Positions 1 through 64,000 of a stretch of DNA of 64,000 nucleotides are shown here, piece after piece (the stretch's first letter is position 1; the number at the start of each line of letters is the position of its first letter). Where the stretch lies: contig CACBDG010000001.1 of assembly GCA_902537945.1 (NCBI GenBank), positions 1-64,000 on the forward strand, given 5' to 3'. A model generated the notes under the pieces. The model did no database searches and had not been told where the DNA came from. It saw only the letters and a program-made list of their open reading frames with translations. The DNA comes from an uncultured SAR116 cluster alpha proteobacterium (GTDB lineage: Bacteria > Pseudomonadota > Alphaproteobacteria > Puniceispirillales > Marisalimonadaceae). Made by a program: the position numbers and the translations under genes.

Positions 1-395
1 AAGAAAACGTTCTTCGAGGACTTCATTTTCAAAGTGGTAACAATGCTCAAAGTAAGTTAGTGACTGTTCTAAAAGGTAAAATTCTTGATGTCATGGTTGA
101 TGTTCGTATTGGATCTAAAACTTTTGGTAAATGGACAAGCTATTATTTAGATGATAAAACAAATGAAAATATTTTTATGCCAGCAGGTTTTGCACATGGT
201 TTTCTCGCTTTACAAAATGAAACTGTAATTTCTTATAAGGTTGATCAACCGTATAATAAAGATAGTGAATGCTGTTTACTATGGAATGATAAAAATATTA
301 ATATTAATTGGCCTGTTACAGACCCATTGCTATCTTTAAAAGATCAAGAAGGACAAACTTTAGACTATCTTATGAAAGCAGATTTTTTAAAATGA
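1..395 (+). CDS. rfbC: dTDP-4-dehydrorhamnose 3,5-epimerase, 5' end cut by window edge
   Basis: RmlC-type cupin epimerase converting dTDP-4-keto-6-deoxyglucose to the L-rhamnose precursor in the cytoplasm. The frame is open from base 3 to a TGA and 130 codons are visible. It reads through VLRGLHFQ (the RGLH motif with the catalytic His), then AQSKLV, the GKILDV and GSKTFGKW strands, MPAGFAHGF, and a C-terminal LKDQEG segment matching the catalytic Asp region. The GTG at base 60 is internal, because the homology continues upstream of it. Roughly 45 N-terminal residues lie off the left edge. Its stop overlaps the gmhA start (ATGA). The matching reductase rfbD is nearby on the other strand; rfbA and rfbB are not in the window. 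Confidence 0.93.
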   Translation, partial: ENVLRGLHFQSGNNAQSKLVTVLKGKILDVMVDVRIGSKTFGKWTSYYLDDKTNENIFMPAGFAHGFLALQNETVISYKVDQPYNKDSECCLLWNDKNININWPVTDPLLSLKDQEGQTLDYLMKADFLK

Positions 396-994
396 CTAAA
401 CATTTAAAACAAGCTTTATTAGATTCAATAAAAGTTAAGAAATTATTATTAGATAAGATTTTCTTAGATCAAATTAAAATTATGGGAGATGAAATTACTA
501 GCTGTATAGAAAGTGGTAATAAGATCATGCTTTGTGGTAATGGGGGGTCCGCAGCAGATGCACAACATCTTGCCGCTGAAATGTTAGTAAGATTAAGACC
601 GAATATTAACAGACAGGCTATTCCTGCAATTTCGATGACCCAAGATGTATCTACTATAACAGCTTGTGGAAATGATTTTGGTTTTGATCATTTATTTGAA
701 AGAAATTTATTAGCTCTTGGGAAAAAAGGCGATATAATAGTCTGTATTAGTACTTCTGGAATGTCAAAAAATGTTGAACTAGCGGCTATTGCTGCAAAAC
801 AAAAAGGAATTACAAGTTTTGGTTTTTTAGGAAGTGAGGGTGGAATTTTAAAAAATATATGTGATTTATCTATCATTGTGCCAAGTAACAATACAGCTAG
901 AATTCAAGAATGTCATATTACTATAGGACATGCATTAGTTGAATATGTTGAAGATAATTTAATATCTAAGGGGTTCATTAATTTAAATAATTAA
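392..994 (+). CDS. gmhA: Phosphoheptose (sedoheptulose-7-phosphate) isomerase, SIS family
   Basis: GmhA-type isomerase that makes D-glycero-manno-heptose 7-phosphate, the first step of ADP-heptose synthesis for LPS core. The 200-residue product has a helical N-terminus, a GNGGSAADAQHLAAE loop at about residues 49-63 (substrate binding, catalytic Glu region), STSGMSKN as the second SIS phosphate loop, and a C-terminal QECHxxxxH stretch. I chose the ATG that overlaps the rfbC stop; a longer frame upstream would run through rfbC. The later heptose genes hldA, hldD and hldC lie 16 kb away on the minus strand. A SIS enzyme next to a NeuB-like gene could instead act on another ketose phosphate, so the exact substrate is less sure than the family. 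Confidence 0.88.
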   Translation: MTKHLKQALLDSIKVKKLLLDKIFLDQIKIMGDEITSCIESGNKIMLCGNGGSAADAQHLAAEMLVRLRPNINRQAIPAISMTQDVSTITACGNDFGFDHLFERNLLALGKKGDIIVCISTSGMSKNVELAAIAAKQKGITSFGFLGSEGGILKNICDLSIIVPSNNTARIQECHITIGHALVEYVEDNLISKGFINLNN

Positions 995-1030
995 CATATT
1001 TGCTAATATATAAAAAAATAAGGATATAAA

Positions 1031-1861
1031 ATGTCAGTTAAAATTATTTCAGAAATTGGTATTAATCATAATGGTGATATGAAAATCGTAAAAAAATTAA
1101 TCGATATATCTTCAGAAGCAGGATGTGATGCTGTTAAATTTCAAAAAAGAACTATTAATGCAGTTTATTCAGAAGAGATACTTAACTCAAAAAGAGATAG
1201 TCCTTGGGGTGTCACACAAAGAGAACAAAAAGAAGGTTTAGAATTAACTTATGAAGATTATTTAGAAATAGATAGTTATTGTAAATCAAAAAATATTAAT
1301 TGGTTTGCATCTGCATGGGATGTAGAAAGTCAAAAATTTCTTAAGAAATTTGATTGTAAGTATAACAAAATTGCCTCAGCAATGATTGTTGATAAAAATT
1401 TCTTAAAGCAAGTTGCTCAAGAAAAAAAATATACTTTTATATCCACTGGTATGTCTACAATGGATCAAATAAGAAAAGCAGTGGATATTTTCAGAGATGA
1501 AAGTTGTGATTTTGAACTTATGCATACTGTCTCCACGTACCCTATGCCTGACAGTGATGCAAATCTGCTTTGTATTCCGATGTTAAAAAAACAATTTGGA
1601 TGTAATGTGGGATATAGTGGTCATGAGACAGGTTTATCAATTAGTTATGCTGCTGTCGCATTAGGAGCTTCGTCTATAGAACGACACATCACTATAGATC
1701 GAGCAATGTATGGTTCTGACCAAGCGGCGTCAATAGAGCCTCATGGTTTAAGGCAGCTAGTAGGAGCTATTAGAAAAATTGAAAAAGCCTTAGGCGATGG
1801 AATTAAAAAAATTACTCCAGAAGAAAAAGAAGTCGCTAAAAAATTAAGAGCGCATTTATAG
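1031..1861 (+). CDS. NeuB-family nonulosonate synthase lacking the C-terminal SAF domain
   Basis: NeuB enzymes condense phosphoenolpyruvate with a hexosamine-type sugar to give a nine-carbon sialic-like acid. The 276-residue protein starts with the family strand ISEIGINHNGD and has AVKFQKR, a TGMST phosphate-binding loop, HTVSTYPMP, GYSGHE and a late SIERHIT motif, so the TIM barrel looks complete. It stops shortly after the barrel with a charged helix. The antifreeze-like SAF domain that normally caps the active site of the partner subunit is missing. An AGGA sits 6 nt before the ATG. It lies between gmhA and a TIM-barrel isomerase in the same direction. The substrate is unknown; a second NeuB with SAF is fused to a flavoprotein further on. 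Confidence 0.85.
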   Translation: MSVKIISEIGINHNGDMKIVKKLIDISSEAGCDAVKFQKRTINAVYSEEILNSKRDSPWGVTQREQKEGLELTYEDYLEIDSYCKSKNINWFASAWDVESQKFLKKFDCKYNKIASAMIVDKNFLKQVAQEKKYTFISTGMSTMDQIRKAVDIFRDESCDFELMHTVSTYPMPDSDANLLCIPMLKKQFGCNVGYSGHETGLSISYAAVALGASSIERHITIDRAMYGSDQAASIEPHGLRQLVGAIRKIEKALGDGIKKITPEEKEVAKKLRAHL

Positions 1862-1871
1862 AATTAATCAA

Positions 1872-2717
1872 ATGAAAAATTTATTTGGAATTATGCAAGG
1901 TAGGTTATTACCAAAATATAAAGGTAACTATCAAGCTCATCCAGTAGGTTATTGGAGCAAAGAGTTTAGTCTTGCTAGAGAATTTGGATTTGATTGTATT
2001 GAATTTATATTAGATTACGATCAAAATCAAAAAAACCCTCTTCTTTCTGAATCAGGACTAGAAAAAATTCAATACCATTCAAATAAATCAAAAATTTTAA
2101 TTAAATCTGTCTGTGCAGATTATTTTATGAAATCCCCTATATTTATTGACGAAAAATCTATTAAAAGAAAAAATTTTTTTGTTTTAAAAAAATTAATTAA
2201 AAATTGTCAAACTATAGGTGTAAAAGATATTGTCATACCTCTAGTTGATAACTCATCATTATTAAATTGTAAGAAAAAGAAACAATCTGCTAAAAAGTTT
2301 CTTAACGAAATAACTGATGAAATTAATTTAGATGTAAATATTTGTCTAGAAACTGATTTGCCACCTAGAGATTTTTATGAATTTGTTAATAGTATAAATA
2401 AACCTCAAATTAAAATAAATTATGATACAGGCAACAGTGCTTCATTGGGTTATAACTTCGTTGAAGAATTAGATTTATATGGTCATTTAGTAACAAATAT
2501 ACATATTAAAGACAGGAGATTTAAAGGCGGGTCGGTAAAATTAGGTTCAGGTGATTGTAATTTTGAAAATTTTTTTAAATATTTATCTACAAGAAATTTC
2601 GATGGAATTTTTATATTGCAGGCTTTTCGAGACAATGACGCGATCAAATCCTTAAAACCACAATATAACTTTATAAGAGAATGTATTAAAAAAAATTTTT
2701 TTAATTTGGAATGTTAA
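1872..2717 (+). CDS. Xylose-isomerase-like TIM-barrel sugar isomerase/epimerase
   Basis: The 281-residue protein fits the AP-endonuclease-2/xylose isomerase-like fold that includes sugar phosphate isomerases and epimerases. It begins GIMQGRLLPKYKG and has a barrel pattern with FDCIEFILD early, DIVIPLVDNS midway, a metal-site-like ICLETDLPP, the NYDTGNSAS strand, and NIHIKDRR near residue 210. The Glu, Asp, His and Asp of these strands look like the usual metal ligands. It lies 10 nt after the NeuB-like gene and probably shares its transcript, so a role in preparing or modifying that enzyme's sugar is reasonable but inferred. Its stop codon interlocks with that of convergent rfbD. No exact homologue is recognised. 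Confidence 0.72.
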   Translation: MKNLFGIMQGRLLPKYKGNYQAHPVGYWSKEFSLAREFGFDCIEFILDYDQNQKNPLLSESGLEKIQYHSNKSKILIKSVCADYFMKSPIFIDEKSIKRKNFFVLKKLIKNCQTIGVKDIVIPLVDNSSLLNCKKKKQSAKKFLNEITDEINLDVNICLETDLPPRDFYEFVNSINKPQIKINYDTGNSASLGYNFVEELDLYGHLVTNIHIKDRRFKGGSVKLGSGDCNFENFFKYLSTRNFDGIFILQAFRDNDAIKSLKPQYNFIRECIKKNFFNLEC

Positions 2718-3619
2718 TTATTAGTTTTTAATAAAATTTTTTTAATTACGGGTGTTATGTCGTCTTTCCAGAAAGGTAATTTTCTGCCGAGTATTTGTTC
2801 GACTTTAGTATGATCAAAAATAGAATTTTGTGGTCTTTTAACTTTTGAGTCATAATAATTGCTACTTATAGATTTTATATTCACATTCTTTGACGCACTC
2901 ATTATTTTAGCTGTATGAATAGCTATGTCAAACCATGAAATTTTACCCTTAGTACTCAGATGAAATATTTCTTTAGGATTCTTAATTTTATCTTTAGCTA
3001 AAATTTCCACGACTATCTGAGTTACTAATTCAGACGAAATTGGAGATCCTATTTGATCGTTTATTACGAACAGGTCTTCACCTTCATAAATTTTATTCAT
3101 AATAGTTTTTAAAAAATTTGTACCAAATTCTGACATCAGCCAGCTAATTCTAAAAATGAAAAAGTTACACTCACTTTTTAATATGTTTTTTTCTCCAAAT
3201 AATTTACTTTTACCATAAATATTTAATGGATTAGGTAAATCTGTCTCTCTGTATTTACCTAATTTAAAGCCATCAAAAATATAATCAGTTGAGAAATGGA
3301 TCAAAGTTGATTTATTTTTAAGTGCAGTTTTAGCAATTACAGTTAGTGCATTTCCATTGATTTTGTACGCATCATCTATATTATTTTCTGCTAAATTTAC
3401 ATTAGTGTAAGCTGAGACATTAAAAATAAGAGTAGGCTTAAATTCATTTATTATTGGAGGTATTGATTTTAAATTTAAAAAATCTACATCATCTTTACCT
3501 AATTGAAGAAAATTCTTGTGACTATTAAAACCAATTTTAAAAGATGTACCAAGTTGCCCCTTTTTACCAAAAATTAATATTTTATGGCCTTGTTTCAGTA
3601 ACATGTTAAAGTAATTCAT
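2714..3619 (-). CDS. rfbD: dTDP-4-dehydrorhamnose reductase
   Basis: RmlD-type extended SDR making dTDP-L-rhamnose from the RfbC product with NAD(P)H. The nucleotide-binding loop GKKGQLG is near residue 19, followed by VDFLN, NVSAYTNVNLAEN (the typical RmlD N-A-A-Y-T-x-V region with Ser in one place), STDYIFDG, and the YGKSK catalytic pair. The late segment RPQNSIFDHTK matches the RP-xNS-LD end of the family. Length 301 is normal. A second Met five codons in (start at 3604) is an equally good start. It is alone on the minus strand here, convergent with the isomerase and divergent from the GT9 gene, about 3 kb from rfbC. Confidence 0.9.
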   Translation of the reverse strand: MNYFNMLLKQGHKILIFGKKGQLGTSFKIGFNSHKNFLQLGKDDVDFLNLKSIPPIINEFKPTLIFNVSAYTNVNLAENNIDDAYKINGNALTVIAKTALKNKSTLIHFSTDYIFDGFKLGKYRETDLPNPLNIYGKSKLFGEKNILKSECNFFIFRISWLMSEFGTNFLKTIMNKIYEGEDLFVINDQIGSPISSELVTQIVVEILAKDKIKNPKEIFHLSTKGKISWFDIAIHTAKIMSASKNVNIKSISSNYYDSKVKRPQNSIFDHTKVEQILGRKLPFWKDDITPVIKKILLKTNN

Positions 3620-3705
3620 AGGATTTATTTCTTTATTCAGTTATAAACTCTTAAAATAATATATGTTATTTTATAAGATAAATCTTAAATAAGGGAACTT
3701 AAAGT

Positions 3706-4860
3706 TTGAATATTTTATTTTTTTTAAAAAAGAAGTTTCAAGGTTCTTTTATTGATAAATTTGTAAGATATACATTAAATTACTTTTCTCAATATTATTA
3801 TAAATCATCTAAAAAGATCAAAAGAATAGATAGTCAAAATCTAGTTTTTGTATGTTATGGTGGACTTGGTGATTGTGTGTTAATGTTGCCCCTTATAAAT
3901 GGATTATCTCTGAAGTATCCCGTTACCATATTCTTAGAAAAAAAATTCAAAGATTTGACATATCTATTAAATAAAAATGTCAAAGTGATAAATTATGAAA
4001 AACACAATATATTAAATGAACTTAAAATTTTTAGAAGTACTAACTTGGAATATGTTTTAATTCAACAAACACCAATTATGGAATTTATGTTATTTCATTT
4101 TTACTTAAAAAGACCACCAATAATTGGGTTTATATACAAACAGAACTTAGTTAGCTCAGAGGGTTTTGATTTAAAAGATTACAAAATGACATCTATTAAT
4201 AAAATCACTAAATATAAAAAATTATTGGATATTCTAGTACCTAATTCGTCAAAAAAAGCTCATAACTCTAAAAAAATTTACATAAAAAATAATTTTGTTA
4301 ATTTGAAGAGTAATTTTATTCCCAGAGTTAAGTATTTTTTATTAAGTCCAACTAAAAATCATAATTGGGAGATGGGATTTTTAGATTTTAAAGTTTATTC
4401 AAATTTTATCTCAAATGTTTATTTTAAATATAAATTAATCCCAGTAATTATTGGCACAAATGAAGATAATAGAATAATTAAAAAAATTATTGAAAATATT
4501 CCAAAAAAAATATTTTTTTATAATTTAGTTGGACAAACAAAAATTAAAGATATTTTTTCTCTTATTTTAAATGCTAAGTTTGTTGTTGCAAACGACAATG
4601 GTATTCACCATTTATCTAATTTTTTAAATATGCGGACATTGACATTGTATAACTTTTCTTCGAGTAAGGTGTATAATTGGTCAAACAAAAATTCACAATA
4701 CATATTTAATCCTAAGTTTGATTGCATGCCATGTATTGGTCATAATAATGGTCCTTTTGATAATTACCCATTTAAATGTCCTTGGAGTGTTAGGTGTAAA
4801 AATACCATTTCAGAGGATGTTATATTAAAAAAACTTGAAAAATATCATTGGATTAATTGA
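3706..4860 (+). CDS. Heptosyltransferase-like glycosyltransferase, family GT9
   Basis: GT-B enzyme of the WaaC/WaaF/WaaQ type that adds heptose or a similar sugar to LPS core. An early strand with a GGLGDCVLMLP loop (near residue 53) matches the GT9 N-terminal nucleotide-sugar domain. The C-terminal domain has VVANDNGIHHLSNFL, the usual GT9 acceptor/donor loop (more often SDSGPMHLA). It ends with CMPCIGHNN and a KCPWSVRC cysteine segment typical of GT9 tails. The start is TTG, with AGGGA about 9 nt upstream; no ATG fits. The 87-bp gap to rfbD would hold divergent promoters. It opens the long plus-strand cluster. Donor and acceptor cannot be told from sequence. Confidence 0.78.
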   Translation: MNILFFLKKKFQGSFIDKFVRYTLNYFSQYYYKSSKKIKRIDSQNLVFVCYGGLGDCVLMLPLINGLSLKYPVTIFLEKKFKDLTYLLNKNVKVINYEKHNILNELKIFRSTNLEYVLIQQTPIMEFMLFHFYLKRPPIIGFIYKQNLVSSEGFDLKDYKMTSINKITKYKKLLDILVPNSSKKAHNSKKIYIKNNFVNLKSNFIPRVKYFLLSPTKNHNWEMGFLDFKVYSNFISNVYFKYKLIPVIIGTNEDNRIIKKIIENIPKKIFFYNLVGQTKIKDIFSLILNAKFVVANDNGIHHLSNFLNMRTLTLYNFSSSKVYNWSNKNSQYIFNPKFDCMPCIGHNNGPFDNYPFKCPWSVRCKNTISEDVILKKLEKYHWIN

Positions 4861-4889
4861 AAATTTAAAAAAATATTGTTGTAGATTAA

Positions 4890-6614
4890 ATGGCTTCTTT
4901 TTTAAAAATTTTATGGAACAATTTTTCTTTTAAAAGAAAAATTCAAGCAAGTGGTTTAGTATTATTTTCAATTATAACATCTATTTTTGAAGTGCTTACT
5001 GTTGGGTCCATATTTCATCTATTATCGTACATGACAAAAATTGAAAATAATACAAGGTTAGAATTCAATCAAAATTTTAGTCAATATTTAAATTTGGAAT
5101 ATCAATCAGACAATGTGTTTGTAATTTTTATATTTTTTCTAATCCTAGCTTGTGTATGCAGAATTTTTTTACTTTGGTTGATGTTAAGGTTTTCACATAC
5201 GATAGGTAATGATATGGGAACTTTAATGTTTCTAAAAATTTTAAAACAACCAATGGAATATCACTTTTCTTTAACTACAAGTGAGATTATAAGTGGGTTA
5301 ACTAAAAAAATACATATTTTAAGCTTAGAAATTGTTCACCCTATAATACTAGTCGGCACTAACACTGTAATTATATCAACTGTAATTTTCTATCTCATTT
5401 TTAGTACAGGTGTAGAAATAATCTTTGTTTTCGTGACCTTAATATCTTTATTTTATCTTTTTTGGATATTAACTAAATCCAAGATAATAAGAAATAGTCT
5501 CATAATATCCAAAAACTCAGATCTAGTTGTCAAGATAATCTCTGACACATTATCGGCGTATAAACTAATTTCAATGAAAGAGACCTATTCAATCTTCACA
5601 GATAAATTTGGTTCTATAAATAAAAAGCTTAAATTTGCGGAAGGAGACAATGTATTTCTATCACAGAGTGTAAGAATATGGTTAGAGTTATTCATTATAA
5701 TTTTTGGAACTATTTTCTGTATAGTTTCAATCAATTCTGGTGTTTTTTTTGAAATTATACCTTTATTAGGTGGTTTTGTTTTTGCTATTTATAGAATTAT
5801 ACCATTAGTTTTGAAAACTTACTCTGGTGTAGCAACCATTATGGGAGCAAGAGAGTCTTTTTTAGATATATTAAATTATTTAAATCTTGAAACTAAACAA
5901 AAATATAATTCCAAAAAATATATTTCTGTAAATTTTAAAAATAAAATTGAGATTCATAATTTAACTTACAAATATCCATCAAAAACATTTCCAAGTTTGA
6001 ATGACATAAATTGTACAATAAAAAAAGGGGAAATAACTGCTATTATAGGCACAACTGGTTCAGGAAAAACCACGTTATTATCATTAATAACAGGTTTAAT
6101 TAGTCCTTCAAAAGGAAAAGTGTTTATTGATCAAATACATCTAAATACAAATATGATAAAAAGTTGGCAAAAAGAAATTTCTTATGTTCCACAAGAGACC
6201 ATTGTTATTGACGGATCTATAATAGAAAACGTTTCTCTTATTCTAGATAAAAAAATTGACAAAAAAAAATTGATAGAAGTTCTTAAAATTACAAAATTGG
6301 AAAAATTCATTCCAAATATGGAATCAAAAGAAATAATGGGAGAAAGAGGCATTAAATTATCAGGAGGTGAAAGACAGAGAATTGGATTAGCTAGAGCTGT
6401 CTACGATGAAAAAAAAATAATTATTTTAGACGAACCATTTAGTGCTTTGGATAAAAGAACAGCAAACATTATCTTAAGAAATTTAAAAAATCTAAAAAAA
6501 TTTACAATATTAATTGTTACTCATGATAAGTTTGTTATCCCATTTTGTGATAAAATTATTACGTTGAATGATGGTAGTATAAATTACCAAGAAGAAAAAA
6601 AGAGCGGTAGATAA
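4890..6614 (+). CDS. ABC exporter, fused permease-ATPase (MsbA/PglK-like)
   Basis: A 574-residue half-transporter: about six membrane helices in the first 330 residues, then an ATPase domain. Visible motifs are Walker A GTTGSGKTT (about 387-395), signature LSGGERQR (about 490-497), Walker B IIILDEP just after 510, and the H-loop VTHDK. This layout is shared by lipid flippases such as MsbA and the oligosaccharide flippase PglK. Given the surrounding glycosyltransferases and nonulosonate genes, export of a lipid-linked saccharide is the most likely job, but the substrate is inferred from context only. The gene starts 29 nt after the GT9 gene and is followed 15 nt later by neuA, as part of one transcription unit. 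Confidence 0.85.
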   Translation: MASFLKILWNNFSFKRKIQASGLVLFSIITSIFEVLTVGSIFHLLSYMTKIENNTRLEFNQNFSQYLNLEYQSDNVFVIFIFFLILACVCRIFLLWLMLRFSHTIGNDMGTLMFLKILKQPMEYHFSLTTSEIISGLTKKIHILSLEIVHPIILVGTNTVIISTVIFYLIFSTGVEIIFVFVTLISLFYLFWILTKSKIIRNSLIISKNSDLVVKIISDTLSAYKLISMKETYSIFTDKFGSINKKLKFAEGDNVFLSQSVRIWLELFIIIFGTIFCIVSINSGVFFEIIPLLGGFVFAIYRIIPLVLKTYSGVATIMGARESFLDILNYLNLETKQKYNSKKYISVNFKNKIEIHNLTYKYPSKTFPSLNDINCTIKKGEITAIIGTTGSGKTTLLSLITGLISPSKGKVFIDQIHLNTNMIKSWQKEISYVPQETIVIDGSIIENVSLILDKKIDKKKLIEVLKITKLEKFIPNMESKEIMGERGIKLSGGERQRIGLARAVYDEKKIIILDEPFSALDKRTANIILRNLKNLKKFTILIVTHDKFVIPFCDKIITLNDGSINYQEEKKSGR

Positions 6615-6629
6615 ATTGTAAGGTAAATA

Positions 6630-7325
6630 ATGAAAAGTTTAGGTATAATTTTAGCTCGTGGTGGATCAAAAGGTATAAAAAACAAAAATTTAATAAATTT
6701 TTGTGGAAAGCCACTTCTAGAATGGACTATAAATCATTGTAGAAATTGTAAATATATTGAAGAAACATTTGTTAGTTCTGATTCTGAAGAAATTCTAGAT
6801 TTTTCTGTTTCCAAAGGAGTTAGAACGATTTTAAGACCTAATAATATTTCAGAGGATAGAAGCACATCTGAAAGTGGATGGTATCATGCTTTGGATTATG
6901 TTTATGAAAAATATGGATATTCACCAAAATTGGTAATTGCACCTCAAGTTACTTCACCAATAAGGAGCTTTTTTGATTTTGACAAAGCTATAGAAAAATT
7001 TGAAAGACAAAAACTTGATAGTTTATTATCAGTTAACATCATTAAAGATTTTTTTATTTGGAAAGAAAAAGATTCAAAATTTATTTCAGAAAATTATGAT
7101 TTTAATAATAGATCGAGAAGACAATTATTGGAAACAAAGTATCATGAAAATGGCTCTTTTTATATTTTCAAACCTAAAATTCTTAAAAACTATAAAAATA
7201 GATTAGGTGGAAAAATTGGATATTATATTATGGAAGATTATAAAAGTTCTCAAATTGATAATGTTGAAGATATAAAATTTTGTGAAATTATTATGCGTGG
7301 ATATGGTTTAGATGCAGATAAGTAA
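6630..7325 (+). CDS. neuA: Acylneuraminate (nonulosonate) cytidylyltransferase, copy 1
   Basis: CMP-sialate synthetase family, which charges a nonulosonic acid with CMP for transfer. The 231-residue protein opens with ILARGGSKGIKNKN, the I-x-A-R-x-G-S-K-x-x-x-x-K-N nucleotide loop, followed by FVSSDSEEI, LRPNNISED and the APQVTSPIR strand. NGSFYIF and a late DNVEDIKFCE match the family end. It resembles the short PtmB/LegF-type enzymes rather than the two-domain sialic acid forms. The SDR downstream begins 14 nt before its stop, so the two are likely translationally coupled. A second, clearly different copy lies at the end of this cluster, so two CMP-sugars may be made. Confidence 0.88.
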   Translation: MKSLGIILARGGSKGIKNKNLINFCGKPLLEWTINHCRNCKYIEETFVSSDSEEILDFSVSKGVRTILRPNNISEDRSTSESGWYHALDYVYEKYGYSPKLVIAPQVTSPIRSFFDFDKAIEKFERQKLDSLLSVNIIKDFFIWKEKDSKFISENYDFNNRSRRQLLETKYHENGSFYIFKPKILKNYKNRLGGKIGYYIMEDYKSSQIDNVEDIKFCEIIMRGYGLDADK

Positions 7326-8052
7326 ATTATTTTCAATCGAAGGTAAAACTGTAATTATTACAGGATGTGGTTCAGGAATTGGCCTTGAAGTAGCGAAAGG
7401 TTTTATCTTAAATGGAGCAAATGTTATTGGTATTTCAAGAACAAAACCAATAGGCAATCTTCAATTTAAAAACTTTTTTGAAAGCGATCTTACTAATGAA
7501 AATGAAATTTCATTCATAGTGAATTTTTTGAAAGATAAAGGAATAATGGTAGATGTATTAATGAACATTGCAGGAATAAGTTTAAGTAGTTCTGAAAACA
7601 AAGATGAAATGATTAGGTTTGATAAAACTTTAAATATAAATCTGAAGGCAATGTACAATGTAATTAATCAATTTAGACCTCTATTAATTTCTGGCTCTTC
7701 TATTATTAATTTTTCAAGCATTGGTGGTCGTCTTGGTTTTCCTGATAATCCTTCATATTGTGCTAGTAAAGGTGGAGTTTTATCACTTTCAAAAGCTTTA
7801 GCCAATGATTTAGGCTCAAAAAATATTAGGATTAATTGTATAGTACCAGGGTATTTTCATACTAAAATGACAGCTGAGAGTTATTTTGACTCCGAAAAAA
7901 AAAGAATTAGAGAAAAAAGAACTATTTTAGGTAGGTGGGGAGAGTTAGATGAAATACTTGGTGCTTCAATATTTTTAGCCTCAAATGCATCATCTTACAT
8001 GACTGGTAGTGAAATAACAATTGATGGTGGTTGGAGTTCTAAAGGCTTATAA
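7312..8052 (+). CDS. Short-chain dehydrogenase/reductase, first of four in the cluster
   Basis: Classical 246-residue SDR. The cofactor loop is TGCGSGIG near residue 18, then DLTNE, a NIAGIS stretch (the N-x-A-G motif), the catalytic Ser in NFSSIGG, the YCASK pair (Y-x-x-x-K) near residue 150, and a C-terminal MTGSEITIDGGWSS. All catalytic residues are present, so an active NAD(P)-dependent sugar or keto-acid oxidoreductase is expected. It overlaps neuA by 14 nt and is followed at once by another SDR. No own ribosome site stands out, which fits coupling to neuA. Substrate unknown; a role in building or modifying the CMP-linked sugar is inferred from position. Confidence 0.82.
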   Translation: MQISKLFSIEGKTVIITGCGSGIGLEVAKGFILNGANVIGISRTKPIGNLQFKNFFESDLTNENEISFIVNFLKDKGIMVDVLMNIAGISLSSSENKDEMIRFDKTLNINLKAMYNVINQFRPLLISGSSIINFSSIGGRLGFPDNPSYCASKGGVLSLSKALANDLGSKNIRINCIVPGYFHTKMTAESYFDSEKKRIREKRTILGRWGELDEILGASIFLASNASSYMTGSEITIDGGWSSKGL

Positions 8053-8053
8053 A

Positions 8054-8809
8054 ATGAAAATTGATTTTAAAAATAAGCTTATATTAATTACTGGTTCAAC
8101 GCATGGTATTGGATTTTATATTGGTCAAACTTTACTGAATTTAGGTGCTAATGTTATTTTTAATTCAAGATCTGAAAATAAAAAGAATTTAAATGTATTA
8201 GGCAAAAATACTTACAAACATTTAATCGCAGATGTTTCGAATAAATCACAAGCAGAAAATTTACTAAAAACAATTAAAAAAGAATGTGGACTTTTAGATC
8301 ATATAGTTTGCAATGTTGGTAATGGTTCCTCAAAGGGTATGAAATTTGGTTCATTTCATGAAATTGATATGATGCTTAATAGAAATCTATTTCCCTCATC
8401 AAATATTGTATCTATTAGCCCAGATTATATGGTGAAGAAGGATGGAAGTATTGTATGTATATCTTCAATTTGTGGTATTGAAAATGTTGGTGCATCACCT
8501 GGTTATCAATTATCAAAAGCTGCTCTGAACATGTATGTAAAGTCAATTGCAAAATATTTGAATAATTATAAAATAAGAATAAATGCTGTAGCTCCTGGAA
8601 ACATCATGTTTGAAGGATCTGTTTGGGAAAAAAAAATTAAAAAAAACCAGAATGAAGTACTTGATATGTTGAAAAATCAAGTAATATTAAATAGATTTGG
8701 AACACCTCAAGAAATCACTAATTTTGTTGTTTTTCTTCTTTCTTCTTATTCTTCGTTTTCTACAGGTACAACGTTTGTAGTTGATGGTGGGCAAACAAAA
8801 GGTATTTAA
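8054..8809 (+). CDS. Short-chain dehydrogenase/reductase, second in the cluster
   Basis: A 251-residue SDR with the cofactor loop TGSTHGIG, the NVGNGSSKG segment in place of the usual N-N-A-G, ISSICG carrying the catalytic Ser, YQLSK as the Tyr-Lys pair, and the FSTGTTFVVDGGQ tail. I chose the ATG one base after the preceding stop; a longer frame starting inside that gene has no support. It abuts the next SDR with no spacer. The change of N-N-A-G to N-V-G-N is uncommon and may mark a subgroup. Pairwise it is distinct from its three neighbours, so this is not a recent duplication. The reaction is unknown. Confidence 0.8.
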   Translation: MKIDFKNKLILITGSTHGIGFYIGQTLLNLGANVIFNSRSENKKNLNVLGKNTYKHLIADVSNKSQAENLLKTIKKECGLLDHIVCNVGNGSSKGMKFGSFHEIDMMLNRNLFPSSNIVSISPDYMVKKDGSIVCISSICGIENVGASPGYQLSKAALNMYVKSIAKYLNNYKIRINAVAPGNIMFEGSVWEKKIKKNQNEVLDMLKNQVILNRFGTPQEITNFVVFLLSSYSSFSTGTTFVVDGGQTKGI

Positions 8810-9613
8810 ATGTCAAATAATGATTTAAATAATAAGGTTGCTATTATTACAGGAGGTAATGGTCTTTTAGGACAAGAACATTGTGAGGCTCTTCTAGAAA
8901 AAGGTTCTGTTGTATACTCAGGTGATATTACAAAATCACAGTCACAAAGATTTAAAAATTATAAAAAATACAAACAAATTTTTTTAGATGTTACAAGTGA
9001 GGATTCGATTAAAACTACTTTTAATAAAATTTTAGAAGATGAAAAAAGAATTGATATTTTAATAAATAATGCAGCTATTGATGCGAAAGTAAAAAGTAAA
9101 GATTCATTAAAATTCAGTAGATTAGAAAATTTTTCTCTTGAACAGTGGAATAATGAAATTAATGTGGGTCTCACTGGCGCATTTTTATGTTCCAAAGTTT
9201 TTGGTAATTATTTTTCTAAAAATGGGGGAGGTGTTATACTAAATATTGCTTCAGATCTCTCAGTTATATCTCCTGATCAAAGATTATATTTAACCAATGA
9301 TAAAAAATTTTCTGAAAACCAGCCAGTTAAACCAGTTACTTATTCTGTTATAAAGTCAGGTCTTATAGGATTAACAAAATATTTATCAACTTACTGGTTA
9401 GATGGCAATGTAAGGGCAAATGCTCTTTCCCCTGGAGGTGTTTACAATGATCAACCAGCCCAATTTGTAAAAAATATTAAAAAACTTATACCGATGGGAC
9501 GTTTGGCGAACAAAGATGAGTATAAAGCTGCTATTCAGTTTTTATGCTCTGAAGATTCTAAATATATGACAGGGCAAAACATGATTATTGATGGAGGTAG
9601 GTCTGTATGGTAA
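8810..9613 (+). CDS. PtmA-like short-chain dehydrogenase/reductase
   Basis: A 267-residue SDR with the loop TGGNGLLGQEH, INNAAID (N-N-A-A), NIASDLSVI with the catalytic Ser, YSVIKSG as the Tyr-Lys pair and a distinctive LSPGGVYN stretch, ending TGQNMIIDGGRSVW. The GxLG-type cofactor loop and SPGG motif recall PtmA, an oxidoreductase encoded in the flagellin nonulosonate locus of Campylobacter beside the cytidylyltransferase PtmB; that likeness is recalled, not searched. The fourth SDR of this cluster shares the same SPGG and DGG-x-x-x-W ending, so these two are paralogues. It follows the second SDR directly and precedes the aldo/keto reductase. Confidence 0.8.
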   Translation: MSNNDLNNKVAIITGGNGLLGQEHCEALLEKGSVVYSGDITKSQSQRFKNYKKYKQIFLDVTSEDSIKTTFNKILEDEKRIDILINNAAIDAKVKSKDSLKFSRLENFSLEQWNNEINVGLTGAFLCSKVFGNYFSKNGGGVILNIASDLSVISPDQRLYLTNDKKFSENQPVKPVTYSVIKSGLIGLTKYLSTYWLDGNVRANALSPGGVYNDQPAQFVKNIKKLIPMGRLANKDEYKAAIQFLCSEDSKYMTGQNMIIDGGRSVW

Positions 9614-9644
9614 TCATAAAATATTCTGAAAAAATTTTCTAATA

Positions 9645-10532
9645 ATGTCTTTTTCTAATAATAATAAGATCATTTATGGTTCAGCAGGGTTTGGAATGCC
9701 TGCTTATGGTTTTTCTTCTTCAAATAACCCTTCCTCTGGTAATTATTTAAACTACATCTATGATTTAGGTATAAGACACATAGATACTGCATCATCTTAT
9801 GGATTAGCAGAGAAAAAAATTGGTGAATACCACAGAAAAAATAAAAAAAAGTTTAATATATGGACAAAGGTAGATGGTTTATCCAGTAATTCCCACTATA
9901 CTATAGATAAAATTTTTAAAAGTTTAAAATCATCTATTGAAAAAACTAATGTTGACTTTTTTGAGTGTTTATATCTTCACCAAAATAATATTGAGATAAT
10001 AGAAGATAAATTTGTTCAAAAGGGCCTTGAGGCAGTAAAAAACCATGGTTTTGCAAACAATACCGGTGTTTCAATCTATAATGATTCTGAATTAAAATCA
10101 GCCTTATCTATTGATGTCTTTAATGTTGTTCAATTGCCTGTGAGTGTTGTAAATACTCATTTATATAAAATTGCACAAACAAATGCTAAGAAAAAGATTT
10201 TAGTAGCAAGATCTATTTTTCTACAGGGTGTATTATTAAATGTTGAGAGCTTTAACAAAAAATTCAACTACTATGAAGAAATTCACTCTGTTGTTAATGT
10301 TTTAAAAGAATTAGCTTATTCTTATAACATAGATTATTTAGCAATGTTAGTAGCGTATGTAAACTCACTAGATGATTTAGATTACATTATTGTAAGCTCT
10401 AAAAACGCTCAAAATATAAAAAATATTATTCAAAAATCCACCTATAAACTATGCGAAAACGTAAAATCTATTATCAACGAAATTTCTTATAAAGAAAATA
10501 ATTGGACTAATCCACGTAATTGGATAGTTTAA
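9645..10532 (+). CDS. Aldo/keto reductase family protein
   Basis: A 295-residue AKR-fold protein, a NAD(P)H-dependent TIM-barrel oxidoreductase. The tetrad can be picked out: Asp and Tyr in RHIDTASSYG, Lys in IWTKVDG and His in CLYLHQNN. The barrel continues with VVQLPVSVV and ILVARSIFLQG, and the tail YIIVSSKNAQNI matches the cofactor region. It sits between a PtmA-like SDR and a capsule-type transferase in one direction. Such AKRs occur in sugar-modification loci, where they can act as sugar dehydrogenases or be poorly active relatives. The substrate is not identifiable; membership in the family is clear. Confidence 0.82.
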   Translation: MSFSNNNKIIYGSAGFGMPAYGFSSSNNPSSGNYLNYIYDLGIRHIDTASSYGLAEKKIGEYHRKNKKKFNIWTKVDGLSSNSHYTIDKIFKSLKSSIEKTNVDFFECLYLHQNNIEIIEDKFVQKGLEAVKNHGFANNTGVSIYNDSELKSALSIDVFNVVQLPVSVVNTHLYKIAQTNAKKKILVARSIFLQGVLLNVESFNKKFNYYEEIHSVVNVLKELAYSYNIDYLAMLVAYVNSLDDLDYIIVSSKNAQNIKNIIQKSTYKLCENVKSIINEISYKENNWTNPRNWIV

Positions 10533-10563
10533 GTTTCATCAATATTTTATAGGAAAACTTTGC

Positions 10564-11925
10564 ATGCCAGATTCAATAGTACTAGTAGAAAGTCATTATA
10601 GATCTAGATCATGGTTTTTAGCTTTGAAAAACATTGGACTTACACATGTAATTTCAGTAATGCCAGAGGAATTTAATTTATTTAAAAAACAAGGAGTTCA
10701 CGAAAATAATATTCTTAATTTATACTATAATGGACAAGTGAATAAAAATTTCACAAAAGATATTTATTATTTTGAACAATTTTTAGGTATAAAACTCAAT
10801 TCAATTGTTTTTATGGACAGAACTTTAAGAAAAAAAAAGGAAAAATATATAAAAAATTATCTTACATTTATATTAAATGAAATTGAAAGTTTTTTTAACA
10901 AAGTTAAACCAAAAATTATTTTCATAGAACCTACTTGGACTCACGAAATTTTAATTTGTAAATTTGCAAAGAAATATAATGTAGCTATAGTTGCTCCAGT
11001 TAAAGATAAGTTATTGCCAGATAGATTTTTAGCATTTAAAGATGAAAATCATCTTAAATTTTATAAAAATTGTCATAATAAAAATGCTCATGAATTATCT
11101 GCAAATGCTTATAATATGGTAGTAGAGAATAAGCCCGTTCAGTATTTTGAAAAATTTAATAGCAGAAATAAATTTGATTTAAAAAAAATCCCTAAATTAT
11201 ACAGGTTAGTAAAAATTTCAATTTTGAATTTTAGAAATCCAAATATACAAAATTCTCTAATAAATGATATATTTATAAAGTTAATTTCTATAATTAGGTC
11301 TAAATTACAACTTTTATTTCTAGATTTCCAAAAGCTATCAAACATTAAAAGAAAGTTTATTTTAATAACCTTACATGTCCAACCTGAAGCTTCAATTGAT
11401 GTTGTTGGTTCAAAATATTCAAATCAGATTGAATTTGTGAGAAATATATCAATGACGACACCTGTTGATTACATTCTACTAATTAAAGAGCATTCTCATG
11501 CAATTGGAAATAGACCATATAAATTTTATAAACACTTACAAGAAATACCAAATGTTGTATTACTTGATCCATTTGAAAATTCGAGGGAGTCCATTAGAAA
11601 AGCTTCTTTAGTTATTTCAAATACAGGAACTAGCTCTTTAGAGGCAGGTATCTTAGGTGTCCCTGCAGTTACAGCTACATCAATGTTTTATAAAAAATTG
11701 ATGCTGAAAACGAGCTTTGACCCATTCCAAGATGATGTTGAAAATCTTTTAACTTTAAATAAACAAACAAATAAAAATGAGTTAATTAATAATTTGCAAG
11801 AAATATACAATGGCAGTTTTAAAGGTAATTGTGGAGATTTTCAAACTGATAAAAATGTGTTAAAAAAAGAAAACATTAAAAATTTAAAAATATCATTTGA
11901 TACAATCATAAAATCAATAATTTAA
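10564..11925 (+). CDS. Capsule-polysaccharide-type glycosyltransferase (GT-B)
   Basis: A 453-residue protein resembling the capsule polysaccharide biosynthesis family (KpsC/KpsS and HipA relatives). The C-terminal half has FILITLHVQPEAS, VDYILLIKEHSHAIG, NVVLLDPFENS and ASLVISNTGTSSLEAG, which form the donor-binding half of a GT-B fold. The N-terminal half has FIEPTWTHEIL. Enzymes of this family often use CMP-linked acids such as Kdo or sialic acid, which would suit the CMP-nonulosonate genes around it, but that link is inference. An AGGA lies about 9 nt before the ATG. This is the best candidate in the cluster for the transferase that uses the nonulosonic acid. Confidence 0.7.
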   Translation: MPDSIVLVESHYRSRSWFLALKNIGLTHVISVMPEEFNLFKKQGVHENNILNLYYNGQVNKNFTKDIYYFEQFLGIKLNSIVFMDRTLRKKKEKYIKNYLTFILNEIESFFNKVKPKIIFIEPTWTHEILICKFAKKYNVAIVAPVKDKLLPDRFLAFKDENHLKFYKNCHNKNAHELSANAYNMVVENKPVQYFEKFNSRNKFDLKKIPKLYRLVKISILNFRNPNIQNSLINDIFIKLISIIRSKLQLLFLDFQKLSNIKRKFILITLHVQPEASIDVVGSKYSNQIEFVRNISMTTPVDYILLIKEHSHAIGNRPYKFYKHLQEIPNVVLLDPFENSRESIRKASLVISNTGTSSLEAGILGVPAVTATSMFYKKLMLKTSFDPFQDDVENLLTLNKQTNKNELINNLQEIYNGSFKGNCGDFQTDKNVLKKENIKNLKISFDTIIKSII

Positions 11926-11931
11926 TCTTTT

Positions 11932-11936
11932 AGGAG
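11932..11936 (+). promoter_or_regulatory. Ribosome binding site AGGAG that decides the start of the fourth SDR
   Basis: AGGAG lies just after the previous stop. The ATG only one base downstream is too close and reads a wrong frame that lacks SDR sequence. The ATT at 11946 is 9 nt away, the same spacing seen before the GT9 TTG and the capsule-transferase ATG, and it opens the correct frame. Confidence 0.55.
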
Positions 11937-11945
11937 AATGTTCAA

Positions 11946-12665
11946 ATTAAAAAAAATATTATTATCACTGGTTCATCAGGCCAAATTGGAAAAGCATTTG
12001 TCAAACACCTTAGTGAGTGCGAGGAAGGTTATTACATTTATGCATTAGACAAGATAAAGAATTTTAATGATCAACAAAATGTTGAAAATATACAAATAGA
12101 CATAACTAAAGAAGATGAGGTAATAGATTTTTTTTCAAAAATTAATAATGTTTATGGATTAATTAATAATGCTGGAATAGGAGTTTTTACACCTTTTCTA
12201 TCTCGAACAGTAAAGGATTTTAAAAATGTACTAGATGTAAATTTGGTTGGTACTTTTCTAATGTCTAGAGAAGCAATTAAGATAATGATTAAAAATAATT
12301 TGGGAAAGATTATTAACATTGGATCAATTTATGGTGTTAATAGCAGCGATTACAGAATTTATGGAAAAAGTGGGAGAAATAATTCAGAAGTTTATAGTAT
12401 AACTAAAAGTGGTATCATTATGTTTTCAAAATACCTCGCAACTCATTTCGCGTCTTATAATATTCAAATCAACACTTTATCCCCTGGTGGTATAAAAAGT
12501 AATCAATCAGATGACTTTGTCAGAAATTATACAAAAAAAAACCCAACAAGAAGAATGGGGTGTACAAAAGATTTATTGCCAGCTCTAGATTTTTTGCTAA
12601 GTAAAAAAAATTTTTATACTAATGGAGAAAATATTATTGTCGATGGTGGTTTTACAAAATGGTAA
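11946..12665 (+). CDS. Short-chain dehydrogenase/reductase with no ATG/GTG/TTG start (ATT start or A8 frameshift)
   Basis: The SDR fold is complete: NIIITGSSGQIGKAF (cofactor loop), QIDITKEDE, GLINNAGIGVF (N-N-A-G), IINIGSIYG (catalytic Ser), YSITKSG, the LSPGGIKSN segment and the NIIVDGG end, about 239 residues. In this frame the first Met is 99 codons in, beyond the cofactor loop, and a TAG lies at 11931, so the start must fall between. The only plausible codon is ATT at 11946, spaced 9 nt from AGGAG. The alternative is the ATG at 11938 followed by a run of eight A: one extra A would join it to the SDR frame, through an assembly error, a mutation or polymerase slippage. It is a paralogue of the third SDR and overlaps the next gene by 7 nt. 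Confidence 0.72.
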   Translation: MKKNIIITGSSGQIGKAFVKHLSECEEGYYIYALDKIKNFNDQQNVENIQIDITKEDEVIDFFSKINNVYGLINNAGIGVFTPFLSRTVKDFKNVLDVNLVGTFLMSREAIKIMIKNNLGKIINIGSIYGVNSSDYRIYGKSGRNNSEVYSITKSGIIMFSKYLATHFASYNIQINTLSPGGIKSNQSDDFVRNYTKKNPTRRMGCTKDLLPALDFLLSKKNFYTNGENIIVDGGFTKW

Positions 12666-13816
12666 GTAAAAAAAATGAGATTGTAAGGCTTAAGAATTGG
12701 CAAAAACTTATAAAAAACCAATTTTCAGAAATTTCAAAAACAGCTAAAAGCAACCAACAGATTTTTTATTCTATAAGTTCAACAAGTTCAAACACAAAGA
12801 TTAGTCCATATACTACCCCAATAAGGTTTTCGGGTAATAGAATTATTGCTGGGAGCGTTGTTGGATCTCAAATTGAAGCTCTTATAGTTGCAGATTATAT
12901 AGAAAATTTAGTAGATTTTCTTCTATTAGACGTTGAAAAAAAAATCCCTATTCAGAATATTCCAGACGAAGAAATTTTTTTAAAATTTAATTTAAAAAAA
13001 TCTTTATATATAGAGAACTCAAAAACTGCTAGTGGAATAGAGTTTGGAAATATTTCTTCTGCAGTAAGAAAAACATTTCCTCTTCAAAAAATCATTAGTT
13101 ACAAACCTAATGATTTAACAGTAGAGTCCATTTGGTTTTTTTTAAGCCACAGGTTTAAAAACTTTGAAAACTTAAAAATTGCTGTCATTGGAACTGGAAA
13201 TATTGGTTTCAAACTTGCTTTAAAACTTGTAGAAAGTGGAGCATATGTAAATATTAATAGAAGAGATAAAGTGTTAGGTTTACAATTAGCTAGTACTATT
13301 AATTCTATAAAACCTAAAAATACTATTGCTAGTGCTGAATTTTATGAAGATCCGGTAAGAGCCTGCACCTTATGTGATGTGGTTATAGGTACTGGGAAGA
13401 CAGATTCTCTCATAATTGACGAAAAAATGGTCTCTGTCATGATGAAGAATGGTGCTTTGATTGATTGTGGTAAAGGTAACATTACTGAATCAGCAATAAA
13501 TTATGCTTATGCATTAGATTTGGAAGTTTATAGAAGTGATGTCTCATCTGGAGTAATTTCTTTTGTTGATCAAGCGACTATAATTAAAAAACTTATTAAT
13601 AATAAAACTGGTAGAAAGCTTTTAACAGATGATATATACATTATATCTGGTGGTATTTATGGAAGATTAGAGGATATTGTTGTTGACAATTTTGATGCAC
13701 CTCAAATTATTTATGGAATGGCGGATGGAAGAGGCCAAATTTTGGAAAAATTAACAAAGTTGCAATGTAAAAAATTAGAATTTGTATCTAATTACTTAAA
13801 AATCAACCAAAATTAA
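12659..13816 (+). CDS. Unassigned NAD(P)-binding Rossmann protein
   Basis: A 385-residue protein whose central part is a classical dinucleotide fold: IAVIGTGNIGFKLALKLVE starting near residue 171, then NINRRD, where the two Arg suggest NADP preference, and CDVVIGTGKTD with GALIDCGKGN. This arrangement resembles shikimate-dehydrogenase or glutamyl-tRNA-reductase-like Rossmann domains. The first 160 residues form a separate domain with no motif I recognise, and the end GGIYGRLEDIVVDN is also unfamiliar. It overlaps the fourth SDR by 7 nt and is followed 14 nt later by the flavoprotein-NeuB fusion, so it very likely belongs to the nonulosonate pathway. Its function is unknown; an oxidation or reduction of a sugar intermediate is a guess. 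Confidence 0.6.
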   Translation: MVSKKNEIVRLKNWQKLIKNQFSEISKTAKSNQQIFYSISSTSSNTKISPYTTPIRFSGNRIIAGSVVGSQIEALIVADYIENLVDFLLLDVEKKIPIQNIPDEEIFLKFNLKKSLYIENSKTASGIEFGNISSAVRKTFPLQKIISYKPNDLTVESIWFFLSHRFKNFENLKIAVIGTGNIGFKLALKLVESGAYVNINRRDKVLGLQLASTINSIKPKNTIASAEFYEDPVRACTLCDVVIGTGKTDSLIIDEKMVSVMMKNGALIDCGKGNITESAINYAYALDLEVYRSDVSSGVISFVDQATIIKKLINNKTGRKLLTDDIYIISGGIYGRLEDIVVDNFDAPQIIYGMADGRGQILEKLTKLQCKKLEFVSNYLKINQN

Positions 13817-13829
13817 TCAAATCGAATAC

Positions 13830-16226
13830 ATGAGCGTCAATAAAAAAGAAAAAATTTTCGTAATAGGAGCTGGACCTACAGGGTTGGTTGCTTCCTGGAA
13901 ATTATCTGAGAACAACAGGGAAGTTCATATATTCGAAGCTTCAAATAGAGTTGGAGGTTTGTGTTCTAGTTGGGAATGGAATGATTTTACTTTAGACATA
14001 GGTCCTCATATATTTCATACACCAGACAAAAATCTTGAAAAATTTTGGAAAAAAGAATTTGGAGACTTGTTAGAGGAAGGTAAATATTATTGTGGTAATA
14101 TTAAAGGAGAAAACTTCGATGAATTTCACTCTTATCCAATTTCTTGGGAACAAATTTCCTTATATCCACAAAAATTAAGAGAAACGATTGTCAAAGAAAT
14201 TACTTCAATTGATAACCTTAAAAAAGCTAAAGCTTCAAATTATAAAGAATACATGGACGCACAAGTTGGTCCAACTTTAAGAAGTATGTTTTATGAAAAA
14301 TATCCAATGAAAATTTGGGGTATTAATCCTAATGATATGACAGCAGATTGGGCTCCTAAAAGAATCCAATTTAGAGAAAAAATATCACCATTTTATATTA
14401 ATGAATGGTCTGCAATATCTAAAAAAGGAACTGGTGCAGTTTATTCTAGAATAGCAGAAAAAATTAATACTTATGGAGGTAAAATTAAATTTAATAAAAA
14501 AGTAATTAATTTCAAAACTTCAGGAAATATCATTACAGAAATAATTTTTTCGGATAATTCTAAACAATTAGTAGAACCTAGTGATATTATTATTTCATCA
14601 ATTCCAATCACAATTTTGGCTAAGTTTTTCAATTATGAATCAAAATTAAGTTTTAGGGGTGTTAGGCTAGGATATTTTTTAATCAATAAGGATAGATTAC
14701 TACCAAATGGTAAAAACTGGCTTTATTATGATTCTGAAAAATTATTGTTTAATAGAATTACTGAACCAAAAACAATGAGCAAATCATTAGGTCAACAAGA
14801 TAAAACAGTAATTGTAACTGAAACTTGTTATAGCAAAAATGACGAAATTGATAACTTAACTGATATTGAATTTTCAAACAGAATTATTTCAGGTTTGAAA
14901 AAAGCTTTTTTGTTATATGAAGAAGATATATTAGATACGATAACCCACAAAGAAGATTACGTCTATCCTGTTCAAACAGCAGGTTATCAAAATGAATTAG
15001 CTAAAACAAGATCAATAATAGGAAAATACGATCAATTGTATTCTCTTGGAACTGGTGGAGACTTTAATTATGCTGATAGTCAAATTCTATTTCATATGGC
15101 TTTTGATATTTCTGACGAAATATTAAATAACAATAAATTTAATTCGAACACAATTAAGCAAATTAAACCTGCATTACAAAATAGTTATGTAAAATTAGGT
15201 AATAGTTTAATTGGTAATGGTGAAGAATGTTACATAATTGCTGAAGCTGGTCTTAACCATAATGGTGATGTAAATGTTGCTAAAGAATTAATAGATCAAG
15301 CAGTATTGTCTGGTTGCTCAGCTATAAAATTTCAATCTTTCGTTAAGGGTAGTAGAGTATCTAAAACTCAAAAATTTGCAAAATATGCTGAAGAAGCTGA
15401 TGGACTCCAAGAAAATATTTATGATTTATTTGAACGTTTATCTTTATCGTTTGAGGACCAGAAAATAATTTTTAATTATGCATCTACAAAAAATATTCCA
15501 ATTTTTTCGACACCATTTGATATTGCAAGCGTTGATTTTTTAGAAGAATTAGGAGTTTTTGCTTATAAAATTGCATCAATGGATTTGGTTAATATTCCAT
15601 TAATTGAATATGTAGCTAAAAGACAGAAACCTATTATTCTATCCACTGGAATGAGTACTTTGTCTAATATAGAAGATGCTGTAAATACTATTTTGAAATC
15701 TGGAAACCCTAATATTATATTACTCCATTGCAATTCATCTTATCCTGCACCGGAAGAAGAAATGAATTTAGCCGCTATTGAAACTTTAAAAAACACATTT
15801 AAAGTCCCAGTAGGTCTTTCGGATCATACATTTGGATTATTTGTGTCTCATACTGCAATATCACTAGGTGCGAATGTTATCGAAAGGCATTTTACACTTT
15901 CTAGATCTATGGTTGGACCTGATCATATATTATCTTCTGAGTTAGATGAAATGTCAAAATTAGTAGATATAGCAAAAAGGGTTCCTAAAATAATAGGTAA
16001 TGGGATAAAACAGGTACAACCAGCAGAGTTAACTACTTTAAATATGCAACAAAAATGCATTTATGCATCTAAAAATCTTAAAAAAGGGGATAAAATTAGA
16101 TTGGATGATATCATTATAAAAGGACCAGGTGGAGGCATACTTCCTAAATTTGTTGATATTATAATAGGTAGAGAAGTTAAAATAGATATTCAAAAAGATA
16201 CAGCTATTAGTTGGGATGATATTTAA
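13830..16226 (+). CDS. Fusion of a UDP-galactopyranose-mutase-like flavoprotein with a NeuB nonulosonate synthase
   Basis: One uninterrupted frame of 798 residues. Residues 1 to about 440 are a FAD protein of the UDP-galactopyranose mutase/amine oxidase fold: VIGAGPTGLVASWKL near residue 10, FEASNRVGGLCSS, LDIGPHIFHT (mutase-like G-x-H-I-F-H-T), KYPMKIWGINP, and a C-terminal LGTGGDFNYADSQ. After a 20-residue linker, about 467-798 is a full NeuB: YIIAEAGLNHNGD, SAIKFQS, IASMDL, STGMST, HCNSSYP, VGLSDHT, VIERHFT, then a C-terminal SAF domain (ASKNLKKGD, IIIKGPGGG). The FAD loop, the NeuB motifs and SAF all look intact. NeuB makes the nine-carbon acid from PEP; the flavoprotein may isomerise or oxidise a precursor. 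The neighbour downstream is neuA copy 2. Confidence 0.85.
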   Translation: MSVNKKEKIFVIGAGPTGLVASWKLSENNREVHIFEASNRVGGLCSSWEWNDFTLDIGPHIFHTPDKNLEKFWKKEFGDLLEEGKYYCGNIKGENFDEFHSYPISWEQISLYPQKLRETIVKEITSIDNLKKAKASNYKEYMDAQVGPTLRSMFYEKYPMKIWGINPNDMTADWAPKRIQFREKISPFYINEWSAISKKGTGAVYSRIAEKINTYGGKIKFNKKVINFKTSGNIITEIIFSDNSKQLVEPSDIIISSIPITILAKFFNYESKLSFRGVRLGYFLINKDRLLPNGKNWLYYDSEKLLFNRITEPKTMSKSLGQQDKTVIVTETCYSKNDEIDNLTDIEFSNRIISGLKKAFLLYEEDILDTITHKEDYVYPVQTAGYQNELAKTRSIIGKYDQLYSLGTGGDFNYADSQILFHMAFDISDEILNNNKFNSNTIKQIKPALQNSYVKLGNSLIGNGEECYIIAEAGLNHNGDVNVAKELIDQAVLSGCSAIKFQSFVKGSRVSKTQKFAKYAEEADGLQENIYDLFERLSLSFEDQKIIFNYASTKNIPIFSTPFDIASVDFLEELGVFAYKIASMDLVNIPLIEYVAKRQKPIILSTGMSTLSNIEDAVNTILKSGNPNIILLHCNSSYPAPEEEMNLAAIETLKNTFKVPVGLSDHTFGLFVSHTAISLGANVIERHFTLSRSMVGPDHILSSELDEMSKLVDIAKRVPKIIGNGIKQVQPAELTTLNMQQKCIYASKNLKKGDKIRLDDIIIKGPGGGILPKFVDIIIGREVKIDIQKDTAISWDDI

Positions 16227-16239
16227 AAATAGGTTTTAA

Positions 16240-16911
16240 ATGACAAATATTATAGCCCTAATACCGGCACGTTTTGGTAGTAAGGGAATAATTAAAAAAA
16301 ATATTATACAATTTAGAGGGAAACCTCTACTTGCTCACAGTATAGACTATGCTAAGAAATCATCACTTATTAGGGATGTTGTAGTATCAACAGATTCTCA
16401 AGAATTTGCATTACTATCTAATAAGTTTGGTGCTAGAACACCATTTCTGAGACCGAAATCTTTAGCTGGAGATAGTACTCAAGATTACCCGGTAGTTCAT
16501 CATGCTGTAAAATTTTTAGAAGAAGAAAAAAACAAAAGGATTGATTATATCGCCTTATTAAGGCCTACCTCACCATTAAGGCCTCCAAATTTAATAGAAA
16601 AGTCTTATGAATTAATTAAAAATAATAAACTAGGAACTTCGGTTAGAAGCGTTGTTCCAGTTAAACAACATAGCTATAGGCAATGGTTTTTAGATGGTGA
16701 CAAAATGGTTTCTGCCCAAAGTAATATTTTTGAATCTTACAATTTACCAAGACAACAATTACCTATTTCATATTTTCAGTCAGGTGACATTGAATTTATA
16801 AGGAGAAGTACTCTCAATAACAAATCAGTGAGTGGAGATTATATTTTACCTTTGATTTTAAAAAACAAAGATTTGTTTGATATAGATACCTATGAGGATT
16901 TAAAAAGTTAA
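16240..16911 (+). CDS. neuA: Acylneuraminate (nonulosonate) cytidylyltransferase, copy 2
   Basis: A 223-residue CMP-nonulosonate synthetase: LIPARFGSKGIIKKN loop at the start, VVVSTDSQEF, LRPKSLAGD, the ALLRPTSPLRPP strand, SVVPVKQHS, and YFQSGDIEFIRR near the end. It differs from copy 1 over most of its length, for example A-R-F-G-S-K against A-R-G-G-S-K, so the two are old paralogues or came separately. It lies 13 nt after the flavoprotein-NeuB fusion, so the NeuB product is its natural substrate. It is the last plus-strand gene of the cluster and is convergent with hldC, whose stop is 15 nt away. No strong terminator is visible between them. Confidence 0.88.
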   Translation: MTNIIALIPARFGSKGIIKKNIIQFRGKPLLAHSIDYAKKSSLIRDVVVSTDSQEFALLSNKFGARTPFLRPKSLAGDSTQDYPVVHHAVKFLEEEKNKRIDYIALLRPTSPLRPPNLIEKSYELIKNNKLGTSVRSVVPVKQHSYRQWFLDGDKMVSAQSNIFESYNLPRQQLPISYFQSGDIEFIRRSTLNNKSVSGDYILPLILKNKDLFDIDTYEDLKS

Positions 16912-16926
16912 AAAATGAAATTATTA

Positions 16927-17430
16927 CTAATTAGTATCTTTTATTTTTTTTATAATAGATGTTGAAGATTTATTTTTAATTAATGGTATAAAATACGTTT
17001 TAATTTTTAGATGTGCTAGGGTTTTATGATAAGGCAATTTATTTAAATTATAGTCATTTCCCTTTGTATAAATTTGTGGGTGTAATTTTTTTATAAGGTT
17101 TTCAGGTGTTTCTTCATTGAAAATAATGCAAAGATCCACGGGTTTTAAAGACGAAACAAGTTCAGCCCTGTCTCTCTCATCATTAATAGGTCTATTAAAC
17201 TCTTTATTTAATTTTTTAGAGGACTCATTTGAATTAATTCCAACAATTAAACTTGCGCCTAGTTTTTTAGATTCTATTAAATAACTAAGATGTCCTTTAT
17301 GCAAAATATCGAATACTCCATTCGTAAAAACTATTGGCTTAGTAAGTCTTTGGATGATTTTATCCATTGAAGTTTTAGAGGAATTTAGGCCACTTTTATT
17401 TAAGAAGAATTGCTCAAAATTCAAATTCAT
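16927..17430 (-). CDS. hldC: D-glycero-beta-D-manno-heptose 1-phosphate adenylyltransferase
   Basis: Nucleotidyltransferase of the cytidylyltransferase-like fold (RfaE domain 2), making ADP-heptose from heptose 1-phosphate and ATP. In its 167 residues: FTNGVFDILHKGHLSYL (the H-x-G-H motif), VGINSNESSKKL, RPINDERDRAELV, the YTKGNDY strand and the STSIIKKI end that closes the nucleotide site. It is a stand-alone domain rather than fused to the kinase as in E. coli HldE. The start ATG overlaps the hldD stop by one base (TAATG). It is last in the hldA-hldD-hldC run. Related glycerol-3-phosphate cytidylyltransferases exist, but the neighbours make the heptose role clear. Confidence 0.9.
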   Translation of the reverse strand: MNLNFEQFFLNKSGLNSSKTSMDKIIQRLTKPIVFTNGVFDILHKGHLSYLIESKKLGASLIVGINSNESSKKLNKEFNRPINDERDRAELVSSLKPVDLCIIFNEETPENLIKKLHPQIYTKGNDYNLNKLPYHKTLAHLKIKTYFIPLIKNKSSTSIIKKIKDTN

Positions 17431-18401
17431 TACCCCTCATCTTTTTTTAATTTATATATATATTTAGCAATACCTTCTTTTATGCTTAGAAACTCTTTTC
17501 TATAACCTGTATTTTTAATCTTATCCATGTTAGCCAAAGTATAACTTTGGTACCTTCCTTTGAGATCATTAGGAAATTTTATGTATTCAACTGAATTATT
17601 AAATATTTGGTCATTTGATGAATTCTCATTGAAAATAATTTCTCTAGCAACATCATTAAAAGATGCAACTTTGCCTGTTCCTAAATTAAAAACGCCTGAA
17701 ATTCTTTTATTGTTGTAGAACCATAAAATGGTGTCAACAACATCATCTATGTATATAAAATCTCTAGATTGTGTGCCTTTTTTAAATTTCAAATAATCAC
17801 CAAATAATTTAATTTTTTTATTTATCTTATATTGATTATAGAATTGATAAATTGTTGATGCCATATTTCCTTTATTTTGTTCTCCATATCCATAAACATT
17901 AAAATATCGCAGACCAACTATTTGACTAGTTGATTTTTTAATTTTTTCTCTTACGTAATTGTCAAATGCTAACTTCGAGTAACCATAAATATTAATGGGG
18001 TTCTCATATTGTTTTTCTTCAATACATATTTCATTTACACCATAAACAGCTGCAGAAGAGGCATAAATAAATGGAATTTTTTTTTCATTAGCCCAATTAA
18101 AAAGTTTAACAGAAAAAGTATAATTATACTTAAACATCAATTTTCCATTTCTTTCCATGGTATTTGTTATGGCACCTTGGTGGAAAATACACTTAGGCTT
18201 TTCAAGTAGATTTGAGTCAAGTTTATATAAAAAATCTTCTATATCAAGAAATTCAGCGAAGTTGATCCTTCTAAGATTTGTGAATTTTTCTCCATAAGTT
18301 AGATCGTCCACTATGAGTATATCATTTATATAATTATCATTAAGCTGTTTTATAAGAGAACTGCCAATAAAACCAGCGCCTCCAGTTACCCAAATATCCA
18401 T
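17430..18401 (-). CDS. hldD: ADP-L-glycero-D-manno-heptose 6-epimerase
   Basis: Extended SDR that inverts C6 of ADP-heptose, the last step to the LPS core donor. The 323-residue product has VTGGAGFIGSSL, VDDLTYGEKF, the FHQGAITNTME stretch typical of HldD, YASSAAVYG, YGYSKLAFD (Tyr-Lys pair), LRYFNVYGYGE and NLGTGKVASFND. I chose the ATG whose A is shared with the hldA TGA; GAGGA lies 9 nt upstream. A TTG one codon earlier is possible but its spacing is poorer. It is coupled at both ends, to hldA and hldC, by one-base overlaps. Confidence 0.93.
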   Translation of the reverse strand: MDIWVTGGAGFIGSSLIKQLNDNYINDILIVDDLTYGEKFTNLRRINFAEFLDIEDFLYKLDSNLLEKPKCIFHQGAITNTMERNGKLMFKYNYTFSVKLFNWANEKKIPFIYASSAAVYGVNEICIEEKQYENPINIYGYSKLAFDNYVREKIKKSTSQIVGLRYFNVYGYGEQNKGNMASTIYQFYNQYKINKKIKLFGDYLKFKKGTQSRDFIYIDDVVDTILWFYNNKRISGVFNLGTGKVASFNDVAREIIFNENSSNDQIFNNSVEYIKFPNDLKGRYQSYTLANMDKIKNTGYRKEFLSIKEGIAKYIYKLKKDEG

Positions 18402-19330
18402 CAAAAAATTTCCTCAAATGTTATCGTACTTGTACCAAATTTTTGTACAATTATTCCGCCAGCTTTATTTGCTATAGTACATGAGTTTTTGAGAGGATAG
18501 TTAATTGATAATAGAACAGACAAAACACTTATCACAGTATCACCTGCACCAGTGACATCATAAACTTCGCTAGGCCTCCCTTCAATATTAAACTCTTCTT
18601 TATCTTTTAACTGAAATAAGGACATCCCCTCTTTTCCCTTAGTTAAAACTATGTTGTAAATTTTATTTTTTTCCATCATTTCAAATATTTTCTTTTTGAA
18701 ATTTTTATTGTTATAAGTAGAGCCCATTAGAATTTTAATCTCCCTCATGTTAGGTGTTAAAATATCTGTTCCTTTAAATTTTTTTATGTCAGGTCCTTTT
18801 GGATCAACTAGACATGTTTTTTTGTGTTCATTTGCTATTTTTATAAGATTAGGCAAATTTTTTAGTATACCTTTTCCATAATCACTAAAAATAACAATAT
18901 CTGAAGTTTTAATTCTGTCTTTAAAAACAGAAATAGTTTTATTTGTTATCTGGGGTGGCTCTTTCTCATCATCAATTCTTAAGATTTGTTGAGAATTAGA
19001 GATAACTCTAGTTTTTTTTATAGTTTTGTATTTATTATTTTTTTCAATGAAACAGGTTATTTGATTCTTTGACAATTTATCTATTAAAATATCTCCATTT
19101 ATGTCATCCCCAGTAACACTAATTATATCCACTTTACATCCCAAAGAACTGCAATTTAGAGCTACGTTTGCAGCACCCCCCAATCGTTTATCGGTTTCTT
19201 TTACATTTAAAATAGGAACAGGTGCTTCAGGAGAAATTCTATCAACATCACCAAACAAATATTCATCTAAAATTAAATCGCCAATAATTAGGATTTTTTT
19301 ATTGTTTAAATCAGATTTATCAATTTTCAC
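18401..19330 (-). CDS. hldA: D-glycero-beta-D-manno-heptose-7-phosphate kinase
   Basis: PfkB/ribokinase-family kinase (RfaE domain 1) that phosphorylates heptose 7-phosphate at C1. Its 309 residues show IIGDLILDEYLFGDVDRISPEA, written here across two HldA hallmark blocks (G-D-x-x-L-D and R-I-S-P-E-A-P-V-P), then RLGGAANVALN, FSDYGKGIL, the VDPKGPD strand, LTPNMREI, LTKGKEGMSL and the catalytic VTGAGDTV loop near residue 260. It is separate from the adenylyltransferase hldC. The bisphosphate phosphatase GmhB needed between the two steps is not in the window. The gene lies 22 nt after the WecA-like gene in the same operon. Confidence 0.92.
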   Translation of the reverse strand: MKIDKSDLNNKKILIIGDLILDEYLFGDVDRISPEAPVPILNVKETDKRLGGAANVALNCSSLGCKVDIISVTGDDINGDILIDKLSKNQITCFIEKNNKYKTIKKTRVISNSQQILRIDDEKEPPQITNKTISVFKDRIKTSDIVIFSDYGKGILKNLPNLIKIANEHKKTCLVDPKGPDIKKFKGTDILTPNMREIKILMGSTYNNKNFKKKIFEMMEKNKIYNIVLTKGKEGMSLFQLKDKEEFNIEGRPSEVYDVTGAGDTVISVLSVLLSINYPLKNSCTIANKAGGIIVQKFGTSTITFEEIF

Positions 19331-19352
19331 TTTTAACTCTTACACTTTAAAA

Positions 19353-20450
19353 TTAATTTTTATTTCTTTTTACTAAGTATAAATATAATATCGTATATAT
19401 TGAAAAGAAAGTTATAAAAAAACCAAGGCTTTCTCTATCTTCTAAAGTATTATTAGATTTATAAATTAAAAAAATTGAAGAGGGTAATAATGCTATTACA
19501 TTTATTAATAAACCTGTAAGAGCATTTTTGTTAAAACTCCTCTTTTTTTCTAAATCAATTTTTTTTATATTTGCATGTAAGATTGTATGTAAATGTAAAT
19601 TATCAGGTTTTACGATGTTAGATGAAAAATATAATCTTCTAAAAACAGTAAACATTAATTCCCAAATTGGATAAATCATTATAACAAGTGCATTTAACAT
19701 ATTAAAATTATTTAAATTATTACTCATATAGATTAACAAAGTTGATAAAATCGCTCCAAGGAAATATGATCCACCATCACCTAAAAAGATAAAACCTTTT
19801 GGCCAATTAAAAATTAAAAAACCAAATAAAGAACTTGTCAAAATTATTAAGAAATTTATTAGAATATGGTTTTTGGCTTCTATAGAATAAATTAAAAGTA
19901 TTATGCATACAAATGCTGAAAACATTGTAAGTAATCCATTGGCACCATCCATCATATTAGTAGAATTTAACGAAGCAATAATACAAATTGTAGTTAAACT
20001 TAGAGCAAATATTTCCACCTTGATTAGATCGTCAACAAAATCAATGTTTGTACTGTAAATTAAATTTTTATAATAAAACAACCAGATCAAAGTTATAATA
20101 AATAAAACTACTAACCTACTTATTGGTCTAATATCTTTTATTAAGTCCTCGGTGAAGCCGATAGCAAAAATAAAAATGCAATATATTAAAACATTATATA
20201 GACCAGAATCTTGTTTTTCTACATAAAAAAACTGAATTAATAATATTATTAATATTGAAGATATTATAGGTAAGCCACCTATCCTCTTCACATTTTTAAC
20301 ATGAATTTTTTGAGAACCTGTTAAAAGGTCATTAGAATACCGATTTGGAATTATTTTTTCATTTATAAAAAAATAAGTTAATAATGTACTGAGAACAAAT
20401 GCGCTGAGTCCCCACAAAATTAAATCAAAATGATAATAAAACAAATGCAA
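19353..20450 (-). CDS. Undecaprenyl-phosphate sugar-1-phosphate transferase (WecA/GT4 family)
   Basis: Polytopic MraY/WecA-family enzyme that starts O-antigen or other glycan synthesis by moving a sugar phosphate from a UDP-sugar to undecaprenyl phosphate. Its 365 residues form about 10-11 hydrophobic helices. Seen are QKIHVKNVKRIGGLPI (a WecA-like cytoplasmic loop), GFTEDLIKD in place of the usual G-x-x-D-D-x-x-D acidic loop, NSTNMMDGANGLL (nucleophile region), IFLGDGGSYFLG, and LHLHTILH near the C-terminus. The first acidic pair being Glu-Asp rather than Asp-Asp is unusual but conservative. It sits 2 nt after murQ and before hldA. Family assignment is firm; the sugar (GlcNAc, QuiNAc or other) is not determined. 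Confidence 0.87.
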   Translation of the reverse strand: MHLFYYHFDLILWGLSAFVLSTLLTYFFINEKIIPNRYSNDLLTGSQKIHVKNVKRIGGLPIISSILIILLIQFFYVEKQDSGLYNVLIYCIFIFAIGFTEDLIKDIRPISRLVVLFIITLIWLFYYKNLIYSTNIDFVDDLIKVEIFALSLTTICIIASLNSTNMMDGANGLLTMFSAFVCIILLIYSIEAKNHILINFLIILTSSLFGFLIFNWPKGFIFLGDGGSYFLGAILSTLLIYMSNNLNNFNMLNALVIMIYPIWELMFTVFRRLYFSSNIVKPDNLHLHTILHANIKKIDLEKKRSFNKNALTGLLINVIALLPSSIFLIYKSNNTLEDRESLGFFITFFSIYTILYLYLVKRNKN

Positions 20451-20451
20451 T

Positions 20452-21213
20452 CTAAGTTTCTCTTTCTTTGGTTGATAAAAGAGAATTAATTATTTTCTTT
20501 CTATTTAGTAGTTTTTTATTTGTGGGTATTAAGTTATTCATCATTCCTCTTTTAACTTTTCCTAATCTAGCCATTACAATTGTTGATATTAAGTTTAAAC
20601 ATATTTTTTGAGCAGTCCCTGCTTTAAGCCTTGTTGAACCTGCCACAATCTCAGCGCCTGTATTTAAAATAATTGAAATTTTTGAAATTTTTTCAAGTTT
20701 TGAGTTTAAATTATTACTTATACCGATTGTTAAAGCACCAATTTTATTTGCATATTTTATAATTTCTGTTGTAAATTTTGTTGATCCACTTGCAGCTAAT
20801 CCAATCACTATATCATTTGGTTTGATTATATTTCCTACTACATTTTTCACTGATGTGTTTTGTAAATCTTCAGCTCCCTCTATTGATTTAGTTAATGCTT
20901 TTTTACCGCCAGCAATTATAAACTTTAATCTTTTAGTTGGCCAACCAAAAGTGGGAACGAGTTCAACACCATCTTGAACAGCTATTCTAGCAGATGTACC
21001 TGCGCCAACATATATAATTTTACTTTTAGGGTTTTTTTCTAACAATTTTGTAATTTTAGAAATAGATATTTCAATAGTATCTAAAGAATTCTCGACAGCA
21101 TGAAAAGCGCTAATGTGGTTATCAAGCATTACTCTTAAAGCCCTTGAGTTACTTAAAGTATCAATGTGCTCATCTGTATTTGGGATTGTTTCTGTCGTTT
21201 CTTTTTTGTTCAT
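20452..21213 (-). CDS. murQ: N-acetylmuramic acid 6-phosphate etherase-like SIS protein, short form
   Basis: MurQ splits the lactyl ether of MurNAc 6-phosphate during cell-wall recycling. The 253-residue protein has YVGAGTSARIA (SIS loop), DGVELVPTFG with the Glu that matches the catalytic Glu of E. coli MurQ, SIEGAEDL with the second conserved Glu, GLAASGSTKFT, NTGAEIVAGSTRLKAGTAQK and GKVKRGMMNNL. It ends soon after NRKKIINSL and so lacks the C-terminal helical part of about 45 residues found in the 298-residue E. coli enzyme. No MurNAc kinase is nearby; instead it lies between a methyltransferase and the WecA-like gene. It may recycle wall sugar or feed the island's sugar supply. Confidence 0.83.
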   Translation of the reverse strand: MNKKETTETIPNTDEHIDTLSNSRALRVMLDNHISAFHAVENSLDTIEISISKITKLLEKNPKSKIIYVGAGTSARIAVQDGVELVPTFGWPTKRLKFIIAGGKKALTKSIEGAEDLQNTSVKNVVGNIIKPNDIVIGLAASGSTKFTTEIIKYANKIGALTIGISNNLNSKLEKISKISIILNTGAEIVAGSTRLKAGTAQKICLNLISTIVMARLGKVKRGMMNNLIPTNKKLLNRKKIINSLLSTKERET

Positions 21214-21234
21214 ATTAAATCTTCAGACAAGTAA

Positions 21235-22140
21235 TTATTTTTTTTCAAAAATTAAAGACATCATATTTTCAAAAAATGGTGGGCTGACATTATTATTTAT
21301 TTTACCCTGTTTTTCTGATTTGATTTTATCATTAATTAACTTTACATCTTCATATATATTTTCATAAGGTGTGCCAATGTAAGGATAGTCTGACCAAATT
21401 AGTTTCAAATCAAAATCTTGAGTAAGTAGAGAAATATTTCGTATAGAAAAATGCCACAAATGTTCTATAGGATGAAATAAATTCCAGTTTTGTTTATATA
21501 ATTTTGCAGCAAATGATTCACCGTTAGGTGTGGCGCAAATATAAAAAAGCCCACCGGACTTCATTAATTGACTTACTTTTTTTATAGTTTCAACAGGATC
21601 CGGAACATGTTCTATGACACCTCTCATCGATATGACATCGAAAAAATTTTCATCAAAAGAACAATTCAAAACATCACCAAGATGAATATTTTTCTCATCA
21701 ATACTTAGTGTTTCTTTTGCTATTTCAAATGCAATAGGGTCTAGCTCTGTTCCATATTTTTTAAAATTATCAGGTATATTTTTTAAAAAATAACCACCAC
21801 TGCATCCAATATCTAAAATATTTCCTTTATCTACAAACTTTAATAAAGCTTTGGCATCCAACTTATATTGAATTGATCGTTGTTCCATTTTTATTTTGTT
21901 ATTTAATCTAGTTTCACCAATATAGTTTTCATAGAATTCCTTAAGTCCTTCTTTATCAAGTTGTGGGTTCATAAATATTAAATTACAATTATTGCAGATA
22001 TTACTTGTGAAACCATCAAAGCTAGCCCAAATGTCTAAATTTTTGCTTTTGCAACAAATACACCTAGTAAGCTTAATTTTTCCAAAATTTTTAAAGAGTT
22101 CTGAGTAATTGTTGCCTCTAAATATAAAAGAATTATTCAT
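21235..22140 (-). CDS. Class I SAM-dependent methyltransferase with N-terminal zinc-finger-like segment
   Basis: A 301-residue methyltransferase. The start has two Cys pairs, CICCKS and CNNC (about residues 27-47), in the style of the zinc-binding N-terminus of sugar C-methyltransferases. The AdoMet fold follows: ILDIGCSGGYFLKN (motif I), a GTELDPIA acidic loop, DVISMRGVIEHVPDP (the E-H-V/I segment of the UbiE/Methyltransf_11 group) and GGLFYICATPN. The combination suggests methylation of a nucleotide sugar or glycan. It is within the polysaccharide operon, 22 nt before murQ. The exact substrate is not identifiable. Confidence 0.78.
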   Translation of the reverse strand: MNNSFIFRGNNYSELFKNFGKIKLTRCICCKSKNLDIWASFDGFTSNICNNCNLIFMNPQLDKEGLKEFYENYIGETRLNNKIKMEQRSIQYKLDAKALLKFVDKGNILDIGCSGGYFLKNIPDNFKKYGTELDPIAFEIAKETLSIDEKNIHLGDVLNCSFDENFFDVISMRGVIEHVPDPVETIKKVSQLMKSGGLFYICATPNGESFAAKLYKQNWNLFHPIEHLWHFSIRNISLLTQDFDLKLIWSDYPYIGTPYENIYEDVKLINDKIKSEKQGKINNNVSPPFFENMMSLIFEKK

Positions 22141-22156
22141 TATTTTTCCAATCTAA

Positions 22157-23536
22157 TTAAGTAAAAATTTTAATTGTTTTTTTGCTAAACATTTTTGGAA
22201 TATATAATTCATGTTCAAAAACTTCATTAGTTTTGACAATGTTTTTTGTTGAAATAGTTTTGTTTAACTTATTAATAATCTGATTTAACTCATTTATATC
22301 AAAATTTTTTTCATTCCTTCTAAATTCTGATTTTTCACCTTGAATTATCTTTCTTAAAAAATGGAATGTCTTAAATCCCAGAAATTCTCTAGCATATTGT
22401 TTATAATTAAACTTATAATTATTATTTTCACTATAATTTTTATAATCAGATTTTAAAACTTCACAAACAACTTTGCTAACTCTAAAAGAAGAAAGTCCAT
22501 CATTTTTAAAATATCTTGATGAGATTAAATTTTTTCTTTCATCAATCATTTTTTTACTTGGAATTAATTTTTGTTGATTTGTTATTTTTTCTACATAATT
22601 GATAAGATCTTTTAAATTTTTAGCTGTGTGGCTTATATTTCCTGGAGGTCCTTGTATTTTTAAATGAGGTGTATTTATCCATTCTACTGAAATTGCTTCT
22701 TTACCCATCATGACTGCTTCAATAGCAGTTTGACAATTCAAATGAATTAGAGCTTCACAGCAATTTAACCATTCGATAGCAGTTTTAGTTTGAAATATAT
22801 GGAAATTTGAATTTTTTAAAAGAATTTCATATGGTTTTTTTGACTCGAAAGGATGAGGTCTTAAAACGAAATTAAATCTCGGAAATTTTTTGGTAATCTT
22901 CAACAAAATACTTATAAATTTTTTGTTTGTTACAAAAGAATCTCTTGCATAGTTCTTTGCAAAAACTTTATCATAACCCATGTCAACCATAGCTTTTTCT
23001 TCAATTTTATAATTTAATGTAAACTTTGGGTTCCCAACTGGGAAAGTTGTATTAACTAATATAAATTTTTTATTCTTAAAGACTTGATTTAAAGTTTGAT
23101 TATAGGGATACACACAAAAGTCATATCTTGGGCAACCAGTTATTTTTAATTTGTTTTCATCAAATAACTTTTTTTGTTTAAAAGCTTTATATTGATCCTC
23201 TCCCCATAAACAATATAAATCAACTAAATCTCTTTCCTTGATTTTATAAATAAAATTTGAGAATTTTGATAAATCTCTGCCTGGAGAACCTTCAGTATCT
23301 AATATACATATTTTTATATTCTCTTTTTTGTACCTTAGCAATAAGTTTACATTGTTAGGCCTTAAGTAATTTATTATTACAAGATCAGGCCTTAAGGATA
23401 TTACGTCAAAAGCTTGATAATACATTGGGACAATATAGCAAAGAATATTTTGTTGAGCTAAGTGCCATGCTATTAAAGTAATACCTTCAAGGTCTCTAAG
23501 AGGATTATCTACAATCAAACAAACTTTAAATTTCAT
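22157..23536 (-). CDS. Surface carbohydrate biosynthesis protein (GT-B-like)
   Basis: A 459-residue protein resembling the family named surface carbohydrate biosynthesis protein, related to CDP-glycerol glycerophosphotransferase-like GT-B enzymes. It opens KVCLIVDNPLRDLEG, then DLVIINYLRPNN, ILDTEGSPGRD, LYCLWGEDQYKAF, ITGCPRYDF, a NFVLRPHPFESK strand (R-P-H-P motif) and ALIHLNCQTAIEAVMMGKE. The H-P and late E-A motifs are the usual donor-phosphate contacts of this superfamily. The last 100 residues are basic and coil-like. It lies in the minus-strand operon between a GT2 gene and the methyltransferase. A transfer role in O-antigen assembly is likely; the sugar is unknown. Confidence 0.68.
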   Translation of the reverse strand: MKFKVCLIVDNPLRDLEGITLIAWHLAQQNILCYIVPMYYQAFDVISLRPDLVIINYLRPNNVNLLLRYKKENIKICILDTEGSPGRDLSKFSNFIYKIKERDLVDLYCLWGEDQYKAFKQKKLFDENKLKITGCPRYDFCVYPYNQTLNQVFKNKKFILVNTTFPVGNPKFTLNYKIEEKAMVDMGYDKVFAKNYARDSFVTNKKFISILLKITKKFPRFNFVLRPHPFESKKPYEILLKNSNFHIFQTKTAIEWLNCCEALIHLNCQTAIEAVMMGKEAISVEWINTPHLKIQGPPGNISHTAKNLKDLINYVEKITNQQKLIPSKKMIDERKNLISSRYFKNDGLSSFRVSKVVCEVLKSDYKNYSENNNYKFNYKQYAREFLGFKTFHFLRKIIQGEKSEFRRNEKNFDINELNQIINKLNKTISTKNIVKTNEVFEHELYIPKMFSKKTIKIFT

Positions 23537-23555
23537 TTTTGATCAACAACGTTAG

Positions 23556-24302
23556 TTAAAAGTTTAATTTTATTGGGTGTTTTATTAAATATAAAAAATA
23601 ACTTTTTATATGATACATGAAATATAATAGATTAGAATAGCTTCTTCTTTGTGCATCATGGATGGCAACAATATGTTTTGATTGTGCAACTTTAAAACCA
23701 AGTTCATTTGCTCTTTTACATATGTCAACATCTTCAAAATATAAGAAATAATCTGTGTCAAATCCATCAAGAGTTAAATAATCTTTACGGGAAAAAACTA
23801 GAAACATTCCTCCAATCCAATCAGTAAGTAAAATATTATCATTTTCTTTATGGAAAAACTCTTCTTTTGGACGCATAAATATTCTTGTTAATAAAAAAAG
23901 CAATCCTGGAAATTTTCGACTGTTTAGAGATCTAATTTTTTTAACATTTATTATACTAGGACCAATAATATTGACTTTCTCATTTTCTTTTAAAAAAATT
24001 AGGTCGGCTAAAACGTTTTTTTCCAATCTTATATCAGGGTTCAAAACGCAAAAGTATTTAGTTTTACAAAATTTAAATGCATTGTTATGGTTGCTCCCAA
24101 ATCCTTTAACAGATTTATTATAAATCCAAAAGATTGGGAGATCTCTAATCCATTTTGGTTTCACAATTTCTTCTTTTATATTAATAGTAAGTATTATTTT
24201 TTTTAATGATTTACAATCCCTAAGATCGCTTAAAAGTGGCAATAAAATATTGAATTGTCCGTGACTTACAATTGATACAGTAATATCATTAACATCTTTC
24301 AT
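23556..24302 (-). CDS. Family 2 glycosyltransferase (rhamnosyltransferase-like)
   Basis: A 248-residue GT-A enzyme. Visible are VSIVSHGQFN at the start, KGFGSNHNNAF (N-x-G-F-G-x-x-x-N type loop), YFCVLNPDIRLE (the D-x-D-like metal site appears as N-P-D-I), DWIGGMFLVFSRKDY and DTDYFLYFEDVDICKRA (the acidic E-D-x-D catalytic region). This matches the rhamnosyltransferase-like group of GT2, which suits the dTDP-rhamnose genes at the left of the window. The C-terminus has aromatic, weakly hydrophobic sequence that may touch the membrane. It starts 6 nt after the pyrC stop and is cotranscribed with it. Confidence 0.83.
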   Translation of the reverse strand: MKDVNDITVSIVSHGQFNILLPLLSDLRDCKSLKKIILTINIKEEIVKPKWIRDLPIFWIYNKSVKGFGSNHNNAFKFCKTKYFCVLNPDIRLEKNVLADLIFLKENEKVNIIGPSIINVKKIRSLNSRKFPGLLFLLTRIFMRPKEEFFHKENDNILLTDWIGGMFLVFSRKDYLTLDGFDTDYFLYFEDVDICKRANELGFKVAQSKHIVAIHDAQRRSYSNLLYFMYHIKSYFLYLIKHPIKLNF

Positions 24303-24308
24303 AAAAAA

Positions 24309-25346
24309 CTAAACCACTTCCCAAAAGACAGGAAAATCAGGCTTAAAGACTATTATTGATTGTTTTTTAACTTTTATTCTATCTATGAAAGTAATAGGGT
24401 ATTTCCTTTTCAAAAGTCTGATTTTTTTACTATTTGGTTTCAGACCGTAATGATTTGAACCATTTAAACTTGTAAAACTCTCAAGATTATCTAATGAATT
24501 ATTTTGATCAAATATCTCAGCTAAAATTGACATACAGTATGTTGCATTAAAGATACCAGCACAACCACATTCGCTTTCTTTGTCTCCTTTTAGGTGAGGG
24601 GCAGTATCTGTTCCTAGAAAAAACTTTGAGTTTCCACTTGTAGCCATATCTATAAGTGCTTTTCTATGTGTTTCTCTTTTGAGGATGGGGAGACAATAGT
24701 TATGAGGTCTAATGCCACCAACAAAAATAGCGTTTCTATTTAAAGATAAATGATGAGGTGTAATAGAGGCTGCTAAGTTTTTGTTACCTTCATTAATATA
24801 TGTTGTTGCCTCTTTTGTTGTTATATGTTCAAGAGTAATTTTAAGTTCGGGTAATTCTTTACAAATAAAATCAAGTTTTTTTTCAATAAAAATTTTTTCT
24901 CTATCAAAAATATCAATTTGTTGATCAGTCATTTCTCCATGAATTAGAAGAGGCATTTTTATTTCTGCCATAGTTTCGAGTATAGGCATAATTTTTTTTA
25001 TGTCTTTTACACCTGAGGCAGAATTAGTTGTAGCACCTGCAGGGTATAATTTAACTGCAAATACAGCACCATTTTTATGAGCATATTTTAATTCATTTTT
25101 TTTTGTTTTTTCAGTTAAATAAATCGTCATAAAAGGATTAAAATCATCATTTTTAGGAATAGCATTTTCTATTCTTTTCTTGTATTGGAGTGCATCATTT
25201 TCATTTAAAATTGGTGGAATTAGATTCGGCATTACTATTGCACGAGCAAAATGTCTTGAAGTTTCTGGCAAAACAGCTTTTAAAATGTCACTATCTCTAA
25301 AATGTACATGCCAATCATCTGGTTTTATTATATCTATTTGATCCAT
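24309..25346 (-). CDS. pyrC: Dihydroorotase, class II (homodimeric type)
   Basis: Cyclises carbamoyl aspartate to dihydroorotate in pyrimidine synthesis. The 345-residue protein matches the E. coli-type enzyme: DDWHVHFRD with the metal His pair near 13 and 15, VMPNL, AVKLYPAGATTNS (the Lys that becomes carboxylated, near 98), LIHGEM and LEHITT with further metal His, HHLSLNRN, and FLGTDTAPH with the catalytic Asp. It is the first gene of a nine-gene minus-strand run that otherwise makes surface sugar, an odd position for a housekeeping gene. The 84-bp gap upstream is shared with a divergent FMN reductase gene. Confidence 0.95.
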   Translation of the reverse strand: MDQIDIIKPDDWHVHFRDSDILKAVLPETSRHFARAIVMPNLIPPILNENDALQYKKRIENAIPKNDDFNPFMTIYLTEKTKKNELKYAHKNGAVFAVKLYPAGATTNSASGVKDIKKIMPILETMAEIKMPLLIHGEMTDQQIDIFDREKIFIEKKLDFICKELPELKITLEHITTKEATTYINEGNKNLAASITPHHLSLNRNAIFVGGIRPHNYCLPILKRETHRKALIDMATSGNSKFFLGTDTAPHLKGDKESECGCAGIFNATYCMSILAEIFDQNNSLDNLESFTSLNGSNHYGLKPNSKKIRLLKRKYPITFIDRIKVKKQSIIVFKPDFPVFWEVV

Positions 25347-25429
25347 TGTTTTGATCTAATCTTTAAAAATAAAATATAATATGTTAATAATGTCATTTAA
25401 TTACAATAATAACTTTCGGCAAATTTACC

Positions 25430-26029
25430 ATGAAAATTTCAATTATTTCTTCAAGCCATAGAATAAATTCTGAATCAAAAAAAATATCTGATTTTATTGA
25501 AAAAAACTTATTAAATATAAATAATGATTTGGAAATTTTTTTATTAGATTTAGCTAAATCATCATTGCCACTCTGGTCACCTGATAAAAAAAATGGTGAG
25601 GGTGTGTGGGGAGAAACTTGGAATTCAATTTCAAAAAATTTAGAAAGTTCAGACGGTTTTATTGTAGTTGTTCCAGAATACGGAGGTATGGCAACTCCAG
25701 CAGCAAAAAATATTTTCTTATTATGTGGTAATGGTGAACTTTCCCATAAACCTGGTTTAATTGTATCAGTTAGTAGTGGAAATGGCGGAGCTTATCCAAT
25801 AGCTGAATTAAGATCATCTTCATATAAAAACACTCATATTATGTGGATACCAGAAAACATTATTATTAGAAACGTTGAGGAATTTAATCCTGGTTCTCAC
25901 GGAAAGAATATTCCTAACTGGTTAGATGACAGGATTGATTATGTTTTGAATTTACTTCTAGCTTATGCATCTAATATGAAACCACTAAGAACGATTATTA
26001 ATAGAAAGGATTTTGGTAATGGAATGTAA
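25430..26029 (+). CDS. NADPH-dependent FMN reductase (flavodoxin fold)
   Basis: A 199-residue flavodoxin-like reductase. [10 protein letters not shown] at the start is the FMN phosphate loop, [10 protein letters not shown] follows, and [18 protein letters not shown] matches the PEY-x-G-x-x-P-x-x-K-N motif of the NADPH:FMN reductase family. [15 protein letters not shown] continues the flavin site. These enzymes supply reduced FMN or reduce quinones. It is translationally coupled to the pterin dehydratase, whose start lies within its last codons. Which acceptor it serves is unknown. Confidence 0.82.
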
Positions 26030-26309
26030 GGATTTAATTAAAGAGTTTGAAAATATGGATGGTTGGACAAAAACAGGTGATGGTCGGGAGGCATACACCA
26101 AACTTTTTAAATTTACTGATTTTAAACAAGCATTTTCTTTTATGACTTCTATAGCAATGAAAGCCGAACAAATAAACCATCATCCTGAATGGGAAAATGT
26201 TTATAATAAAGTCACAATAACTTTAACCACCCATGACAAAGGTGGAATGACAGAATTAGATTATGATATGGCACTTTTTGCTGAAAGTTATTTTAAAAAT
26301 TATATTTAA
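26019..26309 (+). CDS. phhB: Pterin-4a-carbinolamine dehydratase
   Basis: PCD/DCoH enzyme that regenerates the pterin cofactor of aromatic amino acid hydroxylases. Its 96 residues hold the whole domain: [33 protein letters not shown] (the H-H-P-E-W hallmark), [18 protein letters not shown] chose the ATG with AAGGA 8 nt upstream rather than the TTG two codons earlier, whose spacing would be 2 nt. It overlaps the FMN reductase gene by 11 nt. Phenylalanine hydroxylase itself is not in the window. Confidence 0.9.
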
Positions 26310-26326
26310 TTTTTTGTAAATTTATT

Positions 26327-28294
26327 ATGAAAAAAAAGAAAGTGTTAAATCCCGTTTTATGGTCTCCATCTGATGAAAGAATTAAGTCTTCACAGATGTA
26401 TAACTTTATTAAAATTATTAATAAAAAAAATAACATAAATATTCAAAGTTTTACTGATTTACATATTTGGTCAATTGAGAACAAGGCTAACTTTTGGTCA
26501 CTAATTTGGGATTTTTTTGATGTGATTGGATCTAAAGGGATGGAACCTTATATTGATCCAATAAATCAAATGCCAGAAAGTAAATTCTTTCCATATGGCA
26601 AAGTTAATTATGCTGAAAACATGCTTTCAGGCGATGTTTCAGGTCCTGCGATTATATTTAAATCTGAAGATAAAATCAGAAAAGAAGTATCTTGGAAAGA
26701 ATTAAAAGATCAAGTTGCCACGTTAGCAAACTTTTTAAAAAAACAAGGCATTGCAAAAGGTGATAGGGTTGCTGCTTACATGCCTAATATGCCTGAGACT
26801 GTAATAATGATGTTAGCAACTTCATCGATAGGAGCAATTTTTTCTTCTGCGTCACCAGATTTTGGTGTAGAAGGAGTTTTAGATAGATTTGGGCAAATAG
26901 AGCCAAAAATTTTACTTACTACTGATGGTTATTGGTACAATGGTAAAGAAATAAAAATTACTAATAAAGTAATAGATGTAGTTAAAGCTTTGCCTTCTCT
27001 GCAAAAAATTATATTAGCCCCTCTTTTGGGAATTAAAGTTGAATATAATGATGATAGATTTATAAATTATAATTTTATTCAAAATCAATTCTCAACAAAT
27101 AAAATTTCTTTTAAACCACTTAGTTTGAGTGATCCTTTATATATAATGTTTTCTAGTGGTACTACAGGAAAACCAAAATGTATAGTTCACTCTAATGGTG
27201 GAATCCTTTTAAAACATCTAGTTGAAATGGGTTTGCACTCTAATGCAAAAAAGGGAAGTAGAGTGTTCTATTTTACAACATGTGGATGGATGATGTGGAA
27301 TTGGCTTGTTTCAGGTCTATTGTTAAAGTCTACAATCTATTTGTATGATGGTTCACCCTTTTATCCAAATTCAGAAGTTTTGTGGAATTTCGTAGATAAC
27401 GAAAAAGTAAATTTCATGGGAGTGTCAGCAAAATATATTGATGCATTAAGTAAGGAAAATATTTATATCATCGACACATATAAACTTAAAAATTTAGAAA
27501 CTATAGGTTCAACCGGCTCCCCATTAATACATGAGAGTTTTGATTATATTTATAATAATATTAAAAAAGATGTTTCGGTTGCAAGCTTATCCGGCGGAAC
27601 AGATATAGTAGGATGTTTTATAGGTGGTAATCCATTATCCGTGGTAAGAAGAGGGGAAATTCAAGGTCCAATTTTAGGAATGGATGTACATGTTTATGAT
27701 GAAAATGCAAACTCCTTAAAAAATGAGAAAGGAGAGTTAGTTTGCATTAAAAGTTTCCCCAGTATGCCATTATTTTTCTGGAATGATAAAAATAATGAAA
27801 AATATCACGATGCTTACTTTAATAAATATAAGAATGTGTGGTGTCATGGTGATTATATCTTAAAGACTGAAAATGATGGGTTTATTATTTTTGGTAGATC
27901 AGATGCTACTCTAAATCCAGGAGGAGTTCGTATTGGCACAGCTGAAATTTATAGGCAAGTTGAACAAATTGAAGAAGTTCTGGAGGGTTTGGTTATAGGT
28001 CAAATTTGGAAAGGTGACACAAGGGTTGTACTTTTTGTTAGGCTCAATGAAAATTCTAGTTTGACAGAAGAATTAATGGATAAAATCAAGACTAAAATTA
28101 GAACAGGCACTTCTCCAAGACATGTTCCAGCAAAGATAATTTCTGTTAAGGACATTCCTAGAACAAAGTCAGGTAAGATAGCAGAACTTGCAGTAAGAGA
28201 TTTAATTCATAATAAACCAATTAATAATATTACTGCATTGGCTAACCCCGAATGTTTAGAAGAATATAAAAATATAAAAGAGCTAAATGCTTAG
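26327..28294 (+). CDS. Acetoacetyl-CoA synthetase
   Basis: AMP-forming ligase that turns acetoacetate into acetoacetyl-CoA. Length 655 is typical. Seen are the N-terminal LWSPSDERIKSSQM of this family, NYAENML, FSSGTTGKPK (AMP loop, about 275-284), TTCGWMMWNWLVSGLL (a hallmark that separates it from acetyl-CoA synthetase), SLSGGTDIVGCF, HGDYI and RSDATLNPGGVRIGTAEIY, and the C-terminal PRTKSGKIAE with the catalytic Lys. It is 17 nt after the pterin dehydratase gene and its stop interlocks with the convergent MFS gene. Acetoacetate is an end product of tyrosine and leucine breakdown, which fits the catabolic genes further right. Confidence 0.93.
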   Translation: MKKKKVLNPVLWSPSDERIKSSQMYNFIKIINKKNNINIQSFTDLHIWSIENKANFWSLIWDFFDVIGSKGMEPYIDPINQMPESKFFPYGKVNYAENMLSGDVSGPAIIFKSEDKIRKEVSWKELKDQVATLANFLKKQGIAKGDRVAAYMPNMPETVIMMLATSSIGAIFSSASPDFGVEGVLDRFGQIEPKILLTTDGYWYNGKEIKITNKVIDVVKALPSLQKIILAPLLGIKVEYNDDRFINYNFIQNQFSTNKISFKPLSLSDPLYIMFSSGTTGKPKCIVHSNGGILLKHLVEMGLHSNAKKGSRVFYFTTCGWMMWNWLVSGLLLKSTIYLYDGSPFYPNSEVLWNFVDNEKVNFMGVSAKYIDALSKENIYIIDTYKLKNLETIGSTGSPLIHESFDYIYNNIKKDVSVASLSGGTDIVGCFIGGNPLSVVRRGEIQGPILGMDVHVYDENANSLKNEKGELVCIKSFPSMPLFFWNDKNNEKYHDAYFNKYKNVWCHGDYILKTENDGFIIFGRSDATLNPGGVRIGTAEIYRQVEQIEEVLEGLVIGQIWKGDTRVVLFVRLNENSSLTEELMDKIKTKIRTGTSPRHVPAKIISVKDIPRTKSGKIAELAVRDLIHNKPINNITALANPECLEEYKNIKELNA

Positions 28295-29505
28295 CCAGTT
28301 TGTTTAACTTCTGAATTAACTAAAAATGGTTCTTCTTTTACAGTAATTGTTAATAAGAAAGCAATTATACCAAGAGCAACACTTAGCCACCACATATTTA
28401 CATAACTTCCATATAAATCAAAGAATCGTCCACCAAGCCAAGCCCCTAAGACTGCACCTAATTGATGGCAAATAAAACAAATACCAGACAATGTTGCTAA
28501 ATATCTTGGTCCAATAAATGATAATATTATAGCATTTGTCATAGGCACTGTTGCCAACCATAAAATACCTATAACAGCACCAAATAAAATAGCCATAGTT
28601 GCAGATGGTGGAGATAAAACAAATATAGTTATAGTAATTGACCTCATTAAATATATTAAAGCTAATGGCATGGGTTTTTTTACTTTTGTTCCTAACCACC
28701 CAAATCCAAGAGTGCCGAGTATGTTGGTAACACCAATAATTGCAAGAGACCAGCCAGCAACTTCAGCTGAAATACCTTTAAACATCAAGTCAGTTGGTAG
28801 GTGTAATCCTATAAACGTCACATGAAATCCACATACAAAAAATCCCATTATCAATAAAATATAATTACGTTCTTTCAATGAGAAAATTAAAGTGTTTTGT
28901 AATCCATCTTTAAAGACGTCGTTTTTATTGTTTTGTTGATTTGTATTATTTAAAAAGGGTAATAATAATAAAAGTGAGATTGTTATTATAGATAAAACAA
29001 TCAAACTAGTTTCCCATCCATATGTTTTATTCATCCACATCGTAGGCAAAACGACTACAAATTGACCAAAAGATGCAGCAGCTGCAATTAAGCCCATTGC
29101 AAATGACCTTTTTTCTGGAGGCGCAACCTTACCTGCAATGCTGACCATTGTGGCCATTCCAGCACCACCTAGTCCAAATCCCATTAATGAAGTGGCTGAA
29201 AATAATGTTAGTTGATTGTTGGGGTTGCTCATTAAAAAAATTCCAAATGAAAAACAAACGATTCCAAAAGCTAAAACTTTTTGTGGTCCAAATTTATCAA
29301 TTAATATTCCTAAGCCAAACGTTACAACACCCCATATAATTGCTTGAAAACCTATTGCAAAAGAAAAAAATTCTTTCCCGTCTTTCATGAACTGGCTAAT
29401 AGGTTCTAAAAAGAGACCTAAAGACTGGCGGACTCCCATAATCATAATAATTATCAATGAACAAACTAAAACTATTAATTGCCAGTCAACTTTTTTGGAT
29501 AACAT
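28291..29505 (-). CDS. Major facilitator superfamily transporter
   Basis: A 404-residue membrane protein with 12 predicted helices in two halves. The loop between helices 2 and 3 reads GILIDKFGPQKVL, an MFS signature of the G-x-x-x-D-x-x-G-x-x-x type, and the second half has GWLGTKVKKPMPL at the matching place. The start VRQSLGLFLEPIS resembles the monocarboxylate/oxalate-formate group of MFS. A carboxylate substrate is plausible but inferred. It is the last of a same-strand run after queF (56-bp gap) and is convergent with the acetoacetyl-CoA synthetase gene. Confidence 0.85.
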   Translation of the reverse strand: MLSKKVDWQLIVLVCSLIIIMIMGVRQSLGLFLEPISQFMKDGKEFFSFAIGFQAIIWGVVTFGLGILIDKFGPQKVLAFGIVCFSFGIFLMSNPNNQLTLFSATSLMGFGLGGAGMATMVSIAGKVAPPEKRSFAMGLIAAAASFGQFVVVLPTMWMNKTYGWETSLIVLSIITISLLLLLPFLNNTNQQNNKNDVFKDGLQNTLIFSLKERNYILLIMGFFVCGFHVTFIGLHLPTDLMFKGISAEVAGWSLAIIGVTNILGTLGFGWLGTKVKKPMPLALIYLMRSITITIFVLSPPSATMAILFGAVIGILWLATVPMTNAIILSFIGPRYLATLSGICFICHQLGAVLGAWLGGRFFDLYGSYVNMWWLSVALGIIAFLLTITVKEEPFLVNSEVKQTG

Positions 29506-29560
29506 TTCATTTCCTTATAACTTTATTAATATTATCTTATCAAAGATCAAAATAATTTCT

Positions 29561-30019
29561 TTATCCTCTGCCTCTATAATTTGGAACATCATGATCAGGT
29601 AAAAATAGATATTCTGGTTTTTCCCCAGTTTGCCAAAAAATGTCAATTGGAATACCACCTCTTGGATACCAATAACCTGCTATTCTCAGCCATTTAGGTG
29701 ATAAAAGATCAATTATATCTTGAGCAAGTGATATTGTGCAATCCTCATGAAATGCGCCGTGATTCCTGTAACCTAATAGATATAATTTAAATGATTTGCT
29801 CTCTACTATAAATTTATTTGGCACATAATCTAAAATTATATAAGCAAAATCTGGTTGAGAAGTAACAGGGCATATAGATGTAAATTCTGGACAAGTTAAT
29901 CGTATTGAATAATTAACTCCAATCTTTGGATTACTTATTTTTTCAAGAATATTTTTGTTAGGATAATTTGGGATATTACTTTTATTACCCAATGCATCAA
30001 GTTGATTTGATTTTGTCAT
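29561..30019 (-). CDS. queF: NADPH-dependent 7-cyano-7-deazaguanine (preQ0) reductase
   Basis: Reduces the nitrile of preQ0 to preQ1 for queuosine tRNA modification. The 152-residue length fits the single-domain (B. subtilis-type) enzyme. The catalytic Cys is in TSICPVTSQPDFA, the QueF motif reads ESKSFKLYL (about residues 77-85), and RNHGAFHEDC holds the conserved His-Glu. The end has YWYPRGGIPIDIFW. It lies 13 nt after pyrF in one run with gapR. No preQ1 riboswitch is visible, since there is no leader of useful length. Confidence 0.94.
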   Translation of the reverse strand: MTKSNQLDALGNKSNIPNYPNKNILEKISNPKIGVNYSIRLTCPEFTSICPVTSQPDFAYIILDYVPNKFIVESKSFKLYLLGYRNHGAFHEDCTISLAQDIIDLLSPKWLRIAGYWYPRGGIPIDIFWQTGEKPEYLFLPDHDVPNYRGRG

Positions 30020-30032
30020 TAATTAAACTCTC

Positions 30033-30941
30033 TTATGTTTTTGTATTAATAAGTATATCATTAGTTTTTTCTAATTCTGTTAATATTATTTTTTGCCATT
30101 CTTCAATATTTTTTACTGAATAGGAATTTTTTGGGAATAACACACTTCTTGATGCATTTATTAATCCAAAATTTTTTAAACCAGAATAACTTTGATCTGT
30201 AATTAGTGGTGCGCAAGCTTCAGAAGCTGAAGCCCCTTGCGCCCCATATCCTGGAATTAAAAAAGGTGCACTTGGCAATCTTTTTCTTAAAGATATTGCT
30301 TGTTCCTTAAAGGTGGCACCAGAGACAATACCAATAGAAGATAATCCTGATTGACCGTTATTTTTTTCAATGATTGGTTTGAGTATATTAGATAAGTGCT
30401 CATAACATTTTAAATCTCGATTAATTAAAACCTCTTGAATATCTTGCGAACCTTTATTACTGGTATGAACTAAAATAAATAAACCTGATCCTGTATCTTG
30501 TGCTTTACTAAAAAAGGGCTCTAGACTATCAAGTCCTAGCCAAGGATTTACAGTAAGTGCATCACTAGGGAATGGAGAATTTTTACCAAGATAAGCATTT
30601 GCATACGCTTTGCTAGTACTACCTATATCACCTCTTTTTGCATCCATTATAACTAGAAAACCTTTAGAATGTGCGTATTTACATAAGGATGATAATAAGA
30701 TCATACCTTCTGGTCCTAATTGTTCAAATAATGCAATCTGTGGTTTTATAGCTGGAACTTTCCCGATAACTGCCTCTAGCAAAGAGAAACAAAATGTTTC
30801 AACTATTTTAATGTTATTAATAGTTCCATTTTCATTGAATATTTTTGGAATTAAATCTAGATGAGGATCAACGCCAAGACATAAAAAAGATTTAAACTTT
30901 CTTATTTGTTCTACAAGTCTGTCACCAAAATGATTGACCAT
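30033..30941 (-). CDS. pyrF: Orotidine 5'-phosphate decarboxylase
   Basis: Last step of UMP synthesis. The 302-residue protein is the longer type-2 form: LCLGVDPHLD, AIKPQIALFE, FLVIMDAKRGDIGSTSKAYA with the D-x-K-R-x-D catalytic core, LTVNPWLG, FILVHTSN, GIVSGATF, and FLIPGYGAQG. It begins 3 nt after the gapR stop and precedes queF. pyrC lies 5 kb away in a different operon. Confidence 0.94.
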   Translation of the reverse strand: MVNHFGDRLVEQIRKFKSFLCLGVDPHLDLIPKIFNENGTINNIKIVETFCFSLLEAVIGKVPAIKPQIALFEQLGPEGMILLSSLCKYAHSKGFLVIMDAKRGDIGSTSKAYANAYLGKNSPFPSDALTVNPWLGLDSLEPFFSKAQDTGSGLFILVHTSNKGSQDIQEVLINRDLKCYEHLSNILKPIIEKNNGQSGLSSIGIVSGATFKEQAISLRKRLPSAPFLIPGYGAQGASASEACAPLITDQSYSGLKNFGLINASRSVLFPKNSYSVKNIEEWQKIILTELEKTNDILINTKT

Positions 30942-30944
30942 CTA

Positions 30945-31211
30945 TTAATAAATACCTAGTGCATTTTTATAAGTTTTTAACAATGTTTCTTGTTCAAGTC
31001 TTTCGTCAATATCCATTTTAGGCAGAGTTAATATTTTTCTCATTATTGTTGTGTCATATCCACTTGATTTTGCTTCAGAAAAAACTTTTTTAATATCAAA
31101 ATTTATATTATTTTTTTCCTCTGATAGCCTTTCAAGTCTCTCTATAAAACTCTTAAGTTTATCATCCCGTTTTTGAATTATTTTTTGGTTTTTTTGTGAA
31201 TTTTCATCCAT
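30945..31211 (-). CDS. gapR: GapR-family nucleoid-associated protein (DUF2312)
   Basis: Small coiled-coil protein; GapR of Caulobacter binds overtwisted AT-rich DNA and affects replication. The 88-residue product begins MDENSQKNQKIIQKRDDKL, has the long basic helix KSFIERLERLSEEKNNI, DIKKVFSEAKSSGYD, and ILTLPKMDIDERLEQE, all close to the GapR pattern R-I-E-R-L-E-E-E-K and A-K-x-x-G-F-D. The start chosen is the ATG one base after the DUF1244 stop; a longer frame would overlap that gene heavily. It is second in the DUF1244-gapR-pyrF-queF run. GapR is widespread in Alphaproteobacteria, so it helps to place the organism. Confidence 0.88.
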   Translation of the reverse strand: MDENSQKNQKIIQKRDDKLKSFIERLERLSEEKNNINFDIKKVFSEAKSSGYDTTIMRKILTLPKMDIDERLEQETLLKTYKNALGIY

Positions 31212-31212
31212 T

Positions 31213-31512
31213 TTAGTGATCTTTAGTAATAGAGTTTTTAAATTTGTTTTTTTGATCATCATCTGCATCAGTTTGATATTTTTCTTTCCAAACTGAATGT
31301 GGCATACCATATACTATTTCTCTTGCACGATCTTTGTCTACTTTTAAACCAGTTTCTTCAGCAGCTTCTAAATACCATCTTGACAAGCAATTTCTACAAA
31401 AACCACTTAAATTCATAAGATCTATATTCTGCACATCAGTTCTATTCTGAAGATGCTCTATAAGTTTTTTAAAAACAATAGATTCTACTTTAGTTTTTTG
31501 TTCATTATTCAT
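31213..31512 (-). CDS. DUF1244 family protein
   Basis: A 99-residue conserved protein of unknown function found in Proteobacteria. The family core is visible: VFKKLIEHLQNRTDVQNIDL, GFCRNCLSRWY with two conserved Cys, and REIVYGMPHSVWKEKY. The Cys pair and compact size have suggested a metal or redox role, but nothing is established. It is the first gene of a run leading to gapR, and the gapR start follows after a single base. Its promoter must lie in the 127-bp gap shared with the divergent DtxR-family gene, close to the operator there. Confidence 0.9.
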   Translation of the reverse strand: MNNEQKTKVESIVFKKLIEHLQNRTDVQNIDLMNLSGFCRNCLSRWYLEAAEETGLKVDKDRAREIVYGMPHSVWKEKYQTDADDDQKNKFKNSITKDH

Positions 31513-31608
31513 AAAAATACCTTATTTTGAAATTCTAAATAAGTTTTTTAATCTAAATTCAACACAAAGACAAATGAATTAAAAATTTGTAAACTTTTAA
31601 AAATTATA

Positions 31609-31627
31609 TTAGCTTAGGCTAACTTTA
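31609..31627 (+). promoter_or_regulatory. DtxR/IdeR-type operator at the start of the regulator gene
   Basis: This 19-bp site agrees at 16 of 19 positions with the recalled DtxR iron-box consensus TTAGGTTAGGCTAACCTAA. Its centre TTAGGCTAA is intact. It overlaps a possible -10 box (TATATT at 31605) and abuts the AGGAG ribosome site of the DtxR-family gene, so bound protein would block its own expression. Autoregulation by metal is inferred. Confidence 0.72.
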
Positions 31628-31639
31628 GGAGTTTTGTTT

Positions 31640-32053
31640 ATGATTAATGAAATTGAAATTAATTCTGACAGGTTTGCCCAGGTTAGAAACGCTAGAAACA
31701 CAGAAACAGCTGAAGATTACACTGAAATGATAGCAGATTTGATCCGAGAGACTGGAGAAGCAAGAGCTGTTGATTTAGCAAAGCACTTTGGAGTAACTGG
31801 TCCAACAGTTAATAGTATTATTAGGCGTTTGGTAAGAGAAGGTTTAGTAGAAAGCAGACCTTACAGATCTATTTTTTTAACTGAAAAAGGAAAGCTATTG
31901 GCTGATTATTGTAAAAAAAGACATGAAATAGTTTATAACTTTTTAATTAAAATTGGTGTAAATCAAGAAGTTGCTAAAAATGATGCTGAAGGCTTAGAGC
32001 ATCATGTTAGTGCTGAAACTTTAAGTGTTTTTGAAAAATTCAATAAAAAATAA
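31640..32053 (+). CDS. mntR: DtxR/MntR-family metal-dependent transcriptional regulator
   Basis: A 137-residue metalloregulator. The N-terminal winged helix reads DYTEMIADLIRETGEARAVDLAKHFGVTGPTVNSIIRRL, broken here by its recognition helix after the V-T-G-P-T-V turn, then VESRPYRSIFLTEKG for the wing. The dimer and metal part has RHEIVYNFLIKIGV, NDAEGLEHHVS (E-x-x-H-H, typical metal ligands of DtxR and MntR) and ends soon after, without an SH3 domain, as in MntR. The ATG is preceded by TAGGAG 8 nt upstream; a TTG two codons earlier is badly spaced. The operator upstream looks like an iron box, so Fe versus Mn as effector is open. No metal transporter gene is adjacent. Confidence 0.86.
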   Translation: MINEIEINSDRFAQVRNARNTETAEDYTEMIADLIRETGEARAVDLAKHFGVTGPTVNSIIRRLVREGLVESRPYRSIFLTEKGKLLADYCKKRHEIVYNFLIKIGVNQEVAKNDAEGLEHHVSAETLSVFEKFNKK

Positions 32054-32058
32054 AAAGT

Positions 32059-33546
32059 TTATTTTATTTTGCCTGCGTACAAATAATAAGTCCGTTCAAA
32101 ATTTTTAATTGTTTTGCTAGAGATACTTTTTAATAACTTTATATCTTCAAGTTTGTAGATGTTATTTCCAAAATTTGAAATATTCTTAACAATTAATATT
32201 TTTTCACCTTTCGTTTTATTTATAAGGTCGTAATTATAATTTGCTTCATAAAAATTTCCGGGTACTAGGTTGCTTGTTTTAAGAAAAATTTTATTTTCTA
32301 ATTTTTTATTATTTCGACTTAGGTAATAATTAAATCTTGATATATCACCTCTTTTTTCAAAAACTATTTTTGATATGTTTTCTTCTATAAATGTTTTGTG
32401 GATCTTCATTGCTAGATTTTCAAAGCCTAAATTTTTTCGAAGTGGATTAGACTTTAGATTTAATGGATAAAAACTACCATTAATAGAAATATTCAAGATA
32501 TAGGCAGATAGAGCTATATTTAAAAGAAGTCCTAAATAAAAAAATATCTTTAAGATATTATTTTTTTTTAACGTAACATAATGACTTATGATTAAAGTAG
32601 CGCCCACATACGCTGTGACTGCCCAATTTGCATTAGCGATTTTCAAAAAACTCTGAATTGTAATTAGAATAATTACAGGAAAAGAAATCATAGCCAAAAG
32701 AGTTACATCTCTGTCTTTAAATAAGCTATCTATAACTATTAAGAGGTATATTAAAAATAACAAAGGACCAAAAACTAAAAACTGTGATGACAAAAAATTA
32801 ATAACATTATTATAGTTAAGAATTATTTTTGACAAATTTGCGTTTGAAATAGTATGGGCAATAGTTACAAAATCATTTAAATAATTCCAATACAAATTAG
32901 TGCTTGCGATCAAAACACTTGCAGAAAGTATTATAAAAATATTTTTAATACTTAAAAATTTACCTCTGTCGAAAATAGTCCACCATACAATGAAGAAAAT
33001 TAAAAAATATAAAGCTGCATATTTGGATAAAAAAGCTAATCCAAGGAAGATGCCTACGAGTAAAGATGTAAAGCTCGAATTTTGTTTTAATGATATTAAT
33101 AAAAAGAATAAAGATAAACTCCAGAAAAATAATAATGGAGTATCAGTTGAAATTATAAATCCACCTAAAGAAGCTGCTGGTGTAAATATCCAAATCAGAG
33201 CAGCAATCTTTCCTGAGTTAGATCCAAATGCAAATTTGGCAGTTGCCCATAAAACAAAGGATATTAATAGATGCATTATAGGTGAAAATAACCTTACAGC
33301 CCATTCCGCATTTCCAAATAAAAAAGTGGAAAATGAAATCATCCACGCTATTAATGGTGGTTTAGTAAAATAACCGAGGTCTATATTTCTTGACCAATGC
33401 CAATATTGCGCTTCGTCTACAGATAATTCTATTGGAGATATGTATAGAGACATTATCCTTAAAACTGTAATAACTATCAGGATAAAAAAAACGACAGGAG
33501 TATTTAATAAGATAAAGTTTTCTCTCTTGTTACGGAGTGATAACAT
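32059..33546 (-). CDS. ArnT/PMT-like polyprenyl-phosphate sugar transferase, membrane protein
   Basis: GT-C fold glycosyltransferase of the PMT_2/ArnT type, using a lipid-phosphate sugar on the periplasmic side. The 495-residue protein has about 10-12 hydrophobic helices. After the first helix comes ELSVDEAQYWHWSRNIDLG, where D-E-A-x-Y is the catalytic acidic motif, then YFTKPPLIAWM (the K-P-P-L family motif), and a STDTPLLFFWSL loop. The soluble tail of about 100 residues lacks known motifs. Lipid A or protein glycosylation is possible; the family alone cannot decide. It is convergent with the metalloregulator gene, 5 bp apart. Confidence 0.82.
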   Translation of the reverse strand: MLSLRNKRENFILLNTPVVFFILIVITVLRIMSLYISPIELSVDEAQYWHWSRNIDLGYFTKPPLIAWMISFSTFLFGNAEWAVRLFSPIMHLLISFVLWATAKFAFGSNSGKIAALIWIFTPAASLGGFIISTDTPLLFFWSLSLFFLLISLKQNSSFTSLLVGIFLGLAFLSKYAALYFLIFFIVWWTIFDRGKFLSIKNIFIILSASVLIASTNLYWNYLNDFVTIAHTISNANLSKIILNYNNVINFLSSQFLVFGPLLFLIYLLIVIDSLFKDRDVTLLAMISFPVIILITIQSFLKIANANWAVTAYVGATLIISHYVTLKKNNILKIFFYLGLLLNIALSAYILNISINGSFYPLNLKSNPLRKNLGFENLAMKIHKTFIEENISKIVFEKRGDISRFNYYLSRNNKKLENKIFLKTSNLVPGNFYEANYNYDLINKTKGEKILIVKNISNFGNNIYKLEDIKLLKSISSKTIKNFERTYYLYAGKIK

Positions 33547-33699
33547 GCCATTCTCCTAGTTTATGTAAATTATTCTATATTTAATTAAAATACAATATTA
33601 TTGTGGTTTTACAGTTACAAAGAATATTAAGCTTACTTTCTTGATTTGTTGTGTAATTGAGTTTAATTAGTAACTTAAGTCAATGATTGAGTGTTTAAA

Positions 33700-34116
33700 A
33701 TGGGTTTTAATAACGAAATAAATGAATTAATTGAGGATTTTTCTTTTTTTGATTCTTGGGAAGATAAGTATCAATATCTCATTGATATGGGAAGAAATGT
33801 GCCTCAAATGGATGAAGCGCTTAAAACTGAAGAAAATAAAATGAAGGGCTGCCAATCTTTAGTATATTTTTATAAATATTATAATGAAGATGGAACTATT
33901 ACTTTTTTAGCAAATAGTGATGCAGCCATAGTTCAGGGGCTTATTGCTCTAATGTTAAAAGTTTTTTCAGGTAAGAAACCTCAAGAAATTTTGGACACAA
34001 ATATAAATTTTCTTGAACAAATTGGATTGAATGATCATTTATCTCCCACAAGAAAAAATGGTCTTTCTTCTCTTGTTTCTTCGATTAAAAATTCAGCTAA
34101 AGAGAAATTAACATAG
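33700..34116 (+). CDS. sufE: SufE-like cysteine desulfuration protein
   Basis: SufE takes persulfide sulfur from the cysteine desulfurase SufS and passes it to Fe-S cluster assembly. The product of about 138 residues shows FDSWEDKYQYLIDMG, ENKMKGCQSLVYF with the active Cys, AIVQGLIALMLKVFSG, and a QIGLNDHLSPTRKNGL end, all family marks. An in-frame GTG three codons earlier (33691) is possible; I prefer the ATG. No other suf genes are nearby. The TrmH-like gene follows after 10 bp. Confidence 0.9.
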   Translation: MGFNNEINELIEDFSFFDSWEDKYQYLIDMGRNVPQMDEALKTEENKMKGCQSLVYFYKYYNEDGTITFLANSDAAIVQGLIALMLKVFSGKKPQEILDTNINFLEQIGLNDHLSPTRKNGLSSLVSSIKNSAKEKLT

Positions 34117-34126
34117 GAAATACAAT

Positions 34127-34936
34127 TTGGTTAATTCTGGAAAACAATATGAAATTTCTAGTTTAACTAATAATAAAGTTAAATTAATAAATAGTTTATA
34201 TCATCGTAAATATAGAAAAGATTTGAACCTTTTCGTCGCAGAAGGTGTTCGAATTTGCAAAGAAGCTCTAGAGAATAATTGGGACATTAAATATTTATTA
34301 TTTAATAAAGAGAATAAAGATAACTTAGCTATACATGATTTAGTGAATGAAACAACTTCATTAGGTGCGGATACAATAGCAGTATCTTCTCAAATATTAT
34401 CTAAATTGTCACATAAAGATAACCCTCAAAACGTATTAGGTGTTTTTATACAAAAATGGCATCAACTTCCTAATTCCGTTAATAATAAACGGATTGTTGC
34501 CCTTGAAAATGTTAGGGATCCTGGTAATTTAGGCACAATACTAAGGACTATGGATGGTATGGGGGCTAGTGACTGTGTTCTACTTAATGAATGCACAGAC
34601 CCTTTTTCATATGAAGCAGTAAGAGCGAGTATGGGTGCTATTTTTAATATAAACATTATAGCCTCAAATCTTGAACAGTTTTTAAAATGGAAGTCTGATA
34701 AAAATATTAGTTTGATTGGAACCTCATTAAAGAAAGCTTCCAATTACACCAGAGCTAATTGGAAAATACCGTTTGTTTTAGCAATGGGAAATGAGCAAAA
34801 TGGTTTGTCAGATAAATTTATCAATAATTGTGATCAATTGATAAAAATACCAATGCTAGGAAAATCAGACAGTCTTAACTTGGCGGTGTCTACAGGAATT
34901 GTTCTATATGAATCAATTAGGAAAAATCCTAATTAA
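34127..34936 (+). CDS. TrmH/SpoU-family RNA 2'-O-methyltransferase
   Basis: A 269-residue SPOUT enzyme, probably methylating rRNA or tRNA ribose. The substrate-binding N-terminus (KYRKDLNLFVAEGVRI) is followed by the three SpoU motifs: ALENVRDPGNLGTILRT, LAMGNEQNGLS and IPMLGKSDSLNLAVSTGI. These form the trefoil-knot AdoMet site. The start is TTG with AGGA 8 nt upstream, and no ATG fits. It follows sufE closely. RlmB-like or TsnR-like action is likely; the target base is not clear. Confidence 0.88.
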   Translation: MVNSGKQYEISSLTNNKVKLINSLYHRKYRKDLNLFVAEGVRICKEALENNWDIKYLLFNKENKDNLAIHDLVNETTSLGADTIAVSSQILSKLSHKDNPQNVLGVFIQKWHQLPNSVNNKRIVALENVRDPGNLGTILRTMDGMGASDCVLLNECTDPFSYEAVRASMGAIFNINIIASNLEQFLKWKSDKNISLIGTSLKKASNYTRANWKIPFVLAMGNEQNGLSDKFINNCDQLIKIPMLGKSDSLNLAVSTGIVLYESIRKNPN

Positions 34937-34941
34937 ATCAT

Positions 34942-35850
34942 TTATTGTTCCCATCTAGCAAAGATGGCTGTGTTTATTTGTCTTGGATCTTCCTGATCTT
35001 CAACAATGGATAATTCGCCAGATTCAACTTTACCAGAAAATCCTGTCATTATTTCATTTAATGCAAAATGTAAAGTTAAGTGACTAGATCTAATCGCATA
35101 GCTATTTAAAATAATAAAAATAGGTTCAGGAGTTAAAATTTGAGTAATTAACTTTAACAAAACTGGAAGATCATTAAAAAAATCCCATATCTCACCATTT
35201 GGCCCTCTTCCGTATTTTGGTGGATCAAGAATTATGCCATCATATTTATTTTTTCGACGAATTTCTCGTTTTACAAATTTAATGGCGTCGTCAGTTATAA
35301 ATTTAATTGGTAAGTGCTGAAATGAAGACAAGTCTCTATTTTCAAAAGCTAAGTTAATTGCTTTTTTACTTGCGTCAATATGTGTTACAGAAGCGCCATG
35401 AGATGCTGCGTGTAATGAAGCAAGACCTGAATAGCCAAAAAGGTTGAGAACTTTGGGAGAATAATTTTTACCTTGAGTTTTCATAAAACAATGTATTTTT
35501 TTGGAAGCCCAAAGCCAATGGGGAGATTGATCTGGAAAAAAACCAAGATGTCTGAAAGGAGTTGGAGTTGCAAAAAATTTTATATTGTCATATTGCATTT
35601 CCCATTTTGGTGGTAAATGTTTTTTAAGAGACCATTTACTAGTAGCATCTTCATTTAATGGATTTGAGGAAGATAGAAATGTTCCAGATGATTTTTCCCA
35701 TTCATTAATTGGTAATTTAGGTGACCATAGAGCTTGTGGTTCAGGTCTGCTAAATAAATAATTTCCAAAACGTTCTAATTTTTTACCATCGCCAGAGTCA
35801 ACCAATGAATAGTCTTTCCAATTTATGGGATGGAGTAGGAGTGGCTTCAT
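34942..35850 (-). CDS. RlmI-like class I SAM-dependent methyltransferase
   Basis: A 302-residue methyltransferase in the RlmI/RlmK-like group (23S rRNA-type). It has an N-terminal segment with GKKLERFGNYLFSRPEPQAL that recalls a small RNA-binding domain, then VLNLFGYSGLASLHAAS (motif I), THIDASKKAINLA, and IILDPPKYGRGPNG, the D-P-P-K/Y motif IV. FIILNSYAI follows. It ends 6 bp from the convergent TrmH-like gene. RNA is the likely substrate, but related enzymes vary. Confidence 0.8.
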   Translation of the reverse strand: MKPLLLHPINWKDYSLVDSGDGKKLERFGNYLFSRPEPQALWSPKLPINEWEKSSGTFLSSSNPLNEDATSKWSLKKHLPPKWEMQYDNIKFFATPTPFRHLGFFPDQSPHWLWASKKIHCFMKTQGKNYSPKVLNLFGYSGLASLHAASHGASVTHIDASKKAINLAFENRDLSSFQHLPIKFITDDAIKFVKREIRRKNKYDGIILDPPKYGRGPNGEIWDFFNDLPVLLKLITQILTPEPIFIILNSYAIRSSHLTLHFALNEIMTGFSGKVESGELSIVEDQEDPRQINTAIFARWEQ

Positions 35851-35926
35851 TAGGAAATGTCCTTACAAATAAAATTTTGCAAAGTTAAAAACTAATGACA
35901 ATATAAAGAAAAAAAAAAGAAATTAA

Positions 35927-36727
35927 ATGAAAATAAATATTTCAATAATAATACCAGTATACAAAGCGGTAAATACACTGAAAAAAACCTTAGATTCAAT
36001 AAATAATCAAAAAATTCAATCTGAGAAAAAAATTGAAATTCTTTTGATAATAGATGATGGAACAAATTATAGAAATATAGTTCCTAAAATGAATAAAAAC
36101 ATGTCTATTAGGTTTTTAAAAACTGATGGCATAAAAACTGGTCCAGGTAATGCTAGGAATATTGGACTTTCAAAGGCAAAAGGAGAATATATAGGTTTTT
36201 TGGATGCTGATGACGAGTGGTCAGAAAACTATCTTAAAAAAATGTATGAATTAGCAAAAAAAAATGGATTATCATTTGCACCAACAAGAGTATACAAAAA
36301 CAATAAATTGATTGGAGAATTCGAAGGAAAAAACAAAAAATATTTATCTATAAATGATATAGGTGAAATTCCTTGTAGTTTTCATCCGTTTGTAAAAAGA
36401 AGCATAATTAACAAATTTGAAAATTATAGAAGTCAGGATGTATACAATACAGCGATATTACTAAATAAAAAAAACAAAGTAGAGATGATACAAAATGAAT
36501 ACTATAAGTTAAACATTCAAAAAGAATCAGTAACTAAGGAAAAAGGGTTTTCAATTAAAATTGACCAAGCCTATAAAAAATATCAGATAAAATCATTGAA
36601 AATGAAAAATTTAAAAATTTCAAAGATTTTTGCATTAAGACGAATTAAAAATAAGATGTACGTGAAATGGGAACAAAAAAATAAAAAAAGTTTTTACGAA
36701 TATCTAAGTGAGGAAAAAAATGGATAA
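35927..36727 (+). CDS. Family 2 glycosyltransferase
   Basis: A 266-residue GT-A enzyme: ISIIIPVYKAVNTLKKTLDSI at the start, LIIDDGTN (first Asp site), GPGNARNIGLSKAKGEYIGFLDADDEW, where D-A-D-D is the metal-binding D-x-D. The second half is very Lys-, Asn- and Ile-rich and has no clear acceptor motif, and the usual late E/D catalytic region is weak. It stands alone, away from the polysaccharide island, in sequence even more AT-rich than its surroundings, and overlaps the HAD gene by 8 nt. It may be a late insertion or a relic of a surface-sugar locus. Substrate unknown. Confidence 0.78.
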   Translation: MKINISIIIPVYKAVNTLKKTLDSINNQKIQSEKKIEILLIIDDGTNYRNIVPKMNKNMSIRFLKTDGIKTGPGNARNIGLSKAKGEYIGFLDADDEWSENYLKKMYELAKKNGLSFAPTRVYKNNKLIGEFEGKNKKYLSINDIGEIPCSFHPFVKRSIINKFENYRSQDVYNTAILLNKKNKVEMIQNEYYKLNIQKESVTKEKGFSIKIDQAYKKYQIKSLKMKNLKISKIFALRRIKNKMYVKWEQKNKKSFYEYLSEEKNG

Positions 36728-37391
36728 AATAACAACATGTGTTTTTGACGCATACGGAACATTATTCGATGTAAATGCCGCATGTCGAGAATTATCAAAA
36801 GAGGTTGGTAATAAATGGAATGAACTCTCAACTTTATGGAGACTTAGGCAAGTAGAATACACATGGTTAAGAAATTCAATGAATGAATATATTGATTTTT
36901 GGAAAATCACATCTGATGCACTAGATTATGCTATGGAAACATTAAATATTAAAAATATTCAATTAAGGGATGAATTATTATCATTATACTTAAAATTAGA
37001 AGCTTATCCTGAAGTCAAATCTGTTCTAAAAAATATCAAAAATATGGGTTTAAAAACTGCTATACTATCAAATGGAAATAATAAAATGTTAGAGAATGCA
37101 GTGATTAATGCGGATATCAAAACTTTACTTGATGAAATATTATCAGTAGAAGAATGCAAAGTGTATAAACCTGCAAGTGTTGTATATGATTTAGTGGAAA
37201 AAAAAATGGGAGTAAACAAACAAAACGTATTATTTTTCTCAAGTAACGCATGGGATATGCATGCAGCTTCAAATTATGGATTTAAAACTATATGGGTAAA
37301 TAGATTTGATAGCACATTGGAGAAACTACCAGGAAAACCAGATGAAATTATAAATTCATTAGAACAGATAGAAAAAATATTAAAAAATTAA
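36720..37391 (+). CDS. HAD hydrolase, L-2-haloacid dehalogenase type II-like
   Basis: A 223-residue HAD protein. The catalytic Asp is in CVFDAYGTLFD near residue 9, then the conserved Arg-rich cap entry LWRLRQVEYTWLR, ILSNGNNKML (motif II, S-N-G), VEECKVYKPASVVYDL (motif III Lys) and FFSSNAWDMHAASNYG (motif IV, S-N-x-x-D). This fits (S)-2-haloacid dehalogenase type II closely. I chose the ATG with AGGA 5 nt upstream. Its stop interlocks with that of the convergent acyl-CoA dehydrogenase gene. Real haloacid use is unproven; beside an ACAD10/11-like set it may act on a phospho-acyl compound. Confidence 0.83.
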   Translation: MDKITTCVFDAYGTLFDVNAACRELSKEVGNKWNELSTLWRLRQVEYTWLRNSMNEYIDFWKITSDALDYAMETLNIKNIQLRDELLSLYLKLEAYPEVKSVLKNIKNMGLKTAILSNGNNKMLENAVINADIKTLLDEILSVEECKVYKPASVVYDLVEKKMGVNKQNVLFFSSNAWDMHAASNYGFKTIWVNRFDSTLEKLPGKPDEIINSLEQIEKILKN

Positions 37392-38587
37392 ATATCGTGA
37401 CCTATACCCCAATGCCAAAAATCAGTTTTATAATTATTAAAAAATCTATTAATAATCATTTGATGAACTTCTGAAGCTCCATCAACTAACTTTGCTTGAC
37501 GTGCATAACGATAAATCCATTCAAGTATAATATCTTTACTATAACCTTTAGCTCCATTCAACTGGATAGCAGTATCTGAAACGTTATTTAAAGTATCGGC
37601 AACGTATATTTTAGCCATTGAAACATCTTGTCTAGATTTACTACCATGTTCAATTTTCCATGCGGCTCTCATTACAAGTAAACGGGAAATGTCGATGTCC
37701 ATTGCGGATTTTCCAAGTTTAATTTGAACAGATTCTCTATCAGAAAGTTTAACACCAAAGCCTTCTCTAGTGGAAACATAATCTAAAGCTATTTCTAAAC
37801 ATCTTTTAGAGAGTCCTATCCATCTCATGCAATGTGTAAGACGAGCAAGGCCGAGACGTATTTGAACAATTTTAAGGCCTTTACCAACTTCACCTAACCT
37901 ATTTTCATCAGGAATTTCTAGGCCATTATACTCTATCTCACAATGTCCACCGTGTTCTTCTGGGCCCATAATTGGAATACGTCTTTTAATCTTCCAACCA
38001 GGTTGATCTTTATGATAAAGGAAAGCAGTTAAGCCATCCTTAGTTTTGGCAAGTAGAATGAAATGAGATGCAGCAGCAGCTCCAGTAATATACCATTTAA
38101 GACCATTAATTATCCATTTACCATTTGAATAAACAGCTTCAGTTTTAATCATTGATGGATCAGAGCCACCGCCGGGTGCTGGTTCAGTCATGGCAAGTGA
38201 AGAGCGAACATCTCCATTGATTATTGGGTCAAGCCATTTAACTTTTTGTTCTTCAGTTCCTATTTTATTAAGAATATACATATTACCATCATCAGGAGCT
38301 GCACAATTGAAACAAACGGGACCAAAAATTGATCTATTCATTTCTTCATATAGGGCAGACATACCAATAGGACCTAACCCAAGACCAGATCTGGATGTGG
38401 GCATCTGTGGTGACCAAAGCCCTGCGTCTTTGACTTCTAAACGAATTTGATTTAGCAAATCTTCATTTATATTTTCATGTTTATCATATGATGAAATATC
38501 TGACTCTAGAGGAATAATCTTTTGATTAACAAAGTCTCTTGTTTTTAATCTTAAAGTTTCGATATGTTCAGGAAGTGTGAAATCCAT
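37388..38587 (-). CDS. Acyl-CoA dehydrogenase of the ACAD10/ACAD11 type
   Basis: A 399-residue FAD-dependent acyl-CoA dehydrogenase. Marks shared with human ACAD11 as recalled are FNCAAPDDGNMYIL, EHGGHCEIEYN, LGLARLTHCMRWIGLS and the late LVDGASEVH. At the place where medium-chain enzymes have Y-E-G-T with the catalytic Glu, this protein has V-D-G-A, so the base may be Asp or lie elsewhere, as in the 4-phosphoacyl-CoA-processing group. AMTEPAPGGGSDPS and KWYITGAAAASHF form the FAD site. The gene follows an SDR gene by 15 nt on the same strand, with an APH-type kinase gene divergent from that SDR. Confidence 0.88.
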   Translation of the reverse strand: MDFTLPEHIETLRLKTRDFVNQKIIPLESDISSYDKHENINEDLLNQIRLEVKDAGLWSPQMPTSRSGLGLGPIGMSALYEEMNRSIFGPVCFNCAAPDDGNMYILNKIGTEEQKVKWLDPIINGDVRSSLAMTEPAPGGGSDPSMIKTEAVYSNGKWIINGLKWYITGAAAASHFILLAKTKDGLTAFLYHKDQPGWKIKRRIPIMGPEEHGGHCEIEYNGLEIPDENRLGEVGKGLKIVQIRLGLARLTHCMRWIGLSKRCLEIALDYVSTREGFGVKLSDRESVQIKLGKSAMDIDISRLLVMRAAWKIEHGSKSRQDVSMAKIYVADTLNNVSDTAIQLNGAKGYSKDIILEWIYRYARQAKLVDGASEVHQMIINRFFNNYKTDFWHWGIGHDI

Positions 38588-38602
38588 AAATTGCTCCTAT
38601 TG

Positions 38603-39337
38603 TCAAAGACCTGTACTTAGTCCGCCATCAACAGCTATTGTGGCACCTGTCATATAGGTGTTTAGTGGATTTACTAACATAGAAATAATTACATCAAGTT
38701 CTTCGACAGTAGCAAATCTTTTGAGAGGTATTTTCTTTTTTAGTAAAACGCCTGCATCACCTTCTAATTGTTTTTTATTAATGTCAGTTAGGATGTAGCC
38801 TGGTGCAAGTGCATTAACGCATATATTATATTTTGCTAATTCAATTGATTGAGATTTAGTAATTTGTATTAAAGCAGCCTTAGTGGCAGAATATGCTCCA
38901 ACAAATGATAAGGGTCTATAACCAAGAGTAGAAGCAATGTTAATAATTTTCCCATTTTTGTTTTTAATCATATTTGGAATTAAAGCATTCGATACATTAA
39001 TTGAACCTAATAAATTAGTGTCAATTATTTTTGTTAAATCTGAATGAGTTTCTTCATGTAATAATTTGGTATTTGCAATACCTGCATTATTTATTAAGGC
39101 GTAAATGTTTAGATCATTTAACATACTCTGCACTTGCAACTCATCTGTAATATCAAGTTCTAAATATGAATGATCTAGATCTTGGTTAGGAAGAGATGAA
39201 ATAACTGACTTAAGATTTTGTAAATTACGTCCAACCCCAATAATTCTAAAGCCATCACGTGCTAACACCTTAGAAAAATTTGCACCTAACCCTCTGCTTG
39301 CACCTGTTATTAAAACAGTGTTAGATTGAATAGTCAT
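38603..39337 (-). CDS. Short-chain dehydrogenase/reductase of the ACAD10/11-like cluster
   Basis: A 244-residue classical SDR with ITGASRGLGANF (cofactor loop), DITDELQ, ALINNAGIAN, NIASTLGY (catalytic Ser), YSATKAALI (Tyr-Lys) and an MTGATIAVDGGLS end. All active residues are present. It leads a two-gene unit with the acyl-CoA dehydrogenase. In the Pseudomonas levulinate (lva) pathway an SDR works with an APH kinase and an ACAD10/11-type dehydrogenase, so a 4-keto/4-hydroxyacyl-CoA or 3-hydroxyacyl reaction is plausible, by inference. Confidence 0.84.
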   Translation of the reverse strand: MTIQSNTVLITGASRGLGANFSKVLARDGFRIIGVGRNLQNLKSVISSLPNQDLDHSYLELDITDELQVQSMLNDLNIYALINNAGIANTKLLHEETHSDLTKIIDTNLLGSINVSNALIPNMIKNKNGKIINIASTLGYRPLSFVGAYSATKAALIQITKSQSIELAKYNICVNALAPGYILTDINKKQLEGDAGVLLKKKIPLKRFATVEELDVIISMLVNPLNTYMTGATIAVDGGLSTGL

Positions 39338-39361
39338 GTATCATATACCTAAAATTTTTTT

Positions 39362-39374
39362 AAATGTGACATTT
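39362..39374. promoter_or_regulatory. 13-bp palindrome in the divergent SDR/APH promoter
   Basis: AAATGT and ACATTT face each other around a single G in the 64-bp gap between the divergent SDR and APH genes. The position and perfect symmetry suggest an operator that could serve both directions. The regulator is unknown, and the AT-rich background makes chance possible. Confidence 0.35.
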
Positions 39375-39401
39375 CAATAAGAATAAATTAGTCAAGTAAA
39401 T

Positions 39402-40442
39402 ATGTCAGTAAAAAATAAAATTAATAGTATAAATCTTTGGTTAAAAAAAAACACATCAATTGATGAACAAATTTTATCTATTAAAAAGTTTGAAACAGGC
39501 CAATCTAATCCTACATTTCTTTTAAAATCAGACAATAAAAGTTTTGTGCTTAGATCTAAGCCATTAGGAAATCTCCTTAGAGGTGCACATCGGATTGATA
39601 GAGAATATAAAGTGATGAGTGCTTTATCAAATTCAAAAATTCCTACTCCTAAAATGTATGGATATTGTAGTGATGAAGATATAATTGGAAGTGAATTTTA
39701 TGTTATGGAATTTATAAATGGAGCACATGAGTTTGATCCAGATCTTACAAATTATACAAGTGAACAAAGAGACAAAATTTATAAACATAAAATTAAAATT
39801 TTGGCAGAATTAGTGAAATTAGATTTAAAAAAAATTGGTTTAGAGAATTTTGGCAAACCTTATGGTTATCTTGAAAGACAAATTAAATTATGGATAAAAC
39901 AATATAGATACTCTGAAACAAAACATATAAAAAGTATGGAATACTTAATAAATACCATACCAAAATATGTTCCCACTGAAATAGATAATTTGAAACCATG
40001 TCTTTTACACGGTGATTTTCGTTTAGATAATATGATTTTAGAAAAAAATAAATCTATTCCAAGAATAATTGGTTTGTTAGATTGGGAATTATCAACACTA
40101 TCACCCCCTTTTATTGATTTATCATACTGGGTATTAATGCTTAGATTCGAAAAAACATGGCCAATAGGTGGTCTAAGTAATTTTAATAATCAAAAGTCTT
40201 ACTCTGGTATACCAACTGAAGAAAAAATTTTAGAAAGTTATTTAAATTTAACTAGTTTAGATAAACCAAAATATTGGAAGTTTTTACTTGCTTTTAATTG
40301 CTTTAGATTTGCAGGGATTCTTCAAGGTATAGCAAAGCGTGTTATTGATGGAAATAACTCAGGTGAAAATGCCTATGAAGTAGGAGAACAAGCAGAACCA
40401 GTTGCAGATTTAGGTTCAAAAATACTCAAAGAATATCTCTAA
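39402..40442 (+). CDS. APH-type phosphotransferase (ACAD10/11, LvaA-like)
   Basis: A 346-residue kinase of the aminoglycoside phosphotransferase fold, of the acyl-CoA-linked group rather than antibiotic resistance. It has KKFETGQSNPTFLLKS (nucleotide loop), VLRSKPLGNLLRGAHRIDRE (a hallmark of this group, with the ATP-binding Arg/Lys), MEFINGAHEF, CLLHGDFRLDNMI (H-G-D-x-x-x-x-N catalytic loop) and GLLDWELSTLSPPFIDLSY (metal-binding D-W-E). LvaA and the APH part of ACAD11 phosphorylate the 4-hydroxy group of 4-hydroxyacyl-CoA. It is divergent from the SDR with a palindrome between, and the dehydrogenase is next along. Confidence 0.87.
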   Translation: MSVKNKINSINLWLKKNTSIDEQILSIKKFETGQSNPTFLLKSDNKSFVLRSKPLGNLLRGAHRIDREYKVMSALSNSKIPTPKMYGYCSDEDIIGSEFYVMEFINGAHEFDPDLTNYTSEQRDKIYKHKIKILAELVKLDLKKIGLENFGKPYGYLERQIKLWIKQYRYSETKHIKSMEYLINTIPKYVPTEIDNLKPCLLHGDFRLDNMILEKNKSIPRIIGLLDWELSTLSPPFIDLSYWVLMLRFEKTWPIGGLSNFNNQKSYSGIPTEEKILESYLNLTSLDKPKYWKFLLAFNCFRFAGILQGIAKRVIDGNNSGENAYEVGEQAEPVADLGSKILKEYL

Positions 40443-41604
40443 AGTTTCTATTAAGTAATCTTGTGGGATTAATCATTAATATAGAAGCAATAAAAAGTGA
40501 TATTGAGGATATAGTTAGTGCAATACTATAAGAATTGAATAAATCTATTATAACTCCACCTAAATAAGGTCCTATCATTTGTCCAACACTAAATGATGAG
40601 GTTAAAATGGCAGTAGAAACTCTAATTGATCCATTATATCTAGACTGACCCTCTAATAATGCAAGTGCAGTTATTGGTATAAACGTTGAGCCAAGTAAAA
40701 TAGATGCAGAAGTAATACCAACTTTATTTTCTAATAAAACGGGCATTAAAACTCCTAATCCCATTATAGCACAAGCAAAAAAAAGAGCTAAATCATTACC
40801 GATTTTTTTTCCAAACCAAGGCCAAAAAATAACCATAGGTATGCCTGCTAAACCTACTAACAACCAAACATACATTTCAGTAGCTTCTAAACCAGATGTT
40901 TCCCTAGCCATGGCTGAAATAAAAGTCCCCAAAATTACATATCCAAAACCGTACAAACCATATGAAATAGAAATTAAAGAAAAACTAAAATTATTTTTAT
41001 AATTTGAATTTTGAGAATATGAGTGCTGCAAAATTTCGTTAGGAGTACATATAAAAATAGGAACAGCTAAAATTACTGATAACACAGCTACACCAATCCA
41101 TAAGTCATCCCAATGGAAACCTAATTCTCCTAAAAATGTAACTAGAATGGAAGATATGACTATTCCAAAACCCACACCCATGAAGTGTGAAGTGCTGAGT
41201 GATTTTTTCCCAAATGCTTGTATGCTTGGTAGAATTAAAGCCGTCCCAAATATGAGAACAAAAGCACTGGATAAACCACTTATAAATCGAATAATAATAA
41301 AAAATACTACTTCATCATTTATGCTCATTAAAAATGTAGTTGATATTGAAAGAACTATAGAAATAAAAAAAACTAGCTTAACTCTTTTTTTGAAAATTGA
41401 CGAAATTGATAACAGTGAACCACATAGGTACCCAAAAAAGTTCCATGAGGCAATTAAACCACCTTCAGTTTTAGTAATGTTTAACTCTTCTAACATAAAA
41501 GGTAGTATAGGAGTATAAGTAAACCTCCCAATACCTATTGCTAGAGCAAGAGCGGCTGTTCCAGTTAAAATTAAGACTAAAACTTTATAATTAAAATTTT
41601 TCAT
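40426..41604 (-). CDS. MFS transporter, YbfB/YjiJ type
   Basis: A 392-residue protein of 12 hydrophobic helices. The beginning LALAIGIGRFTYTPILPFML is typical of the YbfB/YjiJ (MFS_4) group, with the conserved G-R-F in helix 1. GYLCGSLLS, RFISGLSSAFVLIFGTAL and GPYLGGVIIDLF are in the expected helices. The substrate of this group is largely unknown. It converges on the APH gene and overlaps its end by 17 nt. Position beside acyl-CoA genes suggests an organic acid, but that is a guess. Confidence 0.84.
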   Translation of the reverse strand: MKNFNYKVLVLILTGTAALALAIGIGRFTYTPILPFMLEELNITKTEGGLIASWNFFGYLCGSLLSISSIFKKRVKLVFFISIVLSISTTFLMSINDEVVFFIIIRFISGLSSAFVLIFGTALILPSIQAFGKKSLSTSHFMGVGFGIVISSILVTFLGELGFHWDDLWIGVAVLSVILAVPIFICTPNEILQHSYSQNSNYKNNFSFSLISISYGLYGFGYVILGTFISAMARETSGLEATEMYVWLLVGLAGIPMVIFWPWFGKKIGNDLALFFACAIMGLGVLMPVLLENKVGITSASILLGSTFIPITALALLEGQSRYNGSIRVSTAILTSSFSVGQMIGPYLGGVIIDLFNSYSIALTISSISLFIASILMINPTRLLNRNFRDIL

Positions 41605-41737
41605 TTAATAACAACTCTTTTGTATCAAATTTAATGTGCTTTTTATTTTAAGTAAAATAAACAATAAAATAAGATTATTGATTGACCAAAATTCAAAATA
41701 TCTTTCAAATGGTAAATAAACAATTTATGATCAAAAA

Positions 41738-42520
41738 ATGGATAATTTTTTTTCTATTAAAAATGAAACTGAAAACATAGTTAGGATAGAACTAACTAAC
41801 GGTAAAAAACACAATCCATTATCTTTACAATTAATAAAAGCTCTTACAAAAGCTCTAAGAGATGTTTCTGCGCAAACTAAAATAAAAGTAATAATTATTT
41901 CTTCTGAGGGGCCTGGTTTCTCAGCTGGGCATGATCTAGAAGAACTAAGACAAAATAAGAAAAATAAAGTTTTCTTTAAAAATTTATTTGATGAATGTTC
42001 AATCTTAATGCAAACCATATTAAGGTTGCCACAACCAGTTATAGCTGAAGTTTGTGGAATTGCTGCTGCTGCAGGTTGTCAACTAGTAGCAAGTTGTGAT
42101 TTAGCTGTTGCTTCGGAACAATCTTCATTTATGACCCCAGGTGTAAATATAGGTCTTTTTTGCTCAACACCTATGGTTGCGGTTTCTCGAAACATTAGCA
42201 GAAAAAAAATCATGGAAATGCTTTTAACTGGAGAAAAACTTAGCGCACAAGAAGCTGTTCAGTTTGGGCTAATTAATAAATGTGTGCCATTAGAACGGCT
42301 TCATGTTGATACACTAAACTTGGCAAAATTAATTGCTTCAAAGCCAACCTCTACAGTAAAGATTGGAAAGGAGGCTTTTTATAAACAAGTAGACATGTCA
42401 CTAGATGAGGCTTATCACTATACTTCTGAAGTAATGGCAATTAACATGATGGAAATAGACGCACATGAAGGTATTAGTGCCTTCTTAGACAAAAGACCTC
42501 CTTCTTGGAACGAAAAGTAG
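41738..42520 (+). CDS. Enoyl-CoA hydratase/isomerase family protein
   Basis: A 260-residue crotonase-fold protein. The first oxyanion-hole segment reads GPGFSAGHDLEEL, the second AEVCGIAAAAGCQLVASCDLAVAS. SSFMTPGVNIGLF marks the usual second catalytic region, where the two Glu of true hydratases would lie; here the first is not evident, as in human ECHDC3-like members. RPPSWNEK ends the chain as usual. It stands alone between an MFS gene (divergent) and a GMC gene, with over 120 bp on each side. It could be a hydratase, isomerase or hydrolase. Confidence 0.82.
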   Translation: MDNFFSIKNETENIVRIELTNGKKHNPLSLQLIKALTKALRDVSAQTKIKVIIISSEGPGFSAGHDLEELRQNKKNKVFFKNLFDECSILMQTILRLPQPVIAEVCGIAAAAGCQLVASCDLAVASEQSSFMTPGVNIGLFCSTPMVAVSRNISRKKIMEMLLTGEKLSAQEAVQFGLINKCVPLERLHVDTLNLAKLIASKPTSTVKIGKEAFYKQVDMSLDEAYHYTSEVMAINMMEIDAHEGISAFLDKRPPSWNEK

Positions 42521-42589
42521 AATTAAGTGGTTTTAAAAATTATCTTCTGAAGCAGATTTAAATTTTTTTACATAGAAAATTATTTTTAG

Positions 42590-42629
42590 ATCAAATACTA
42601 TAATATCAATTTTTATTATTTGATATAAT
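42590..42629 (+). promoter_or_regulatory. Promoter/operator region of the GMC-ACAD-HIBCH-thiolase run
   Basis: A perfect TATAAT lies at 42624-42629, 17 nt before the ATG of the GMC gene. A perfect 8-bp inverted repeat, ATCAAATA (42590-42597) and TATTTGAT (42617-42624), borders it with a 19-bp gap and touches the -10 box. No -35 box is obvious. Operator function is inferred. Confidence 0.4.
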
Positions 42630-42646
42630 TATAAAAGGCAATCTGT

Positions 42647-44248
42647 ATGACACAAAGCTTTGATTTTATCGTTGTTGGTGCAGGAACTGCTGGATGTCTC
42701 TTAGCGAATCGATTATCAGCAAACGATAGATATTCTGTCGCATTAATAGAAGCTGGAGGAAATGATAATTACCACTGGGTTCATATACCAGTTGGATACC
42801 TTTATTGTATGGGAAATAAAAGAACAGACTGGCTTTACAAAACCACTTCTCAAAAAGGATTAAACGGTAGATCTCTTAATTATCCAAGAGGTAAAATTAT
42901 GGGAGGCTGTTCGTCTATTAATGGTATGATTTATATGAGAGGACAAGCGGGTGATTATGATCAATGGAGACAAATGGGTAATGAAGGTTGGAGTTGGGAT
43001 GATGTTTTACCATATTTCAAAAATATGGAAGATAGTTATGAAGGTGAAAGTGAGTTTCATGGAGCTGGTGGCGAATGGAAAGTAAATCAACAAAGGCTTT
43101 CATGGGATATTTTAGATAGTTTTAGAGACGCAACTATTCAAGCTGGAATACCTAAAACAGATGATTTTAATGAAGGAAATAATTTTGGAGTTTCTTATTT
43201 TAAAGTAAATCAAAATTCTGGATTTAGGTGGAATACTGTTAAAGCATTTATTAAACCAATTCAAAACAGAAAGAACCTGAAAATAATAAGTAAATGTGAA
43301 GTTAATAAAATAATTTTGAACAACAAAAAGTGCAAAGGTATAAACGTATTTAGAAATGGAAAGCTTGAAGACATTTTTGCAAACAGAGAAGTTATACTTT
43401 CAGCTGGATCTATTGGGACACCTAAAATATTAGAATTATCAGGTATCGGTAATCCAAAAATACTCTCAAACTTAGGCATTAATACCTTGGTTGAGAGTAG
43501 TAATGTTGGTGAGAATTTACAAGATCATCTTCAATTGAGAGTTATTTATAGGCTAGAAAATGCTAAAACACTTAATCAAAAAGCAAACTCTTTACTTGGT
43601 AAAATAGCCATTGGTTTGGAATATGCTCTTAAGAGATCTGGACCAATGTCAATGGCGCCAAGTCAATTAGGTGTTTTTGCAATGTCTGATAAATCTTATG
43701 AAACACCCAATCTTCAATTTCATGTACAACCTCTTTCTTTAGATAAATTTGGAGACCCTTTACATAGTTTTCCAGGTTTGACAGCAAGTGTTTGTAATCT
43801 TAACCCTCAAAGCAGAGGGAAAGTTCACATTACTTCAAAAGATTACAAGATAGCTCCATCAATAGACCCCAATTACTTATCTGAAGAAAAAGATAAAATT
43901 GTAGCTGCTCAATCTATAAAGTTAGCAAGAAAAATAATTTCCCAACCTGCAATGAAAAAATATAATCCCAAAGAATTTGCGCCGGGTATACAGTTTCAAT
44001 CAGAAGATGAACTCAAAAAAGTTGCTGGTGATATTGGTACAACGATTTTTCATCCAGTTGGCACGTGTGCAATGGGTTCTAATAAAACCTCAGTGACAGA
44101 TAGTAACCTAAAAGTAAGAGGAGTGGATGGTCTCAGGATTGCTGACGCTTCAGTAATGCCTACTATAACTTCTGGTAATACGAATGCCCCGACATTAATG
44201 ATTGCTGAAAAGGCATCAGAGATGATTTTGCAGTCACATAAAATTTAG
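42647..44248 (+). CDS. GMC-family FAD alcohol oxidoreductase
   Basis: A 533-residue glucose-methanol-choline oxidoreductase. FIVVGAGTAGCLLANRLS is the FAD loop, ALIEAGG follows, and YPRGKIMGGCSSINGMIYMRG is GMC signature 1. SAGSIGTPKILELSGIG is signature 2, and the C-terminal part has the catalytic His in TIFHPVGTCAMG and the Asn in SGNTNAPTLMIAEK. It is nearest to choline/alcohol dehydrogenases of the AlkJ/BetA group. It starts a run with an isobutyryl-CoA-type dehydrogenase, a HIBCH-like hydrolase and a thiolase. It might oxidise a hydroxy acid such as 3-hydroxyisobutyrate, but this is context only. Confidence 0.88.
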   Translation: MTQSFDFIVVGAGTAGCLLANRLSANDRYSVALIEAGGNDNYHWVHIPVGYLYCMGNKRTDWLYKTTSQKGLNGRSLNYPRGKIMGGCSSINGMIYMRGQAGDYDQWRQMGNEGWSWDDVLPYFKNMEDSYEGESEFHGAGGEWKVNQQRLSWDILDSFRDATIQAGIPKTDDFNEGNNFGVSYFKVNQNSGFRWNTVKAFIKPIQNRKNLKIISKCEVNKIILNNKKCKGINVFRNGKLEDIFANREVILSAGSIGTPKILELSGIGNPKILSNLGINTLVESSNVGENLQDHLQLRVIYRLENAKTLNQKANSLLGKIAIGLEYALKRSGPMSMAPSQLGVFAMSDKSYETPNLQFHVQPLSLDKFGDPLHSFPGLTASVCNLNPQSRGKVHITSKDYKIAPSIDPNYLSEEKDKIVAAQSIKLARKIISQPAMKKYNPKEFAPGIQFQSEDELKKVAGDIGTTIFHPVGTCAMGSNKTSVTDSNLKVRGVDGLRIADASVMPTITSGNTNAPTLMIAEKASEMILQSHKI

Positions 44249-44280
44249 TAAGTATGAAATGGGTAATGAAGAGGTAAAAA

Positions 44281-45423
44281 ATGAACTTTGAATATAACGA
44301 GGATCAGTTAAATATAAAAGAAATGGCAAAAAATTTTGCTGAAACAGAACTTATGCCTCATGCATCTGAATGGGATCAAAATGAGATTTTCCCTGTCGAA
44401 ACTCTAAAAAAAGCAGCTGAACTTGGTTTGGCTGCTATTTATGTGAATGAGACTTATGGAGGTTCAGGTCTTAGTCGGTTGGATGCTGCTATTTGTTTCG
44501 AAGAACTTTCTAGGGGATGTGTGTCTACTGCAGCTTATATATCTATCCATAATATGGTTACTTGGATGATAGATGCTCATGGATCAGATCATATAAAAGA
44601 AAGGTTTATTAAAAAGTTATCAACTATGCAAATGATGTCTAGTTACTGTCTTACAGAACCAGGTTCTGGATCAGATGCTGTGGCATTGAAAACTAAAGCT
44701 ACAAAAAAAGGAAATAGTCATTACGTTTTAAATGGTTCAAAAAGTTTTATATCTGGAGGACCTACAAGTGATATTTTTGCAGTAATGTGCAGAACAGGTG
44801 AAGAAGGTGCTAGTGGTGTTTCATGTATATTAGTAGAAAAAGGGACAAAGGGTTTATCATTTGGAAAACAAGAAAAGAAAATGGGTTGGAATAGTCAACA
44901 CACATCTATGGTAAATTTTGATAACTGTGAAATACCAATAGATAATCTTGTTGGAAATGAAGGCGATGGATTTAAAATTGCAATGAAAGGTCTAGATGGT
45001 GGAAGAGTAAATATTGCCGCATGTTCTTTGGGTGGAGCAAGAGCAGCTTTAGAAGCATCTATCAGTTATTCTGCAGAAAGAAAACAATTTGGCAAATCAC
45101 TAGACAAATTCCAAGTCACACAATTTAAGTTAGCCGATATGGCAACTGAATTGGAGGCTTCTCGCCTTATGGTTTTAAGAGCTGCTTGTGCATTAGATAC
45201 CGCAGATAAACAAGCTACAAAACTATGTGCAATGGCTAAAAGATATGCAACGGATGTATGCTCTGAGATATGTAATATGGCTCTTCAAATTCATGGTGGT
45301 TATGGATATTTGAAAGACTTTCCGCTAGAAAGACTTGTAAGGGATTTAAGGGTTCATCAAATCTTAGAGGGGACTAATGAAATAATGAGAGTTATTATTT
45401 CAAGACATTTAAAAGCTAATTAA
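44281..45423 (+). CDS. Acyl-CoA dehydrogenase, isobutyryl-CoA dehydrogenase-like
   Basis: A 380-residue short/branched-chain acyl-CoA dehydrogenase. It has LGLAAIYVNETYGGSGLSRL, SYCLTEPGSGSDAVALKT and FISGGPTSDIF (FAD site), LEKKM-type acyl loop, GGRVNIAACSLGGARAAL, RKQFGKSLDKFQ, and the end ILEGTNEIMRVIISR. The late Glu of L-E-G-T and the G-G-R-V-N-I-A-A-C-S-L-G-G block match human ACAD8 (isobutyryl-CoA dehydrogenase) as recalled. With a HIBCH-like hydrolase next it would perform the second step of valine breakdown. Gap to the next gene is 23 nt. Confidence 0.88.
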   Translation: MNFEYNEDQLNIKEMAKNFAETELMPHASEWDQNEIFPVETLKKAAELGLAAIYVNETYGGSGLSRLDAAICFEELSRGCVSTAAYISIHNMVTWMIDAHGSDHIKERFIKKLSTMQMMSSYCLTEPGSGSDAVALKTKATKKGNSHYVLNGSKSFISGGPTSDIFAVMCRTGEEGASGVSCILVEKGTKGLSFGKQEKKMGWNSQHTSMVNFDNCEIPIDNLVGNEGDGFKIAMKGLDGGRVNIAACSLGGARAALEASISYSAERKQFGKSLDKFQVTQFKLADMATELEASRLMVLRAACALDTADKQATKLCAMAKRYATDVCSEICNMALQIHGGYGYLKDFPLERLVRDLRVHQILEGTNEIMRVIISRHLKAN

Positions 45424-45446
45424 ATTTAAAGAGGATAATTTTTACA

Positions 45447-46526
45447 ATGCAAGATGAAGTTATATTCACTGAAGATAATGGCGTAGGAGTAATTACCCTC
45501 AATAGGCCAGATAGGTTAAATGCTCTTACTTATTCAATGGTTCAAAAAATAAATAAAAATCTCAATTCTTGGGAAATTAACGATAATATAAACTGCATTA
45601 TAATTGAGGGTGCTGGAGACCGTTCTTTCTGTGCTGGAGGAGATGTTGTTAAGTTAAGAAAAGAAGTTTTAGCAGACGGTGGACCACCAACCAATTTATC
45701 TAAATCTTTTTTTTATGATGAATATACTCTTAACTATAAAATTAGTAATTATAAAAAACCCTTCATTTCCTTAATTAATGGATTTACCATGGGTGGAGGT
45801 GTCGGTGTGTCAATGCATGGTAGTCACGTGGTTGCCTCGGAAAAAACAATGTTTGCAATGCCGGAAACAGCAATTGGATTATTTCCAGACGTTGGAGGAG
45901 GGTGGTTGCTTGGTCAGTTAGATAAAGGAATTGGGGCTTGGTTGTCTCTAGTTGGTGCAAGAATTAAAGCTTATGACTTATTGAAGCTTAAACTAATTAC
46001 TCATTATGTTTCCTCTGAAAAAGTTGAGATTTTAAAGAATTCAATCATTTCTTCTTCACCAAATTCTGATCAAAATGTTAATAATATTATTGATCAATTT
46101 TCATCAAAACCAGAAACTGAAGATAGTGTGTTGATGAATAATGAGGAATTGATTAAAAAAGTTTTCTCTTATGATACAATCGAACAAATATTTGATGAAT
46201 GTGAAAAACTTGTTGAAAATGAAAATGAATTTTTAAAGGTCCAATTCGAAGAGTTAAAACATAAATCTCCAACTTCCTTAAAAATCTCTTTAAAGCAAAT
46301 TAGAAATGCTAGTCACATGAGTTTAAAAGATGAACTTATAATGGAGTACAGAATGGTTCAACGTTGTGTGGAAATTGGAGATTTTTTTGAAGGCGTTAGA
46401 GCAATGCTTGTAGATAAAGATAGAAAACCTAATTGGAAACCCAAAAAGATTCAGGATGTTGATGAAACTCGAGTTAATCTTTTTTTTGAAGATTTAGGAG
46501 ACTTAGACTTAATTTTAACAAATTAG
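45447..46526 (+). CDS. 3-hydroxyisobutyryl-CoA hydrolase-like protein
   Basis: A crotonase-fold hydrolase of 359 residues, longer than hydratases and typical of HIBCH. It has GVITLNRPDRLNALT, GDRSFCAGGDVVKL (first oxyanion segment), SLINGFTMGGGVGVSMHG, FAMPETAIGLFPDVGGGWLLG (HIBCH signature with the catalytic Glu), YDLLKLKLITHYV and the C-terminal SLKISLKQIRNA. HIBCH removes CoA from 3-hydroxyisobutyryl-CoA in valine breakdown. It lies directly after the isobutyryl-CoA dehydrogenase-like gene, which supports the assignment. Confidence 0.9.
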   Translation: MQDEVIFTEDNGVGVITLNRPDRLNALTYSMVQKINKNLNSWEINDNINCIIIEGAGDRSFCAGGDVVKLRKEVLADGGPPTNLSKSFFYDEYTLNYKISNYKKPFISLINGFTMGGGVGVSMHGSHVVASEKTMFAMPETAIGLFPDVGGGWLLGQLDKGIGAWLSLVGARIKAYDLLKLKLITHYVSSEKVEILKNSIISSSPNSDQNVNNIIDQFSSKPETEDSVLMNNEELIKKVFSYDTIEQIFDECEKLVENENEFLKVQFEELKHKSPTSLKISLKQIRNASHMSLKDELIMEYRMVQRCVEIGDFFEGVRAMLVDKDRKPNWKPKKIQDVDETRVNLFFEDLGDLDLILTN

Positions 46527-46557
46527 AACAAAAGTTATTTTCTGGAGGAAAACTAAA

Positions 46558-47730
46558 ATGAACAATGTTTACATTATGTCAGCAAACAGATCTGCAATTG
46601 GAGGATTTGGAGGTACTCTTAAAAACCATTGTCCTGTTGATCTTGGAACTTTAGTGGCAAAAGAAGCTATTAAAAGATCAGGATTTGAGGCTAATGAAGT
46701 TGAGCATGCTGTTTTTGGTAATGTTATACATACAGAACCCAGGGATATGTATGTGAGTAGAGTAATTGCGCTTCAGGCTGGAATGGACAAAACATCTGCT
46801 GCGTTGACTGTAAATAGACTTTGTGGCTCTGGGCTTCAGGCAATTGTAAGTGCTTCTCAAATTCTCATGCTTGGAGATGCTTCAGTTGCAATAGCAGGAG
46901 GTGTAGAAGTTATGTCAAATGGTGCACATATTGTTCAAGGGTTTCGATGGGGTTCAAGAATGGGTGATGGACAAGTTCATGATATGATGCTAGGTGCACT
47001 TCATGATCCTTTTGGTCATGGACATATGGGTATAACCGCAGAAAATATTTCTAGTAGATATCAAATTAGTAGAGAAATGCAGGATGAATTTGCATTAACT
47101 AGTCAAAAAAGGGCTCATGAGGCCATTGAAAATGGTAATTTTAAAGATCAAATCCTGCCTATTGAAATAAAAACAAGAAAGGGAATTGAGATTTTTGAAA
47201 TAGACGAGCATCCAAAACCAGAAACTAGTATGGAAACATTAACAGGTCTCAGAACTGCTTTTAAAAAAGATGGTGTAGTAACAGCGGGGAATGCTTCAGG
47301 AATTAATGACGGAGCCTCTGCTTTAATACTCGCTAATGAAGAAAAGGCAAAAAAAGGTAACCCATTAGCAAGAATAGTTTCATACGGATTTGGAGGTGTT
47401 GATCCTGACGAAATGGGTATGGGACCAGTACCTGCATCAAAAATGGCATTAAATAAAGCTCAATTAACTGTTGCAGATCTAGATTTAATTGAATCTAATG
47501 AAGCTTTTGCTGCTCAAGCATGTGCCGTTAATAAACAATTAGGTCTTAATCCTGAGATAGTTAATGTTAATGGAGGAGCTATTGCATTAGGTCATCCTGT
47601 GGGGGCGACTGGTGCAATTATTCTGACAAAACTTGTATATGAATTAAGGAAACGTAAAGGAAAATATGGTCTTGCTACTATGTGTATTGGTGGAGGACAA
47701 GGAATAGCAGTTATTATCGAAGCTCTATAA
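46558..47730 (+). CDS. Acetyl-CoA C-acyltransferase (beta-ketothiolase)
   Basis: Degradative or biosynthetic-type thiolase of 390 residues. The nucleophilic Cys is in VNRLCGSGLQAIV near residue 89; GGVEVMSNG, AGNASGINDGASALIL and NEAFAAQA follow; the His is in ALGHPVGATGAI and the second Cys in TMCIGGGQGIA. All catalytic residues are present. GGAGG lies upstream at good spacing (TCTGGAGGAAAAC before the ATG). It ends the GMC-ACAD-HIBCH run and could split acetoacetyl-CoA or methylacetoacetyl-CoA; the upstream acetoacetyl-CoA synthetase 20 kb away may feed it. Confidence 0.93.
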   Translation: MNNVYIMSANRSAIGGFGGTLKNHCPVDLGTLVAKEAIKRSGFEANEVEHAVFGNVIHTEPRDMYVSRVIALQAGMDKTSAALTVNRLCGSGLQAIVSASQILMLGDASVAIAGGVEVMSNGAHIVQGFRWGSRMGDGQVHDMMLGALHDPFGHGHMGITAENISSRYQISREMQDEFALTSQKRAHEAIENGNFKDQILPIEIKTRKGIEIFEIDEHPKPETSMETLTGLRTAFKKDGVVTAGNASGINDGASALILANEEKAKKGNPLARIVSYGFGGVDPDEMGMGPVPASKMALNKAQLTVADLDLIESNEAFAAQACAVNKQLGLNPEIVNVNGGAIALGHPVGATGAIILTKLVYELRKRKGKYGLATMCIGGGQGIAVIIEAL

Positions 47731-47736
47731 AACAAA

Positions 47737-48042
47737 ATGTCTTACAATCGTATTTCAATTAAAGATGCAAAAGATCTTTTATCAAAAGATGATCTAATCT
47801 TAATAGATATAAGAGATTACAATTCGTTCAAGAATGGGCATATTGATAATGCCATTCATGTTGAAGATTTAAATATTCAAAACTTTCTTAAAGAAAAAGA
47901 TAAGAATGATACAATTTTAATTTACTGTTATCATGGCAACTCAAGCCAATCAGCTGCCAATTTTTTCAGTCATCATGGTTTCAAAAATGTATTTAGCATG
48001 GATGAGGGATATGAAGGCTGGATAAATATTAATCAAATATAA
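47737..48042 (+). CDS. glpE: Thiosulfate sulfurtransferase, single-domain rhodanese
   Basis: A 101-residue GlpE-like rhodanese: ILIDIRDYNSFKNGHIDNAIH, then the active-site loop YCYHGNSSQSAANFF with Cys near 64, and VFSMDEGYEGW at the end. The loop C-Y-H-G-N-S-S-Q is that of GlpE. It begins 6 nt after the thiolase stop, so it is cotranscribed with the acyl-CoA genes, without an evident functional link. Sulfur transfer to cyanide or to a protein acceptor is possible. Confidence 0.88.
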   Translation: MSYNRISIKDAKDLLSKDDLILIDIRDYNSFKNGHIDNAIHVEDLNIQNFLKEKDKNDTILIYCYHGNSSQSAANFFSHHGFKNVFSMDEGYEGWININQI

Positions 48043-48130
48043 AATTTATTTTGAATTAAGGCTTCATAGCTTGTTTCAACAAAAATGATTTATATATATA
48101 TCAAGTCATAATAATCAAATGAGGTAAATT

Positions 48131-48664
48131 TTGGAAACGCGCAAAGGTGGTCGTCTTATAGATAGGCCAGAATTTAAATCTAAACCACAACCTATTACAT
48201 TCTTAGGAAAAGATAAAGTGTCTGATGCGATCAACGTCATGGCTGATAAAAATTATGGATCAGTTGTCATTGTGGATAATAAACAAAAAGTTGTTGGTAT
48301 TGTTACAGAAAGAGACATCTTAAAAAAGTTAGTGAAAAACAACAAATCACCTAAAACTACCAAGCTAGAAGAAATAATGACCCCTAACCCAAGAGTAGCT
48401 AATGAAAATGATGATGTTCTTGATTGGTTAAGAATAATGTCAAATGACAGATTCAGAAGATTACCAGTTGTAGATGCTAACGGTAAAATTAAAGTGATTT
48501 TTACACAAGGTGATTTTGTATCTTACACATGGCCAGACTTAATTTTTCAAGCCTCTCAATTAGCTAAAGCTTCATTCATGAAAGGATTTTCAATTAATAC
48601 ATTGCTATTATTTATGATTGTTTATGGGGTTGCGTTAGTGGCTGCAATGAAAGCTTTTTTATAA
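48131..48664 (+). CDS. CBS-domain pair protein with a C-terminal membrane anchor
   Basis: A 177-residue protein with two CBS motifs: KVSDAINVMADKNYGSVVIVD through GIVTERDILKKL, and EIMTPNPRVANENDDV through FRRLPVVDANGKIKVIFTQGD. CBS pairs bind adenosyl nucleotides. The last 20 residues, after MKGFSIN, are a single hydrophobic helix (LLLFMIVYGVALVAAM), which would fix the CBS pair to the inner face of the membrane. The start is TTG, with GAGG 6 nt upstream. It lies 88 nt after glpE and is convergent with the MaoC gene. Partner and function are unknown. Confidence 0.82.
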   Translation: METRKGGRLIDRPEFKSKPQPITFLGKDKVSDAINVMADKNYGSVVIVDNKQKVVGIVTERDILKKLVKNNKSPKTTKLEEIMTPNPRVANENDDVLDWLRIMSNDRFRRLPVVDANGKIKVIFTQGDFVSYTWPDLIFQASQLAKASFMKGFSINTLLLFMIVYGVALVAAMKAFL

Positions 48665-48666
48665 AA

Positions 48667-48683
48667 TTAAGACTTTGTCTTAA
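48667..48683 (-). terminator. Short hairpin at the convergent CBS/MaoC gene ends
   Basis: TTAAGAC and GTCTTAA pair around a 3-nt loop. On the minus strand the stem is followed by TTTTAT, which suits a weak intrinsic terminator for the long Liv/acyl-CoA operon. One arm includes the MaoC stop codon. A 7-bp, mostly A/T stem makes this tentative. Confidence 0.4.
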
Positions 48684-49119
48684 GCATTTGGTTAGATATC
48701 CATGTCATAACAATTTCATTATTTTGATTTGTTACAATATGCTTTAACCTTGCAGTACCTCTTCTAGGGTTTTTTGCCGATTTTTTTGCTTCTAGAACTT
48801 CTATTTTTGTTTTTAATAAATCGCCTGGATACACAGGTTTAGTCCACCTTAGTTCGTCAATTCCCCAAGCACCCATGCTTGTTCCATCATAAACACCAGT
48901 TTTAAAAATTTGTGTAAATGATTTACCTAGTGTCATAAATCCACTTGATGTTAATTGACCAAATGGTCCATTGTTAGCAGCTTCTTCATCTAAGTGGAAT
49001 GATTGTGGGTCGTATTTTGAAGCAAAGTCAATTATCTCTTCTTTTGTTACTAAGGTTGGTTCAGATTCAAAATTTAAACCTACCTCAAAATCTTCAAAAT
49101 ATTTTGGCTTAAGTTTCAT
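48667..49119 (-). CDS. MaoC-family dehydratase
   Basis: A 150-residue hot-dog fold protein. KYFEDFEVGLNFES at the start, then ITKEE-type helix and FASKYDPQSFHLDEEAA, the D-x-x-x-x-H hydratase motif of R-specific enoyl-CoA hydratases, followed by FGQLTSSGFMTLG and DELRWTKPVYPGDLL. These mark a single-domain MaoC enoyl-CoA hydratase. It is the last gene of the minus-strand Liv-ligase-SDR operon, 21 nt after the SDR, so it would hydrate the acyl-CoA made by the ligases. Confidence 0.88.
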   Translation of the reverse strand: MKLKPKYFEDFEVGLNFESEPTLVTKEEIIDFASKYDPQSFHLDEEAANNGPFGQLTSSGFMTLGKSFTQIFKTGVYDGTSMGAWGIDELRWTKPVYPGDLLKTKIEVLEAKKSAKNPRRGTARLKHIVTNQNNEIVMTWISNQMLKTKS

Positions 49120-49140
49120 AAATAAAATACACTATGTATA

Positions 49141-49890
49141 TTATCTAGGAGCTAAACGAACTGAACCATCAAGTCTAATAGTTTCACCATTAAGTAATAC
49201 GTTAGTCACAATGCTCTCTACTAACATTGCATACTCCAAAGGTGTCCCTAAGCGTTTGGGAAAGACAGTAGTAGCAATTAAGCTTTTTTGAACTTCGTCA
49301 CTCATTCCTGCAAGCATTGCAGTGGCAAACAACCCTGGTGCAATAGTATTTACCCTGATACCATTTGATGCAAGTTCACGAGCAATAGGTAAAGTCATAC
49401 CAACAATACCCCCTTTTGAAGCAGAATAAGCTGCTTGTCCTACCTGACCGTCATAGGCTGCCACTGAAGCAGTATTAATGACAACCCCTTTTTCACCTTC
49501 TTTGTCAGGTTCATTGGCTTGCATTTTGTCAGCGCACAATCTGAGCATATTAAAGCTACCAATCAAGTTTACTTTGAGAACCTTTTCAAATAATCCTAAA
49601 TCATGCATACCTCTACTCGATACAACTTTAGCCCCAACTGCAATACCTGCACAATTTACTAAGCAATTTATCTCATCAAAATCATTAATGGCATTTTTCA
49701 TCTCTTCTTCGTTAGAAACGTCTCCAACAACGTATTTACAATTTATGTCATCAGCAACCTTCTTTAGTCCATCAGCATTTAAATCAATAAGCAGTAATTC
49801 TGCTCCTTTATTTTTTAGGTATCTAGCAGTTCCTTCACCAAGACCACTTCCCGCACCTGTAATTACAGCTTTAACATTTTCTATTTTCAT
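49141..49890 (-). CDS. SDR, 3-hydroxyacyl-CoA dehydrogenase type 2-like (HSD17B10-like)
   Basis: A 249-residue SDR with VITGAGSGLGEGTA, LIDLNADGL (Asp at the end of strand 2, so NAD), VGDVSNE, CLVNCAGIAVG (N-C-A-G), NTASVAAYDGQVGQAAYSASK carrying the Ser, Tyr and Lys, split here only by its own loop, and IRVNTIAPGLFATAML. The A-A-Y-x-G-Q-x-G-Q-A-A-Y-S-A-S-K block is the mark of the HSD17B10/2-methyl-3-hydroxybutyryl-CoA dehydrogenase group. It starts 3 nt after the PaaK-like gene and would oxidise a 3-hydroxyacyl-CoA produced by the MaoC enzyme that follows. Confidence 0.88.
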   Translation of the reverse strand: MKIENVKAVITGAGSGLGEGTARYLKNKGAELLLIDLNADGLKKVADDINCKYVVGDVSNEEEMKNAINDFDEINCLVNCAGIAVGAKVVSSRGMHDLGLFEKVLKVNLIGSFNMLRLCADKMQANEPDKEGEKGVVINTASVAAYDGQVGQAAYSASKGGIVGMTLPIARELASNGIRVNTIAPGLFATAMLAGMSDEVQKSLIATTVFPKRLGTPLEYAMLVESIVTNVLLNGETIRLDGSVRLAPR

Positions 49891-49893
49891 TTT

Positions 49894-51138
49894 TTAATCT
49901 CCAAAATCACGTATATCATCTATCACTTTACCATCATTTGGTAAACTTTTTATGGGTACTATTTTAGCAGTGCCTCTTAAATTTATAATATTTTTAATTT
50001 CATCAGATATTTTTTGTTCTAAAGATTCTATCTGATTTGTTTCTGTAACTTCAGCCTCAACTTTCAAAAGTAATTCATCTTTATCATTTGATCTACTAAC
50101 AATCATTCTGGCAGAGCCGTTTATCTTTAGAGTTTCTAAAATTTTATTAACTTGTGATGGTTGAACAAACATACCTCTAACTTTTGTTGTTTGGTCTGCT
50201 CTACCCATCCAACCTTTTATTCTTTTATTAGTTCTACCAGTTGAACTATTTCCTTCCAATATTGCTGAAAGATCACCTGTAGCAAACCTGATTATAGGTA
50301 ACTCATAATTATTTAAAACAGTTACGACAACTTCTCCTACTTCACCGTCATTTAAGGGTTTCCCAGTGCCCGGTTTAACGATCTCTAAAATTACGTTTTC
50401 ATCTATAACCATTCCGTCATTTTCTGCTGCTTCATAAGCAACAAGTCCTAAATCTGCTGTTCCATAGCATTGTCTTACATGAATATTTCTTTCTCTAAAA
50501 TTTTGAGCAACGGCAGGAAATAAAGGTCCTCCGGTTACCATTGCTTTTGTTAATTTTGACAATGATATATTTTTTTCGTCAGCTTTTTCTAGGATGATTT
50601 TTAAAAAATCCGGAACACCTACATAAGCAGTTGTACCAATATCTCTCATTACCTCTAGTTGTAAGTCAGTATTTTCTCCACCTGCTGGGAAAACTGTACA
50701 TTTTAAGATTTTTGCTGCTTCTTCAAACATGGCGCCAGCAGGAGTAAAATGATAAGAAAAACAGTTTTGTACAATATCTCCATAACAAAAACCAGCAGCA
50801 TGCAATGCTCTCGAAAATCTCCACCAATCTTTTGCGTGACCATCTAAGTCATATATTGGTCCTGGTGACCTATATATATGTGCAAAATCCCTGATTTCAG
50901 AAACATTTAATTGTGCAAATGGTGGAAAATTAGATTGTTTTTGAATTAATTCTGATTTTCTTAACAAAGGTATCGAACTTAAATCTTCTAAATTCTCAAG
51001 AGGTTTATCAAGTCTTACAGATTGATTATTATTATCTTTAGCTATTTTGATTAGGTTCTTTAATTTTTTTAGGTGATCACTATTTCTTTCATCAATTGAA
51101 CGCGTTTCAAGATCATCAAAAAATTCATTTTCTGTCAT
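49894..51138 (-). CDS. Phenylacetate-CoA ligase-like AMP-forming ligase
   Basis: A 414-residue PaaK-type adenylating enzyme. IPLLRKSELIQKQ near the start, IYRSPGPIYDLDGHAKDWWRFSRAL (where the usual S-S-G-T-T-G loop is replaced by S-P-G-P), VFPAGGENT, YVGVPDFL, VRQCYGTADLGLVAYEA (the Y-G-x-x-E region), RFATGDLSAIL and WMGRADQTTKVRGMFV identify the family. The altered nucleotide loop is common in PaaK relatives found in Liv operons. It follows LivF by 7 nt and is in one transcript with it. Aromatic acid or another carboxylate could be the substrate. Confidence 0.84.
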   Translation of the reverse strand: MTENEFFDDLETRSIDERNSDHLKKLKNLIKIAKDNNNQSVRLDKPLENLEDLSSIPLLRKSELIQKQSNFPPFAQLNVSEIRDFAHIYRSPGPIYDLDGHAKDWWRFSRALHAAGFCYGDIVQNCFSYHFTPAGAMFEEAAKILKCTVFPAGGENTDLQLEVMRDIGTTAYVGVPDFLKIILEKADEKNISLSKLTKAMVTGGPLFPAVAQNFRERNIHVRQCYGTADLGLVAYEAAENDGMVIDENVILEIVKPGTGKPLNDGEVGEVVVTVLNNYELPIIRFATGDLSAILEGNSSTGRTNKRIKGWMGRADQTTKVRGMFVQPSQVNKILETLKINGSARMIVSRSNDKDELLLKVEAEVTETNQIESLEQKISDEIKNIINLRGTAKIVPIKSLPNDGKVIDDIRDFGD

Positions 51139-51145
51139 ATAAATA

Positions 51146-51985
51146 TTACAACCATCTTTTGCGTCTGCGATATTGTTTTACATCCTTAAAAGATTGTCTT
51201 CCTTCACTTGAAATTCCAAGATAAAATTCTTTTACATCCTCATTATCTCTCATTGACTCAGCTGTACCTTCCATAACTACACGGCCATTCTCAAGGATAT
51301 ACGCATATTCTGCATACTGAAGAGCCATGTTTGTATTTTGTTCAGCTAGTAATATTGTTACGCCCTCTTTTCTGTTTATCTCAGCAACAATTTCAAATAT
51401 TTGTTTAACTAACTGAGGTGCAAGGCCCATTGAAGGTTCATCAAGTAAAATCATAGTAGGATGAGCCATAAGAGCTCTTCCAATTGCAATCATTTGTTGT
51501 TCACCGCCCGAAGTATAGCCGGCTAAAGACGTCCTTCTGTCGCGCAGTCTAGGAAAATATCCGTAAACTCTTTCTAGGTCATCTTTCACTTCTTTATTAT
51601 TAGATCTAGTGTAGGCCCCTGTCAGTAAATTTTCCTCAACAGTTAAATGCTCAAAGCAGTGTCTACCTTCCATTACTTGAATTACACCTTTTTTTACTAA
51701 TTGTGAGGGGTCAAGGTTGTGTATCTGCTCACTACCAAACGTAACGGATCCTTTTGTAACTTCACCTCTTTCTGATGCGAGTAAATTACTTATTGATTTT
51801 AAAGTAGTACTCTTTCCAGCTCCATTACCTCCAAGTAAAGCTGTAATGCCACCTTTTTTAACATTCAGACTTACCCCTTTTAAGACTAGGATAACATGGC
51901 TATAAACAACTTCTATGTTATTTACAATTAAAACATCTTCAGATGTATTACTTTTCTTATTTTTTGTTACCTTTATGTCATCCAT
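51146..51985 (-). CDS. livF: Branched-chain amino acid-type ABC transporter ATPase, LivF
   Basis: A 279-residue ATPase of the LivF type. Walker A is GGNGAGKSTT near 53, QVMEGRHCFEHLTVEENL is the LivF Q-loop region, the signature reads YTSGGEQQM in place of L-S-G-G-E-Q-Q, and Walker B is MILLDEPSMGLAP, with a LLAEQN switch. An extra N-terminal tail (KNKKSNTSED) and a basic C-tail (KQYRRRKR) go beyond the usual 235-residue size. It is separated from the binding protein gene by a strong hairpin, so it may be expressed at a lower level. Confidence 0.9.
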   Translation of the reverse strand: MDDIKVTKNKKSNTSEDVLIVNNIEVVYSHVILVLKGVSLNVKKGGITALLGGNGAGKSTTLKSISNLLASERGEVTKGSVTFGSEQIHNLDPSQLVKKGVIQVMEGRHCFEHLTVEENLLTGAYTRSNNKEVKDDLERVYGYFPRLRDRRTSLAGYTSGGEQQMIAIGRALMAHPTMILLDEPSMGLAPQLVKQIFEIVAEINRKEGVTILLAEQNTNMALQYAEYAYILENGRVVMEGTAESMRDNEDVKEFYLGISSEGRQSFKDVKQYRRRKRWL

Positions 51986-52006
51986 TTTATAATTCCTATG
52001 TGTAAA

Positions 52007-52030
52007 GAGAGCCTAAATTAATAGGCTCTC
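52007..52030 (-). terminator. Perfect hairpin 3' of the binding-protein gene
   Basis: GAGAGCCTA and TAGGCTCTC pair in a 9-bp perfect stem with a 6-nt loop, starting 7 nt after the stop of the binding-protein gene. Only three T follow on the minus strand, so it may be a partial terminator or an mRNA-end stabiliser. Either would keep binding-protein message above that of livF and the genes after it. Confidence 0.65.
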
Positions 52031-52036
52031 AATATT

Positions 52037-53332
52037 TTAGTTACAACGCTCAGCAATTTTTTGCTCAGCAGCATACTTTGATGAATCTTCTGCGATTAAC
52101 TTTTGAACCACATCTGAGTCTCCATACATATACTCAGTAATCATGTTCCACTTTTTGGCTTTTGCGTCCCACTGTTGAACAGCAGCTAATCCACTACCAC
52201 CATGATTTTCACATGTTATCTTGAAAGGAGGAGCAAAGTCCTTAAATCCTAGCTCTTCTAACCTTTTTGCAGTCAAGTTAACATTTTCAAAACCATCTCT
52301 GTACATAGCAGGAGTGATTTTTGAAGTGCCGTGTATTTTCTGTGCAACTGTAGCAGCTTCGACCTGAACCATTGCTTGGAACAAACCTCTGTTATAAAGA
52401 ACTGTTCCAAAGTGAGATCCGTCACCAGAAGCTTCACCTTTATCGTGTACATATTTCTTAATATCTTTATGTACTTGATAGTCAGTACCAGGAGCATTAA
52501 AAGTCAAAGACTTATAACCATGTGCTCCTTGGCCAGCTGGTAAAACGTCGTTTTCAGAACCCGACCACCAAATCCCGATGAAATTTTCCATTGGAAATTT
52601 AATAGATGCTGCAGATTTGATTGCAACTTGGTTCATTACACCCCAACCCCACATAAGAACGTAATTAGGTCGTGCCTTACGAATTTTTAACCAAGTAGCC
52701 TTCTGCTCTTGTCCTGGATGATCGACAGGTAATAACATTAATTTATAACCATGCTTTTTTGCAAGTGTTTCTAATGTTCTAATTGGCTCTTTTCCGTAAG
52801 CTGAGTTATGGTACACAAGTGCAATCTTTTTACCTTTAATGTTACCTAAGTTTTGCTTTAAGATATGTCTTACGGCAATAGATGCACCGTCCCAGTAAGT
52901 AACTGGAGCGTTAAAAACCCATTTAAAAACTTTTCCATTAGCAGCAGAAGTTCTTCCATAACCTGTTGAGTATATTGACACACCGTCAGCAGTGGCCTTT
53001 GGAATTAATTGATAAGTAATACCTGTAGACATTGGCTGGAAAACCATGGCGTCTTTTTTGTTTTTTTCATAACACTCAACACCAACTTGTGTTTTATATC
53101 CTGTCTCACACTCAGGATGAAATATTTTCTCACCACCAATTCCACCATCTCTGGCATTGATCATTTTGTAATAATCTACAAAACCATCAGCATTTGGAAT
53201 ACCATTAGGTGCATAAGCCCCTGTTCGGTAAACCAACATAGGAAATTTCAAATCTGCAACAGCCATTTCTATATAACTAGAAACAGCAATAACAGACGCT
53301 GTCATTCCTATTAAAAGTTGTTTTATTCTCAT
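52037..53332 (-). CDS. Periplasmic substrate-binding protein of the Liv-type ABC transporter
   Basis: A 431-residue type-I periplasmic binding protein. The first 26 residues form a signal peptide (basic start, hydrophobic core, AVA before Asp27). The mature part has MLVYRTGAYAPNGIPNADG, MINARDGGIGGEKI, ECYEKNKKDAMV, KIALVYHNSAYGKEP and WGVMNQVAIKSA, which fit the Peripla_BP_6 family. It is larger than LivJ/LivK (about 370) and of the form found with acyl-CoA ligases rather than of the strict amino acid type. GAGGAGG precedes the ATG, a strong ribosome site, and hairpins flank the gene on both sides. The ligand is unknown; the ligases suggest a carboxylic acid. Confidence 0.9.
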   Translation of the reverse strand: MRIKQLLIGMTASVIAVSSYIEMAVADLKFPMLVYRTGAYAPNGIPNADGFVDYYKMINARDGGIGGEKIFHPECETGYKTQVGVECYEKNKKDAMVFQPMSTGITYQLIPKATADGVSIYSTGYGRTSAANGKVFKWVFNAPVTYWDGASIAVRHILKQNLGNIKGKKIALVYHNSAYGKEPIRTLETLAKKHGYKLMLLPVDHPGQEQKATWLKIRKARPNYVLMWGWGVMNQVAIKSAASIKFPMENFIGIWWSGSENDVLPAGQGAHGYKSLTFNAPGTDYQVHKDIKKYVHDKGEASGDGSHFGTVLYNRGLFQAMVQVEAATVAQKIHGTSKITPAMYRDGFENVNLTAKRLEELGFKDFAPPFKITCENHGGSGLAAVQQWDAKAKKWNMITEYMYGDSDVVQKLIAEDSSKYAAEQKIAERCN

Positions 53333-53363
53333 TAGATCCTCCTCTAGAGAAAATTTACGTTAT

Positions 53364-53384
53364 CTACTAAATTAAATTTAGTAG
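53364..53384 (-). promoter_or_regulatory. Perfect hairpin 5' of the binding-protein gene
   Basis: CTACTAAAT and ATTTAGTAG form a 9-bp perfect inverted repeat with a 3-nt loop, overlapping the LivM stop codon and lying about 30 nt before the binding-protein start. It could be a processing or stabilising structure at the 5' end of a separate binding-protein message. As DNA it could also be an operator. Confidence 0.5.
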
Positions 53385-54457
53385 GGGAAAGGCCATCGTC
53401 TTAACTTTTCTTTTGCGATGGACCAAAGTCTTGCAAGGCCATGTGGCTCTACAATTAAAAAAACTATCATTAACAATCCCCAGATTGTTATCTCAAAATG
53501 TTTTGCAGTCACTGCTGATAGACCAACCATATCAACCATAAGAAATTTTAGGCCTATTGGTAAAGTAACAACGAATGCAGCTCCAAGAAAAGAGCCTAAC
53601 ATTGAACCTAGTCCTCCAATAATAATCATAAATAAAACTGGAAATGAAATTGTCATAATATCAAATGATTCTGTAACTTCAATCGCACCTAAAAAGACAG
53701 CAAAGTACAATGCCCCAGCCACACCTATATAGAATGAGCTTATTGCAAATGCTGATAATTTTGTCTTAAGAGGTGGCACACCAATAATTTCTGCGGCAAT
53801 ATCCATATCTCTAATAGCCATCCAAGAGCGACCCATTTTGCTTCTTATTAAATTTTTGGCTGCAAAACTTAATACTACAACTAAAACTAAACAGAACAAA
53901 TAAGTTGCATATGAAGGGGCCTCCGCTCCTGTAACGGGAATACCAAACATCGTCCTTTCTGAAACAGTAATTTGACCTGTATCAGAGTAATTATAAAACC
54001 ATGGAACTTTGTTAAATAGCCAAACTAAAAAAAACTGAGAAGCAAGTGTGGCAACAGCTAAATAAAAACCTTTTATCCTAAGAGATGGAAGACCAAAAAT
54101 AATACCAACAGCAGCAGTAATCAGTCCTGAAATAAGTATAATAATCATTATATTCATATCAGGAAAATACGTCATAATTTTATAAGTAGAAAAGGCTCCC
54201 ACTGCCATAAATCCACCAGTTCCCAATGATACTTGACCACAATATCCGGTTAAAATATTTAATCCTATTGCAGCTAATGAAAATATCAAAAATGGAACTA
54301 AGATAGCTTTTTCCCAGTAACTATTAATTACAAAAGGTATTATTAAAAAAGCTATAAACATAAGTGTGCTAAATGCAATTTTATCTTGTAACAAAGGAAA
54401 AATTGCGTGGTCTGACTTATATGAAGATTTGTACTGACCAGTTTCTTTGTAAATCAT
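53378..54457 (-). CDS. livM: Liv-type ABC transporter permease, LivM
   Basis: A 359-residue inner-membrane permease with 9-10 hydrophobic helices. Family marks are LIFSLAAIGLNILTGYCGQVSLGTGGFMAVGA (given as the G-L-N-I-L-T-G-x-x-G-Q-x-S-L-G block), LPSLRIKGFYLAVATLA, and MGRSWMAIRDMDIAAEIIGV, the EAA-like cytoplasmic loop that touches the ATPase. LGSMLGSFLGAAF follows. It begins 5 nt after LivH. With LivH it forms the channel for the acid bound by the periplasmic protein. Confidence 0.92.
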   Translation of the reverse strand: MIYKETGQYKSSYKSDHAIFPLLQDKIAFSTLMFIAFLIIPFVINSYWEKAILVPFLIFSLAAIGLNILTGYCGQVSLGTGGFMAVGAFSTYKIMTYFPDMNIMIIILISGLITAAVGIIFGLPSLRIKGFYLAVATLASQFFLVWLFNKVPWFYNYSDTGQITVSERTMFGIPVTGAEAPSYATYLFCLVLVVVLSFAAKNLIRSKMGRSWMAIRDMDIAAEIIGVPPLKTKLSAFAISSFYIGVAGALYFAVFLGAIEVTESFDIMTISFPVLFMIIIGGLGSMLGSFLGAAFVVTLPIGLKFLMVDMVGLSAVTAKHFEITIWGLLMIVFLIVEPHGLARLWSIAKEKLRRWPFPY

Positions 54458-54462
54458 TAAAT

Positions 54463-55467
54463 TTAAACCCTCTCAATAATTTTATCGCCAAACAAACCTT
54501 GTGGACGAAATAATAAAAAGACCAAAGCCATGACATAAGCAAACCAATTTTCTAGTGCACCTGTTTCAAAATAACCACCTATATAAATCTCAGCCAACTT
54601 TTCACCTACACCTATTAGAAGTCCTCCAATAATAGCTCCTGGAATAGAAGTAAACCCTCCCAGTATAAGAACAGGCAATGCCTTTAATGCTATTAATGAT
54701 AAAGAAAACTGTACCCCTGATTCAGTTCCCCACATTATTCCAGCTACCATTGCAATAAAACCAGAAATAGCCCAAACGAGTATCCAAATACTTCTTAGTG
54801 AAATACCAACGGAAAGTGCTGCTTGATGGTCGTCAGCGACAGCCCTCAAAGCTCTGCCTGTTTTTGTATATTGTGAGAAAAGAGCTAGGGTAACAACTAA
54901 AATTACTGCAATTACTGTTGCCCAAATATTTAGAACATCTACATACATTCCGTAATAATCACTTCCCTCAGCGGCGAGTCCAATTGTAGCTTCTTCCAAC
55001 CAAATTGATCCTCCACTTGGGATACCAACGTCTAAAACCTTAACATCTGATCCCCACATTAAATCACCCACGCCTTCGAGTGCAAAGGCTAAACCAATAG
55101 TTGCCATAAATAAGATTATTGGATCTTGATTAACAAGATGTTTTAAAACCAGTCGTTCTATTATCCATGCAAGAGCAATCATAGTTACCATCGTCAATAG
55201 GATAGCTAGAAAATTTGGCATCGAAGCGTACCAATTATGGTAATTCGTTCCAAAAAGTTCGTTGATTAAATGTGCAAATGGAACCTGGCCAGTTTGATAA
55301 CCGACTAGTGTCAGTGCCGCAAAGAGTGCAAAAACTCCTTGAGCAAAGTTAAATACTCCAGATGCCTTAAAAATCAAAACAAAGCCAAGAGCAACAAGTG
55401 AATACATCACTCCTGACATTAGTCCATTTAATACGGTTTCAATAAAATTAAGTAGTTCTACACTCAT
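54463..55467 (-). CDS. livH: Liv-type ABC transporter permease, LivH
   Basis: A 334-residue membrane permease. It has GLMSGVMYSLVALGFVLIFKASGVFNFAQG (the G-x-x-Y-x-L-x-A-L-G start of LivH), GRALRAVADDHQAALSVGI, the cytoplasmic coupling loop, and LILGGFTSIPGAIIGGLLIGVGEKL toward the C-terminus; each is noted by its central residues. Length exceeds E. coli LivH (308) by an insertion near residues 60-170 that includes a WGSDVKVLDVG loop. It starts 15 nt after LivG. Confidence 0.92.
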   Translation of the reverse strand: MSVELLNFIETVLNGLMSGVMYSLVALGFVLIFKASGVFNFAQGVFALFAALTLVGYQTGQVPFAHLINELFGTNYHNWYASMPNFLAILLTMVTMIALAWIIERLVLKHLVNQDPIILFMATIGLAFALEGVGDLMWGSDVKVLDVGIPSGGSIWLEEATIGLAAEGSDYYGMYVDVLNIWATVIAVILVVTLALFSQYTKTGRALRAVADDHQAALSVGISLRSIWILVWAISGFIAMVAGIMWGTESGVQFSLSLIALKALPVLILGGFTSIPGAIIGGLLIGVGEKLAEIYIGGYFETGALENWFAYVMALVFLLFRPQGLFGDKIIERV

Positions 55468-55482
55468 AAAATAAATTCCTTA

Positions 55483-56286
55483 CTAATCATCAGATACTCC
55501 AAGATATGCATCTATAACAGCTTTGTTGTTTCTAATTTCTTTAGGCAATCCAGATCCAATTTTTTTGCCATAGTCTAATACAACTATTCTATCTGAGATA
55601 TCCATCACGACACCCATGTCGTGTTCTATTAAAACTATTGTGGTCTTTAATTCATTATTAACTGTAAGAACAAATCTACTCATGTCTTGTTTTTCTTCTA
55701 CATTCATACCTGCCATAGGTTCATCTAGTAGAAGTATTTCTGGTTCCATTGCTAATGCACGACCAAGTTCCACTCTTTTCTGTAAACCATATGGGAGTGA
55801 TCCAACAGGTGTACGTCTTATTGATTGAAGGTCTAAAAAATCTATAACTCTTTCAACTCTTTCGCGATGTTCTTCTTCTTCTTTTGCTACTGGACCAAAA
55901 TAAAATGCCTGCATTAAAAAGTTTTGCTTTTGTTTTAATAATCTTCCGGTCATAAGATTGTCTAATGTACTCATTCCCTTAAATAATGCTATATTTTGAA
56001 ATGTCCTAGCAATACCACTTTTAGCAGCTAATTCAGGTTCCATTTCACTCCTATCTGTTCCAGCAAAATTAATTGTTCCGCTTGTGGGCTTATAAAATCC
56101 ATTTATGACATTTAGCATTGAAGATTTACCTGCTCCATTGGGGCCTATAATTGCAAAAACTTCACCTTTTTTTACTTCAAAGGATACGTCTGTTAGCGCT
56201 TTAACACCACCAAAAGCTAAGCTAATGTTTTTAAGCTCAATTGCAGTTTTTCCATAAGGTATTTTTTTTAAATCTTCTAAACTCAT
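55483..56286 (-). CDS. livG: Liv-type ABC transporter ATPase, LivG
   Basis: A 267-residue ATPase. Walker A is GPNGAGKSSM near 50, then NVINGFYKPTSG, IARTFQNIALFKGMS (Q-loop of LivG), the LivG-type signature SLPYGLQKRVELGRAL, Walker B ILLLDEPMAGMN and VLIEHDMGVVM with the switch His. An acidic loop KEEEEHRERVE is in the helical domain. It starts 1 nt after the acyl-CoA ligase stop, indicating coupled translation. Confidence 0.93.
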   Translation of the reverse strand: MSLEDLKKIPYGKTAIELKNISLAFGGVKALTDVSFEVKKGEVFAIIGPNGAGKSSMLNVINGFYKPTSGTINFAGTDRSEMEPELAAKSGIARTFQNIALFKGMSTLDNLMTGRLLKQKQNFLMQAFYFGPVAKEEEEHRERVERVIDFLDLQSIRRTPVGSLPYGLQKRVELGRALAMEPEILLLDEPMAGMNVEEKQDMSRFVLTVNNELKTTIVLIEHDMGVVMDISDRIVVLDYGKKIGSGLPKEIRNNKAVIDAYLGVSDD

Positions 56287-58254
56287 TTATTTTTTACCTT
56301 TACTCGATTTCTTAACTTTGGAATTAGATTTCACTACTTTTTTGTTAGACGTTTTTATTAAATGTCTAATTTCCATAGTTGCGCTAATTTTACTTTTTCT
56401 TCCATCTTCTAGCGTAAATTCTGTATTAATTGTGGCAGTATCCTTATCAAGATATAAGTCTTTAATTATATCTTTATACCTACTATTAATTACATTTCTT
56501 CTTACTTTTCTAGTTCTGGTTAATTCACCATCATCTGCTTCTAACTCTTTAAATAACAATAAAAACTTTGCAATTTTAGTATTATCAGGAAGTTGTTCAT
56601 TAACTTTTTTGATTTCATCTTCAATAAGTTGATAAATTTCTTTCTGTGCTGCCAGTCCAGTATATGAGGTAAATGGCAATTGTAATTTTTCAGCAAGTTT
56701 AGAGACAATAGAAAATCTTATACAAATGATTGCAGTTAAATAAGGTTTTTCAGAACCAATGACAACAGCCTCACCCACATAAGGAGAAAATTTTAGTTTG
56801 TTTTCTATATTTTGAGGAGAAAACTTTACATTATCTGATTTAACGGCAATGTCGTTAACTCGATCAAGAACATTTAGTCTTCCTTTTTCATCAAAAAAGC
56901 CAGCATCACCTGTATACATCCATCCTTTTTTGATGGTTTCTTTATAAGCTTTCTGATTATTATAGTAACCAGAAAACATGCTTGGGTGTTTTGTTATTAT
57001 TTCGCCAAGACCATTTTGATCGGGGTCTACAATTTTTACTTCACAATCTGGAAAAGGAACACCTACCGTCTCACAATCCATTGTGCCTTCCGGGACATCC
57101 TGAAGTGTATAAGCGCCCATAAGTTCAGTTTGTCCATAAAGTTGTCTCAGAGGAATGCCCATGGCAAGAAAGAATTTGAATGTTTCAGGGCCAATAGCCG
57201 ATCCACCAGTAGCAGCAGATTTAACCTTACTAAAACCTAGTCTATCTTTCAATGAAGAAAACAAAAGTTTATCTGCAAGAAAATCTCTTTTCCCCTGATC
57301 AACAGCTTTTAATCCTCTTTCTACCATAGTGTTAAACAACCACTGAGTTATTTTGGGTGCGTCTAAAATTCTTGATCGCATATCAGCAGCAATTTGTTCC
57401 CATAATCTAGGAGCTCCAAGCATAAAAGTTGGCCCAACTTCCCGCATATCTTCCATTGCGGTTTCAGGTCTTTCAGGAAAATTTACTTTCATTCCTCCTA
57501 CAATATTAAAACCTACACCATAAGTTTGTTCCATTATCCATGGAAAAGGAAGTACTGAAACATACTCATCTTCCACAGACTTTGGATCAACTTTTAGATA
57601 TCTTATTACATGTTCAATAAACTTAGCCCCTGGAAGCATCGCTAATTTTGGATTGGAGGTGGTTCCAGAGGTTGTACATAAAATGGCATTTTCCTTACCC
57701 GAGACTTTTTCTATCATCTTGCTATATTTATTAGGGTCATTTGAGGCTATTTCTTTACCTTCTTCTATTAAAACAAGCATATCAGTTATTTTTGGATCGT
57801 TTAATTCCTTAAGACCACGACTATCCTCATAGAATATATTTATCTGGTTATTCTTTGGTCTATTAATAGTTAAGATCTTATCAACTTGCTCTTGATCTTC
57901 TGCATACACAAAGTTAACTTTTGCAGAATTTATTAGATAACCAACTTCTTCGTCTAATGTATCCCTATATATCCCCAAGCTCATTCCACCTATAGCTTGA
58001 GCGGCAAGTTCAAAAAATAACCAAGAAGGTTTATTATCACCTATCAAACCAATGACATCACCTGACTTAAAGCCTCTTTTAGCTAAACTTAGTGCTAAGA
58101 ATGAAACGGTGTCATTGTACTCTTTCCATGTAATTTCGTTCCAAATCCCTAAATCTTTATCTCTTAAAGCAACTGTATTTGGAATAGTGTCAGCTCTGTG
58201 TTTAAGAATTTTTGGAAGTGTATCGTGAATATTTGTATTTGGATAATTAGACAT
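56287..58254 (-). CDS. Long-chain acyl-CoA synthetase-like AMP-binding ligase
   Basis: A 655-residue AMP-forming ligase of the ACSL/FadD15 kind. NTVALRDKDLGIWNEITWKEY at the start, ILCTTSGTTSNPKLAML (nucleotide loop), SVLPFPWIMEQTYGV, AATGGSAIGPE, LRQLYGQTELMGAYT, GYYNNQKAYKETIKKGWMYTGDAG, and a C-terminal extension rich in Lys. The ATG with AAAGG 5 nt upstream is preferred over a TTG eight codons earlier. It leads the nine-gene operon that includes all Liv components, a second ligase, SDR and MaoC, so import and CoA activation appear linked. Confidence 0.88.
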   Translation of the reverse strand: MSNYPNTNIHDTLPKILKHRADTIPNTVALRDKDLGIWNEITWKEYNDTVSFLALSLAKRGFKSGDVIGLIGDNKPSWLFFELAAQAIGGMSLGIYRDTLDEEVGYLINSAKVNFVYAEDQEQVDKILTINRPKNNQINIFYEDSRGLKELNDPKITDMLVLIEEGKEIASNDPNKYSKMIEKVSGKENAILCTTSGTTSNPKLAMLPGAKFIEHVIRYLKVDPKSVEDEYVSVLPFPWIMEQTYGVGFNIVGGMKVNFPERPETAMEDMREVGPTFMLGAPRLWEQIAADMRSRILDAPKITQWLFNTMVERGLKAVDQGKRDFLADKLLFSSLKDRLGFSKVKSAATGGSAIGPETFKFFLAMGIPLRQLYGQTELMGAYTLQDVPEGTMDCETVGVPFPDCEVKIVDPDQNGLGEIITKHPSMFSGYYNNQKAYKETIKKGWMYTGDAGFFDEKGRLNVLDRVNDIAVKSDNVKFSPQNIENKLKFSPYVGEAVVIGSEKPYLTAIICIRFSIVSKLAEKLQLPFTSYTGLAAQKEIYQLIEDEIKKVNEQLPDNTKIAKFLLLFKELEADDGELTRTRKVRRNVINSRYKDIIKDLYLDKDTATINTEFTLEDGRKSKISATMEIRHLIKTSNKKVVKSNSKVKKSSKGKK

Positions 58255-58505
58255 GTTTACCTTTAAATTTAACCTCAAAATATTAAAGAAATTTACTAAC
58301 CTAGTAAATTACTTGCAGTAAAAATAGTTGATGAGATCAAACTTAGAATTAAGTAGCCCCCCCATATAATTTATAGGCTATCCAAAAAAACATTAAAATC
58401 AACATAAACTTAAATAAAATTTCAAAAAAATAATTCTATTTATTTTCAATGACTTATTTAGCAAAAAACCACGTTATGTAATCAAAAAATAAATTAATTT
58501 ACTTG
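58255..58505. promoter_or_regulatory. Gap before the Liv/ligase operon with a 21-bp palindrome
   Basis: The longest non-coding stretch of the window. It holds a perfect palindrome (58290-58310): arms AATTTACTA and TAGTAAATT around ACC, 36 nt before the ligase start. A run of seven C at 58357-58363 stands out in this AT-rich DNA and is bordered by TAGCC and GGCTA. The rest is A/T-rich. The operon promoter must be here. No RNA gene is seen. Confidence 0.55.
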
Positions 58506-60215
58506 TTAAATAAAAGAATCATTAGTTGATTGGACAATACTTGCCCCTTTTGTAACAATTTTAAGATGAGATTCCACTCTTGGTAGTATATGAAAATCAT
58601 AAAACTCAGCTGAGATAATTTTACTTTTTAGAAAATTTTCTTTTTGAGGTTTTTCCGACAATTTTAATTTAGCTTTTACTTTTCCTTTATGCATAAGCCA
58701 TCCACCGACTAAATACCCAAACCCCATCATATAATCAAAACTAATACACGATAGCATTTCCGGATCGTCTCTATTTTCTAAAACAAAATCTAAGGTGTTT
58801 GATGCTAACAAAATCATATTTGACATTTCTTGATTTTGTTCGCAATCGACTTTTATTTCTTTTAAAAATTCTTTTGCAGTTTTTCCGTTATCTCTTAAAG
58901 TTTTCCTAAACATAAAGTCATTGGCTTGAATAGCATTAGTACCCTCGTATATAGGCAATATTCTTGCATCTCTCATAAACTGAGCGGCCCCAGTTTCTTC
59001 AATAAAACCCATACCCCCATGAATTTGCAATCCATTGCTAGTAACTTCTTGAGCTAATTCAGTTGACCAACCTTTGATTATGGGAATCAAAAAGCCCTCT
59101 TTTAATTTACATTTTTCATCACCCTTATGGGCTCTTTCCATAATTTCTGATGAAACTAAAATTAGAGCACGCATTGCCTCTGTTAGACTGCGCATCGATA
59201 AAAGAAGTCTTTTTACATCACCATGGCCTATTATAGGTGTGCCTTTTTCTCTGTTAATTGGAGTTCCTTGAATTCTCGTGTTTGCATATTCTAGTGCTTT
59301 TTGTCTGGAAGCCTCAGAAATTGCCATTCCTTGAAGACCAACATCAAACCTTGCTCTATTCATCATAATAAACATATATTCAATACCTCTACCTTCTTCA
59401 CCCAACATATAACCAATAGCGCCTTCATTTTCTCCATAAGACATTACTGCTGTTGGGCTTGCTTTAATGCCCATTTTATGTTCAATTGATATGCATTTAA
59501 GATCATTTCTAATTGTGTAGTTTCCACTATCATCTTTTAAATATTTTGGAATGATAAAAGTAGAAATACCTTTTATACCTTGAGGAGCACCCTCAGGTCT
59601 TGCAAGGACTAGATGAATTATATTTTCTGACATATTATGTTCACCATAAGTGATATATATTTTTTGGCCCTTTATTCTCCAATTCTCACCATCATGTTCA
59701 GCTTTAGTTTTTATAGTAGCTAGATCAGTTCCAGACTGAGGTTCTGTTAAATTCATGGTGCCTGTCCATGCTCCAGAATTAAACTTAGGTAAATATGTTC
59801 TTTTTTCTTCTTCTGATCCGACAAGAGTAAATGCGTCAATTAAGCCTTGGGTAAGCAAGCTACATAATGCAAAAGACATATTCGCACCATGCCAATACTC
59901 ATTTATGGCAGCACTCATTCTTGCTGGCAGCCCCATACCATCATAATTAGAATCACTTGCTACTCCTATCCAGCCTCCTCTAGCAATTTCTGAAAAAGCT
60001 TCACTAAATCCTTCAGGTGTCTCAACTTCATGATCTTGCCTAAGAATAGGATTATTTTTATCACCAAAATGATTTAAAGGTGCTAAGTAATTATCGGCTA
60101 GCTTTCCAGCCTCTGAGAGGACTGCGTCGATAGTACTATCATCAAGATCATCATGAGCAGGCAAAAGATTTTCTAAAACAAACTTTGTATCCTCTAAAGG
60201 AGACGTATAACCCAT
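58506..60215 (-). CDS. Acyl-CoA dehydrogenase, large DmdC/FadE-like type
   Basis: A 569-residue acyl-CoA dehydrogenase with the extra N- and C-terminal parts of the group that includes 3-methylmercaptopropionyl-CoA dehydrogenase (DmdC). It starts YTSPLEDTKFVLENLL, then GGWIGVASDSNYDGMGLP, MNLTEPQSGTDLATIKT, KIYITYGEHNM, IEHKMGIKASPTAVMSYG, GRGIEYMFIMMNRARFDVG, LQIHGGMGFIEETGAAQFMRDARILPIYEGTNAIQ (catalytic Glu in Y-E-G-T). The C-terminal 120 residues form the extra helical domain. It is divergent from an acyl-CoA synthetase gene. The substrate could be a medium-chain or sulfur-containing acyl-CoA. Confidence 0.88.
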   Translation of the reverse strand: MGYTSPLEDTKFVLENLLPAHDDLDDSTIDAVLSEAGKLADNYLAPLNHFGDKNNPILRQDHEVETPEGFSEAFSEIARGGWIGVASDSNYDGMGLPARMSAAINEYWHGANMSFALCSLLTQGLIDAFTLVGSEEEKRTYLPKFNSGAWTGTMNLTEPQSGTDLATIKTKAEHDGENWRIKGQKIYITYGEHNMSENIIHLVLARPEGAPQGIKGISTFIIPKYLKDDSGNYTIRNDLKCISIEHKMGIKASPTAVMSYGENEGAIGYMLGEEGRGIEYMFIMMNRARFDVGLQGMAISEASRQKALEYANTRIQGTPINREKGTPIIGHGDVKRLLLSMRSLTEAMRALILVSSEIMERAHKGDEKCKLKEGFLIPIIKGWSTELAQEVTSNGLQIHGGMGFIEETGAAQFMRDARILPIYEGTNAIQANDFMFRKTLRDNGKTAKEFLKEIKVDCEQNQEMSNMILLASNTLDFVLENRDDPEMLSCISFDYMMGFGYLVGGWLMHKGKVKAKLKLSEKPQKENFLKSKIISAEFYDFHILPRVESHLKIVTKGASIVQSTNDSFI

Positions 60216-60277
60216 TTAAAAACTCCAATATATTTTCATAGTTGATAAAATCTAACCTTACTATTATGAATATTATT

Positions 60278-60284
60278 AGGAGGA
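60278..60284 (+). promoter_or_regulatory. Strong ribosome binding site of the acyl-CoA synthetase
   Basis: AGGAGGA is the most complete Shine-Dalgarno sequence noted in the window. It lies 8 nt before the ATG at 60293 and decides that start over an in-frame ATG 17 codons earlier. Confidence 0.75.
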
Positions 60285-60292
60285 AATCAACT

Positions 60293-61930
60293 ATGTCTGA
60301 AATAGAAAATGGTTTAAGTAAAAACAAAGCAAATTATGCTGCATTAAGCCCTTTATCATTTCTAGAAAGAACACGAAAAACATTCCCAAATCAAACTGCT
60401 ATTGAATATAAAGACTACAAATTAACTTATCAGCAAGTTGGTGAAAGATGTGATGCATTAGCAAAGCTGGTTAAAAGTCAAAATTATGCTGATGGGAGTA
60501 CAATAGCTGTAATGCTACCAAATATTCCAGTTATGTGGGAGTGTCATTATGGAGTGCCAATGACAACTGGAGTTTTAAATGCAATTAATACAAGACTTGA
60601 TAGTTTAACTGTTCGTTTCATTCTTGAACATGGAGAATCTAAAATGTTTATATATGATTCTGAATATAGTCAAATTGTTGAAAATGCTATAGAGCATTTT
60701 AATAATCCTCCATTATTAATTGAATATGTTGATAAAATTGCGGGTAATCAAAGGTCAAGTTTTGCTGATAAATTTAATTGCCTAGATTATGAAACCGAAT
60801 TAGACAAATTTATTGGTTCAAAATTTGATCACATATTGCCAACTGATGAGTGGAATTCAATCGCTTTGAATTACACCTCTGGAACTACAGGAAACCCAAA
60901 GGGAGTTGTTTATCACCATCGTGGAGCATATTTGAATGCCATTGGTAACACTCTTACTTGGGACTTACCTATGCACCCTAAGTATTTATGGACACTTCCT
61001 ATGTTTCATTGCAATGGATGGTGTTTTCCTTGGACTATTACTGAAAGAGCAGGCACACATGTTTGCTTGAGACAACCAGCGGGAGAATTAATTGTGGAGG
61101 CTTTTCAAAAACACAATATAACTCATTTGTGTGGAGCTCCAATTGTAATGCAAATGGTAGCGGATTATTTATTGCAAAATAAAATATCTCTTAAATCAAA
61201 AATTAAAATGATGACTGCTGGCGCTCCTCCTCCTGAGGCTGTTCTGAGTAAAATGGAGACCTGTGGTATTGAGGTCATTCATGTTTATGGCCTTACAGAA
61301 ATTTATGGGCCTGCAGTTGTCTGTGCATGGCATCCCGAGTGGAGCCAATATGATTCTTCAGAACAAGCCAGATTAAAGGCAAGGCAAGGTGTTGTTTACT
61401 CTGTACAAGAAAATATGAAAATTATAGATCCTAAAACTAAAAAAGAAGTTCTAAAAGATGGAATATCATTAGGTGAAGTCTTTATAAGGGGTAATATAAC
61501 AATGAAAGGTTACCTTAAAAACAAAAAAGCGACTGAAGAAGCTTTTGAAGATGGTTGGTTTCACACAGGTGACTTAGGTGTTTGGTATGAGGATGGATAT
61601 ATACAACTTAAGGATAGATCAAAGGATATAATTATATCTGGAGGTGAAAATATTTCCTCCATTGAAGTAGAAGACGCTATATATAAACACCCGGATGTTA
61701 TTGCAGTAGCAGTTGTCGCAAAAGAAGACGAAAAATGGGGCGAGACGCCTTGTGCATTTGTAGAATTAAGTGAAGGGTCTTCAATTGGAGAAAATGAGTT
61801 AAGAGATCATTGTAAATCTTTATTAGCAGGATTTAAGGTGCCAAGATATTTTAATTTTGTGGAGCTTCCAAAAACAAGCACAGGAAAAATTCAAAAATTT
61901 AAGTTGAGAGAACAAGCAAAACTTGTTTGA
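60293..61930 (+). CDS. Acyl-CoA synthetase (AMP-forming, short/medium-chain)
   Basis: A 545-residue adenylate-forming ligase. It opens PLSFLERTRKTFPNQTAIEY and LTYQQVGERCDALAKLV, the start of the large group that includes plant acyl-activating enzymes and bacterial medium-chain ligases. The nucleotide loop is LNYTSGTTGNPKGVVYHH, then LPMFHCNGWCFPWT, HVYGLTEIYGPAVV, WFHTGDLG, LKDRSKDIIISGGENISS and PKTSTGKIQKF with the catalytic Lys. All motifs are intact. It is divergent from the DmdC-like dehydrogenase gene and likely supplies its substrate. DmdB was considered, but its start looks different. Confidence 0.9.
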   Translation: MSEIENGLSKNKANYAALSPLSFLERTRKTFPNQTAIEYKDYKLTYQQVGERCDALAKLVKSQNYADGSTIAVMLPNIPVMWECHYGVPMTTGVLNAINTRLDSLTVRFILEHGESKMFIYDSEYSQIVENAIEHFNNPPLLIEYVDKIAGNQRSSFADKFNCLDYETELDKFIGSKFDHILPTDEWNSIALNYTSGTTGNPKGVVYHHRGAYLNAIGNTLTWDLPMHPKYLWTLPMFHCNGWCFPWTITERAGTHVCLRQPAGELIVEAFQKHNITHLCGAPIVMQMVADYLLQNKISLKSKIKMMTAGAPPPEAVLSKMETCGIEVIHVYGLTEIYGPAVVCAWHPEWSQYDSSEQARLKARQGVVYSVQENMKIIDPKTKKEVLKDGISLGEVFIRGNITMKGYLKNKKATEEAFEDGWFHTGDLGVWYEDGYIQLKDRSKDIIISGGENISSIEVEDAIYKHPDVIAVAVVAKEDEKWGETPCAFVELSEGSSIGENELRDHCKSLLAGFKVPRYFNFVELPKTSTGKIQKFKLREQAKLV

Positions 61931-61931
61931 T

Positions 61932-64000
61932 TTAACTTACTTTTTTTAAATTCTGGTTACTTAGAATTTTATCAAAAGATTTGTCCCATTTTTCTTCAGC
62001 AATTTTTATATTTTTTTCTTTAACGTGACCATACCCTTTTATGGATAAAGGTATATCAAGAAATTCGATAATTTTTTTATAATTATTATCATTTAAAATT
62101 TCAGATATCTTCTTAATAGTAGTGATAGTTTTTTGAGCCAAAGCGCGTTCTTTTTTTCTTTCTAAGGTATATCCAAATATATCTAATTTTGTTCCTCTTA
62201 AAAATTTAAAATAAGATAATATTTTGAAAATTTTATATACCGAATGACCAAACCTTCTCTTAAGTAGATGACCTGTATCAGGATCTTTTTTAGAGAATAA
62301 AGGTGGTGCTAAATAGTATTCTAATTTTGCGTTTTTATTTTCATTTAAAAAGGTTTGGGCAAAATCTCCACTAGTATGTAACCTAGCAACTTCGTATTCA
62401 TCTTTGTATCTCATAGCCCTAAATAAAGTAAGAGCAACTTTTCTGGATAGAGGCAATTCTTTTTCTGAATTCTTGATTTGGTTTTCTTTTTCAATTACTT
62501 TTTTTACATTAGAAAGAAAAATTTTTGAGTACTCTCTGTTTTGATATTTTTCAAGGATGCCAGAAAAATTATCTACATATTTATCTATTGATATTTTTTC
62601 GGACTTTTTTGAGTTTAAGCCCGCTGCAGTAAATACTGATTGAGGTTGTTCGCACAATAATCGTCCCCAATTGAAAGCCCTTAAGTTTTGTTCAATAGCC
62701 ACTCCATTCAGCTCTATGGCTTTTTGCAGAGAATCAACTTCTATTGGAAGAAGACCTTTTTGAGCAGCTATTCCCAACATCATTATATTTGCAGAAACTG
62801 TGTCGCCAACTAGAGCTTCAGCTAAGTTTGATATATCAATAAAGTCTATATTTTCAGTTTGAAGATGATTTTCTAAATGTTTTTTTAATAAGCTATCATC
62901 GACAACTGTACCAATATGTACTCCAGCAACTCCAACTGGCTCTACTCTTCCATTGATGATAGCATTTGTTTTTAATGGGTTTAGTGTTCTAGTAATAGAA
63001 GGAGAAACTGACACAACAGCGTCACATCCTAGAAGCAAGTCGGCCGTTTCATTTGGAAGTCTTGCAGATCTATAATAAAGTGATTTTTCTTTTCCAATTC
63101 TGATTTGACTTGTTACAGCTCCATTTTTTTGGGCTAATCCAGTAAAATTCATTGATTGTGCAAACAGCTTATCAATTCGAGCAGCCATAACTATAATAGC
63201 AGCAACAGTTGAAACTCCAGTGCCACCAATACCTGCCATTATTATATTTTGAATATTATTTAGGCTTTTCTTAGGTTTTTTTAAGTCATTAGTTATATCT
63301 GGAATTTTTGGGAAAGTCTTTTTTTCTTTAGTTGAAGTAGTAACAGCTTGTACACCTATGAAACTTGGACAAAATCCTTTTTTACAAGAATAATCCTTAT
63401 TACAAACACTTTGATCAATTTGTCTTTTAATTCCATCGAAATGCTCAAGTGGTTTCACAGCTACACAATTTGATTTTTCAGCACAGTCTCCACATCCTTC
63501 ACAAACATCAGGATTAATAAACATTTTAATTTCTCTATCTTTAACGTATCCTCTTTTTCTTCTTCTTCGAAGTTCTGTTGCACAAGTTTGAACATAAATT
63601 ATTGCTGTAACTCCAGAAATTTTTCTTACTTCTTTTTGGATATTTATAAGTTCGTCTCTATGAAATATTCCAACTTTGTCTGCAAATAATTTTAACTCTT
63701 TGAACTGCTCTGGTTCATCCGATACAACATAAATTTTTTTAACACCCTCTGCTTCAAGTTGTTTAGATATTGCCCACGGAGTTGAGCCACCAATTGCCTT
63801 TTGCCCACCTGTCATTGCCACTGCATCATTGTAAAGAATTTTAAATGTAATATTAACATTCGCAGAAACTGCGGCTCTTATTGCTAAAGAACCAGAGTGA
63901 GCATATGTACCGTCACCAATATTTTGAAATGTATGTTTATGATTTGAGAATGGTGCTCTTCCTATCCAATGTCCACCTTCACCGCCCATTTGGCTAAAAT
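61932..64000 (-). CDS. Indolepyruvate ferredoxin oxidoreductase, fused large subunit, cut by right edge
   Basis: C-terminal 689 or so residues of a fused alpha-gamma type enzyme that oxidatively decarboxylates aryl pyruvates to aryl-acetyl-CoA. The frame continues beyond the edge, so the Met at 63989 is internal (the reading is F-S-Q-M-G-G-E-G). Visible: GEGGHWIGRAPFSN and NIGDGTYAHSGSLA (thiamine diphosphate half), AMTGGQKAIGG, a ferredoxin-like part with CEGCGDCAEKSNC and SCKKGFCPS, then MAGIGGTGVSTVAAI, the gamma-domain strand, and a helical C-terminus. Phenylacetyl-CoA as a product would relate it to the PaaK-like ligase nearby. The upstream part and the true start are outside. Confidence 0.9.
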   Translation of the reverse strand, partial: FSQMGGEGGHWIGRAPFSNHKHTFQNIGDGTYAHSGSLAIRAAVSANVNITFKILYNDAVAMTGGQKAIGGSTPWAISKQLEAEGVKKIYVVSDEPEQFKELKLFADKVGIFHRDELINIQKEVRKISGVTAIIYVQTCATELRRRRKRGYVKDREIKMFINPDVCEGCGDCAEKSNCVAVKPLEHFDGIKRQIDQSVCNKDYSCKKGFCPSFIGVQAVTTSTKEKKTFPKIPDITNDLKKPKKSLNNIQNIIMAGIGGTGVSTVAAIIVMAARIDKLFAQSMNFTGLAQKNGAVTSQIRIGKEKSLYYRSARLPNETADLLLGCDAVVSVSPSITRTLNPLKTNAIINGRVEPVGVAGVHIGTVVDDSLLKKHLENHLQTENIDFIDISNLAEALVGDTVSANIMMLGIAAQKGLLPIEVDSLQKAIELNGVAIEQNLRAFNWGRLLCEQPQSVFTAAGLNSKKSEKISIDKYVDNFSGILEKYQNREYSKIFLSNVKKVIEKENQIKNSEKELPLSRKVALTLFRAMRYKDEYEVARLHTSGDFAQTFLNENKNAKLEYYLAPPLFSKKDPDTGHLLKRRFGHSVYKIFKILSYFKFLRGTKLDIFGYTLERKKERALAQKTITTIKKISEILNDNNYKKIIEFLDIPLSIKGYGHVKEKNIKIAEEKWDKSFDKILSNQNLKKVS

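Follow-up and report, generated by a model that had tools for sequence, protein, structure and literature searches.

A UGM-type flavoprotein fused to a complete NeuB in SAR116 and other Pseudomonadota, a candidate bifunctional nonulosonic-acid synthase

The stretch of 64,000 nucleotides analyzed here (the window) contains a single open frame that joins a flavoprotein of the UDP-galactopyranose mutase (UGM) type, at residues ~1-440, to a complete NeuB with its SAF domain, at residues 467-798. The best explanation of this gene, in which we place about even confidence from its sequence and surroundings, is a bifunctional nonulosonate synthase whose flavin half supplies the aldose for NeuB. It is well supported that selection has maintained both halves as enzymes and that they act in the same pathway. 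The parts of the fusion referred to in the text are as follows.

13830..16226, + strand: UGM-NeuB fusion gene, one open frame of 798 aa
13830..15149, + strand: UGM-type flavoprotein half, residues 1-440 (Pfam GLF/Amino_oxidase; profile match to solved UGMs at 1e-30; ligand residues invariant)
14001..14021, + strand: GPHIFHT flavin-site motif, residues 58-64, with P59 and H60 as in Klebsiella UGM
14361..14363, + strand: R178, equivalent to the diphosphate ligand R174 of Klebsiella UGM (profile alignment; role from PMC3624792)
14754..14756, + strand: R309, equivalent to the diphosphate ligand R280 of Klebsiella UGM (profile alignment; role from PMC3624792)
15069..15077, + strand: Y414-x-D416, equivalent to Y349 and D351 of Klebsiella UGM (profile alignment)
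15138..15227, + strand: interdomain linker, about residues 437-466, with constant spacing in 14 homologues
15228..16055, + strand: NeuB barrel, from about residue 467 (Pfam NeuB, 2e-84; catalytic residues kept)
16056..16223, + strand: SAF domain (Pfam SAF), with Gly at position 765 (16122-16124) where Nm NeuB has Arg314

An earlier note had described this frame as a UGM-fold FAD protein followed by a full NeuB with SAF, and the open frame and the Pfam matches confirmed the description. NAD_binding_8 (11-74), Amino_oxidase (17-360) and GLF/UGM (154-338, 1.1e-9) were placed on the N-terminal half, and NeuB (487-727, 2e-84) and SAF (743-798, 4.7e-8) on the C-terminal half. The full-length structure model (mean pLDDT 65.5, pTM 0.42) is too weak for inter-site geometry; a Foldseek search with this weak model (pLDDT 65.5) matched both the NeuB and the UGM folds. 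In the window genome, a draft that is 74.96% complete, there is no other conspicuous copy of either half apart from a SAF-less NeuB at 1031-1861.

Besides the flavin-site motif, the flavin half carries GxGxxG at 13-18 and KIWGINP at 161-167. Its family profile matched Klebsiella UGM at 1e-30 and, at 7e-30, the T. cruzi-type UGM (4dsg), the latter match spanning almost the entire half. The GxGxxG motif and the flavin-site pair P59-H60 are invariant in the 14 fusions available. In the profile alignment, P59, H60, Y155 and W160 of Klebsiella UGM correspond to P59, H60, Y158 and W163 of the fusion, and R174, R280, Y349 and D351 to R178, R309, Y414 and D416, all invariant in 14/14, while Y314 (Y379 in the fusion) is kept in 13 of the 14. 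In the Klebsiella enzyme P59 and H60 are ligands of the flavin, Y155 of the uracil, W160, R174 and R280 of the diphosphate and Y349 of the sugar (PMC3624792, Table 3); the D351 correspondence comes from the alignment only and not from that table. The UGM diphosphate ligand Y185 is replaced by Phe in all 14 fusions and the FAD pyrophosphate ligand R343 is not kept. Those UGM diphosphate ligands that are kept favor an NDP-sugar as the ligand, and we consider it probable that the flavin half acts on such a compound.

On the NeuB side, the equivalents of E25, K53, Q55, K129, S132, Y186, H215 and H236 are invariant in the 14 fusions, and the barrel Glu, Lys, Gln and metal-binding His together with SAF are those that define the NeuB superfamily. 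With the flavin-site pair, the diphosphate arginines R178 and R309 and the NeuB catalytic residues invariant, the previous statement that both halves retain their key motifs was borne out, and both halves are very probably catalytic. Two NeuB positions depart from the Nm enzyme. The equivalent of E134 is Asp in 14/14 fusions, and that of R314 is Gly or Ser in 14/14, whereas 15 of the 16 standalone NeuBs from relatives have Arg there. R314 is the only SAF residue within the Nm NeuB site; it bonds ManNAc, positioning its N-acetyl group, and the R314A variant is inactive (PMC6795526). The replacement in every fusion may reflect a substrate unlike the 2-acetamido-hexose ManNAc, although another NeuB mosaic is also without the Arg. 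The idea that the R314 loss is unique to the fusion was rejected: L014 and the CBS-NeuB-TIM proteins also read SPG there.

Because both halves fall under curated equivalog cut-offs, we did not name them UGM, Neu5Ac synthase or PseI. The flavin half scored 45.6 bits against the UGM model TIGR00031 (cut-off 303.75), and the NeuB half 356.8 bits against the Neu5Ac synthase model TIGR03569 (cut-off 399.65) and 301.8 bits against the PseI model TIGR03586 (cut-off 340.25). In a tree of NeuB halves the fusions form one clade, which is separate from PseI, LegI, Nm NeuB and the CBS-NeuB-TIM type, with support of 100/99 against the CBS-TIM group and 86/97 as drawn among all rows. They do not group with the LegI of the legionaminate gene set in genome G092, a name that rests on gene context. 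A plain Neu5Ac, Pse or Leg synthase is thus unsupported by the cut-offs, the clade and the R314 position.

Thirteen further full-length fusions, at 32-85% identity, were found in other genomes of the SAR116 order, in three other Pseudomonadota lineages and on a myovirus contig. Those at 85, 84 and 80% belong to three SAR116 genomes of the same genus as the window, those at 32-34% to two other families of the SAR116 order (G050, G092, G093), and those at 38-52% to three distant Pseudomonadota lineages (G569, G586, G589, G592, G615, G844); the copy on the IMG/VR contig L044 has 39% identity. A fusion fragment lies at a contig end in G639. Among 385 genomes of the class, the window genome was the only one in which the fusion appeared at the threshold used; among 398 genomes of the phylum, 8 had it. 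The scan outside Pseudomonadota was sensitive to close relatives only. We looked for homologues with an assigned role, and those found carry none. Literature searches for a flavoprotein-NeuB pairing returned nothing relevant and no described enzyme, in agreement with the earlier claim that the pairing is undescribed, since the searchable papers gave no such enzyme.

Separate trees of the N- and C-terminal halves of the 14 fusions have all 11 splits in common. In the NeuB tree the window copy lies closer to the copies from G592 and family f200 than to the copies in the other SAR116 families, an indication of horizontal transfer. Plasmids and annotated phages were searched, and no full-length fusion was found in them. 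Viral scans with the whole protein, each half or the neighboring protein c2 gave nothing; the fusion alignment alone found the viral copy. Its contig, IMGVR_UViG_3300025141_014484 (64.5 kb; L092-L094), is myovirus-like, with baseplate wedge, primase and PhoH genes, so that the fusion is also phage-borne. There the fusion is followed by a cytidylyltransferase, in a glycan cluster with a glycosyltransferase, a methyltransferase and other sugar genes, and the contig appears to hold a phage-borne nonulosonate gene set.

The genes around the fusion in the window include the following.

9645..10532, + strand: aldo/keto reductase, cluster c4 (Pfam), likewise close to the fusion in the f200 lineage
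11934..12665, + strand: SDR-family oxidoreductase (Pfam adh_short)
12659..13816, + strand: c2, a two-domain Rossmann, dehydrogenase-like partner of 385 aa, near the fusion in 9 loci
16240..16911, + strand: PseF-like CMP-nonulosonate transferase (CTP_transf_3; TIGR03584 at 143.5 bits, under the 205.7 cut-off)

The SDR, c2, fusion and PseF-like CMP-transferase genes follow each other on the + strand with overlaps or 13-bp gaps, in an operon-like order. An SDR gene also lies directly upstream of the fusion in G092 and G093, and an aldo/keto reductase is near it in two lineages. The frame of the window SDR (11934-12665) is intact and, unlike its relatives, has no ATG, GTG or TTG near its beginning; a non-standard start codon or a small indel in the A-run at that place would account for this.

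Of 398 genomes, 8 carry gene c2, and precisely these 8 carry the fusion; because these genomes represent four genera, the support for c2 is repetition in four lineages and not eight independent events. A strictly obligate c2 was rejected. The gene is degraded in G092, where its fragments lie in different frames at L033 10686-11650, flanked by RmlB and the SDR, and it was not found in G093 or in the phage record L044, both of which may be incomplete; in G050 an intact c2 lies between RmlB and the fusion. The chains that aligned best with the c2 model (mean pLDDT 65) are Rossmann proteins: dipicolinate synthase A (Z 17.6, rmsd 2.0 over 136 residues), carbamoyltransferases and 2-hydroxyacid dehydrogenases. 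A dehydrogenase role for c2 is therefore a guess.

In G050 and G092, RmlB (TIGR01181, over cut-off) is encoded upstream of the fusion and an RmlA-like protein (under cut-off) directly downstream; an RmlA-like gene is also present in G093. The rmlA and rmlB products, the reductase Fcf1 and the UGM-like mutase Fcf2 make dTDP-fucofuranose (PMC10888714). Because the RmlA/RmlB neighbors in one lineage resemble the Fcf1/Fcf2 clusters, a dTDP-6-deoxyhexose is our best guess, by analogy, for the ligand of the flavin half, for which the earlier note had suggested, for instance, a furanose or keto-sugar donor.

Known nonulosonate routes lead through an NDP-releasing enzyme (NeuC or LegG, which are hydrolyzing 2-epimerases, or PseG) to NeuB and then to CMP transfer. 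The carrier G014, which is 99% complete, has no PF02350 (NeuC/LegG-type) or PseG gene over cut-off. PF02350 genes, one or several, are present elsewhere in other carriers; only in G092 is one beside the fusion, as part of a separate legionaminate-like gene set. NeuB-type enzymes use a sugar already freed of its nucleotide, as LegG supplies it for LegI (PMC6137143). When reduced, UGM expels the NDP, keeps the sugar bound through flavin N5 and ring-opens it to an iminium ion (PMC3624792, PMC3509576).

In a bifunctional nonulosonic-acid synthase, the N-terminal half would bind FAD together with an NDP-sugar. This sugar is probably a dTDP- or UDP-6-deoxyhexose, and the neighboring SDR, aldo/keto reductase and c2 proteins would shape it. 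N5 of the reduced flavin would attack C1 and expel the NDP to give the opened flavin-sugar iminium known from UGM, and hydrolysis of this intermediate would yield an open-chain aldose for NeuB. The aldose might reach the NeuB half by release of the opened sugar in this way, or as an easily opening furanose. The NeuB half would then condense the aldose with PEP to a 3-deoxy-nonulosonate, which the product of the downstream PseF-like gene would activate with CMP. We infer that the flavin half acts on the precursor for NeuB; that NDP release by this half feeds NeuB is a tentative proposal, and its specific form, in which an open-chain aldose is handed to NeuB and NeuC, LegG and PseG are replaced, is rather doubtful. 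In favor of the synthase reading stand the stable fusion with its retained active sites, the conserved neighborhood, and the missing NeuC/LegG-type and PseG genes of the near-complete carrier G014. No UGM-family enzyme is known to us to hydrolyze its sugar nucleotide, and a plain mutase would explain the retained diphosphate ligands equally well. Against the synthase reading as a whole we counted the Y185 to Phe change, the loss of R343, the PF02350 genes of other carriers, the fact that c2 is not universal, and the gene directly 3' of the fusion in the other families of the SAR116 order, which is RmlA-like and not a CMP-transferase.

An ordinary NDP-pyranose/furanose mutase, whose furanose enters the same glycan via a glycosyltransferase and whose fusion to NeuB merely couples expression, would be consistent with the nearly complete set of UGM ligand residues, as well as with the action of the UGM-like Fcf2 on dTDP-fucose in rmlA-rmlB clusters (PMC10888714). 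However, the subfamily never occurs without NeuB in 398 genomes (618-698 bits for the eight fusions, against 222 for the protein that comes next), whereas unlinked building blocks would be expected to separate somewhere, and the N-terminal half is far from the known UGM and PRK07208 equivalogs; we regard this alternative as unlikely. Several oxidoreductase genes adjoin the fusion, and the fold family includes amine oxidases and desaturases, which would suit a redox or other flavin enzyme (oxidase, dehydrogenase, epimerase) acting with c2 on an NDP-sugar, a free hexose or the nonulosonate. The invariance of the UGM-specific ligands Y158, W163, R178, R309, Y414 and D416, and a profile search led by solved UGMs, make such a role improbable. 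The loss of R343 and Y185 is what a non-catalytic scaffold or sugar-nucleotide sensor for NeuB might show, but the FAD and substrate residues are otherwise invariant from 32 to 85% identity, and we give this possibility very little weight. Joining of two adjacent genes by an assembly or frame artefact, for which we found no support apart from the window genome being an incomplete draft, is ruled out together with chance, because the same frame is open across lineages in all 13 further full-length homologues, the conserved D426 and E472 are 45-48 residues apart in all 14 fusions, and no missed stop or frameshift was found near the join (15150-15230).

Many bacteria carry nonulosonates as surface sugars, and gene sets are the usual basis for assigning the routes to them. 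The fusion adds a further NeuB branch that contains a flavoenzyme of its own and is found in marine SAR116, other Pseudomonadota and a phage, and its recurrence with both active sites kept points to an undescribed sugar supply for a sialic-acid-like molecule. Should the flavin half release or remodel the sugar, this would be a new reaction for UGM-type flavin chemistry and would mark a class of nonulosonates now annotated just as "NeuB" or "UDP-galactopyranose mutase". If it releases the NDP, hydrolysis as the final step would be a first for the UGM family, and the nonulosonate route would be new, with a hexose precursor that lacks the usual 2-acetamido group.

Other NeuB mosaics were observed. 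A CBS pair, NeuB, SAF and an AP_endonuc_2 TIM barrel share one frame at L080 1451-3685, L081 1551-3905, L082 1501-3747 and L083 1369-3024, and these genes adjoin GHMP-kinase, NTP-transferase or SIS genes. At 308-2717 of the window, a GmhA-like SIS isomerase and an AP_endonuc_2 TIM barrel flank the SAF-less second NeuB (1031-1861). In the tree this NeuB falls with the CBS-NeuB-TIM type, and the set looks like a split version of that type. A very divergent NeuB-cytidylyltransferase fusion of 586 aa (L050 6539-8299, G592) is one gene away from the UGM-NeuB fusion. At 20452-21213 (- strand) the window also encodes a MurQ-like SIS protein of 253 aa (264 bits to a model of 300 positions), within a surface-polysaccharide region and adjoining heptose-type genes.

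We have filed the fusion, by its sequence, as a putative distinct NeuB subfamily with a built-in UGM-type flavoenzyme. It resembles UGM (Glf; Klebsiella 2bi7/3gf4, T. cruzi-type 4dsg) and the dTDP-fucopyranose mutase Fcf2 in the FAD fold, the flavin-site PH motif, the diphosphate arginines and the sugar-site Tyr and Asp, but has only about 20-25% identity to them, has Phe for Y185, lacks R343, is under the UGM equivalog cut-off and is always joined to NeuB. With NeuB (Neisseria 1xuu), LegI and PseI (Campylobacter 8h2c) it shares the NeuB barrel, SAF and the metal and PEP residues; unlike them, it forms its own clade, bears an N-terminal flavoprotein and has Asp for E134 and Gly or Ser for R314 (14/14). 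The Leptospira interrogans NeuB with a C-terminal phosphatase is a precedent for an adapter enzyme fused to NeuB (PMC3438082). There, too, the enzyme of a step beside NeuB is joined to it, whereas the N-terminal UGM-type partner of our fusion implies other chemistry. The CBS-NeuB-SAF-TIM-barrel proteins of SAR116 kin (L080-L083) are likewise NeuB mosaics of the same order without an R314 equivalent, but they have other partner domains and form a separate NeuB clade.
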